Origin: an uncultured Gammaproteobacteria bacterium
Lineage (GTDB): Bacteria > Pseudomonadota > Gammaproteobacteria > Pseudomonadales > Porticoccaceae
NCBI GenBank assembly: GCA_913060555.1
Contig: CAJXRS010000014.1
Span: 1-40,346, forward strand
Direction: 5' to 3'
DNA length: 40,346 nucleotides
Below the pieces are notes generated by a model. That model was given only the letters and a program-made list of their open reading frames with translations. It was not told where the DNA came from and made no database searches. Each line of letters starts with the position of its first letter. Within the stretch, counting starts at the first letter, position 1. This document shows positions 1 to 40,346 of this stretch, one piece after another. A program made the translations under genes and the position numbers.

Positions 1-25
1 AGCGTCAGATGTGTATAAGAGACAG
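1..25. other. Nextera/Tn5 adapter remnant (artefact)
   Basis: The first 25 bases end in the Tn5 mosaic end AGATGTGTATAAGAGACAG preceded by AGCGTC, which is the 3' part of the Illumina Nextera read-1 transposase adapter. It is the exact reverse complement of the bases near the other end of the window. It is not genomic, and the MYKRQ peptide that opens the ORF at 11 is its translation. Confidence 0.97.
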
Positions 26-589
26 TGTCTCAACGGGGTGCAGCGCAGCCATCTGATCAGCTTCGCCGAGGACGGCGCTCTGCTCACCGAGCTCTTCACG
101 CGCGATGGCGCGGGTACCCTGGTGCTCAAGGATGGCGCCGAGGTGATTCGTCAGGCGACCATCGACGATATCGGCGGCATCCTCGAGCTGATTCAGCCGC
201 TGGAAGAGCAGGGGGTGCTGGTCAAGCGCTCGCGGGAGTTGCTGGAGACCGAAATCTCCCGTTTCTGCGTGGTCGTACACCCGGAGGGGCCAATCGTCAG
301 TTGCGCGGCCCTGTATCCCTTTGCCGACCAGCGGGCCGCCGAGCTGGCCTGTGTCGCCACTCATCCCGATTTTGTCGACCAGGGGCTGGGCAGCCGTTTA
401 CTCGCCCACCTGGAGGCCAGGGCGCGCTCGGAGTACCGGCTCGAGCGCCTGTTCGTGCTTACCACCCAGGCCGAGCACTGGTTTCGGGAGAAGGGCTTCG
501 AGCCGATCGGCATCGAGGATCTGCCCGCCGAAAAGGCCGAACTGTACAACTATCAGCGGCGCTCGAAGATCTTTCAGAAAACGCTGTAA
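26..589 (+). CDS. argA: N-acetylglutamate synthase, C-terminal part (5' truncated)
   Basis: ArgA makes N-acetyl-L-glutamate from glutamate and acetyl-CoA, the first step of arginine biosynthesis. Only the 3' part is present. It opens with LNGVQRSHLISF and LLTELFTRDG, which close the amino-acid-kinase-like domain of proteobacterial ArgA. A full GNAT acetyltransferase domain follows, with the acetyl-CoA loop in VDQGLGSRLL and the late stretch WFREKGFEPIGI. About 187 genomic codons remain of a protein usually near 440 residues. The reading frame enters directly from the adapter, so the start lies off the contig. The downstream gene is convergent. The family assignment is firm because the ArgA-specific linker is present as well as the generic GNAT fold. 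Confidence 0.95.
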   Translation, partial: CLNGVQRSHLISFAEDGALLTELFTRDGAGTLVLKDGAEVIRQATIDDIGGILELIQPLEEQGVLVKRSRELLETEISRFCVVVHPEGPIVSCAALYPFADQRAAELACVATHPDFVDQGLGSRLLAHLEARARSEYRLERLFVLTTQAEHWFREKGFEPIGIEDLPAEKAELYNYQRRSKIFQKTL

Positions 590-590
590 A

Positions 591-611
591 GGGGGCGGCG
601 GAGACCGCCCC
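591..611 (-). terminator. Possible terminator for the ABM-domain gene
   Basis: A GC-only inverted repeat (GGGGCGG / CCGCCCC, 6-base loop) lies in the gap between argA and the convergent gene at 626. Read on the minus strand it is followed by CTTTA, a short T run. No T run follows on the plus strand, so it suits the minus-strand gene better. The short T run makes the call weak. Confidence 0.35.
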
Positions 612-625
612 GCGCCCGGCCCGGA

Positions 626-916
626 TCAGGCCTTCTTGTCGAAGTAGCGGATCGAGGGTTCCGCGGATACCCAGTTGCCGAGTTGGCCGATCACCCCCGT
701 TTCGGTGCGCCAGGCGAAGTATTTCTCGTAGGCTTCGCGCGACTCCCATTGCTCGATGGCGACGATATTGGTGGGATCGTCCTGATTCTGGTGCGCGTAG
801 ACTTCGATGCAGCCCGGATAGCTGCGGGTCTCCGGCAGCAGGGCCGCCAGCCCCTGAAGGGTCTCGTCGACGCATTCGGGTTTGACTTTCAGTTCCAGCA
901 GTACGGTGCAGGCCAT
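626..916 (-). CDS. Antibiotic-biosynthesis-monooxygenase (ABM) domain protein
   Basis: A 96-residue protein that is a single ferredoxin-like ABM domain of the YgiN/quinol monooxygenase type. Visible family features are the opening LLELKVKPECVDE, the central YPGCIEVYAHQNQDDP and IVAIEQWESREAYEKYFAW. Small ABM proteins act as dimeric cofactor-free monooxygenases or as stress-linked enzymes on quinone-like compounds; the substrate cannot be read here. The ATG at 916 has a good GGAGAA ribosome site about 6 bases upstream on the minus strand. It shares its strand with the methyltransferase at 1021, with a gap of about 100 bases, so co-transcription is possible. Fold assignment is confident; exact function is unknown. 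Confidence 0.8.
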   Translation of the reverse strand: MACTVLLELKVKPECVDETLQGLAALLPETRSYPGCIEVYAHQNQDDPTNIVAIEQWESREAYEKYFAWRTETGVIGQLGNWVSAEPSIRYFDKKA

Positions 917-1020
917 GATGATTCTCCGGCTCGTTATGGTTGGTTGGTGAAAAATTTCCGCCCCTGCGGGCTGGGAATACTAACAGGTTGTCACAAAATC
1001 TCGCGCGGTCGGGCGCGGCC

Positions 1021-1641
1021 TCAGCCGATTTGCGCCACGCCCCAGTAGTTGTAGCCCAGCAGCCGCGGCGTGGAAGGGAGGTACATGCTGTCCAGTTGTG
1101 CAACCGCAAAACCGCCCTCCTCGATCAGTGCGGGAATCGGGCGGTTGAGATTGCAGCCACCGGCGAGCTTCTTCCACAGCGGATTGACGCGCTCCTGCCA
1201 GCGGCGCACCCCGGCGTCCGGGGCGCGGCCGTGCTCGGAGAAGATCAGCCGGCCCCCCGGCTTCAACACCCGGCGCATCTGCCGCAGTGCCCCGTGCCAG
1301 TCGGGAATGGTGCACAGCGTATAGGTTAGCAGCACGGTGTCGACGCTGTTGTCCTCCAGGGGGATCTCTTCCCCGGGCAGGTCGATCAGCCGGACCTCCA
1401 CTGGGGACTGGGTCAGGTTCTTGCGCGCCTTGTCGCGCATCGCCGCCGAGGGCTCCAGGCCCCAGACGAACTCCACCCTGGCGGGATCGTAATAGGGCAG
1501 GTTGAGCGCCGAACCCATGCCCACCTCCAGCACCCGGCCCTCACACAGGGGGACCACCTTGCGGCGCTGGTAGAGGATGGGCTTGGTGGCGCAGGCGAAG
1601 TTGATGAAGGGTGCCAGGCAAAATCTCTCATAGCAGCTCAA
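1021..1641 (-). CDS. Class I SAM-dependent methyltransferase
   Basis: A 206-residue methyltransferase of the Methyltransf_11 type. Motif I (the AdoMet glycine loop) is GRVLEVGMGSALN at about residues 35-47. Motif II lies around WGLEPSAAM, the motif IV region is DTVLLTYTLCTIPD, and the post-motif region is VLKPGGRLIFSEHG. The closing YNYWGVAQ resembles small-molecule or phospholipid methyltransferases related to METTL7. The substrate is unknown. No in-frame ATG is available near the N-terminus; the best start is TTG at 1641 with GGAG about 10 bases upstream. The next gene upstream is divergent (1883). Confidence 0.82.
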   Translation of the reverse strand: MSCYERFCLAPFINFACATKPILYQRRKVVPLCEGRVLEVGMGSALNLPYYDPARVEFVWGLEPSAAMRDKARKNLTQSPVEVRLIDLPGEEIPLEDNSVDTVLLTYTLCTIPDWHGALRQMRRVLKPGGRLIFSEHGRAPDAGVRRWQERVNPLWKKLAGGCNLNRPIPALIEEGGFAVAQLDSMYLPSTPRLLGYNYWGVAQIG

Positions 1642-1882
1642 GGGGCGATACTCCGGGCGATGCCATTGCCCGTTCCCCAGCGGTTTCCGGGTTGGCGTTA
1701 GGCTGATACATCAGAGATTATCCCAAGGGTGATCGGTTGGCGAGGGGTCGGCGGCCGCGAACCGTTGCCGGTGGAGCGAAGGTTGGATCCCTCTATTGGG
1801 TACACTGGAGCCTTCGCGAACCGGTGCCAAGGCCGGGCGGGCCGGTGACCCGGCGAGGACACATGACAAGAGGTGCTCGAGC
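1642..1882. other. Intergenic gap between divergent genes
   Basis: About 240 bases separate the divergent methyltransferase and CoA-transferase genes, so both promoters should lie here. I looked for -35/-10 pairs; TACACT at 1801 resembles a -10 box but has no well-spaced -35 partner. No RNA gene or repeat was recognised. Confidence 0.4.
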
Positions 1883-3088
1883 ATGAATCCACCCCTGACC
1901 GGCATCCGCGTCTTGGAGCTGAACCGAGTCGCCCCCGGCGCCTTCTGCACCATGATGCTCGGCGACATGGGCGCTGAAGTGATCCGCATCGAGACCCCCA
2001 GGCGGGCCGCTGCCGGCAAGGACATGGACGCTACCCGCGACGATCTCTGGGAGCGCTCCGAGTTCGCCAACCGCAACAAGCGCAGCATGACGCTGAATCT
2101 CAAGGCGCCGGAGGCACAGCAAATATTGCACCGCCTGACCGAGGATGCCGACGTGGTGGTGGAGGGATTCCGCCCCGGGGTGGCGGCGCGGCTGGGCGCC
2201 GACTATGCGACCTTGAGCGCGCTCAATCCGCGACTGGTGTACTGCTCCTTGTCGGGCTTCGGTCAGGATGGGCCCTATCGCGACCGCGCCGGACACGATC
2301 TCAACTATCTGGCCATCGCCGGCGTGCTCGGACAACTGGGCGCGCCGGACACGGCGCCGCCGATTCCGCTCAATCTGGTGGCCGATTACGCGGGTGCCTC
2401 GCTGCACGGGGTGATCGGCATCCTGCTGGCACTGTTCGCCCGCCAGACCACGGGCCGCGGTCAGCAGGTCGATATCGCCTATCTGGACACCGCCTTCGCG
2501 CTGCTCACCGCGGTACCCGGCATCCGCAACTATCTCGTGGGCGGCGCCGAACCCAGGCGTGGCGAGAACGTGTTCGCCGGCGAGCATCCCTATTACGCGC
2601 TGTACCGCACCCGGGACGACCGCTGGCTGTCGGTGGGCTGCATGGAGCCCTGGCTGTGGGACAACTTCTGCAAGGCCGTGGGGCGGCCGGAGCTGAGCAC
2701 CCAGGGCATGCACGGCACGGACTTCCACAGGCCGCCGAGCACCGCCCAGCGGGCCGCCAAGGCCGAGCTCGATGCCCTGATCCGCACCCGCACCCTGGCC
2801 GAATGGGAGCAGCTCCTGGCCGACGCCGATGTCTGTATCGGCCGGGTGAACGGCTTTGCCGAAGCGGTCGCCGATCCCCAGTTGCGGCACCGCCAGATGC
2901 TGCTGCCGCTCGGCGATCCGGAACAGCCGCAGGCGCTGCAACCGGGCATGGCCATCAAGCTCGGCGCCACCCCGGGGTCGATCCGCAGCCTGCCGGCGCG
3001 CACCGGCCAACACACGGCGGCGATCCTGGCCGAGCTCGGTTACAGCGACGCCGAGATTGAAAAGCTGGGTCGGCTGCAAGCCATCTGA
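1883..3088 (+). CDS. CoA-transferase family III, alpha-methylacyl-CoA racemase-like
   Basis: A 401-residue CaiB/BaiF family protein. It opens with [33 protein letters not shown], the family's CoA-binding N-terminus. The racemase subgroup is indicated by [13 protein letters not shown] (His138) and [12 protein letters not shown] (Asp168). These sit 30 residues apart, as do the catalytic His126/Asp156 pair of the Mycobacterium enzyme MCR. It therefore probably epimerises 2-methylacyl-CoA esters before beta-oxidation rather than moving CoA between acids. The ATG at 1883 is preceded by AGAGG; the longer ORF start at 1796 lacks homologous sequence. The nearest same-strand neighbour is ilvD, about 90 bases downstream, with no obvious functional link. 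Confidence 0.87.
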
Positions 3089-3177
3089 GGGATGCCCGCG
3101 GCGTTGCGCAATACCGGCCGCGGTCCACTCTGGTATGCTCCGGGCCCGGTTTTTGCCCGTTTGCGCAGGGGTTGACC

Positions 3178-5010
3178 ATGCCCACTTACCGCTCCCATAC
3201 CACGACCCGTGGTCGCAATATGGCGGGTGCGCGCTCGCTGTGGCGGGCGACCGGGATGAAAGACGGGGACTTCGACAAACCCATTATCGCGGTCGCCAAC
3301 TCCTTTACCCAGTTCGTGCCCGGCCATGTCCACCTTAAAGACCTGGGCCAGCTGGTAATCAGTGAGATCGAAAAAGCCGGCGGCGTCGGCAAGGAATTCA
3401 ACACCATCGCCGTGGACGACGGCATCGCCATGGGCCACGACGGCATGCTCTATTCGCTGCCGTCGCGGGACATCATCGCCGACTCGGTGGAGTACATGGT
3501 CAATGCCCACTGTGCCGATGCCCTGGTGTGCATCTCCAACTGCGACAAGATCACTCCCGGCATGCTGATGGCCGCGCTGCGGCTCAATATCCCCACGGTG
3601 TTTGTCTCCGGCGGCCCCATGGAGGCCGGCAAGACCCGCCTCGCCGAGCACAAGCTGGATCTGGTCGATGCCATGGTGATCGCCGTGGACGACAGCGCCA
3701 GTGACGAGCAGGTCGATGAGTACGAGCGCTCCGCCTGTCCCACCTGCGGTTCCTGCTCGGGCATGTTCACCGCCAATTCGATGAACTGCCTGACCGAGGC
3801 GCTGGGCCTGTCGCTGCCCGGCAACGGCTCGATGCTGGCCACCCACGCCGACCGCGAGCGGCTGTTCCGCGACGCCGGCCGCCTGGTGGTCGAGCTCGCC
3901 CGCCGCCACTACGAGGAGGACGACTACCGGGTGGTGCCGCGCTCCATCGCCAGTTTCGAAGCGTTCGAGAATGCCATGACCCTGGATATCGCCATGGGTG
4001 GCTCCACCAACACCATCCTCCATCTGCTCGCCGCGGCCCAGGAGGCCGAAGTCGAGTTCACCATGGCCGATATCGACCGCCTGTCGCGCAAGGTGCCCAA
4101 CCTGTGCAAGGTGGCGCCCAGCACGCCCCAGTACCACATGGAGGATGTGCATCGTGCCGGCGGGGTGATGGGCATCCTCGGCGAACTGGACCGGGGCGGG
4201 CTGCTGCACACGGATGTCGGCACGGTCCACGCGCCCACACTGAAGCAGGCCCTGGACATCTGGGATCTGGCGCGCGAGCCCGCCGCCGAGGTCCGCGAGT
4301 TCTACCGCGCCGGCCCCGCGGGCGTGCCGTCTCAGGTCGCCTTCAGCCAGAACACCCGCTGGCCCAGCCTGGATGTCGATCGCCAGGGCGGCTGCATCCG
4401 CGCCCTGGAGCACGCCTACAGCCACGAAGGGGGGCTGGCGGTGCTCTACGGCAATCTTGCGGCCGACGGCTGCGTGGTGAAGACCGCGGGCGTCGATGAG
4501 TCCATCCTGGTGTTCGAGGGTCCGGCACAGGTGGTGGAGAGCCAGGAGGAGGCGGTCGACGACATCCTCCACGACCGCGTCGAGGCGGGCGCCGTGGTGG
4601 TGGTGCGCTACGAGGGTCCGCGCGGCGGGCCGGGCATGCAGGAGATGCTCTACCCGACCAGTTACCTGAAGTCGAAGGGGCTGGGCAAGGTCTGCGCCCT
4701 GGTCACCGACGGCCGTTTCTCGGGCGGCACCTCGGGCCTGTCGATCGGCCATGTGTCCCCCGAGGCGGCCGCCGGTGGCACCATCGGGCTGGTCGAGAAC
4801 GGCGATCGCATCCGCATCGATATCCCCGCGCGGACCATCGAGCTGCTGGTTGGAGATGCCGAACTGGCTGAACGCCGCGAGGGTCGCGAGCGGATCGGCT
4901 GGCAGCCGGCCCATCAGCGTCCGCGGCGGGTGTCGGCTGCCCTGCGCGCCTACGCCAAGCTGGCCACCAGCGCCGACCGCGGCGCGGTGCGCGACCTGAC
5001 GCAACTGTAG
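3178..5010 (+). CDS. ilvD: Dihydroxy-acid dehydratase
   Basis: IlvD dehydrates 2,3-dihydroxy-isovalerate or -methylvalerate to the 2-keto acids in valine, isoleucine and leucine synthesis. The 610-residue product (E. coli about 616) has the Fe-S and substrate motifs [10 protein letters not shown] (Cys122) and [19 protein letters not shown] (Cys187-193). It also has the late [13 protein letters not shown] block. I chose the ATG at 3178 because the protein then begins [19 protein letters not shown], matching the E. coli start; the track's TTG two codons upstream is less likely. AGGGG lies just upstream. No leader peptide or attenuator is visible in the 89-base gap before it. It is convergent with folA. 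Confidence 0.97.
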
Positions 5011-5113
5011 GTGGCCAGTGGGCCACGCGGCTAATTAGGTAACACTCAGAGCCACTGTGCTGGTGCGAATCAAGGCGCGTTTCGCAGGGAATGGTTGTTC
5101 CCTTGCCAACCCA
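5011..5113. other. Intergenic region with two small inverted repeats
   Basis: This gap between the convergent ilvD and folA genes holds GTGGCC-AGTG-GGCCAC right at the ilvD stop and AGGGAA-TGGTTG-TTCCCT at 5086-5103. Neither is followed by a T run on the + strand, so intrinsic termination is uncertain. No ORF or RNA gene is recognised. Confidence 0.5.
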
Positions 5114-5605
5114 CTAGGGACGGCGTTGCAGGGTGACGAACGCGTAGGCCGGATGCCCGGCCTGCGCTGGGTGTTCCTCGCGGGCGCATTCCTCCCAGCA
5201 GCGGTGGTCGAGATCCGGAAAGAAGGTATCGCCCGTCACCTCCAGGTCCAGCCGGGTCAGATAGATCCGGGTCGCGCGCGCCAGGCACTGCGCGTAGATT
5301 TGGGCGCCGCCGATCACGAATACCAGCTCGTCCCGGGCCGCCGCCGCGGCGATGGCCGCCTCCAGGGTCGGCGTCACCACCGCACCCGGGGCGTTGAAGC
5401 CGGGATTTCTGCTCACCACGATATTGTCCCGCCCCGGCAGCGGCCGGCCGATGGACTCGAAGGTGCGGCGGCCCATGACGATGGGGTGCCCCAGGGTCAG
5501 CGCCTTGAAGCGGCGCAGGTCGGCGGGCAGGTGCCAGGGCAGGGCGTTGCCGGCGCCGATCACGCCATTGGCGGCGACGGCGGCGATGAGCGCGATCTCG
5601 GTCAC
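5114..5605 (-). CDS. folA: Dihydrofolate reductase
   Basis: FolA reduces dihydrofolate to tetrahydrofolate with NADPH, regenerating the cofactor oxidised by ThyA. With a GTG start at 5605 the protein is 163 residues and begins (M)TEIALIAAVAANGVIG, the canonical DHFR first strand. Asp29 in LPWHLPADLRRFK is the catalytic acid (Asp27 in E. coli). MGRRTFESIGRPLPGR and FVIGGAQIY are the NADPH-binding segments. The longer ORF start at 5698 only reads through the thyA end. The GTG lies 7 bases after the thyA stop with a GGCGGGG ribosome site between them, so it is translated from the thyA message. Confidence 0.96.
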   Translation of the reverse strand: MTEIALIAAVAANGVIGAGNALPWHLPADLRRFKALTLGHPIVMGRRTFESIGRPLPGRDNIVVSRNPGFNAPGAVVTPTLEAAIAAAAARDELVFVIGGAQIYAQCLARATRIYLTRLDLEVTGDTFFPDLDHRCWEECAREEHPAQAGHPAYAFVTLQRRP

Positions 5606-5612
5606 CCCCGCC

Positions 5613-6446
5613 TCAGACCGCGATGGGTGCCGGGATGCCCGGGTGGGGATCATAGCCTTCGAGGCGGAAATCCGGGTAGCGGAAGGCGAACAGATCATCG
5701 ACCTGCGGATCGAGATGCAGGGTCGGCAGCGGCCGGGGCGCCCGGCTCAGCTGCAGATCCGCCTGCTCCAGGTGATTCAGATACAGGTGGGCGTCGCCCA
5801 GGGTGTGGACGAACTCGCCCGGCGCCAGCCCGGTCACCTGAGCCACCATCAGGGTGAGCAACGCATAGCTGGCGATGTTGAAGGGCACCCCCAGAAAGAC
5901 ATCGGCGCTGCGCTGGTAGAGCTGGCAGGACAGCCGCCCCTGCGCCACATGGAACTGGAACAGGGTATGACAGGGCGCCAGCGCCATGCGTCCGGCGGCA
6001 GCATTGTCCCGGGGGGAGCGACTTTCGTCCGGCAGGTCGGCCGGGTTCCAGGCCGACACCAGCAGGCGGCGCGAATCCGGGCGCGCGCGCAGTTGCGCGA
6101 TCAGTTCGGCGAGCTGATCGATTTGACCGCCGCGGCCGTCCGGCCAGGAGCGCCACTGGGCCCCGTAGACGGGGCCGAGATCGCCGTCGGCGGTTGCCCA
6201 CTCGTCCCAGATGCTGACGCCGTTGCGTTTCAGATAGCCGATGTTGGTATCGCCGGCCAGAAACCACAGCAGCTCGTGGATGATCGACTTCAGGTGCACC
6301 TTCTTGGTGGTGACCAGCGGAAAGCCGGCGCTGAGGTCGAAGCGCATCTGGTGGCCGAACACCGACAGGGTGCCGGTGCCGGTGCGGTCACCTTTGTGGA
6401 CCCCCTGGGTGCGCACGTGGCGCATCAGATCGAGGTATTGCTCCAT
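5613..6446 (-). CDS. thyA: Thymidylate synthase
   Basis: ThyA methylates dUMP to dTMP using methylene-tetrahydrofolate. The 277-residue product has the nucleophile Cys159 in [12 protein letters not shown], the phosphate-binding Arg-containing motif [21 protein letters not shown], and [22 protein letters not shown]. Compared with E. coli ThyA (264 residues) there is a 13-residue insertion ([13 protein letters not shown]) just before the catalytic loop; similar insertions occur in other bacterial ThyA proteins. The ATG at 6446 has GGGAAAG upstream and lies 14 bases after the lgt stop. The order lgt-thyA-folA matches a single operon supplying lipoprotein processing, dTMP and folate recycling. 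Confidence 0.97.
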
Positions 6447-6460
6447 GGCTTTCCCGGCAG

Positions 6461-7264
6461 TCAGCGGGCGGCGTTCGCGCGCCGGTCACGGTAGAAGGCC
6501 CAGACCATGAGCGCAACCCCAGCCGCGAACATGGGCAGGCTGAGTAGCTGGCCGCGGGTCAGCCAGCCGAACAGGTCGAAGCCGATGTGGCGGTCGGGTT
6601 CGCGCACGAACTCCACCAGGAACCGAAACAGCGCATAGAGGATGAGAAACAACCCGCCCACGGCGCCGGCCGGACGCGGTCGGCGCGAATACCAAAAGAG
6701 GACGGCGAACAGCACCCCGCCCTCCAACGTTGCCTGGTAGAGCTGGGAGGGGTGCCGGGCGAGCCCTTCCGGGTCGCGGGGGAAGACCATCGCCCAGGGT
6801 ACGTCCGACGGCCGGCCCCAGAGCTCCTGGCCGATGAAATTGCCGATCCGGCCCAGCCCGAGCCCGATGGGTACCAGGGGGACGGCGAAATCGGCGACTG
6901 CCAGAAAGGGCCGGCCGATCCTGCGCGCGTACTGCCACAGAGCGATCAACACCCCGAGCAGGCCACCGTGGAAGGCCATGCCCCCCTCCCAGATGCGAAA
7001 AATCCACAGGGGGTCGGCGAGCCAGGTATCCAGATTGTAGAACAGCCCCGAGCCCAGGCGGCCGCCGATCACCACGCCCAGCGCGCAGTACACCACCAGA
7101 TCCTCGACCTGATCACGGGCCACGGGCGCCCAGGGTTGGCGGGTACGCCGCACCGCGAGCAGCCAGGCAGTGGCGAAGCCCAGCAGATACATGAGCCCGT
7201 ACCAGTGGATCTGCAGCGGCCCCAGCTCCAGGGCCACGGGGTCGATAGTGGGATAGCGCAGCAT
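6461..7264 (-). CDS. lgt: Prolipoprotein diacylglyceryl transferase
   Basis: Lgt is the inner-membrane enzyme that adds diacylglycerol from phosphatidylglycerol to the lipobox cysteine of prolipoproteins. The 267-residue protein begins [30 protein letters not shown], typical of Lgt. It carries HGGLLGVL and the signature [16 protein letters not shown] in the middle, and has about seven hydrophobic segments. [12 protein letters not shown] is another conserved stretch. It sits upstream of thyA on the same strand, as in E. coli and Pseudomonas, and 19 bases downstream of the HAD phosphatase. It would act on lipoproteins such as LpoA and the BON protein encoded elsewhere in the window. Confidence 0.97.
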
Positions 7265-7283
7265 GGCGGTCAGTTGCCGGAGT

Positions 7284-7943
7284 TCATCGGTCGCGCAGGC
7301 TGATCACCGGCCAGCCGCGTTCCCTGGCGATCGCCCGCAGGGCTTGGTCCGGATCCACCGCCACCGGATGGGCCACCGCTTCCAGCAGCGGCAGGTCGTT
7401 GATCGAGTCGCTGTAGAAGTGGCTGTTGTCCAGGGTCAGCCCCTGGTCGGTGAGCCACAGGCGCACGCGGCTGAGCTTGCCCGGGCCGAAGCTGGGTTCG
7501 CCGATGACCCGGCCGGTGTAGCGTCCGCCGACCATCTCCGGCTCGGTGGCGATGATGTCCGGGATGCCCAGGCGCAGGCAGATGGGCTCCACCACGAAGC
7601 GGTTGGTCGCGGTGACGATCACCGGCCGGTGACCGCGCTCGCGGTGGCTGAGTACCAGGCGTTCCGCGCCGGGCAGCCACAGGGGCGCGATCACCTCGGC
7701 CATGAAGCGTTCGCGCAATGCCTCCAGCTCGGCCGGCTCGGCGGCGGCCAGGGGCGCCAGCGCAAAGCGCAGATAGGCATGGATATCCAGCTGGCCGCGC
7801 CGGTAATCTGCGTAGAAGCGCTCGTTGGCGGCCCGATACACTTCGGGGTCCACCTTGCCGACACCTACCAGGAACTCGCCCCAGGAATAGTCGCTGTCAC
7901 CGGCGATCAGGGTGTTGTCGAGGTCGAACAGGGCGAGCTGCAT
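7284..7943 (-). CDS. HAD-IB family phosphatase (SerB/CicA-like)
   Basis: A 219-residue haloacid-dehalogenase-fold hydrolase. Motif I is [14 protein letters not shown] with nucleophile Asp7 and acid/base Asp9. Motif II is VIVTATN, the conserved Lys region lies around GPGKLSRV, and motif III is [17 protein letters not shown]. This is the HAD-IB subgroup, which includes phosphoserine phosphatase-like and CicA proteins; the physiological substrate is unknown. An orthologue sits a few genes from lgt-thyA in Pseudomonas, so the neighbourhood is conserved. The ATG at 7943 has AGGATC upstream on the minus strand. It is the first gene of the apparent HAD-lgt-thyA-folA run and is divergent from the large membrane protein at 8095. 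Confidence 0.88.
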
Positions 7944-8094
7944 GGGATCCTGGGTCCGCGCGGATCGCGCTTGGCGGTGCGGGCGGGCAGCTTAGACGGA
8001 TTCCCGGCGCGGCTCAATTGCACTGCTCCGCATTGGCGCGCCAGACGCCTCCGACCTGCTACATTGGGCGCGGTCCGTACAGGGATGTCTGCCC

Positions 8095-11000
8095 ATGAAA
8101 TGCTGGTCTTCTCCCCCGCTGGTGCGGCTGCTATTGGTGCTGGTCGCGGGTGTCGCACCGGCCCTTTCCGCCGCCCCTGTGCCCGAGCCCCTGCAGCCCT
8201 GGGCCGGGTGGGTCCTGCGCGATCATCCCCAGCACAGCTGCTACCGGCTGGCCGGCGAATTGCAGCGACGCCAGTGCCTGTGGCCGGAGGTGTTGCGCAT
8301 CGAGCTGACCGCCGGCGGCGCACGCTTTCGGCAGAGGTGGCGCAGCCAGGCCGATGCGCAATGGCTGCCGTTGCCCGGCGAGCGTGACCAATGGCCGCGC
8401 GGGGTGACCCTCGACGGCCGGCCCGCGGCGGTGATCGAGCGGGATGGCCGCCCCGGCCTCTGGGTGGATGCCGGCGACCACGAGGTCGGTGGGCGCTGGG
8501 TCTGGGAGCGGCCGCCACCCTCGCTGGCATTGCCGCCCGCCACTGTGCTCGTCGATCTGCGCCTGGACGATCGCCCCCTGCCGGTAACCCTGGACGGCGA
8601 GAACCGGCTCTGGTTGCAGCCGCGCCCGGGCGGGGATCAGGACGCCGATCGCCTGCAGATCGAGGTGTTCCGCCGCATCGAGGACGGGGTCCCGGTGCGC
8701 CTGTGGACCGAGCTGCGCCTGGCGGTGAGCGGTGCGCCCCGCGAGGTGCTGGTGGGCCGCGCGCTGCCGGCGGAGGCGGTACCCGTGGATCTGGTATCGC
8801 CGCTGCCGGCGCGGCTCGAGGACGACGGCCGCCTGCGCGTCCAAGTGCGCCCGGGGCGCTGGCGGCTGGTGCTGGAGAGCCGTTATCTCGGCCGGCCGGA
8901 ACACTTTGTCATGGAGGTTCAGGAACCCCAATGGCCGGGCCAGGAGCTCTGGGCCTTCCAGGCCGCGCCCGAAGTTCGCGGCCTCCGTCTGACGGGAGCT
9001 CCGGCAGTAGATCCCAGCCGCCTCGACCTGCCCGCGGAGTTGCACGGTCTGCCCGTCTACCTGCTGACGCCGCAAAATCCGCTGCGCGCGGAAGAGGAGT
9101 ACCGCGGTGACGTCAACCCCGCCGCCGACCGCCTGCAGCTGCAGCGCAGCCTGTGGCTCGATTTCGACGGCCGCGGCGCCACGGTGCGTGACCATATCAG
9201 CGGCACGCAGTCGCGGAGCGGACGCCTGCAGGCGCTGCCGGAATTGGCCCTGGGACGGGTGGCGGTCAACGGCGAGCCCCAGGTCATCACCCGCCTGCCG
9301 GGCGGCGATGGTGAAGGCGAAGGCGTGGAGCTGCGCGCCCATGAGCTGAATATCGAGGCGGTCAGCCGCCTGGATGCCGCCGCCGGCGCCACTGTGCTCG
9401 GCTGGGAGCGGGATTTCGACCAGGTCGCCCTGGACCTCCACCTGCCGCCGGGATGGCGGCTGTGGCACGCCGCCGGGCCGGACCACGTGCAGACCTCCTG
9501 GCTTGCGCAATGGAACCTGTGGGATCTGTTCCTCTGCCTGCTGATCGCCGGTGCCAGCGGGCGGCTGCTGGGCTGGCGCTGGGGGTTGGTGGCGGGCCTG
9601 GCGCTGGCGCTCAGCTATCACGAGCGCGGTGCGCCCGTGGCCGGCTGGGTGGCCATGGTCATCGCCATCCCCCTGCTCGGGGCGCTGCCCGCGGGTCGCC
9701 TGCGCTCCTGGCTGCGCGCCCTGGCGCTGGCCGCGCTGCTGCTGTTGGCGCTCGCGGTGCTCGGCTTCGCGGTCCAGCAATTGCGCGCCGCCCTCTACCC
9801 GCAACTGGAGCAGCGCGGGCCGGTTGCCGTTCGCGAACGCGCGGCGCAGCTTCCGACCTTGGCCAGCCAATCCCTGGAGATTGCCGAGATGGCGGATCGC
9901 GCCGTCAAGGCGGCGCCCGCGGCGCCCCCGCCGCCGCGCTACCGCCCCGACGAAAACGCCCAGACCGGGCCCGGTGAGCCCAGTTGGCGCTGGCGTCAGG
10001 TGCAGCTGGGCTGGCAGGGCCAAGTCCGGGCCGACGAAACCCTGCGCCTTTGGTTGTCGCCGCCCTGGCTTGGCCGCAGCCTGTTGGTGCTGCAGGTGGC
10101 CCTGATTGCGCTGTTGCTGTTCGGCCTGGGGCGGGCCCTATGGCGCAGCGGTGCCGATCGCGGTCCCGGCGGCGGCCGGGGCGCTGCCAGCGCGCTGGGA
10201 TTGCTGGTGCCGGTGCTGCTGGGGATCGGCGTCGGGCCGCCGGCGCGGGCCGATTTTCCGCCCCCGGAACTGCTCGAGCAGCTGCGTGGGGAGTTGCTGC
10301 GGCCGCCGGCCTGCCAGCCCAACTGCCAGGGGCTGGTCGGCGCCCATCTGGTGGTGGATCGCGAGGGGGGCTTCACCCTGCGCCTGCGTACCGCTGCCGC
10401 AGCCCCGCTGGCGGTGGCACTGCCGGCGCCCCGGGGTTGGCAACCGGACCTGTTGCTGGGCGACGGCGCACCGCTGCCGCTGGCGCGCATTGGTACAGAC
10501 CCCTGGACGGGTCTGAAGGCTGGCCTGCACGACCTGGAACTGCACGGCAGGATTGCCGGCGATAGCGCCGCGTTCCGCTTTCCGGTAGCGCCGCAGGCGC
10601 TGGCGGTGAACGCGCCCGGCTGGCAGGTCGAGGGCCTGGATGCCGGTCGCCTGCGCGGCGATACCCTGAACCTCAAGCGTGCGCCGTCCGGCGCCGCGGA
10701 GCAGCGCCTGCTGCCGGAGCCGGCGCCGGCCTTCGTGCGTATCGAGCGGCGCCTGACGCTCGATCTGGATTGGCAGCTCACCACCACCGTGACCCGCATG
10801 GCCCCCGCGCAGGGGGCCATCAACCTGGCGGTGCCGCTGCTCCCCGGTGAAAGGGTCATCGGCGATCATCGCCTCACCCCCGCCGGGGCCATGGCGGTGA
10901 CCCTGGGTGCCGAGCAACGTCAGTTCCGTTGGCGTTCGTTGCTGCCGCCGGCGGATCGTCTGCGCCTGGCCGCGCCCGAAACCCCGCACTGGGTGGAAGT

Positions 11001-12108
11001 GTGGCGGGTCGAGGCGTCGCCGCGCTGGCATGTTTCCGCGTCCGGCCTGGCCGCGGTGAAGACGCCGCAGTCGGCCCACAGCGAATGGCGGCCCTGGCCC
11101 GGTGAGACCCTGGTGCTGGCGTTGCAGCGGCCGCGGCCGCTGCCCGGTGCCGCGGTCACCGTGGAGCGTGCCGAACTGGAGCAGAACCTCGGTGCCCGCG
11201 GTGCCGAGCTGCGTCTGGAGCTGGAGCTGCGCAGCAGCCTGGGCGGCGACTACCGGTTGGCGCTGCCGGTGCCGGGAACCCTGCAGCGCGTCGAGATCGA
11301 CGGCGTGGAACAGGCCCGCCCGGAGCAGGATGGCGAAGTGGTGCTGCCGCTGCGGCCCGGTCTCCAGCGTGCACTGGTGACCTGGCGGCTGGAGCAGGGG
11401 GTCGCGTTACGGACTGCCACGGCCCCGCTGGTGCTGCCGACTCCAGCGGCCAATATCGACCTGACCCTGCAGTTGCCCCGGGACCGTTGGCCGCTGTGGC
11501 TGCGGGGGCCGGCTATGGGCCCGGCGATGCTCTACTGGGGAGTGCTGGTCGTGGTGGTGGCGGTCGCCCTGGCGCTCGGCTGCGCAGTGCGCCGGTTGGG
11601 ATTGTCGATCCCGCTCGCGCCCTGGCAGTGGCTGTTGCTGGGGATCGGCATGAGCACCGTGAACAGCGTCGGCAGCCTGGCGGTGGTCGCCTGGTTCTTC
11701 GCCCTCGAAGCTCGCCGGCGCTGGACGCCGCCAGCGCGGGCGCTGATCTACAACCTGGCGCAGCTGGGCTTGATCCTGTTGACCCTGATCGCCGTCGCCA
11801 GTCTGGTCTACACCATCCCGCGCAGTCTGCTCGCGGCTCCGGACATGCAGGTCACCGGCAACGGCTCCAGCCACCTTTTCTACCGCTGGTACCAGGATCG
11901 CAGCGCTGGTGACCTGCCCCAGGGCACGGTCTTCAGCCTGCCCCTGTGGACCTACCGGCTGGCGATGCTGGCCTGGTCGCTGTGGCTGGTGTTCGCCCTG
12001 ATGCGCTGGGCGCGCTGGGGCTGGACCTGCCTGGGCGCCGGTGGCCTCTGGCGCCCGCGGGCGCGGCGACCCCAAGCCGGCGCCGAGGAAGCGGCTGCGC
12101 CGGAATGA
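8095..12108 (+). CDS. Large membrane protein of unknown function with internal duplication
   Basis: A 1337-residue protein I cannot assign to a named family, though its C-terminus resembles unnamed proteobacterial hypotheticals I have met before. Residues 1-28 look like a signal peptide (RLLLVLVAGVAPALSA). Residues about 29-470 are a soluble, probably beta-rich periplasmic part. About 472-565 hold several membrane segments, and TM helices follow near 662-683 and 701-718. About 720-1140 is a second soluble part, and about 1144-1305 a second membrane bundle. The two halves look homologous: each has a Cys pair early (49/61; 740/744), an LP..W.LW..GP motif before the bundle, and a closing RW.Q...-LP.W..R stretch before the last helix. 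No catalytic motif was seen. It has an AGGGA ribosome site and is divergent from the HAD gene. Confidence 0.85.
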   Translation: MKCWSSPPLVRLLLVLVAGVAPALSAAPVPEPLQPWAGWVLRDHPQHSCYRLAGELQRRQCLWPEVLRIELTAGGARFRQRWRSQADAQWLPLPGERDQWPRGVTLDGRPAAVIERDGRPGLWVDAGDHEVGGRWVWERPPPSLALPPATVLVDLRLDDRPLPVTLDGENRLWLQPRPGGDQDADRLQIEVFRRIEDGVPVRLWTELRLAVSGAPREVLVGRALPAEAVPVDLVSPLPARLEDDGRLRVQVRPGRWRLVLESRYLGRPEHFVMEVQEPQWPGQELWAFQAAPEVRGLRLTGAPAVDPSRLDLPAELHGLPVYLLTPQNPLRAEEEYRGDVNPAADRLQLQRSLWLDFDGRGATVRDHISGTQSRSGRLQALPELALGRVAVNGEPQVITRLPGGDGEGEGVELRAHELNIEAVSRLDAAAGATVLGWERDFDQVALDLHLPPGWRLWHAAGPDHVQTSWLAQWNLWDLFLCLLIAGASGRLLGWRWGLVAGLALALSYHERGAPVAGWVAMVIAIPLLGALPAGRLRSWLRALALAALLLLALAVLGFAVQQLRAALYPQLEQRGPVAVRERAAQLPTLASQSLEIAEMADRAVKAAPAAPPPPRYRPDENAQTGPGEPSWRWRQVQLGWQGQVRADETLRLWLSPPWLGRSLLVLQVALIALLLFGLGRALWRSGADRGPGGGRGAASALGLLVPVLLGIGVGPPARADFPPPELLEQLRGELLRPPACQPNCQGLVGAHLVVDREGGFTLRLRTAAAAPLAVALPAPRGWQPDLLLGDGAPLPLARIGTDPWTGLKAGLHDLELHGRIAGDSAAFRFPVAPQALAVNAPGWQVEGLDAGRLRGDTLNLKRAPSGAAEQRLLPEPAPAFVRIERRLTLDLDWQLTTTVTRMAPAQGAINLAVPLLPGERVIGDHRLTPAGAMAVTLGAEQRQFRWRSLLPPADRLRLAAPETPHWVEVWRVEASPRWHVSASGLAAVKTPQSAHSEWRPWPGETLVLALQRPRPLPGAAVTVERAELEQNLGARGAELRLELELRSSLGGDYRLALPVPGTLQRVEIDGVEQARPEQDGEVVLPLRPGLQRALVTWRLEQGVALRTATAPLVLPTPAANIDLTLQLPRDRWPLWLRGPAMGPAMLYWGVLVVVVAVALALGCAVRRLGLSIPLAPWQWLLLGIGMSTVNSVGSLAVVAWFFALEARRRWTPPARALIYNLAQLGLILLTLIAVASLVYTIPRSLLAAPDMQVTGNGSSHLFYRWYQDRSAGDLPQGTVFSLPLWTYRLAMLAWSLWLVFALMRWARWGWTCLGAGGLWRPRARRPQAGAEEAAAPE

Positions 12109-12188
12109 GTCCGCAGTCGCGCCGGGGAAGCCGCTGCTAGAATCCAGACCGATCTCATAACCCATCGACAGCAACGAGGAGCAATCTC

Positions 12189-13124
12189 ATGGGCAATCTG
12201 CTTGCCGGTAAAGTCGCCATCGTCACCGGTGCCGGGCGGGGTCTGGGCCGTGCCCACGCCCTGGCGCTGGCCGCCGAAGGCGCCAGAGTGGTGGTCAACG
12301 ACCTGGGCGGCGCGGTCACCGGGGAGGGTGGCGACCTCAGCCCGGCCCAGACGGTGGTCGAGGAAATCCGCGCTGCGGGCGGCGAGGCGGCCGCCAACGG
12401 CGGCGACGTGACCAGCACCGCAGACGGTCGCGCCCTGGCGGAGCAGGCGCTCGATACCTTCGGCCGCCTCGATATCCTGGTCAACAATGCCGGCAATATC
12501 CGTAACCAGCTGTTCGTGAAGATGAGTGAGGAAGAGTGGGACAGCGTCATCGCAGTTCACCTGCGCGCGCTCTATACGGTTGCCAAGCCGGCGGCGGAAG
12601 TGTTCGTCAAACAGCGTAGCGGCCGTATCGTCAATACCGCCTCGGAAGCCGGGCTGGGCGGCTATGCGGCCGCCAACTACGCCGCCGCCAAGGAGGGGAT
12701 CGTGGGTTTCAGCCGCACCCTGGCGCTGGAGTTGGGGCCCTTCGGTGTGACCTGCAACGCCATCCGGCCCCGCGCCGGCACCCGTATGGCCGGCGCGGTG
12801 GACATGCAGAAGGCACTCGATCTGGCGCGCCAGGGCAAGCTGCCGCTGCCGGACTTCATGTTCGAGATCGAGGGCATGACCGAGGGCTCGGACAGCTTCG
12901 CGCCCGAGCTGGTGTCGCCGCTGGTGGTGTTCCTGTGCACCGAGGCGGCGGGTCACGTCAACGGCCGCGATTTCATCGTCGGCGGCGGCGAGATCAGTCT
13001 GGTCTCTCTGCCCGAGAAGGCGCGCACCGTATTCACCCGGGAGCGCTGGGCACAGCAGGATCTGCAGGAGCTGCTGCCCCGCACCCTGGTGCGCGGGCTG
13101 CGCAATCCGGCCGCGCCGCAATGA
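12189..13124 (+). CDS. SDR dehydrogenase, MFE-2 (3-hydroxyacyl-CoA) type
   Basis: A 311-residue short-chain dehydrogenase. The NAD(P) glycine motif is TGAGRGLG (13-20), NNAG lies at 99-102, and the catalytic Ser152, Tyr164 and Lys168 are all present (YAAAK). The stretch VVVNDLGG followed by a longer insert and VVEEIRAAGGEA resembles the dehydrogenase domain of peroxisomal multifunctional enzyme type 2 and related bacterial enzymes. A role in oxidising 3-hydroxyacyl-CoA is therefore likely. At 311 residues it exceeds the usual 250, with extra sequence after the substrate loop and at the C-terminus. The ATG has an excellent GAGGAG site 7 bases upstream. A possible -10 (TAGAAT, 12138) lies upstream. 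It could work with the AMACR-like protein, but they are not adjacent. Confidence 0.88.
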   Translation: MGNLLAGKVAIVTGAGRGLGRAHALALAAEGARVVVNDLGGAVTGEGGDLSPAQTVVEEIRAAGGEAAANGGDVTSTADGRALAEQALDTFGRLDILVNNAGNIRNQLFVKMSEEEWDSVIAVHLRALYTVAKPAAEVFVKQRSGRIVNTASEAGLGGYAAANYAAAKEGIVGFSRTLALELGPFGVTCNAIRPRAGTRMAGAVDMQKALDLARQGKLPLPDFMFEIEGMTEGSDSFAPELVSPLVVFLCTEAAGHVNGRDFIVGGGEISLVSLPEKARTVFTRERWAQQDLQELLPRTLVRGLRNPAAPQ

Positions 13125-13223
13125 CCTGGGGCTGGTGCGGGCGGCGTGCCGGCGCGCCGCGGTAACGCGGGCACCATGGCGGCTGGGTTACACTCTCGGC
13201 CGCCCGCAGAGCTCAGGCCGCCC

Positions 13224-14054
13224 ATGGACGCCATTCTATTGCCGCTCGCACTGTATCTCGGCATCGGTGTGGTGGCCGGGCTGGTCGCCGGGTTGTTCGG
13301 CCTCGGCGGTGGCGCCGTCGTGGTGCCGGTGCTGATCCTCGCCTTCCATTGGCAGGGCGTGGCCCCCGAGGTGCTCACCCATATGGCGATCGGTACTTCC
13401 CTGGCGACCATAGTGGTGACCTCGTCCAGCGCCATCCGCACCCACCAGAGACGCGGCGCGATCGGCTGGCCGCTGGTCGGCCGGCTGGTGCCGGGCGTGC
13501 TGGTCGGCACTGCGCTCGGTGGCCTGCTCGCCGCGCGTGCCGGCGGCGAGTTGCTGCAGTTCTGGTTCGGCGCCTTCCTGGTACTGGTGGCTTTTCAGAT
13601 GGCCTTCGGGGTGCGGGTGCGGCCGCGCCCCGGTCCCGCGCCCGGGCGCGCGGTGCAGGTCGGCGCCGGCGGCGTGATCGGCTTTGCGTCCGGCGTGTTC
13701 GGCATCGGCGGGGGCTCGCTGACCGTGCCCTGGCTGCTCTGGTGCGGCCAGCCCACGGTGAACGCGGTGGCGAGTTCCGCGGCCCTGGGCCTGCCCATTG
13801 CCGTCAGCGGCGCCCTCACCTATGCCGTCGTCGCCGGGAGCGCCGACCTGCCGCCCTGGAGTCTGGGTTACGTCTATCTGCCGGCGCTGCTGGGTATCGT
13901 CATCGCCAGCACCCCCTGCGCGCGCTGGGGTGCCCAGCTTGCCCACCGTCTGCCGGAGTTGGTGCTGCGGCGCGCCTTTGCGCTCGTCTCGCTGGTGATC
14001 GGCATCCAGTTCATGGTGCGCAACCTGGAAGGGCTGGGCTGGCCATGGCGCTGA
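13224..14054 (+). CDS. TauE/SafE family sulfite/anion exporter-like permease
   Basis: A 276-residue integral membrane protein with about eight hydrophobic segments. It has the paired family signatures GLVAGLFGLGGGAVVVPVL near the N-terminus and GFASGVFGIGGGSLTVPWLL in the second half, the inverted repeat typical of TauE/SafE (DUF81) transporters. Members move sulfite, sulfoacetate or other organic anions; the substrate cannot be inferred from context here. The ATG at 13224 starts the protein directly before the first helix; the upstream ORF extension is low-complexity and has no support. Its last 10 bases overlap the start of birA, implying coupled translation. Confidence 0.9.
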   Translation: MDAILLPLALYLGIGVVAGLVAGLFGLGGGAVVVPVLILAFHWQGVAPEVLTHMAIGTSLATIVVTSSSAIRTHQRRGAIGWPLVGRLVPGVLVGTALGGLLAARAGGELLQFWFGAFLVLVAFQMAFGVRVRPRPGPAPGRAVQVGAGGVIGFASGVFGIGGGSLTVPWLLWCGQPTVNAVASSAALGLPIAVSGALTYAVVAGSADLPPWSLGYVYLPALLGIVIASTPCARWGAQLAHRLPELVLRRAFALVSLVIGIQFMVRNLEGLGWPWR

Positions 14055-15022
14055 CCCCGACCCGCCAGCGGCTGTTGCAGCTGCTCGCCGACGGGGAGTT
14101 TCATTCCGGTGTCGAACTGGGCGAGGTGCTGGGCACCAGCCGGACCGCGGTGTGGAAGGCGCTTGCCGGCCTCGATGATCTGGGGCTGACCATCGAGCGG
14201 GTGCCCCGGCGCGGTTACCGGATTCCCGGGGGCATCGACCTGCACGACGTCGAGGCGATTCGCGCCGCGCTGTCGGCGTCGGCCCGCGCCCTGCTCGACG
14301 ATCTGCGAGTGCTCGCGGTGGTCGATTCCACCAACGAGGCGCTCAAGGCGACCGCCGGGTTACTCCCGGGCCGGGGCGCCTGTTGCCTGGCGGAATGGCA
14401 GACCGGCGGCCGCGGGCGGCTGGGCCGGCGCTGGATCAGCCCCTTCGCCAGCAATCTCTATCTGAGCGTGGCCTGGGATTTCGATGGCGGCATTGCCGTC
14501 CTCGAGGGCTTGAGCCTGGCGGTGGGCGTGGCGGTGCGGCGCGCCCTGCTCCGGCTGGGGGTGGCCGGGGTTCAACTGAAGTGGCCCAATGATCTGCTCC
14601 GCGACCGCGCCAAGCTCGGGGGCATCCTGGTCGAGGTGACCGGGGATCCTGAGGGTCGCTGCCGGGCCATAGTGGGCATCGGCATCAACGTGGCCATGCC
14701 GGCCGCGGCTGCTGGCGCCATCGGTCAGCCCTGGCGTGATCTCAGCGACCTGGGGGTGCGTCGCGACGCCCTCGCCGCTGCCGTCCTCGATCAGCTGTTG
14801 CCCCTGCTGCGCGAATTTCCCGACCGGGGTTTCGGCGGCTATCGCGACGAATGGGAGGCGGCCCATGTCCATGGCGGCCGGCGCGTGGTGATCAGCGCCG
14901 GCAATCAGCGCGTCGAGGGAATCGCCCGGGGGGTCAACGAGCGTGGTGCCCTGGGGCTGGAGTGCGCAGAGGGCCTGCGCTGGTTCAGCGGCGGCGAGGT
15001 CAGCCTGAGGGAGCAGGGATGA
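14045..15022 (+). CDS. birA: Biotin-protein ligase / biotin operon repressor
   Basis: BirA activates biotin to biotinyl-AMP, attaches it to the acetyl-CoA carboxylase carrier protein, and in many bacteria represses biotin synthesis genes. The 325-residue protein has an N-terminal winged helix (about 1-60, including SGVELGEVLGTSRTAVWKAL), so it should retain the regulatory domain. The catalytic domain shows STNEAL, the biotinyl-AMP loop GRGRLGRRW (122-130), KWPNDL (179-184) and KLGGILVE with Lys190. A C-terminal SH3-like cap closes it. The ATG at 14045 lies inside the end of the permease gene. The stop overlaps the coaX start as ATGA. The birA-coaX-SPOR order is shared with Pseudomonas. Confidence 0.96.
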   Translation: MALTPTRQRLLQLLADGEFHSGVELGEVLGTSRTAVWKALAGLDDLGLTIERVPRRGYRIPGGIDLHDVEAIRAALSASARALLDDLRVLAVVDSTNEALKATAGLLPGRGACCLAEWQTGGRGRLGRRWISPFASNLYLSVAWDFDGGIAVLEGLSLAVGVAVRRALLRLGVAGVQLKWPNDLLRDRAKLGGILVEVTGDPEGRCRAIVGIGINVAMPAAAAGAIGQPWRDLSDLGVRRDALAAAVLDQLLPLLREFPDRGFGGYRDEWEAAHVHGGRRVVISAGNQRVEGIARGVNERGALGLECAEGLRWFSGGEVSLREQG

Positions 15023-15723
15023 TTCTCGAGCTCGACATCGGCAACAGCCGAATCAAGTGGCGCACGCTGCAGGGCCGGGTGGCCGTGGCGCGGGGCCAGT
15101 GCTCGCGCGCCACGGCCGAGTGGCCGGAGCTGTTGCCCCGGGCGGGTATCGAGCGCCTGCGGGTCGCCAATGTGGGCGGCGCCGAAGTCGCCGCGGTACT
15201 GGCCGCGTGGGCACGCGGCTGCCTCGGTCTGGAGCCCGAATTCGCCGGCGCCGGGCGCGCCTGCGCCGGAGTCACCAATGGTTACGCGGTCCCCGAGCGC
15301 CTGGGTGTGGACCGCTGGCTGGCGCTGCTCGCCGCCTGGCGCGAGCTCGGCGGTGCAGCCCTGGTGGTCTCGGCGGGCACGGCCCTGACCCTGGATCTGC
15401 TCGACGCGGTCGGCTGCCACCGGGGCGGTTACATCGTTCCCGGCCTGGGGTTGATGTTGCAGTCGTTGCTCTCCGGGACCAGCGGTGTGCGCCTGGAGCC
15501 GGGCCCGGCGGCAACCCTGGAGCCCGGTCACAGCACCGAGGAGGCCGTGCTCCAGGGTTGCACGGCGATGGCGGTGGCGCTGATCGAGCAGACGAGGAAG
15601 GGCACCCCGCTGCCGGTCCTGCTCGCCGGCGGCGACGCCGAGTTGCTGGCGCCCTGGATCACCGCGCCCGTGGACTACCGGCCAGAACTGGTGCTGGACG
15701 GTCTGGGCATCGCCCTGCCTTGA
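15019..15723 (+). CDS. coaX: Type III pantothenate kinase
   Basis: CoaX phosphorylates pantothenate in the first step of coenzyme A synthesis; the type III enzyme replaces CoaA in many bacteria. The 234-residue product has the ASKHA-fold phosphate motif LELDIGNSRIKW at the N-terminus. It also has the family signatures GVDRWLALLAA and SAGTALTLDLL, with GGYIVPGL in between. The ATG at 15019 overlaps the birA stop by 4 bases (ATGA), so translation is coupled. This start gives the expected MILELDIGNSR opening; the longer ORF start at 14851 lies within birA. A GAAGGA ribosome site at its 3' end serves the next gene. Confidence 0.95.
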   Translation: MILELDIGNSRIKWRTLQGRVAVARGQCSRATAEWPELLPRAGIERLRVANVGGAEVAAVLAAWARGCLGLEPEFAGAGRACAGVTNGYAVPERLGVDRWLALLAAWRELGGAALVVSAGTALTLDLLDAVGCHRGGYIVPGLGLMLQSLLSGTSGVRLEPGPAATLEPGHSTEEAVLQGCTAMAVALIEQTRKGTPLPVLLAGGDAELLAPWITAPVDYRPELVLDGLGIALP

Positions 15724-15734
15724 AGGAACGACCG

Positions 15735-16502
15735 GTGCGCTGGCTGATCATTTCCCTGCTGCTCGTCAATGCCGCTGCCTTTTGGTGGTGGCAGGCGCAG
15801 CGGGAAGCCAGGCTCAGCCCCCCGGTGCCCGTACGCCAGACGCCGGACGAGTCGGTTCCGCGCCTGCTGCTGCTGAGCGAGGTGTCCCCGGAGGCCGCGC
15901 CGCAACGCCGGGCCGAGACGCCGGACGTCGGGCAGGATACCGCCGTCGAACAAGCGGCCGCCACGCCGGCGTCGACGCCAGATGAGGTGGTACAGGATGC
16001 CGCGCCTCAGGAGTGTGTCATGCTTGGCGGTGCGTCTGACCGGGACCAGCTCCGCGACTGGCGGGCGGCGCTGCGCGGTGCCGACATCGCGGTCGCCGGT
16101 GTCATCTCCGAGTACCCCGAGCAGCAGGTGTCTGCCTATTGGGTCTCGGTTCCTGGCGCCGCGGACCCCCAGGGTGTGCTGGCGGCCCTGGCCGCGGCGG
16201 GGATCGAAAGCCTGCTGATGGAAGCGTCCGGCGATGGTGGGGGCAGGATCTCGGCCGGCATCTTCGCGGTTCGCGAAAATGCCCTGCGCCAGCGACAGCG
16301 CCTCGAGGAGCTGGGCTACGCCGCGGAAGTGGTGCCCCAGTATCACGAGCTCCCCGGACTCTGGGTGGAGGTGCGCGGTTCCCCGGGTTTGCGCGAACGC
16401 GCCGCAGCCTTGCTGGCGCGGCGGATTCCGGAAGCGGAACCGGCCTGGCGACCCTGCGGGGAGGTTGTGCAGCCCCCGCCGGACAGTGATGGACAACGGT
16501 GA
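15735..16502 (+). CDS. SPOR-domain membrane-anchored protein
   Basis: A 255-residue protein with a single N-terminal membrane anchor ([18 protein letters not shown]), a low-complexity Ala/Pro/Glu linker of about 65 residues, and a C-terminal region with SPOR-like features ([28 protein letters not shown]). SPOR domains bind denuded peptidoglycan glycans at the division site, so a periplasmic septal or wall role is likely. I chose the GTG at 15735, which follows the coaX stop by 11 bases with GAAGGA between; no ATG is available. The same position after birA-coaX is held by a SPOR protein in Pseudomonas. The domain match is by eye. Confidence 0.78.
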
Positions 16503-16519
16503 TTCATTGCCGCTATACT
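16490..16519 (+). promoter_or_regulatory. Predicted sigma-70 promoter of the cold-shock gene
   Basis: TGGACA (16490-16495) and TATACT (16514-16519) are separated by 18 bases, close to the TTGACA/TATAAT consensus. The -35 overlaps the end of the SPOR gene. Transcription would start near 16526, giving the cold-shock mRNA a leader of about 125 bases. Confidence 0.65.
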
Positions 16520-16651
16520 GTACGGGCCTCAGAATGGGGCTTAGGCGCAGTACCACGAATACTTGTCAGTTCTCGTAGTCCTGAAGTCCATAAGTACCTT
16601 CTCAAGCACACCGGTTATTTTTCAGTTAGAGTCAAATACAGGACTGCATCA
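16520..16651 (+). promoter_or_regulatory. Long 5' leader of the cold-shock gene
   Basis: About 130 bases with clearly lower GC than the surroundings precede the csp start codon and follow a good promoter. Enterobacterial cspA-type genes carry long structured leaders that act as RNA thermosensors. I infer a comparable role from length and position; I did not fold the RNA. The ribosome site is AGGA, about 8 bases before the ATG. Confidence 0.45.
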
Positions 16652-16861
16652 ATGAGTAACAATGTCACAGGCACCGTCAAATTCTTCAACGAAGCCAAGG
16701 GCTTCGGTTTCATTCAGCGGGAAAACGGCCCCGACGTGTTCGTCCACTTCAGCGCCATCCAGGGCAACGGGTTCCGTACCCTGGCCGAAGGCCAGAAGGT
16801 TCAGTTCACGGTAGGCCAGGGCCAGAAAGGTCCCCAGGCCGAGAACGTCGTACCGCTGTAA
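16652..16861 (+). CDS. Cold-shock domain protein
   Basis: A 69-residue CspA-family single-stranded nucleic-acid binding protein that acts as an RNA chaperone. RNP1 is KGFGFI (16-21) and RNP2 is VFVHFSA (29-35), both intact, within the usual five-stranded barrel ([15 protein letters not shown]...[17 protein letters not shown]). The length is typical of the family. The start at 16652 has AGGA upstream; the ORF-track start at 16499 only reads the leader. It is monocistronic, with its own promoter, long leader and strong terminator. Which Csp paralogue it is, and whether it is cold-induced, cannot be told from the protein. Confidence 0.95.
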
Positions 16862-16883
16862 GTCGCGATACGCGGATACCAAA

Positions 16884-16913
16884 GCCGCCGTGCCTCAGGG
16901 CACGGCGGCTTTT
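16884..16913 (+). terminator. Intrinsic terminator of the cold-shock gene
   Basis: A perfect 11-bp stem, GCCGCCGTGCC / GGCACGGCGGC, with a 4-base loop (TCAG) is followed directly by TTTT and preceded by AAA. It lies 22 bases after the csp stop. This is a textbook Rho-independent terminator and the strongest in the window. Confidence 0.93.
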
Positions 16914-16992
16914 GCGTTCTGGGAACTGGAGCCGTTCCGCAAGATCTGGGCCCTGTAATCCCCGCCCTGTGCCATCCACTGATTGCTCGCTA

Positions 16993-18573
16993 ATGACTCA
17001 ACCGGACCAGGAATTCGCCGATCGCCGCACCTTTGCGATCATTTCCCACCCCGATGCTGGCAAAACCACCATCACCGAGAAGCTGCTGCTGTTGGGCAAT
17101 GTCATCCAGGTCGCCGGCACTGTAAAAGGGCGCAAGAGCGATCGTCACGCCACCTCCGACTGGCTGGCGATGGAGAAGGAGCGCGGCATCTCGGTGACGT
17201 CTTCGGTCATGCAGTTTCCCTACCGGGGCCGTAGGGTCAATCTGCTCGACACCCCGGGGCACGCGGACTTCTCGGAAGATACCTATCGCACCCTCACCGC
17301 GGTGGATTCGGTGCTCATGGTGATCGACTGCGCCAAGGGTGTGGAGGCGCGCACCATCAAGCTGATGGAAGTCTGCCGGTTGCGCGACACGCCTATCATC
17401 ACCTTCGTCAACAAGCTCGACCGGGACGTGCGCGACCCGGTGGAAGTGCTCGACGAAATCGAGGAAGTCCTGGGTATCGAGGCCGCCCCGGTCAACTGGC
17501 CGGTCGGCATGGGGCGGGACTTTCGCGGTGTCTACGATCTCTCCGGCGATTGTATCCATCGTTATCAATCCGGGCAGGGCCACCGTATCCCGGAAGATCT
17601 GCGCATCCAGGGTCTGGATTCGCCGGAGGCGCAGGCGCTGCTGGGCGCCGTTCACGAGGAGTTCGCCGAGCAGGTGGAGCTGGTGCGCGGTGCCTCCCAT
17701 GCCTTTGACCTGGAGGGGTACCGCGCCGGGCGGCTCACCCCGGTATTTTTCGGCACCGCGCTGGGTAATTTCGGTGTCCGGGAAATGCTCGACCACTTTG
17801 TAGACTGGGCCCCGGCGCCGTTACCACGGACCGCAGCGGAGCGCACCGTGACCCCGGATGAAGAAGGTTTCAGCAGCTTCGTTTTCAAGATCCAGGCCAA
17901 CATGGATCCGCGTCACCGGGACCGGATCGCCTTTCTGCGCATCTGTTCGGGGCGTTACCAGAGCGGCATGAAAATGCGCCACGTGCGTCTCGGCAAGGAT
18001 ATCCGCGTGGCCGATGCGCTCAACTTCTGCGCCGGCGAGCGGAGCAATGTCGAGACCGCGGTGGCCGGCGACATCATCGGTCTGCACAACCACGGCACCA
18101 TCCAGATCGGCGACACCTTTACCGGTGGCGAAACCCTCAACTTCACGGGCATCCCGCACTTCGCGCCCGAGCTGTTCCGCCGCGTCCGCTTGCGCGACCC
18201 CCTCAAGACCAAGCAGCTGCACAAGGGGCTCGAGCAGCTGGCCGAGGAGGGCTCCACCCAGGTGTTCTTTCCGGTGGTCGGCAATGACGTCATCCTGGGC
18301 GCCGTGGGCCAATTGCAGTTCGATGTGGTCGCCTACCGGCTGCGGGACGAATACGGGGTCGAGGCCGTCTACGAACCCGTGAGCATCGCCACCGCGCGCT
18401 GGGTGAAGTGCGCCGACGCGCGCAAGCTGGAAGCCTTCCGCGCCAAGGCGCAGGCGCACCTGGCGCTGGATGGCGGTGGCTATCTGACCTATCTGGCGCC
18501 GTCCCAGGTCAACCTCGGCCTGACCCGTGAGCGCCACCCGGACATCGAGTTTATCGCCATTCGAGAACACTGA
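16993..18573 (+). CDS. prfC: Peptide chain release factor 3
   Basis: RF3 is the translational GTPase that recycles RF1/RF2 after stop-codon hydrolysis. The 526-residue protein (E. coli 529) has the G1 motif [15 protein letters not shown], switch I with [29 protein letters not shown]3 [14 protein letters not shown] and G4 FVNKLDRD. Domains II and III follow, including [18 protein letters not shown]. The NKLDRD form and the RF3-specific [16 protein letters not shown] separate it from EF-G. The ATG at 16993 gives [26 protein letters not shown]; the ribosome site is poor. It stands alone between the csp terminator and its own terminator. Confidence 0.96.
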
Positions 18574-18584
18574 TCCGAACAACA

Positions 18585-18610
18585 AAAAGGCCCGGTTTCC
18601 CGGGCCTTTT
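18585..18610. terminator. Bidirectional terminator between prfC and amidohydrolase gene
   Basis: AAAAGGCCCGG / CCGGGCCTTTT forms a 7-bp GC stem extended by A-T pairs, with a 4-base loop. The flanking A and T runs make it work on both strands. It lies 12 bases after prfC and 27 bases from the end of the convergent minus-strand gene, so it probably serves both. Confidence 0.88.
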
Positions 18611-18636
18611 GGCGTTGCCTTGAGTACTGTGCTGGA

Positions 18637-20400
18637 TCAGGCGGCGCGCTCGCCGGCGGAAGATTTCACACCACCCCAGCGCAGCAGCTGGCCCGGGGTG
18701 GCGCCGGTGCACTCGCCGTCGGTGAAAGTGATCTCGCCGTTGACCAGGATGGCCCGATAGCCGACGGCGCGCTTGATGCGGCGCCACTCGCCGGCCGGCA
18801 GATCCTCGACGATCTCGCCGATCCACTCCTTGCCATCGCTCAGCTTGGCCAGGTCATAGACCACGATATCGGCCGGCGCGCCCTCGCGCAGCACGCCGCG
18901 GTTCTTGAAGCCGGCGGCCCGGGCGGGCAGGGCCGACAACCGGTAATGGGCTTCTTCGAGGGTGATGCGCTGTTCGTCGCGCACCAGCCAGTAGAGGAAG
19001 TCCGTGGTATAGGCACCGCCGGTGAAGAACTTGGTGTGGGCGCCGCCGTCGGAGACCCCGGGGATGGTGTAGTCAGAGCCGTTGATGATCTCGGCCATGT
19101 ACTCGGCGTTGAAACCCTTGTCGGGGCCCAGGAACTCGACATTGAGGTCGCCGGCCAGCGACAGGTCGAGCATGACCTCGATGGGGTGCTTGTTTTCCTC
19201 GGCGGCGATCTGGCCCAGCGAACGGCCGACGTAGGCCTCCAGCTCCGGTTGCTTGTTGACCTTGTGCACCATCAGCGCGGGAATGGCGCCGCCCACCCCG
19301 GCCTGGATGACCTGCAGGCGGCGGTCGGCCTCCTCGGCCTCGTGGATGACCCGCTCGCGGAGTTCCGGGTCGCCCATCTTGCGCAGCTTGTCTGCCTTGC
19401 TGCCGGTGGTCAGCTCGCGCCACGCCGGGCTGGCGTCGTACAGGTTCCAGTGCTCCAGGGTGAACGAGAAGCCGGTGCGCACCGTGCCTGCCTGGCCGTA
19501 GATCGGCAGACCCTTGTCGCGGCAGCGCTGCAGCCACTGCAGGCTGCGCCTGTGTACCCTGGGATCCTTGCGCGCCGGCACGATGGCGTTGTGCAGGATG
19601 GGGCGCTGCGCTGTGGCCGCGAGCTTTTCCAGAAACTCCAGGTCGGCCTTGATGTCGCCGGTGGCCTGGGTGATCTGGATGAAGCCCTCGCCGCGTTCGC
19701 GCAGGACTTCGGCGAGATTGAGGATATCCTCGTCGCACATGGTATCTGTGACCATGGGGCTGCCGTCGAAGTCGGCCTGGGTGGAATCGGGTCCGAGCCG
19801 CTGGATGGAAAAGCCGCACATGCCGGCGTCCATGGCCTCGTGCAGCAGGCGCTTCATCTCGGCGCGCTCGGCAGCGGTGGCCGGCCGGGACTTGGCCTCT
19901 TCCAGGCCCATCACATAGATCATCAGCGAGGCGGTGGGCATGTACTGGATGCAGTTCACGCCCTTGGGAACGCGTGCCAGGTTGTCCATGTACTCGGGGG
20001 CGGTCTCCCACTTCCAGGGCATGCCGGCCTTCATGGTGTCGTAGGGAATCGCCTCGGTGCGGGTCATGGTGAGCAGGGAGCGCTCGCGAAACTCGGGTTT
20101 CACGGGCACGAAGCCGAAGCCACAGTTGCCCAGCACCACCGAGGTCACCCCGTGCCAGCCGGAGATGGTGCAGTAGGGATCCCAGTGGATCTGGGCATCG
20201 TAGTGGGTATGCAGATCGACAAAGCCCGGGGCCACGATGTGGCCGCTGGCGTCGATGGTCTGCCTGGCGGTGCCGGGCGCCGGCCCGCCGATCTGCAGGA
20301 CCTTGCCGTCCTGGATCCACAGATCCGCCTGGCGGCGGGGTGCACGGGTGCCATCTACCAGGGTGCCACCCTGGATGTGAAGGTCGATAATCTGGCTCAT
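18637..20400 (-). CDS. Amidohydrolase family 3 protein, N-acyl-D-amino-acid deacylase-like
   Basis: A 587-residue metal-dependent amidohydrolase. The composite barrel opening is IDLHIQGGTLVDGT and the metal motif is GFVDLHTHYDAQ (His64, His66). GNCGFGFVP carries Cys93, equivalent to the bridging metal-ligand Cys of D-aminoacylases, and SDGGAHTKFF carries the catalytic-type Asp451. The usual THxR segment appears as QITQATGD, so one expected His ligand is not obvious; His270 in ILHNAIV may be another. The true substrate could therefore differ from N-acyl-D-amino acids. The ATG at 20400 has GGAGA upstream; the extension to 20490 is unsupported. The gene lies downstream of gcdH on the same strand, 237 bases away. 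Confidence 0.8.
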   Translation of the reverse strand: MSQIIDLHIQGGTLVDGTRAPRRQADLWIQDGKVLQIGGPAPGTARQTIDASGHIVAPGFVDLHTHYDAQIHWDPYCTISGWHGVTSVVLGNCGFGFVPVKPEFRERSLLTMTRTEAIPYDTMKAGMPWKWETAPEYMDNLARVPKGVNCIQYMPTASLMIYVMGLEEAKSRPATAAERAEMKRLLHEAMDAGMCGFSIQRLGPDSTQADFDGSPMVTDTMCDEDILNLAEVLRERGEGFIQITQATGDIKADLEFLEKLAATAQRPILHNAIVPARKDPRVHRRSLQWLQRCRDKGLPIYGQAGTVRTGFSFTLEHWNLYDASPAWRELTTGSKADKLRKMGDPELRERVIHEAEEADRRLQVIQAGVGGAIPALMVHKVNKQPELEAYVGRSLGQIAAEENKHPIEVMLDLSLAGDLNVEFLGPDKGFNAEYMAEIINGSDYTIPGVSDGGAHTKFFTGGAYTTDFLYWLVRDEQRITLEEAHYRLSALPARAAGFKNRGVLREGAPADIVVYDLAKLSDGKEWIGEIVEDLPAGEWRRIKRAVGYRAILVNGEITFTDGECTGATPGQLLRWGGVKSSAGERAA

Positions 20401-20548
20401 GTCAGTCTCCGATCGATAGCTGAAGCAAAAATCTGTGTGGCGCGCCCGGGGAAGCCCTGGCTTCCAGTTATGGCAGCAGCCAAAAAGCATGAACAGATAT
20501 TATCGGGTTAATAACCAACAATGCCAGCTTTGCAGTTGGCATCCGGGA

Positions 20549-20567
20549 ACCCGGGGCGACCCCGGGT
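20549..20567 (-). terminator. Hairpin between gcdH and the amidohydrolase gene
   Basis: ACCCGGGG-CGA-CCCCGGGT is a perfect 8-bp inverted repeat. A second, looser repeat (ATGCCA/TGGCAT, 20521-20546) lies next to it, followed on the minus strand by TGTTGGTTATT. Together they may end gcdH transcription, but neither has a clear T run immediately after the stem. Confidence 0.35.
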
Positions 20568-20637
20568 CACGGACTAATAGTGGCTGATACTTATCGAAGC
20601 CGGCGCGGTGGCGCCGGGAGAGGAGACCGGACGGCGG

Positions 20638-21819
20638 TCAGCTGAACGCCTGGATCCCGGTCTGGGCGCGGCCCAGGATAAGCGCGTGGACGTCGGCGGT
20701 GCCCTCGTAGGTGTTGACCACCTCCAGGTTCACCATGTGGCGCATGACCGGGTATTCGTCGGAAATGCCGTTGCCGCCGAGCATGTCGCGCGCGGTGCGG
20801 GCGATCTCCAGCGCCTTGCCGCAATTGTTGCGCTTCATCATCGAGATCAGCTCGGGCGCCAGCCGGCCGGCATCCTTGAGCCGGGTGGCGCGCAGGGCGC
20901 CGAGCAGGCCGAGATTGATGTCGGTCTGCATCTGCGCGAGCTTGAATTGAATCAACTGGTTGGCGGCCAGCGGGCGGCCGAACTGCTTGCGGTCGAGGAC
21001 GTACTGGCGGGCGGTGTGCCAGCAGGTCTCGGCGGCGCCGAGTGCACCCCAGGAGATGCCCAGACGTGCACTGTTGAGACAGCTGAAGGGCCCCTTCAGA
21101 CCCTGCACATCGGGCAGCAGCTGGGTTTCGGGGACGAACACCTCGTCCATCACGATCTCGCCGGTGACCGAGGCGCGCAGCGCCAGCTTGCCCTCGATGC
21201 GCGGCGCCGACAGGCCCGTCATGCCGCGCTCCAGGATGAAGCCGCGGATGGCGCCGTCGTCGGTCTTCGCCCAGACCACGAAGACATCGGCGATGGGCGA
21301 GTTGGTGATCCACATCTTGTTGCCCGTCAGCCGCCAGCCGCCGTCGACGGTGCGGGCGCGGGTCTGCATCGAGCCCGGGTCGGAGCCGTGATCGGGCTCG
21401 GTGAGTCCGAAGCAGCCCACCCACTCGCCGCTGGCCAGCCTGGGCAGGTACTGCTCGCGCTGCGCCTGGGTGCCATAGGTGTAGATGGGGTGCATCACCA
21501 GGCTGGACTGCACGCTCATCATCGAGCGGAAGCCCGAGTCCACGCGCTCCACCTCGCGGGCGATCAGCCCGTAGCTGACGTAGTTCACGCCCGGGCAGCC
21601 GTAGCCCTGGATGGTGGCGCCGAGCAGGCCGAGTTCGCCCATTTCGTTGAAGATGGCGCGGTCCGTGTGCTCGTCGCGGAACGCCTGGCGAACCCGGGGC
21701 AGCAGCTTGTCCTGGGCATACTGATGGGCGCTGTCGCGCACCATGCGCTCCTCGTCGCTCAGTTCGTTGTCGATCAGGAAGGGGTCTTCCCAGTTGAAGG
21801 TCGCCCAGTCGTCCGCCAT
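20638..21819 (-). CDS. gcdH: Glutaryl-CoA dehydrogenase
   Basis: GcdH is an FAD acyl-CoA dehydrogenase that oxidises and decarboxylates glutaryl-CoA to crotonyl-CoA in lysine, tryptophan and benzoyl-CoA breakdown. The 393-residue product matches this subfamily rather than generic dehydrogenases. Specific blocks are [37 protein letters not shown] and [19 protein letters not shown]. The catalytic Glu372 sits in [24 protein letters not shown]. The ATG at 21819 follows GAGAGG and gives [14 protein letters not shown], a GcdH-like start. It is divergent from alr with about 130 bases between. Electrons would pass to ETF, which is not encoded here. Confidence 0.93.
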
Positions 21820-21952
21820 GCCCGCCTCTCGGTCGCTCGTTTCGCAGCAGGGCGCCACTATAACGGCGCTCGGGGCGCCCGCAAAGCCAGGTCGCTTGTG
21901 GGGATCGTGGCGCGCTGCCACCATAGGCGCCGCCGCCGACCCGGAGTCCGGT

Positions 21953-23056
21953 TTGAGTCGCCCCGCCTGCGTCACCGTCAACCTCGACCACCTGCGCCAC
22001 AACCTCGATGTGGCCCGCCGTTACGCCGCCGGAGCCCATGTGCTGGCGATGATCAAGGCCGACGCCTACGGCCATGGCGCCGTGCCGGCGGCGCGGGCGC
22101 TGGCCGCGCGCTGCGGGGGCTTCGGCGTATCTTCGCTGGCGGAGGCCATCAGGTTGCGCGAGGCGGGCGTCGACGCCCGGATCCTGCTGGTGGCGGGCTG
22201 CTTCGCGGCCCGGGAGCTGGCGGAGGTCGCGCGCCACGACCTGCAGATCGCGGTACACGACGACTGGCAGCTGCAGGCCCTGTCGGCGGCCTCCCTGCCG
22301 CGGCCGCTGGTGGTGTGGCTCAAGATCGACACCGGCATGCACCGGCTCGGCTTCTCGCCCGCCGCCGTGCGCGCCGCCCATGGTCGACTCGCCGGCTCGG
22401 CCAATGTCGCCGAAATCCGCTTCATGACTCACTTCGCCCGGGCCGACACGCCGGAGGATGCCTTCAACCATAGCCAGCAGCAGACCTTTGCTTGCGCGGC
22501 TGCGGGGCTGGCGGGGGCCCGCAGCCTGGCCAATTCGGCGGCCCTGGTGGCCCTGCCGGAGAGTCGCGGCGACTGGGTGCGGCCGGGGATTCTGCTCTAT
22601 GGCGCCAATCCCTTCGTCGATCCGCACCCGGTCGCCGCGGAACTGAAACCCGTGATGACCTTTGCCTCGCGGCTGCTGACGGTGCGCAGCCTGGTGGCCG
22701 GCGAGGGCACCGGCTATGGCGGCGACTGGGTGGCGCCGGCGCCGACCCGGGTCGGGATTGCCGCCATGGGTTATGGCGACGGCTATCCGCGCCACGCGCC
22801 GACCGGTACACCGGTGCTGGTGCGGGGTCGGCGCACGCGGATCCTGGGCCGCGTGTCCATGGATCTGGTGGCCGTCGATCTGGAGCCGGTGGCCGCTGCC
22901 GCCGTGGGTGACGAAGTGGTCTTCTGGGGTGAGGGACTGCCGGCCTGGGAAGTGGCGCGGCATGCCGGCACCATTGCCTACGAACTTTTCACCGGCATCA
23001 ATGCCCGGGTGCCCGTGCGCTATGTCGGCGGGCCGGTCAGCGCTGCTTGCGCTTGA
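21953..23056 (+). CDS. alr: Alanine racemase
   Basis: Alr interconverts L- and D-alanine for peptidoglycan. The 367-residue PLP enzyme carries the Schiff-base Lys35 in [11 protein letters not shown] and the second catalytic base Tyr255 in GTGYGGDW. It also has [12 protein letters not shown] and [11 protein letters not shown]. The best start is TTG at 21953, with GGAG 7 bases upstream, giving (M)[17 protein letters not shown]. No in-frame ATG lies between the divergent gcdH start and the first conserved strand. The stop overlaps the end of the convergent SPOR gene by 20 bases. D-alanine made here would feed the MurF substrate used later in the window. Confidence 0.94.
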
Positions 23057-23669
23057 CCAGGATATTGTCGATGCCGTTCTGCTGCAGGGCGGTGCGGGCC
23101 CGGGCCAGGCTCTGCCGGGAATCGAAGGGCCCCACCATCACCCGGTGCCAGACCTCGTCCGGCCGCACGCCGGCCGTTTCCACCGAGGCGCTGAGATTCA
23201 ACAGCAGCAGGCGGGCGCGCAGGCTGTCGGCGTCCGCACGGGAGCGGAACGAGCCGGCCTGGAGGATGAACTGGAACTCTGGACCCGCGGCCGCGGGCTC
23301 GGTTTCGGTGCGTTCCGCCTGCGCTTCCGGCTGGGCCGGCGGAGGTGCTGGCGCGGGGGCGATCGCCGGCTCTTCACCCTCTGGTACGAACACCTCGGAT
23401 TCCTTGAGCAGGGTGTAGAAGTCAAACCTGGGTTTGACCTCGGTGCCGGCATCGGCTTGCGGCTCTGGCTGGTCCTGGGTGGCCTGCGGTGGCGCTGTCC
23501 CGCTCTGCGGACGCCACAGCAGTGCGACCAGCAGTGCCGCGGCCAGACCGGTGGCGAAACCACCGCCGAACAGTGCCCAGGCTGGGGCGAGGGGGCGCTG
23601 CGGCTTGCGCTGATTGCGGACCGCACGCTTGCGCTTGGGCAGACTGGGTTTGGCGTAGTCCCGGGCCAT
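23037..23669 (-). CDS. FtsN-like SPOR-domain protein
   Basis: A 210-residue bitopic protein. It has a basic cytoplasmic N-terminus (KRKRAVRNQRKPQR), one membrane helix at about 33-51 (LFGGGFATGLAAALLVALLW), and a Pro/Ala/Gln/Glu-rich periplasmic linker with FDFYTLLKESEVFVP. The C-terminal SPOR domain (about 132-207) has FILQAGSFRSRADADSLRARL and VMVGPFDSRQSLARARTALQQNGI. The layout matches the FtsN-type SPOR proteins of gammaproteobacteria, which bind septal peptidoglycan and promote division. Without the short FtsN essential helices being recognised, I do not assign ftsN. It is convergent with alr, overlapping by 20 bases. Confidence 0.85.
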   Translation of the reverse strand: MARDYAKPSLPKRKRAVRNQRKPQRPLAPAWALFGGGFATGLAAALLVALLWRPQSGTAPPQATQDQPEPQADAGTEVKPRFDFYTLLKESEVFVPEGEEPAIAPAPAPPPAQPEAQAERTETEPAAAGPEFQFILQAGSFRSRADADSLRARLLLLNLSASVETAGVRPDEVWHRVMVGPFDSRQSLARARTALQQNGIDNILVKRKQR

Positions 23670-23966
23670 GGGGCGTCGATTGCAGCGAAGGGCGGGCCAT
23701 TCTAGCAGCCTGGCACGCGCGTTCGGCGATCAGCGCGCACACTGCACAAACTGCACACATAGGCCGCTTTCCGGGTGCTCTTCCGCGTCTTGCGCGGCGC
23801 CCGGAGTCTCACTTTCGGTCCTGGGATTGGTCGAGCATCCCGCACCTGACACCTGACACCTGACACCTGACACCTGACACCTGACACCTGACACCTGACA
23901 CCGTGGCGCTACCCCGGGTTTGGTGTCGCCTTGCCCGGCGTCATCTTGCCCGGCCTCACTGCCCAT
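23670..23966. other. Intergenic region carrying a tandem repeat
   Basis: About 300 bases without a credible gene separate two minus-strand genes. The only structure seen is the 7-bp tandem array at 23843-23902 (listed separately) and a short direct repeat, ACTGCACA, near 23740. The small ORFs called here translate the repeat (RCQVSGV) and are not genes. Confidence 0.7.
23843..23902. repeat. Perfect 7-bp tandem repeat (CACCTGA)8.6
   Basis: Eight exact copies of CACCTGA plus four bases of a ninth run without a mismatch for 60 bases. The unit is not a multiple of three and lies between genes. Perfect identity suggests recent slippage, so copy number may vary between strains or be misassembled. 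Confidence 0.98.
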
Positions 23967-25922
<1,956 letters not shown>

Positions 25923-25935
25923 CAGGACACCGCTC

Positions 25936-26520
25936 TCAGTCGAGGTACTCGAACACCTTCACCACCCGCTGCACGCCGCCGATGCGGCTGGCGATGGTGG
26001 TGATGCGCTTGGCGTCGCGGCGACTGGTCTTGCCCAGCAGGTAGACGACGCTGTCTTCCACCACCACCTCGATCCCGCTGGTGTCGAGATCCTTCTCCGC
26101 GATCAGTCGGGTTCTCACCTTGGTGGCCAGCCAGCTGTCGTTGGTGCGCGCCAGCATTCCCGAGTTGTTGCGCACCCGCAGCTCGTTGTACACCTCCCGG
26201 GTACCGTGGTAGGTGCGTGCGGTCTCGCCCGCCAGGGTCTTCAATTCTTCGCTGGTCACTTCCCCGGTGAGCAGCACCGCGCGGTTGAAACTGTTGACGT
26301 TGATGTGCGCGGTCTCGAGTTGCGGGTGTGCCTTCTTGATGTTCACCGCGATCAGGGTGTCCATCTTCATGTCGTCGACAGTGGTCCCTACCGAGGGTTT
26401 CGCCGGATCCTGCTGAAAGGGCTTGTCGGTCACCTTGTTGAGTGCGGTGGCGCAGCCGGACAGCAGGACGAGCGTCCCACAGACTGCCAGCAGTTTGCTT
26501 GTGTTGCTTCGCTCGATCAC
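25936..26520 (-). CDS. dolP: Dual BON-domain outer-membrane lipoprotein (DolP/YraP)
   Basis: A 194-residue lipoprotein. The lipobox LLSGC puts the lipidated Cys at residue 23, after a short hydrophobic signal. Two BON domains follow (about 49-115 and 123-190), visible as DTLIAVNIKKAHPQLETAHINVNSFNRAVLLTGEV and SWLATKVRTRLIAEKDLDTSGIEVVVEDSVVYLLGK. In E. coli DolP lies at the outer membrane, localises to the division site and supports barrier integrity. The gene's place after diaA matches the conserved yraL-lpoA-yraN-diaA-dolP locus. Its start overlaps the diaA stop by 4 bases. It would be lipidated by the Lgt encoded at 6461. Confidence 0.93.
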   Translation of the reverse strand: MIERSNTSKLLAVCGTLVLLSGCATALNKVTDKPFQQDPAKPSVGTTVDDMKMDTLIAVNIKKAHPQLETAHINVNSFNRAVLLTGEVTSEELKTLAGETARTYHGTREVYNELRVRNNSGMLARTNDSWLATKVRTRLIAEKDLDTSGIEVVVEDSVVYLLGKTSRRDAKRITTIASRIGGVQRVVKVFEYLD

Positions 26521-27104
26521 GTCGCGGATCCTCCAAACAGGTGTCTTTCGATCAATGCGCAGAGCGCGAAAATGGCGGAAAACTGAACATCCAGCGCCAG
26601 GCTTAGGTGCTCGGTGCCCGCGGAAAGTTCGATGTCCGGGGTGGCCAGCTCTCGAGGCAGCTGATCTCCGGTGGCGCCGCCGAGCAGGATACAGGGCAGG
26701 TCGCGGCTGTGGGCGGCGCGCAGTGCGACGCCCGCTGCCGGGTCGGCCATCTCCTGTGGCACGATCAGCGCCAGGCAGTCCTGGGCCCGGCCCAGGGCGC
26801 GGATCCGTGCGGCCAGGGGATTCTCCTCGCCACTGGTTGCCCCGCCGTCCTCGAGCAGTATCGAGGGCAGTGCCGGGCGCGGGAAGTCGAAGCCCAGGGC
26901 GACACCCTGGTGCAGCAGGGCGGCCGGCAGGCGGCCGGCGCCGATGCCGGCGATCAACAGTTGGCCGCCGCCGAGAAAGCTGTTGGCGATCCGTTCGGCG
27001 GCCAGTGCGATGCCCGGTGCCAACTGCTCGCCGACCGCCATCCGCGCCTGGATGCCGCGATGCAGGCTGGCGATCACCAGCTCTTCCAGAGGCTCAGCAG
27101 TCAT
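26517..27104 (-). CDS. diaA: SIS-domain protein, DiaA/GmhA-like
   Basis: A 195-residue SIS-fold protein. It begins MTAEPLEELVIASLHRGIQARMAVGEQLAPGIALAAERI, followed by the sugar-phosphate-type loop LLGGGQLLIAGIGAGRLPAAL. DiaA in E. coli is a homotetramer that binds DnaA and times replication initiation; GmhA paralogues are sedoheptulose-7-phosphate isomerases. The call of DiaA rests on synteny between yraN and dolP. The loop IAGIGAGRLPA departs from the more usual GNGGSA, so sugar-phosphate binding may be lost. The ATG at 27104 lies within the yraN end (11-base overlap); the ORF-track start at 27152 is within yraN. Confidence 0.82.
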   Translation of the reverse strand: MTAEPLEELVIASLHRGIQARMAVGEQLAPGIALAAERIANSFLGGGQLLIAGIGAGRLPAALLHQGVALGFDFPRPALPSILLEDGGATSGEENPLAARIRALGRAQDCLALIVPQEMADPAAGVALRAAHSRDLPCILLGGATGDQLPRELATPDIELSAGTEHLSLALDVQFSAIFALCALIERHLFGGSAT

Positions 27105-27474
27105 CGGTGCTGAAGGCGTCGCGCAGCCATTCCACCGCGAAGGGTTCGCCACCGGCCTCGGCCACCGGCATCAACAGCATGGCATCGAACCGGCACGGGG
27201 GTTCGGCTCCGGGCAGCTGTGCCAGGTAATGGCGCGCGGCGGTGACGATGCGCCGGCGCTTGCGCCGGTCGATACTTTCCAGGGCGCCGCCATGACTGGG
27301 TCCCGAGCGCATGCGCACCTCCACGAAGGTCAGGGTCCCCGCGTCTTCGGCGATGATGTCGATCTCGCCCTGGGGTACCCGATAGTTGCGCGCCAGAATA
27401 CGCAGGCCGCGGCCACGGAGGAAGGCCGCGGCGGTCTTCTCCGCGCGGGTGCCGCGGCGCGCCGCCAGGTTCAC
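27094..27474 (-). CDS. yraN: UPF0102 family protein YraN
   Basis: A 126-residue UPF0102 protein with a PD-(D/E)xK nuclease-like core. It shows RGTRAEKTAAAFLRGRGLRILARNYR, then GEIDIIAEDAGTLTFVEVRMRS with the Asp and Glu of the presumed metal site, and the basic stretch DRRKRRRIVTAARHYL. The biochemical role is unproven; the fold suggests a DNA or RNA processing enzyme. It sits between lpoA and diaA as in E. coli and Pseudomonas, and its ATG overlaps the lpoA stop by 4 bases, so translation is probably coupled. Confidence 0.94.
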   Translation of the reverse strand: MNLAARRGTRAEKTAAAFLRGRGLRILARNYRVPQGEIDIIAEDAGTLTFVEVRMRSGPSHGGALESIDRRKRRRIVTAARHYLAQLPGAEPPCRFDAMLLMPVAEAGGEPFAVEWLRDAFSTDDC

Positions 27475-29243
27475 GTGCCCGACTCGGCCGGCGACAGCGG
27501 CGCCACGCGCCCATTGCGGAATCTGGCCCAGGGCTGCAGCCGCGTTACCCGGCCGCTGCCGTCGAGCATCAGCAGGCCGGTCTGTCCGTGCACGGGCTGC
27601 GCCAGGCCGGGCATGCCGTCGGCGAGTTGGGCGTGCAGCAGGTAGCTGTCGACGCCCAGGGCGAACAGTTGTTGGTGTGCCGGCGGCAGCTGGTCGTCGG
27701 GGCGCGGCACCAGCTGTCCCGGGGCGGCCAGCGTCCAGGGCGAGGCGTTGAAGCGGATATTGCCCAGATCCCGATCCCGCGCCGGATCCGGGGTTCCCGA
27801 GTAGATCGCCGAAGTCGCGTAGATGGGCAGATCGCCGGCGTAGAGAAATTCCAGCGTCGGCTGGATCTGTCGCCCCTGGGTGGGGTAGGCGACGAGGAAA
27901 ACCATGTCGAGGTCGCCGCGGCGGCGCGGCGGTTTGGCGTCCCCGCCCGCGCCGGCCGGTGTCGCGCTGTCCGTCGGGCGCGGCGCCAGCAGTGGGCGCA
28001 GGACGGGGGTGAAGTCCTTGAGTGCCATGTCGTAGTGCACGGCCTCTCGCACTTCTCCACCCAACTCCCGGAAAGTGTCGGTGAAGGCGCGCAGTGCCCG
28101 GCTCCCCCAGCCGGTGTCCGGTACCAACGCCAGGGCGCTGCGCCGGCCGTCGCGCCAGGCGGTATGGGCGGCGGCTTTGGCTTCATCCGCAACCGAAAGG
28201 CCGAACTGATAGAAACCGAGGTTGCCCGTTGCGGTGTCGGACTCCAGGTAGTTCAGCGCCAGGACCGGCACCGGAAGCTGGCCGCGGTCGCGGATTCTGC
28301 GCAGCAGCTCGGGTTCGATCGGGCCGATCACCAGCTGGGCGCCCTCGTCGACCGCGCGCTGGTAGAGCGCCAGCACGTCGTCCGATGCGGTGTCGTAGAA
28401 GCGGATGTCCGGGGGTTGCACGCCGCCGGTCCGCGCCGCGAATGCCGCCGCCAGGAAGCCGTCGCGCAGAATCCCGGCGGCGGTGGCGTAGTTACCGCTC
28501 TCCGGAAGCAGCAGGGCGACCCGATTCAGGGCCTGCACTTCCTCGGGAGCGAGGATGCGGGCCCGCTCCACCCCGGGCGCGGCACCCACCGCCGGTGTCG
28601 GTTCGGTCTGGCGGCCGGCCAGCGCCAGCTGGTACCAGCTGTGCAGGCGCGGGTCTGCGGGTTCTGCGGCGAGCTTGCGGAGCATGGAGGTGGGGGTCTG
28701 CTGCAATACCGTCCAGATCCGTTGCTCGACCCCGGTCCGCACATCCGCGTCGTCGAGTTCGGCGGCCAGCGTGGTGTAGGCGGACAGGCTTTCCGCGGTC
28801 TCCCCGAGCAGGCCGAACAATTCGCCGCGCAGGCGCAGCCAACGCTGTCGTCGGTCTCCAGTGAAGGTCTTGCCGAGCGCGGTTGCGGCCGGTGCGGTGA
28901 GCAGATTCCGGGCGCGCAGGATTTCGCCCTCCTGGAGGGCGGCATCAGCGTAGCCGAGCAGGTATGCTCCGCGCGGCGCTTGCGGCAGCGCATCGGGATC
29001 GATCCGGGAGTAGAGTTGCAACGCTTGGGCGGTGGCGCCTGCTTCCTGTTCGCTCAGGGCGGCGGCCAGCAGCTCTCGGGCGCGCGTCGCCGTTGCGGCC
29101 TCGGTCGAGGCCCGGTCGACGACCGGAACCGTTTCGGTGGCGGCCGGCGTGCGCTGCGGTGTGGTACATCCGGCAAGCGCCAGGATCAGGGTGATGATGC
29201 CCAGCAGTTGGACGGGAGGAGAACGGGGAATGATGGCCGGCAC
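27471..29243 (-). CDS. lpoA: Penicillin-binding-protein activator LpoA
   Basis: LpoA is an outer-membrane lipoprotein that spans the periplasm to activate PBP1A. With GTG at 29243 the product is 590 residues, with lipobox LALAGC (Cys26) after a signal ([16 protein letters not shown]). The N-terminal half (about 35-230) is helical and TPR-like ([30 protein letters not shown]). The C-terminal half is a periplasmic-binding-protein fold ([47 protein letters not shown]). No in-frame ATG lies between 29243 and the signal sequence, and the ORF-track N-terminus is antisense to rsmI. The start codon therefore lies inside the 5' end of divergent rsmI. The ribosome site is weak, so the exact start is uncertain. 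Confidence 0.88.
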
Positions 29244-30066
29244 CCTGTATGTAGTGGCAACACCGATCGGCAATCTGGGCGATATGGTACCCCGCGCCGT
29301 GGAGATACTCAAAGCGGTTGACCTGGTCGCCGCCGAGGATACCCGGCACAGCGGTCGGCTGCTGCGACATTTCGGTATCCGTGTGGCGCTGGTCTCATAC
29401 CACGATCGCAGTGGCCGCGACCGCGGCGAGGCGGTGCTCGCGGCGCTCGCCGCCGGCGACGACGTGGCGCTGATCAGTGACGCCGGCACGCCGCTCATTT
29501 CCGATCCGGGATACCGCCTGGTGCGCGCCGCCCGCGATGCCGGTTTCAGGGTCTCGCCGGTGCCCGGTCCCTGTGCCGCGGTGGCGGCCCTGAGCGCCGC
29601 GGGGTTGCCCAGCGACCGCTTCGTGTTCGAGGGTTTTCTGCCGGCGCGGGCCGGAGAGCGCCAGCGGCGGCTGGCGGAGCTGGCGGCCGAGCCGCGCACC
29701 CTGATTTTCTACGAGGCGCCGCACCGCATCCTGGATACCCTTGCCGACTTGCAGGCCGCCTTCGGCGCAGGTCGCGAGCTGGTGCTGGCCCGCGAGCTCA
29801 GCAAGGTTTTCGAGACCTTTGTCGCAGGTACCCTGGCCCAGGTCCTCGAGCGCGTCGCCGCGGATCCCGACCAGCGCCGCGGCGAAATGGTGCTGCTGGT
29901 GGCCGGCGCCCCGCAAGCGGCGCCCGAGGCTGGCGACTGGGATGCCGTGTTGCAGCCGCTGCTCGAAGAGCTGCCGTTGAAGCAGGCAGTGGCGCTGGCG
30001 GCCCGGATCACCGGAGGCGCGCGCAATCTGCTCTATCAGCGGGCACTGCTGCTGCGCGAACGCTGA
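29230..30066 (+). CDS. rsmI: 16S rRNA (cytidine1402-2'-O)-methyltransferase
   Basis: RsmI 2'-O-methylates C1402 of 16S rRNA, whose base is N4-methylated by RsmH, encoded at 33505. The 278-residue protein starts [27 protein letters not shown]. It then shows [17 protein letters not shown], the AdoMet motif [18 protein letters not shown] and [36 protein letters not shown] and [12 protein letters not shown] are also characteristic. Either of two adjacent ATGs (29230, 29233) can start it, with GGGAGGAG upstream. It is divergent from lpoA and overlaps the proposed lpoA start by 14 bases. The rsmI/lpoA pair matches yraL/yraM of E. coli. Confidence 0.96.
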
Positions 30067-30229
30067 CCGGAGGTCCCGGGGAGTCACGCGCCCCGCAGCC
30101 GAGCCCAGTAAGGCCGCCGGATTGTTATGATGCGGCGCGCGGCCCGCCCGCGCGATTTCCCCAGGCTCCGGTGCGGCGCCGGCGCAGGTCGCCCGCCCGG
30201 GTGTGGTAGCCACCTGCGGTTTTGCCCTT

Positions 30230-31081
30230 ATGAATCCCGAACAACTGTTGAATCTTCTCGACCTGGAGCGGCTCGACCGCGACCTGTTTCGCGGCGCCAA
30301 CCAGGATATCGGCGCCGGCGCTGTGTTCGGCGGCCAGGTGCTGGGCCAGGCGCTGATCGCGGCCGCGCGCACCGTCGCCGACAGATCCGCGCACTCGCTG
30401 CATTCCTATTTCCTGCGCCCGGGCCGGATGCAGGTGCCGATCATCTATCAGGTTGAACGGGTGCGCGATGGCGGCAGCTTTACCACCCGGCGGGTGGTGG
30501 CGGTGCAGGAAGGTGAAGTGATCTTCATTCTGTCCGCTTCGTTTCAGCAGGACCAGGACGGCTTTTCTCACCAGATCGACATGCCGCGGGTTCCGGGCCC
30601 CGAGGGCTTGCCGGACGAATACGAGCTGCGCGTGGCGGCCGCCGAACGGCTGCCGGAGGAACAGCGCGCCTTCCTCTCTGCGGTGCGGCCGGTGGAGATG
30701 CGCCCGGTGGATCCGCCGTCCCTGTGGGGTGAGGTGCGGGCCGAGCCCCGCCAACAGTTCTGGGTGCGGGTGCCGGCCGCGCTGTCAGACGACGGTGACC
30801 TGCACCGCGCACTGCTCGCCTATGCCTCGGATTACTACTTCATGGGCACCGCGCTGCGGCCCCACGGGCGGCGCTTTGGCGCCCCCGGGTTGCAGGCCGC
30901 CACCCTGGATCACGCCATGTGGTTCCACCGCGAATTCCGCACCGACGACTGGTTGCTCTACGACATGGAAAGTCCCAGCGCCAGCAGTGCGCGCGGCCTC
31001 AACATCGGCCACTTCTACGACCCCGGCGGGGTATTGGTGGCCAGCTGTGTGCAGGAGGGGTTGATCCGGCAGCGCAGCTGA
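30230..31081 (+). CDS. tesB: Acyl-CoA thioesterase II
   Basis: TesB hydrolyses medium- and long-chain acyl-CoA and 3-hydroxyacyl-CoA to free acids and CoA. The 283-residue double-hotdog protein has the catalytic triad Asp201 (ASDYYFMGT), Thr225 (AATLDHAMWFH) and Gln275 (CVQEGLIR). Their spacing of 24 and 50 residues equals that of E. coli Asp204/Thr228/Gln278. The N-terminal hotdog shows FRGANQDIGAGAVFGGQVLGQAL and HSLHSYFLRPG. The ATG at 30230 gives MNPEQLLNLLDLERLD, matching TesB; the ribosome site is poor. Its stop codon is the first base-paired part of a hairpin array that follows. Confidence 0.95.
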   Translation: MNPEQLLNLLDLERLDRDLFRGANQDIGAGAVFGGQVLGQALIAAARTVADRSAHSLHSYFLRPGRMQVPIIYQVERVRDGGSFTTRRVVAVQEGEVIFILSASFQQDQDGFSHQIDMPRVPGPEGLPDEYELRVAAAERLPEEQRAFLSAVRPVEMRPVDPPSLWGEVRAEPRQQFWVRVPAALSDDGDLHRALLAYASDYYFMGTALRPHGRRFGAPGLQAATLDHAMWFHREFRTDDWLLYDMESPSASSARGLNIGHFYDPGGVLVASCVQEGLIRQRS

Positions 31082-31223
31082 GAGCTTGTGAATTTTTCAA
31101 GCTCTCAGCTCGGCCAGGGATGGCCGGCCGCACATCAAGCACGCAAGTGCTTGATGTGCGGGAGCGAGTCCGGGCGTGTACCGGACTCGTGACAGAAGAA
31201 ATGCACAGGACGCGCATTTCTTC
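31079..31223 (+). repeat. Array of five consecutive hairpins
   Basis: Five inverted repeats follow each other with almost no gap. They are TGAGAGCTTG/CAAGCTCTCA (31079-31107, 10 bp, includes the tesB stop), CGGCCA/TGGCCG around GGGA (31111-31126), and a perfect 13-bp GCACATCAAGCAC/GTGCTTGATGTGC around GCAA (31130-31159). Then come CGAGTCCGG/CCGGACTCG (31165-31189, 9 bp) and GAAGAAATGC/GCATTTCTTC (31195-31223, 10 bp). Two loops are GNRA tetraloops, suggesting structure at the RNA level. It does not resemble an intrinsic terminator because no T run follows any stem. It may be a composite REP-like element or a structured 3' UTR or small RNA. Confidence 0.85.
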
Positions 31224-31255
31224 ACAAACGCTGAGGTGCCGTCGGATCCCCTGCC

Positions 31256-32203
31256 TCAGTAGGCGCCGGTGCGGGAGAAGATCTTCTTCGGGTTCTCCAC
31301 CATCATGGTGTCGATGTCACGGTCGCTGACCCCGGCGGCGCGCAAGGCCGGCAGCACATCCCGCGGCACATGCTCGTAGCACCAGTTGGGCGCGAATTTC
31401 TCCACATAGCTGCCGTCGAAGAAGTCCTGGAAGCTGCAGGAGTCGTGGGAGATGACCATTTGCCCCGCGAAGCCCTTCTCGCACAGCCTGGCGACCGTCT
31501 GGACGCGATCGTCGGTGGGCAGGAAGGCGTCCAGGCCGAAGCGGTCCATGCCGATGAAGCAGCCGCTGTCGAGGATCTCCTGGAGATAGTCGAGATCCGT
31601 GGAATCGCCCATGTGGCCGATCACGATGCGGCTCAGGTCGACGCCGAACTCGCGAAACGCCGCGACCTGATCACGTGCCGAGGTATTGGCGACGGTGGTG
31701 TGGGTCGAGATCGGCACCCCGGTCTCCCGGTGCGCGGTCGCCGCGGCCTGCAGCAGCTTCTTGTTGAAGGCATCCACGCCGGGATGATCGCTGGCGCACT
31801 TGATGATCCCGGCCCTGGTGCCGGTGCCCAGGATGCCCTCGCGGATGTCGCGGGTCATGTAGCTGGCCAGCTTGTCTACCTCCCAGGAGTGCATCTGCGG
31901 TTCCTCGGTCCAGTAGAAGCCGGTGGCGACCACCACATTGACGCCGGTTTGCTCGGCGACCTGCCGGATGGCATGGATGTCGCGGCCGAGATTGATCGGG
32001 GTGAGGTCGACGATCGACTTGACGCCGCGGTCGGCAGCCCGCTTGAGGGCTGCGGCGGCCTTGGGAATTTCGGTCTCGGCGGCGTAGTAGTCGTTGAAGT
32101 TCTGGCGCATCGACCAGCTGGCGACCACGATGTGCTCGTGCATCAGGCACATTCCCAGATCGCCGACGTCGATCGCGCCGAGTGCGGTTTCCACCTGTGG
32201 CAT
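31256..32203 (-). CDS. Phosphotriesterase-family metal-dependent hydrolase
   Basis: A 315-residue amidohydrolase-superfamily protein of the phosphotriesterase/lactonase group. The binuclear metal ligands are all visible: LMHEH (His22, His24), the bridging carbamylated-lysine position GIIKCAS (Lys135), STHTT (His168), GHMGD (His197) and SHDS (Asp254). Natural substrates of this group are often lactones or aryl/alkyl esters rather than phosphotriesters; specificity cannot be read here. The ATG at 32203 gives MPQVETALGAIDVGDLGMCLMHEHI and has GGGGGGAA just upstream; the ORF-track N-terminal extension runs antisense into rnpB and is not coding. It is an insertion between rsmI-tesB and rnpB-mraZ relative to Pseudomonas. 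Confidence 0.87.
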   Translation of the reverse strand: MPQVETALGAIDVGDLGMCLMHEHIVVASWSMRQNFNDYYAAETEIPKAAAALKRAADRGVKSIVDLTPINLGRDIHAIRQVAEQTGVNVVVATGFYWTEEPQMHSWEVDKLASYMTRDIREGILGTGTRAGIIKCASDHPGVDAFNKKLLQAAATAHRETGVPISTHTTVANTSARDQVAAFREFGVDLSRIVIGHMGDSTDLDYLQEILDSGCFIGMDRFGLDAFLPTDDRVQTVARLCEKGFAGQMVISHDSCSFQDFFDGSYVEKFAPNWCYEHVPRDVLPALRAAGVSDRDIDTMMVENPKKIFSRTGAY

Positions 32204-32339
32204 GGTTCCCCCCGTGTGCTGTGGTTGTGTAATGGTGCGCCCGGCGCTGCCGCCGGGTCGGGCAAGGGCAGACAACGCCCGATAGTAGAAGAACTCCGGG
32301 GCCGGGGGAAGTATGGGGACGGCTCCCGTGGGCCTGGGG

Positions 32340-32345
32340 TAGAAT
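32340..32345 (+). promoter_or_regulatory. Possible -10 box of rnpB
   Basis: TAGAAT lies 6 bases before the predicted 5' end of RNase P RNA, a good -10 position. I do not see a convincing -35 element 16-18 bases upstream, so the promoter call is tentative. Confidence 0.45.
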
Positions 32346-32351
32346 ACCCGC

Positions 32352-32711
32352 GAAGTCGGCCGGACAGTCGCTGTCGCGCTTGCGCGGTGGAGGAAAGTCC
32401 GGGCTCCACAGGGCAGAGTGCCAGGTAACGCCTGGGGGGCGTGAGCCCACGGAAAGTGCCGCAGAAAACATACCGCCGATGGCCGCTGCCCAGGCAGTGG
32501 ATCAGGTAAGGGTGAAAAGGTGCGGTAAGAGCGCACCGCGCGTCTGGCAACAGGCGTGGCAGGGTAAACCCCACTCGGAGCAAGGCCAAATAGGAACCCC
32601 ATGGCGCGGCCCGCGTTGGGTTCGGGTAGGCCGCAAGAGGCGTGCGGTGACGCGCGTCCCAGATGAATGACTGTCCACGACAGAACCCGGCTTACAGGCC
32701 GACTTCACTCC
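32352..32711 (+). ncRNA. rnpB: RNase P RNA, bacterial class A
   Basis: RnpB is the catalytic RNA of RNase P, which trims 5' leaders from pre-tRNAs. The ends pair as P1 (GAAGTCGGCC with GGCCGACTTC). The conserved regions are all present in order: GGACAGTCGC, GAGGAAAGTCCGGGCTCC, GCCAGGTAACGCCTGGGGGGC, GGTGAAAAGGTGCGGTAAGAGCGCACC, GAGCAAGGCCAAATAGG, the L15 region GGGTAGGC that holds the tRNA 3'-CCA binding GGU, and ATGAATGACTGTCCACGACAGAACCCGGCTTA. The P3 helix appears shorter than in E. coli, giving a total near 360 instead of 377 bases. The 3' end is estimated from E. coli. Location just upstream of mraZ is conserved in Pseudomonas-like genomes. Confidence 0.97.
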
Positions 32712-32931
32712 TTCTTCGGCGGGCAGCCCGGCTGGCTCGCCGCCAGGGGCAGCGGGCGGGCCGGTAGCCCGCTCCCCCTCCCCCGCGACTCCTCAAGAAC
32801 TACTTTAAGTTAATCCATCACCGCGCTGATTTGGCGAGCCATTCTTTTTCCAGAATTCTGCTGGTTCGAGATTTCACTGCGAGATCGGTGGATTTCCCCG
32901 CAAATTTCGCGAGTTTCCGGCCCAGGGCTGC
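32712..32931. other. Gap between rnpB and the mra promoter
   Basis: About 220 bases separate rnpB from the mra promoter. The first part is GC-rich with a possible GCGGGC...GCCCGC stem near 32750 but no T run; the second part is AT-richer. No ORF is credible. rnpB termination or processing presumably occurs here. Confidence 0.5.
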
Positions 32932-32959
32932 TTGACTTTGGTTTGATGAGGCATATAGT
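32932..32959 (+). promoter_or_regulatory. Predicted sigma-70 promoter of the mra/dcw cluster
   Basis: TTGACT (32932-32937) and TATAGT (32954-32959) are 16 bases apart, a good match to the sigma-70 consensus. The position matches the mra promoter that drives mraZ through the division genes. The -10 overlaps the first MraZ-type repeat. Confidence 0.75.
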
Positions 32960-32992
32960 GGGGCAAATCGGAAATTTGTGGGGAATTGTGGT
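32958..32992 (+). promoter_or_regulatory. MraZ operator (GTGGG direct repeats)
   Basis: GTGGGG at 32958, GTGGGG at 32978 and GTGGT at 32988 fall on one 10-bp period, with a degenerate copy (TCGGAA) at 32968. MraZ proteins bind TGGG direct repeats with 10-bp spacing upstream of their own gene. The array overlaps the -10 and early transcribed region, a layout suited to autorepression of the cluster. Confidence 0.72.
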
Positions 32993-33022
32993 CTCCCCGC
33001 GGGCACAATCAGCGGAGGCCCG

Positions 33023-33478
33023 GTGTTTCGCGGCAGCAACGAGATCAACATGGATGCCAAGGGACGCATGGCGGTGCCGTCCCGGTATCGGGACGCGTTG
33101 CTGGCCCAGGGCGACGGCCAATTGGTTGCGACCATCGACATCGAGGACCGCTGCCTCTTGCTGTACCCGCTGCCGGCCTGGCAGGAGATCGAGACCCAGA
33201 TCGCACGTCTGCCGACCTTCAATCCCGATACCCGCCGTCTGCAACGGCTACTGATCGGGCACGCACGGGAGCTGGATCTCGACGGCAATGGTCGGGTGCT
33301 CATTCCCCCCGAGTTGCGCACCTACGCCGGACTGGAAAAGCAGGTGGTGCTGGTCGGCCAGGGTCACCGCTTCGAGTTGTGGAGCGCGGATAACTGGGGC
33401 GTCCGCCGCGAGGAATGGCTCGCCGAGGCCGCCGGCGGGCGGGCGATCCCGGCGGAAATGCAGAGCCTGTCGCTGTAG
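33023..33478 (+). CDS. mraZ: Transcriptional regulator MraZ
   Basis: MraZ is a ring-forming DNA-binding protein with two SpoVT/AbrB-type domains that represses the division and wall cluster. The 151-residue product has domain 1 NEINMDAKGRMAVPSRYRDAL and domain 2 HARELDLDGNGRVLIPPELRTYAGLEKQVVLVG. GTG at 33023 is the best start, with GCGGAGG 4 bases upstream, giving (M)FRGSNEINMDAKGR as in other MraZ proteins; the ORF-track start at 32978 lies in the operator region. It is the first gene of the cluster, and its likely operator lies about 30 bases upstream. Confidence 0.94.
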   Translation: MFRGSNEINMDAKGRMAVPSRYRDALLAQGDGQLVATIDIEDRCLLLYPLPAWQEIETQIARLPTFNPDTRRLQRLLIGHARELDLDGNGRVLIPPELRTYAGLEKQVVLVGQGHRFELWSADNWGVRREEWLAEAAGGRAIPAEMQSLSL

Positions 33479-33504
33479 CGCCCCGGGCGCCGGCGGAGCG
33501 CACC

Positions 33505-34431
33505 ATGGGGGGCGGACACCAGACGGTATTGCGGGATGAGGCGGTGACGGCCTTGTTGACGGATCGGGATGGGTTTTACGTGGACTGTACCTTTGGCCGC
33601 GGCGGCCACAGCGCCGAACTGCTGCGGCGCCTCGACCCCGGCGCACGCCTGCTGGCGATCGATCTGGACCCCGAGGCCTGCGCCGCGGCCGCTGCGCAGG
33701 CGGCCGAAGATCCGCGCCTGGAGATCGTCCAGGGCTCCTTTGCGGAGCTGCCGGCGCTGCTCGATGCGCGCGGCAGGCGCGGCCGGGTCGCCGGGATCCT
33801 GCTCGATCTCGGGGTGTCGTCGCCGCAGCTGGACGACGCGGCGCGGGGTTTCAGTTTCCTGCGCGACGGCCCGCTGGACATGCGCATGGATCCGCAGCAG
33901 GGCGAGAGCGCCGCGGCCTGGCTGGCGCGGGCCCGGGAGTCCGAGATCGTCGCGGTGCTGCGCGACTACGGCGAAGAGCGCCACGCGCGGCGCATCGCGC
34001 GCGCCATCGTGAGCGCCCGCGCCAGGGCGCCGCTGGAGCGCACCACGCAGCTCGCGGAGGTGATCGCCGCCGCCCATCCGGCCTGGCAGCCCGGGCGCCA
34101 TCCGGCGACCCAATCGTTCCAGGCCATCCGCATCCAGGTCAACGGCGAGCTGGATGCACTGCGCGCGTTGCTCGCCGAGGTCATCGAGCTGCTCCAGGTG
34201 GGCGGGCATTTGGTGGTGATCAGCTTTCATTCGTTGGAGGACCGGTTGGTCAAGCGCTTCATTCGCGACGCCGAGCATCCCAGGGTGCCGCGCGGCCTGC
34301 CTATCGAGGAGTCCCGGCTGCCGCGCCGACTGCGCAGGCTGGGCCGCGCCCAGCGAGCCTCGGCGACGGAACTGGCGACCAACCCCAGGGCGCGCAGTGC
34401 GGTGCTGCGCGCCGCGGAGAAGTTGGCGTGA
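33505..34431 (+). CDS. rsmH: 16S rRNA (cytosine1402-N4)-methyltransferase
   Basis: RsmH (MraW) N4-methylates C1402 of 16S rRNA; RsmI, encoded at 29230, adds the 2'-O-methyl to the same nucleotide. The 308-residue enzyme has HQTVLRDEAVTALL, AdoMet motif I YVDCTFGRGGHSAELL, AIDLDPEA, LLDLGVSSPQLDDAARGFSF, MRMDP and VISFHSLEDRLVKRF, all RsmH signatures. The ATG at 33505 follows GGAG at a short distance; the ORF-track start at 33415 is within mraZ. The stop overlaps the ftsL GTG, a coupled junction. Confidence 0.96.
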   Translation: MGGGHQTVLRDEAVTALLTDRDGFYVDCTFGRGGHSAELLRRLDPGARLLAIDLDPEACAAAAAQAAEDPRLEIVQGSFAELPALLDARGRRGRVAGILLDLGVSSPQLDDAARGFSFLRDGPLDMRMDPQQGESAAAWLARARESEIVAVLRDYGEERHARRIARAIVSARARAPLERTTQLAEVIAAAHPAWQPGRHPATQSFQAIRIQVNGELDALRALLAEVIELLQVGGHLVVISFHSLEDRLVKRFIRDAEHPRVPRGLPIEESRLPRRLRRLGRAQRASATELATNPRARSAVLRAAEKLA

Positions 34432-34703
34432 CACCGCTCCGCGAGCGCCAACTGGTGGCCGTGCTGTGGCTCGCGGTGCTCGCCTCGGCGCTGGCCGCGG
34501 TGTCCGTCAGTCACGAATGCCGGCGCCTCTACGCCCGGCTCGCGGAGTCGGAACGCACCGAACACCACCTCCAGGTGGAATGGGGCCGCTACTTGCTGGA
34601 GCGCAGCACCTGGGCGTCTCCGGGACGGATCGAAAAGCAGGCCCGAGAGGAATACGGTCTGCGTGCGCCGGCCCTGGATGAAATCATCAGGATGCGGCCA
34701 TGA
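34428..34703 (+). CDS. ftsL: Cell division protein FtsL
   Basis: FtsL is a bitopic septum protein that joins FtsB and FtsQ and activates FtsWI. The 91-residue product has a short cytoplasmic tail, one membrane helix (about 8-28, LVAVLWLAVLASALAAVSVSH) and a periplasmic coiled-coil (CRRLYARLAESERTEHHLQVEWGRYLLE). It ends with RIEKQAREEYGLRAPALDEIIRM, the conserved FtsL C-terminus. GTG start at 34428 overlaps the rsmH stop (GTGA). Its stop overlaps the ftsI ATG by 4 bases. Sequence conservation is low in this family, but size, topology and position make the call safe. Confidence 0.95.
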   Translation: MTPLRERQLVAVLWLAVLASALAAVSVSHECRRLYARLAESERTEHHLQVEWGRYLLERSTWASPGRIEKQAREEYGLRAPALDEIIRMRP

Positions 34704-36460
34704 TCCGCAGATCACCCCGCCCGCAGCGCGCGATCGCCTATTGGCGGTACCTGGCAGTGGTCGCCGGGCTGGTGGCGCTGCCCGTGCTGGCGCTGTGGCA
34801 GGCCGCCAGCCTGCAGGTGCTGGAAGGCGGCGAGCGCGGCGCGCGCTTTCTGCAGAATCAGGGCGACGCCCGCACCCAGCGCGCGCTGCCCATCCCCGCT
34901 TACCGGGGGTTGATCACTGATCGCCGCGGCGAGCCGCTGGCGGTCAGCACCCCGGTGGTGACCCTCTGGGCCGATCCCCGCACCCTGCCCGGGGATCGCG
35001 AGTCGCTGGCACCGCTGGCGCGCGAGCTCGGCGTTTCGGTGGAGCGCATCCAGCAGCTGCTGGCCGCCAACGCCGAGCGCGAGTTCATGTTCCTGGCGCG
35101 GCAATGGAATCCCGGCGACGCTGCCAGGGTGCTCGACCTGGACATCCCGGGAGTCCATGCCCGCGATGAGTTCAAGCGCTATTACCCGGCCGGCGAGGTG
35201 ACCGCGCAACTGGTCGGCTTCACCAACATCGACGACCGCGGCCAGGAGGGCATGGAGCTGGCCTACGACCACTGGCTGGCCGGCGCACCCGGTGAGCGGC
35301 GGGTGATCCGCGATCGCAAGGGCCGGGTGATCAAGGACATCGAACTGGTGCGCAGCGAAAAGCCGGGCAACGATCTGGCGCTGTCGATCGATCTGCGCCT
35401 GCAGTATCTCGCCTACCGGGAACTGCGCGCGGCCCTGGAGCAGCATCGGGCGGCGGCCGGCACGGTGGTGATGCTGGATGTGCATACCGGGGAAGTGCTG
35501 GCCATGGTCAGCCAACCCTCGTTCAACCCCAATGATCGCGGCCGCATCGACAACGGCGCGTTGCGCAACCGTGCGCTCACCGACCAGCTGGAACCCGGTT
35601 CGACCATGAAGCCGTTCACCATGGTGGCGGCCCTGGAGAGCGGCCGCTACCGGCCCGATACCCCCATCGACACCGCGCCCGGCTGGATTCACTTCGGCCG
35701 CAAGACCTATCGCGATCACCGCAACTACGGTCTGCTGGACCTCACCGGCGTGCTCGCCAAGTCGAGCCAGGTGGGTACCACCAAGGTGGCCATGACCCTG
35801 GAGCCGGAACAGATTCGCAATGTCTTCGAGCGCGTGGGCCTCGGCCAGGCGTTGGGCACGGGTTTCCCCGGCGAGAACACCGGCAGTCTGCCGGTGCGGC
35901 GCAAGTGGGCGCTGAGCGAGCACGCCGCGCTGGCGTTCGGCTACGGGATTACCACAACCCCCCTGCAACTGGCCGCCGCCTACGCGGTGCTTGCCAACAG
36001 CGGCCTCCGCCAGCCGGTTTCGCTGCTGCGTCGCAGCCCGGGCGAGACCGCCAAGGCCGAGCGGCGCCAGGTGATCGCTCCGCAGATCGCCGCCCAGGTG
36101 CGCACCATGATGAAGGCGGTGGTCGAGCGCGGCACCGCCACCCGCGCCGCCATCCCGGTGTACGCCGCGGCCGGCAAGACGGGCACCACTCATAAGGTCG
36201 GCCCCGGTGGTTATCAGGACCACCGCTATGTGGCCCTGTTTGCGGGCATGGCGCCGGCGGAGGCGCCGGAGCTGGTCACCGTGGTGGTGATCGACGATCC
36301 CCGCGCCGAGGGTTACTTCGGCGGCCTGGCGGCGGCGCCGGTGTTCGCGGCGGTGACCTCCGGCGCCCTGCGGCTGTTCGCGGTGCAGCCGCCGGGCGCG
36401 CCGCAGCGGATCGCCGGCGATGCCAGTCCCGCGGAGCCGGTCGGGGGAGGTGCCGGGTGA
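34700..36460 (+). CDS. ftsI: Septal peptidoglycan transpeptidase FtsI (PBP3)
   Basis: FtsI crosslinks septal peptidoglycan with FtsW. The 586-residue class B penicillin-binding protein has a membrane helix at about 14-36 and a pedestal domain with IPAYRGLITDRRGEPLAVS and RYYPAGEVTAQLVGF. The transpeptidase domain has Ser301 and Lys304 in EPGSTMKPFT, the second motif Ser355-Ser356-Gln357 (KSSQVG) and the third motif KTGTT from Lys493. The second motif is SSQ where SxN is standard (SSN in E. coli), a notable change. The ATG overlaps the ftsL stop. The C-terminus ends in a Gly/Pro-rich tail and its stop overlaps the murE start. Confidence 0.96.
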   Translation: MIRRSPRPQRAIAYWRYLAVVAGLVALPVLALWQAASLQVLEGGERGARFLQNQGDARTQRALPIPAYRGLITDRRGEPLAVSTPVVTLWADPRTLPGDRESLAPLARELGVSVERIQQLLAANAEREFMFLARQWNPGDAARVLDLDIPGVHARDEFKRYYPAGEVTAQLVGFTNIDDRGQEGMELAYDHWLAGAPGERRVIRDRKGRVIKDIELVRSEKPGNDLALSIDLRLQYLAYRELRAALEQHRAAAGTVVMLDVHTGEVLAMVSQPSFNPNDRGRIDNGALRNRALTDQLEPGSTMKPFTMVAALESGRYRPDTPIDTAPGWIHFGRKTYRDHRNYGLLDLTGVLAKSSQVGTTKVAMTLEPEQIRNVFERVGLGQALGTGFPGENTGSLPVRRKWALSEHAALAFGYGITTTPLQLAAAYAVLANSGLRQPVSLLRRSPGETAKAERRQVIAPQIAAQVRTMMKAVVERGTATRAAIPVYAAAGKTGTTHKVGPGGYQDHRYVALFAGMAPAEAPELVTVVVIDDPRAEGYFGGLAAAPVFAAVTSGALRLFAVQPPGAPQRIAGDASPAEPVGGGAG

Positions 36461-37956
36461 TGGCCGCCGAACACCAGCCGGGCATCCGCCTCGCCGAGCT
36501 GGTCACCGAGATCGCGGTGCCGGCGTCCGGCGCCGGCCTGCGGGTGAGCGGTCTCGCGCTCGACAGCCGCACGGTGCGCCCGGGCGACCTGTTCTTCGCA
36601 CTGCGCGGGCAGCGTCACGACGGCCGGGAGTTTCTCGCCGCCGCCGCCGCAGCCGGCGCTGTGGCGGCGCTGGTCGACACTGCGGCACCGGCGCCGGGCG
36701 CGCCATTGCCGGTGTTCGAGGTGGCGGAACTGGCGCAGCGGATCAGCGCCATCGCCGGCCGCTTTTACGGCGAGCCCAGCCATGCGCTTGCGGTGACCGG
36801 CATTACCGGCACCAACGGCAAGACCACCTGCTGCCAGTTGCTGGCCCAGTTGTTCACCGCTCTGGAAGCGCCCGCCGGGGTGATCGGCACCCTGGGTGCC
36901 GGCCTGCTCGGTGCCGCGCCGCAGGATACGGGCTTCACCACCCCCGATGCCGTCGCCACCCAGCGCCTGCTCGCCGAACTGCGCGCCGCCGGCGCGCGCC
37001 GGGTGGCCATGGAAGTGTCCTCCCACAGCCTGGCGCAGGGCCGGGTGGCGGCGGTGCGCTTGCACACCGCACTGTTCACCAACCTGAGCCGGGACCACCT
37101 CGATTACCACGCGAACATGGACGCCTACCGCGAGACCAAGGCGCGCCTCTTCCGCCAGCCGGAACTCCGGGTCGCGGTTGTCAACCTGGACGACCCGGCC
37201 GGTCGCGTCATGGCCGCCGCACTGCCGGCGAAGGTGCGGCGCCTGGGTTACTCCGCGCGCGGCGCCGGCGCCGAACTGCGCGTCGTGCGGGCGGACCTGG
37301 GTCCGGCCGGTGTGCGCGCCCGGATCGCCACCCCCTGGGGCGCGGGCGAGCTGGTCAGCCCACTGCCCGGGGCGTTCAATCTCGCCAATCTGCTGGCGGT
37401 CATCGCCGCGGCCTGCGGCCAGGGCTTCGCGCTCGACGCGGTATTGGCCGCGGTGCCGCGGTTGCGCGCCGCGCCCGGGCGCATGCAGGAGGTGGGCGGC
37501 GGCCCGCCCAGGGTGATGGTCGACTACGCCCATACCCCGGATGCCCTGCAGCAGGCGCTGGCGGCCTTGCGTCCGGTTACCCAGGGGCGGCTGTGGTGCG
37601 TTTTCGGTTGTGGCGGCGAGCGCGATCGGGGCAAGCGCCCGCAGATGGGCGCGATTGCCGCGCAGGATGCCGATCGACTGGTGCTGACCAGCGACAACCC
37701 GCGTGGCGAGGATCCACAGGAGATTCTCGCCGAGATCCTCGCCGGCCTGCCCGCGCGGCAGCGCGATGCAGTGGCGGTCATGGCTGACCGCCGCCAGGCC
37801 ATCGAACACGCCATCGCCGCCGCCGGTCCCGAAGACTGTGTGCTGATCGCCGGGAAGGGACACGAGACCTGGCAGGAGATCCGCGGGGTGCGCTGGCCGT
37901 TCGACGACGCTGCGGTCGCGCGCGCCGCGCTCGCTGTCCGGGAGGCGGGCCGATGA
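36457..37956 (+). CDS. murE: UDP-MurNAc-L-Ala-D-Glu:meso-diaminopimelate ligase
   Basis: MurE adds the third stem-peptide residue in cytoplasmic peptidoglycan precursor synthesis. The 499-residue Mur ligase has the N-terminal uracil-binding domain (SGLALDSRTVRPGDLFFALRG), the P-loop GITGTNGKTT (116-124) and SSHSLAQGRV. YHANMDAYRETKARLF carries the carbamylated-lysine position, and VDYAHTPDALQQAL follows. DNPR at 413-416 is the meso-diaminopimelate specificity motif, so the wall should be DAP type. Start is GTG at 36457 overlapping the ftsI stop, or ATG at 36460; GGGGGAGG lies upstream of both. It overlaps murF by 4 bases. Confidence 0.96.
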   Translation: MMAAEHQPGIRLAELVTEIAVPASGAGLRVSGLALDSRTVRPGDLFFALRGQRHDGREFLAAAAAAGAVAALVDTAAPAPGAPLPVFEVAELAQRISAIAGRFYGEPSHALAVTGITGTNGKTTCCQLLAQLFTALEAPAGVIGTLGAGLLGAAPQDTGFTTPDAVATQRLLAELRAAGARRVAMEVSSHSLAQGRVAAVRLHTALFTNLSRDHLDYHANMDAYRETKARLFRQPELRVAVVNLDDPAGRVMAAALPAKVRRLGYSARGAGAELRVVRADLGPAGVRARIATPWGAGELVSPLPGAFNLANLLAVIAAACGQGFALDAVLAAVPRLRAAPGRMQEVGGGPPRVMVDYAHTPDALQQALAALRPVTQGRLWCVFGCGGERDRGKRPQMGAIAAQDADRLVLTSDNPRGEDPQEILAEILAGLPARQRDAVAVMADRRQAIEHAIAAAGPEDCVLIAGKGHETWQEIRGVRWPFDDAAVARAALAVREAGR

Positions 37957-39341
37957 CGATTCGTCCCCTGACCCTTTCGGAGGCCGCGGGCGCCTTCGGC
38001 GGTACCCTGCTCTATCCGGATTGCCGGTTTCGCCGGGTATCCACCGACACCCGGCGGCTGCGCCCGGGCGAGCTGTTCGTGGCGCTGCGCGGCGCGCACT
38101 TCGACGCCCACGACTTTCTGCCCGAGGCCGCGCGCCAGGCCTGTGGCCTGGTGGTCGAGCGCGCCGACAAGGCGTTGCTGCTGCCGCAATGGGTGGTGCC
38201 GGACACCACGCGGGCGCTGGGCGAGTTGGCCACCCTGGCCCACGCGCAGTTCAGCGGCCCGGTCATTGGCATCACCGGCAGCAGTGGCAAGACCACCGTC
38301 AAGGAGATGACCGCGGCCATTCTCCGCGGCCTGGCCCCGGTGCTGGCCAGCCGCGGCAATTTCAACAACCACATCGGTTTGCCGCTGACCCTGTTGTCCG
38401 GCGAGCCCGAACAGCGCTTCGCGGTGCTGGAAATGGGTGCCAGCGGTGCCGGCGAGATTGCCTACCTGGCGGAAATCGCGCGCCCCTCGGTGGCGGTGGT
38501 GACCAATGTGCTGCCCGCCCACATCCAGGGTTTCGGATCCCTGGACGGGGTGGCGCGCGGCAAGGGAGAAATCTATCGGGCGCTGGGTCCGCGCGGCACC
38601 GCGGTGTTCAACCTCGACCTCGAGGCCCGCTGGCTGGAGTCGTGGCGGGCCAATCTGCCCTGCCTGGAGTCGATCAGCTTTGCGGTCGACGATCCCGCCG
38701 CCGAGGTCACCGCCGCCGATCTGCGCCTCGACGCCGAGGGCCGCGCCAGCTTTCTGCTGCGCGCGCCGGCGGGGGAGGTGCCGGTCAGCCTGCAGCTACC
38801 TGGCCGCCACAATGTCACCAACGCCCTGGCCGCGGCAGCCTGTGCGCTGGCCGCCGGCGCCGACCTGGCGGCGATCGCCGCCGGGCTGCGCGCGGTACTG
38901 CCGGCGTCGGGTCGCATGCAGGTGCGCCGCGGCGCCCGCGGCGCGCGCCTCATTGACGACAGCTACAACGCCAATCCGGGCTCGGTGCGTGTCGCCATCG
39001 AGACGCTCGCCACCTATGGGGGCCGGCGTCTGCTGGTGTTGGGAGACATGGCCGAACTGGGCGCCGATGCCGCCGCGCAGCACCGCGAGATCGGGAGTTA
39101 TGCCCGCCAGTTGGGCATCGAGGGGCTCTGTGTCTGGGGTCCCCTGAGTGCGCTGGCGGCGGAGAGTTTCGGCGCCGGCGCCGAAGTGTTCGCCGACAAG
39201 GAGGCCCTGGGGCGGGCGTTGCTCGCCCGGCTCGACGCCGACACCACGGTACTGATCAAGGGTTCCCGCTCCGCGGGGATGGAAGACATCGTCCGCATGC
39301 TCGACGGGGGGAATGCGCGCCATGCTGCTCTGGCTGACTGA
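37953..39341 (+). CDS. murF: UDP-MurNAc-tripeptide:D-Ala-D-Ala ligase
   Basis: MurF adds D-alanyl-D-alanine to complete the UDP-MurNAc-pentapeptide, using D-Ala that depends on Alr (21953). The 462-residue ligase shows [27 protein letters not shown], the P-loop [14 protein letters not shown] (from residue 106), [16 protein letters not shown] and [31 protein letters not shown] and [19 protein letters not shown] close the central and C-terminal domains. The ATG at 37953 overlaps the murE stop by 4 bases. The 3' end overlaps the start of mraY by 20 bases. Confidence 0.96.
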
Positions 39342-40299
39342 TTACCTGACGCAGTACTACAGCGGCTTCGCCGTGTTCGACTACCTGACGCTGCGCGCCA
39401 TCATGGGCGTGCTGACCGCGCTGGGCATGTCGCTGCTGTTGGGCCCGGGCTTGATCCGCCGGCTCAACGCCCTGCAGATCGGCCAGGCGGTGCGCGATGA
39501 TGGGCCGCGCTCCCATCTCAGCAAGACCGGCACTCCGACCATGGGCGGTGCTCTCATCCTGCTCGCCATCTTCGTCAGCACCCTGCTGTGGTCGGATCTG
39601 GGCAACCGCTATGTCTGGGTGGTGTTGCTGGTGACCCTGGCGTTCGGCGCCATCGGCTGGGTGGACGACTACCGCAAGGTGGTGGCGCGCAATTCCCGCG
39701 GGCTGCCGGCGCGCTGGAAGTATCTGTGGCAGTCGCTGGCGGGGTTGGCCGCGGCCATCTTCCTGTACGCGACCGCCGACGTCCCGGCTGCCACCGAACT
39801 GATCGTGCCCTTCTTCAAGAACGTCAACTGGGCGATGGGCTGGGGCTTCGTACTGCTCGCCTATTTCGTGATCGTCGGCACCAGCAACGCGGTCAACCTC
39901 ACCGATGGCCTGGACGGCCTCGCCATCATGCCGACAGTGCTGGTCGGCGGCGCCCTGGGCGTGTTCGCGTACCTGGTGGGCCACGCGGAGTTCTCTCGCT
40001 ACCTGCACATTCCCTTCATTCCGGGCGCCGGCGAACTGGCGGTGTTCTGCGCGGGCCTGGCCGGCGCCGGCCTGGGTTTTCTCTGGTTCAACGCCTACCC
40101 GGCACAGGTCTTCATGGGCGATGTCGGCGCTCTGGCGCTGGGTGCCGCGCTCGGGGTGATCGCGGTGATCGTCCGCCACGAGATCGTGCTCTTCATCATG
40201 GGCGGCATCTTCGTGCTGGAGACGGTGTCGGTAATGCTCCAGGTGGCCTCCTACAAGCTTACCGGCAAGCGCATCTTTCGCATGGCGCCCATCCATCAC
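39322..40299 (+). CDS. mraY: Phospho-MurNAc-pentapeptide transferase (3' truncated)
   Basis: MraY transfers phospho-MurNAc-pentapeptide to undecaprenyl phosphate to form lipid I at the inner membrane. About 326 of the usual 360 residues are present. Signatures are [11 protein letters not shown], the catalytic VDDYRK pair, [33 protein letters not shown] and finally IFRMAPIHH, cut just inside the HHH motif. I start at ATG 39322 ([16 protein letters not shown], aligned with E. coli) with GGGGGGAA 9 bases upstream; the ATG at 39313 lies directly on that site. The end is imposed by adapter sequence, and the following LSLIHI peptide is not MraY. Confidence 0.95.
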
Positions 40300-40346
40300 C
40301 TGTCTCTTATACACATCTGACGCTGCCGACGAATAGAGAGGTGTAG
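40300..40346. other. Nextera adapter, i5 index and P5 flank (artefact)
   Basis: CTGTCTCTTATACACATCT followed by GACGCTGCCGACGA is the reverse complement of the Nextera read-1 adapter. Next comes ATAGAGAG, matching the reverse complement of an Illumina i5 index (CTCTCTAT), and then GTGTAG, the start of the P5 flank. The read ran through its insert and the assembler kept it. The C at 40300 could be genomic. Confidence 0.97.

Follow-up and report, generated by a model that had tools for sequence, protein, structure and literature searches.

What kind of protein is encoded by a 1337-codon gene that resembles no described family, how did its two-part layout arise, and what might it do in the bacterial envelope? 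These questions are raised by a locus in the window analysed here (the whole stretch of 40,346 nucleotides), for which the original prediction had proposed an orphan membrane protein made of two copies of a periplasmic-domain plus membrane-bundle unit.

Coding evidence and family distribution

The gene is a single intact open reading frame of 1337 codons on the forward strand, present in one copy in its genome and encoding a two-unit membrane protein (Table 1). Its position and length are those first proposed, codon-position G+C supports the frame over its entire length, and the opposite strand is interrupted by stops. The landmarks read earlier in the translation are also in place, namely the cysteine pairs 49/61 and 740/744, the LPPGW block from residue 444 and the LPRDRW block from residue 1121. 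The description of the product as an orphan was upheld by the Pfam (E up to 1) and NCBIfam (E up to 0.1) searches, which matched zero families, enzyme families included, and by searches of PDB chains by sequence and by profile, which returned chance-level matches only. Pfam search of 22 relatives gave just three isolated matches, all at chance level, and a literature search returned no paper describing the family.

The protein nevertheless belongs to a conserved family, as yet unnamed, whose members are very large inner-membrane proteins of bacteria. Relatives, nearly all full-length and sharing roughly 33–43% identity, were found in 24 of 249 sampled Pseudomonadota genomes, the genome under study being the sole match among those labelled as belonging to the same order. 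Scanning genome contigs with the single sequence as query gave no match; scanning GTDB genomes with the alignment recovered at least 549 relatives among at least 587 candidate stretches. Taking MAG names as given, the best 80 of these (at least) 549 relatives belong mainly to Methylococcales, then to Chromatiales, Thiotrichales, Cellvibrionales, Aeromonadales, Mariprofundia and Magnetococcia, and also include Desulfobulbales, Myxococcota and one Nitrospirota MAG. The only annotated record found is a single copy on an Azoarcus plasmid, named as a hypothetical protein (WP_015452075.1). The family alignment comprises 102 sequences, at least two of which are one locus reached by two routes, and 174 of its positions are conserved at 93% or more.

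Table 1. Features of the 1337-residue protein and their positions in the window
Feature	Residues	Position	Strand	Evidence
Whole ORF, 1337 aa, two-unit membrane protein		8095..12108	+	
N-terminal signal peptide / first hydrophobic helix of unit 1, MKCWSSPPLVRLLLVLVAGVAPALSAAP	1-27	8095..8175	+	Family hydropathy
Unit 1 periplasmic region: amphipathic helix, Cys49/Cys61, all-beta domains	28-470	8176..9504	+	Hydropathy, model, fold search
Invariant Cys49 and Cys61, predicted disulfide 1	49, 61	8239..8277	+	C in 101/101 sequences covering the column
Unit 1 membrane helices, four	475-567	9517..9795	+	Hydropathy, model
Unit 1 periplasmic linker and beta-hairpin QTGPGxPxWxW...W.G.V	568-656	9796..10062	+	Model, conservation
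Unit 1 last membrane helix	657-687	10063..10155	+	Hydropathy, model
Internal signal-peptide-like segment with A-x-A↓D site	693-719	10171..10251	+	Residue conservation
Unit 2 periplasmic region: amphipathic helix, Cys740/Cys744, all-beta domains	720-1142	10252..11520	+	Hydropathy, model, fold search
Invariant Cys740 and Cys744, predicted disulfide 2	740, 744	10312..10326	+	C in 102/102 sequences
Unit 2 membrane helices, four	1147-1246	11533..11832	+	Hydropathy, model
Unit 2 periplasmic beta-hairpin PDMQxxGNxS...W.QDR	1247-1283	11833..11943	+	Model, conservation
Unit 2 last membrane helix; C-terminus cytoplasmic	1284-1313	11944..12033	+	Hydropathy, model

Internal duplication

Our computations show that the protein consists of two paralogous exported units derived from one ancestral duplication, always fused and each carrying a conserved cysteine pair. 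Comparison of the profile of residues 24–697 with that of residues 698–1325 gave a score of 137 (probability 98.6, 468 columns), far above the reversed profiles and eight block-shuffled profiles used as controls, all of which scored 24 or less; this significant self-match bears out the initial view of two copies of one unit. Predicted secondary structure agrees at 79% of the 468 aligned columns; shifted controls average 49% and never exceed 56%. In HMMER searches, the unit 2 profile run on 200 genomes matched unit 2, then unit 1 in the same proteins, and otherwise two short C-terminal fragments and no more, and the unit 1 profile run on 22 carriers matched unit 1, then unit 2.

Global alignment of the halves pairs cysteines with cysteines (C49 with C740, C61 with C744), and W100 with W782, P451 with P1128 and R564 with R1242 are in the same register. 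The offset of 630–680 residues proposed earlier needed correction, since the ectodomains and first membrane helices are displaced by 677–691 residues and a value of about 634 applies only at the hairpin and last helix, where it drops because the unit 1 linker is longer. Likewise, the repeat is significant when the ectodomains or the whole units are compared, but the membrane bundles compared alone do not match significantly (E 0.079), although helix order is identical in the models of both halves. Weak likeness was also observed between individual beta modules: the first module of half 2 resembles the last of the same half (E 1.6e-4), and that last module also resembles the first of half 1 (E 7.5e-4).

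The presence of both halves in all 102 aligned sequences, together with the essentially invariant cysteine pairs, argues for a single, ancestral duplication, and the complete separation of unit 1 from unit 2 sequences in a tree of all units places this event before the spread of the family. Single-unit homologues, which the original prediction had suggested looking for, were retrieved with neither half-profile, every relative examined being a double unit.

Topology and predicted disulfides

Hydropathy and charge averaged over the family put two regions outside, one following residue 27 and one following residue 719, and the predicted topology fits the positive-inside rule, with the positively charged loops inside. 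AlphaFold models of the halves reached mean pLDDT values of 87.1 and 90.1, with pTM values of 0.59 and 0.60, at which domain orientation is undefined. Both models display the same order of elements: an amphipathic helix, approximately 400 residues of beta domains, four helices, a beta-hairpin and a long last helix. Beyond the four invariant cysteines, 90 of the 102 proteins have no periplasmic cysteine at all. The second pair is a CxxxC, and the spacing of the first ranges from 10 to 26 residues, a variability that speaks against a motif for catalysis or haem; the four residues are thus predicted to form structural disulfides, their pattern being as expected of such bonds.

Putative internal signal peptide

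Between the two units, a hydrophobic stretch ending in ARA had been described as resembling a second signal peptide. The segment does resemble a true signal peptide, although its best placement is 693–719 rather than 701–720, and the proposed fusion of two exported units through such a segment is supported by the homology of the halves and by a conserved site. Of 102 sequences, 101 have A, G, S or T at position 719 and 83 have A, V, S or T at 717; position 718 is variable, D, E or Q occupies 720 in 86 sequences and P occupies 722 in 97, giving the pattern A-x-A↓[DE]xP at the end of the segment. Many members carry textbook-like signal peptides here, for instance LLICLLLPIAPVHA↓DYPS. On this sequence pattern, segment 693–719 is probably an internal signal peptide.

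Because the segment is so like a true signal peptide and ends in a conserved site, the product may be a polyprotein, in which signal peptidase I would cut the internal signal peptide and leave two separate membrane proteins as the working units. Besides the conserved residues 717, 719, 720 and 722, this is favoured by an [AVST]-x-A-notP motif lying at most 12 residues before P722 in 91 of 102 proteins; the same motif was found in 61 at the N-terminal signal peptide, and in 4–35 of 102 at other outward helix ends. The helix predicted at this segment is moreover only 12 residues long, with a pLDDT of 54–66, whereas the main helices are mostly above 90. Against cleavage, a crude cleavage-site matrix derived from the signal peptides of 12 textbook E. 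coli proteins ranked the site at 719 first among internal positions in just 30 of 102 proteins and among the top five in 71, and the (-3,-1) rule, with the position fixed strictly to P722, is obeyed in 68 of 102; several unrelated columns obey it too, and other columns do so more often. In addition, the gene is never split among the relatives examined (102 of 102 fused), and a turn of small residues after a membrane helix could yield a similar pattern. Weighing these points, we consider the polyprotein a real prospect, at somewhat less than even odds. A precedent for such an arrangement is the cytochrome b/c1 precursor FbcH of Bradyrhizobium, one gene encoding two membrane proteins with an internal signal peptide between them; FbcH, however, joins unrelated proteins of a respiratory complex, whereas the 1337-residue protein joins paralogues and its cleavage is predicted only. 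A polyprotein concerns maturation, and is compatible with either a binding platform or an RND-like transporter, as discussed below.

Possible fold relatives of the periplasmic domains

When the halves were searched separately against PDB folds, the top match of each was a chain of Ost1/ribophorin I (E 2.5e-8 and 1.5e-10, probability 1.00), followed by M1 aminopeptidase N-terminal domains and related domains. The TM-scores to Ost1 (0.13–0.24) imply that this match reflects strand order and local shape rather than global superposition. Matches to M1 N-domains and to the VIT-like domain of inter-alpha-inhibitor heavy chains cover about 150–180 residues at probability 1.00 for both halves in two libraries, with an rmsd of mostly 4.5–9 Å. 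Searching viral models with the same query again returned an M1-like aminopeptidase (probability 1.00, 160 residues), along with unrelated multi-beta proteins down to E 1e-5 that represent the background. The M1-N-like module is therefore the firmer assignment, and the Ost1 resemblance of the modelled ectodomain tandem is a lead.

The luminal part of Ost1 comprises two beta-sheet domains that resemble each other and are tethered to the membrane (PMC7226087). When prokaryotes were searched earlier by BLAST and HMM for relatives of the non-catalytic OST subunits, nothing promising emerged (PMC4973528). A tandem of M1-N-like beta domains in the ectodomain is the putative likeness of both halves to Ost1. 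In contrast, Ost1 has one membrane helix, and the 1337-residue protein has about six in each of its two units; sequence similarity is absent, the Ribophorin_I HMM (PF04597) giving no match in this genome at E up to 10, nor by hmmscan of the protein at E up to 1. Sequence matches to M1 aminopeptidases and VIT domains are likewise absent, and the beta domains here are not followed by a peptidase domain. A role as an oligosaccharyltransferase accessory was rejected, since STT3 is lacking in 19 of 24 carriers, this genome included, and its occurrence in 5 of 24 carriers versus 4 of 225 non-carriers is lineage-bound (by genus, p 0.03).

Genomic context

The gene is flanked on one side by a divergent folA-thyA-lgt-HAD group and on the other by SDR, TauE/SafE, birA and coaX genes. 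At about 100 other loci the neighbours vary by lineage and none recurs across lineages, so that a conserved operon partner was rejected and the protein probably acts alone or with partners encoded elsewhere. Lineage habits include an M23 peptidase with an FGE-sulfatase/zinc-ribbon gene in a group that counts at least one Magnetococcales member, an Mpl-like ligase in methanotroph loci and a HAD hydrolase in five loci. A link to exosortase/PEP-CTERM systems was also dismissed, with 3 of 24 carriers versus 39 of 225 non-carriers giving no positive association. The original prediction had named a scaffold, a transporter partner or a sensor as possible roles, and the neighbourhoods at these about 100 loci favour none of them.

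Proposed role and alternatives

We tentatively propose that the protein works alone and without enzymatic activity, as a periplasmic binding platform carried by a membrane core, its paired units bearing M1-N/VIT-like beta domains, a reading to which we give a probability of roughly 0.35; the functional part, in which these domains would, by analogy with non-catalytic ER subunits, bind an envelope substrate, has about one chance in three. In this picture the M1-N/VIT-like beta domains of each unit, about 400 residues in all, would project into the periplasm and be locked by a disulfide where the domain begins; the part in the inner membrane would consist of four helices and, after a beta-hairpin lying at the membrane face, a final one. 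Side-by-side pairing of the two units would create pseudo-two-fold symmetry. Less surely, signal peptidase I would cleave the internal segment, so that one precursor yields a 1:1 heterodimer, or the segment would be kept as a seventh helix. The membrane-borne platform would hold or present its envelope substrate, for which a protein or a lipid-linked glycan is a guess, in a mode of action modelled on non-catalytic ER subunits such as Ost1 and independent of any operon partner.

Other readings of the same architecture were weighed. RND and SecDF pumps contain two repeats, in each of which the first helix is followed by a large periplasmic domain, and hydropathy and models fit such a layout, 2 x (1 + periplasmic domain + 5), only if both hydrophobic N-segments stay uncleaved; the protein would then be a twelve-helix transporter that carries a lipid or a polymer to the other side of the inner membrane or extracts it from there. 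Yet the ACR_tran, MMPL and SecD/SecF Pfam models are unmatched, no such pump is among the PDB fold matches listed, and the ectodomains are all-beta, as opposed to the alpha/beta porter domains. Furthermore, the conserved polar residues D477, E510 and R564 of the unit 1 helices are without conserved counterparts in unit 2, and no membrane-fusion-protein or outer-membrane gene recurrently adjoins the locus, making an RND-like transporter unlikely. We hold as equally doubtful a self-paired polyprotein whose paralogous subunits, separated by signal peptidase I, would each bear an Ost1-like M1-N/VIT tandem and constitute a prokaryotic architectural counterpart of the Ost1 ectodomain. Far more improbable is a thiol-redox protein shuttling electrons in the periplasm through its two cysteine pairs: their invariance and the CxxxC of the second would suit it, but the first spacing is variable, neither pair is a CxxC or CxxCH, and Dsb, thioredoxin and cytochrome families of Pfam and NCBIfam are unmatched.

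Conclusions

This locus reveals a strongly conserved, large membrane protein present in hundreds of species from several phyla and without a Pfam or NCBIfam entry. If its Ost1-like ectodomain is real, the family would supply a prokaryotic clue to a eukaryotic subunit for which relatives have been sought in vain (PMC4973528). Its duplication, conserved predicted disulfides and possible internal signal peptide open the family to specific tests.

Genomic neighbourhood of the family gene

At seven loci (L057 and six others), for the most part from Methylococcales, the gene immediately upstream of the family gene and on the same strand is Mpl-like, an identity assigned by eye without a family search. 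In another group of loci, which includes Magnetococcales (L045/L121), the family gene is flanked by an M23 peptidase gene and by a gene whose product combines a zinc ribbon with a formylglycine-generating-like FGE-sulfatase domain, an unusual domain pair. Plasmid pAZKH of Azoarcus sp. KH32C also bears a family copy (L142), which shares a 4-base overlap with a gene for an isoaspartyl peptidase.

In the window, the 790-codon ORF matched no Pfam family at an E-value cutoff of 1e-5 and is probably, at least in part, a shadow, because the plus-strand ORF overlapping it encodes alanine racemase.

Coordinates of the genes and loci discussed
Feature	Location	Strand
790-codon ORF	window 20594-22963	-
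Alanine racemase ORF	window 21743-23056	+
LppC/LpoA-like gene	window 27474-29699	-
Division/cell wall cluster (mraW, PBP transpeptidase, two Mur ligases)	window 33415-39341	+
Mpl-like gene (UDP-N-acetylmuramate peptide ligase)	L057:6547-7896	same as family gene
M23/zinc-ribbon-FGE-sulfatase arrangement	L042:11763-12707
M23/zinc-ribbon-FGE-sulfatase arrangement	L046:6846-7793	-
M23/zinc-ribbon-FGE-sulfatase arrangement	L048:3740-4675
M23/zinc-ribbon-FGE-sulfatase arrangement	L049:9741-10670
pAZKH family copy	L142:5890-9984
C-terminal match (L024, L051)	G195:C92:7461-7652

Distribution among genomes

Across the 249 genomes searched, STT3-like genes were commoner in carriers of the family gene (5/24) than in non-carriers (4/225), a difference that may include a lineage effect, with three of the five STT3-bearing carriers supplied by a single genus. 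A match to the family C-terminus, containing two in-frame TAG codons, was observed in the 1.6 Mb genome G195; it may be what is left of a pseudogene, or TAG may be recoded there.
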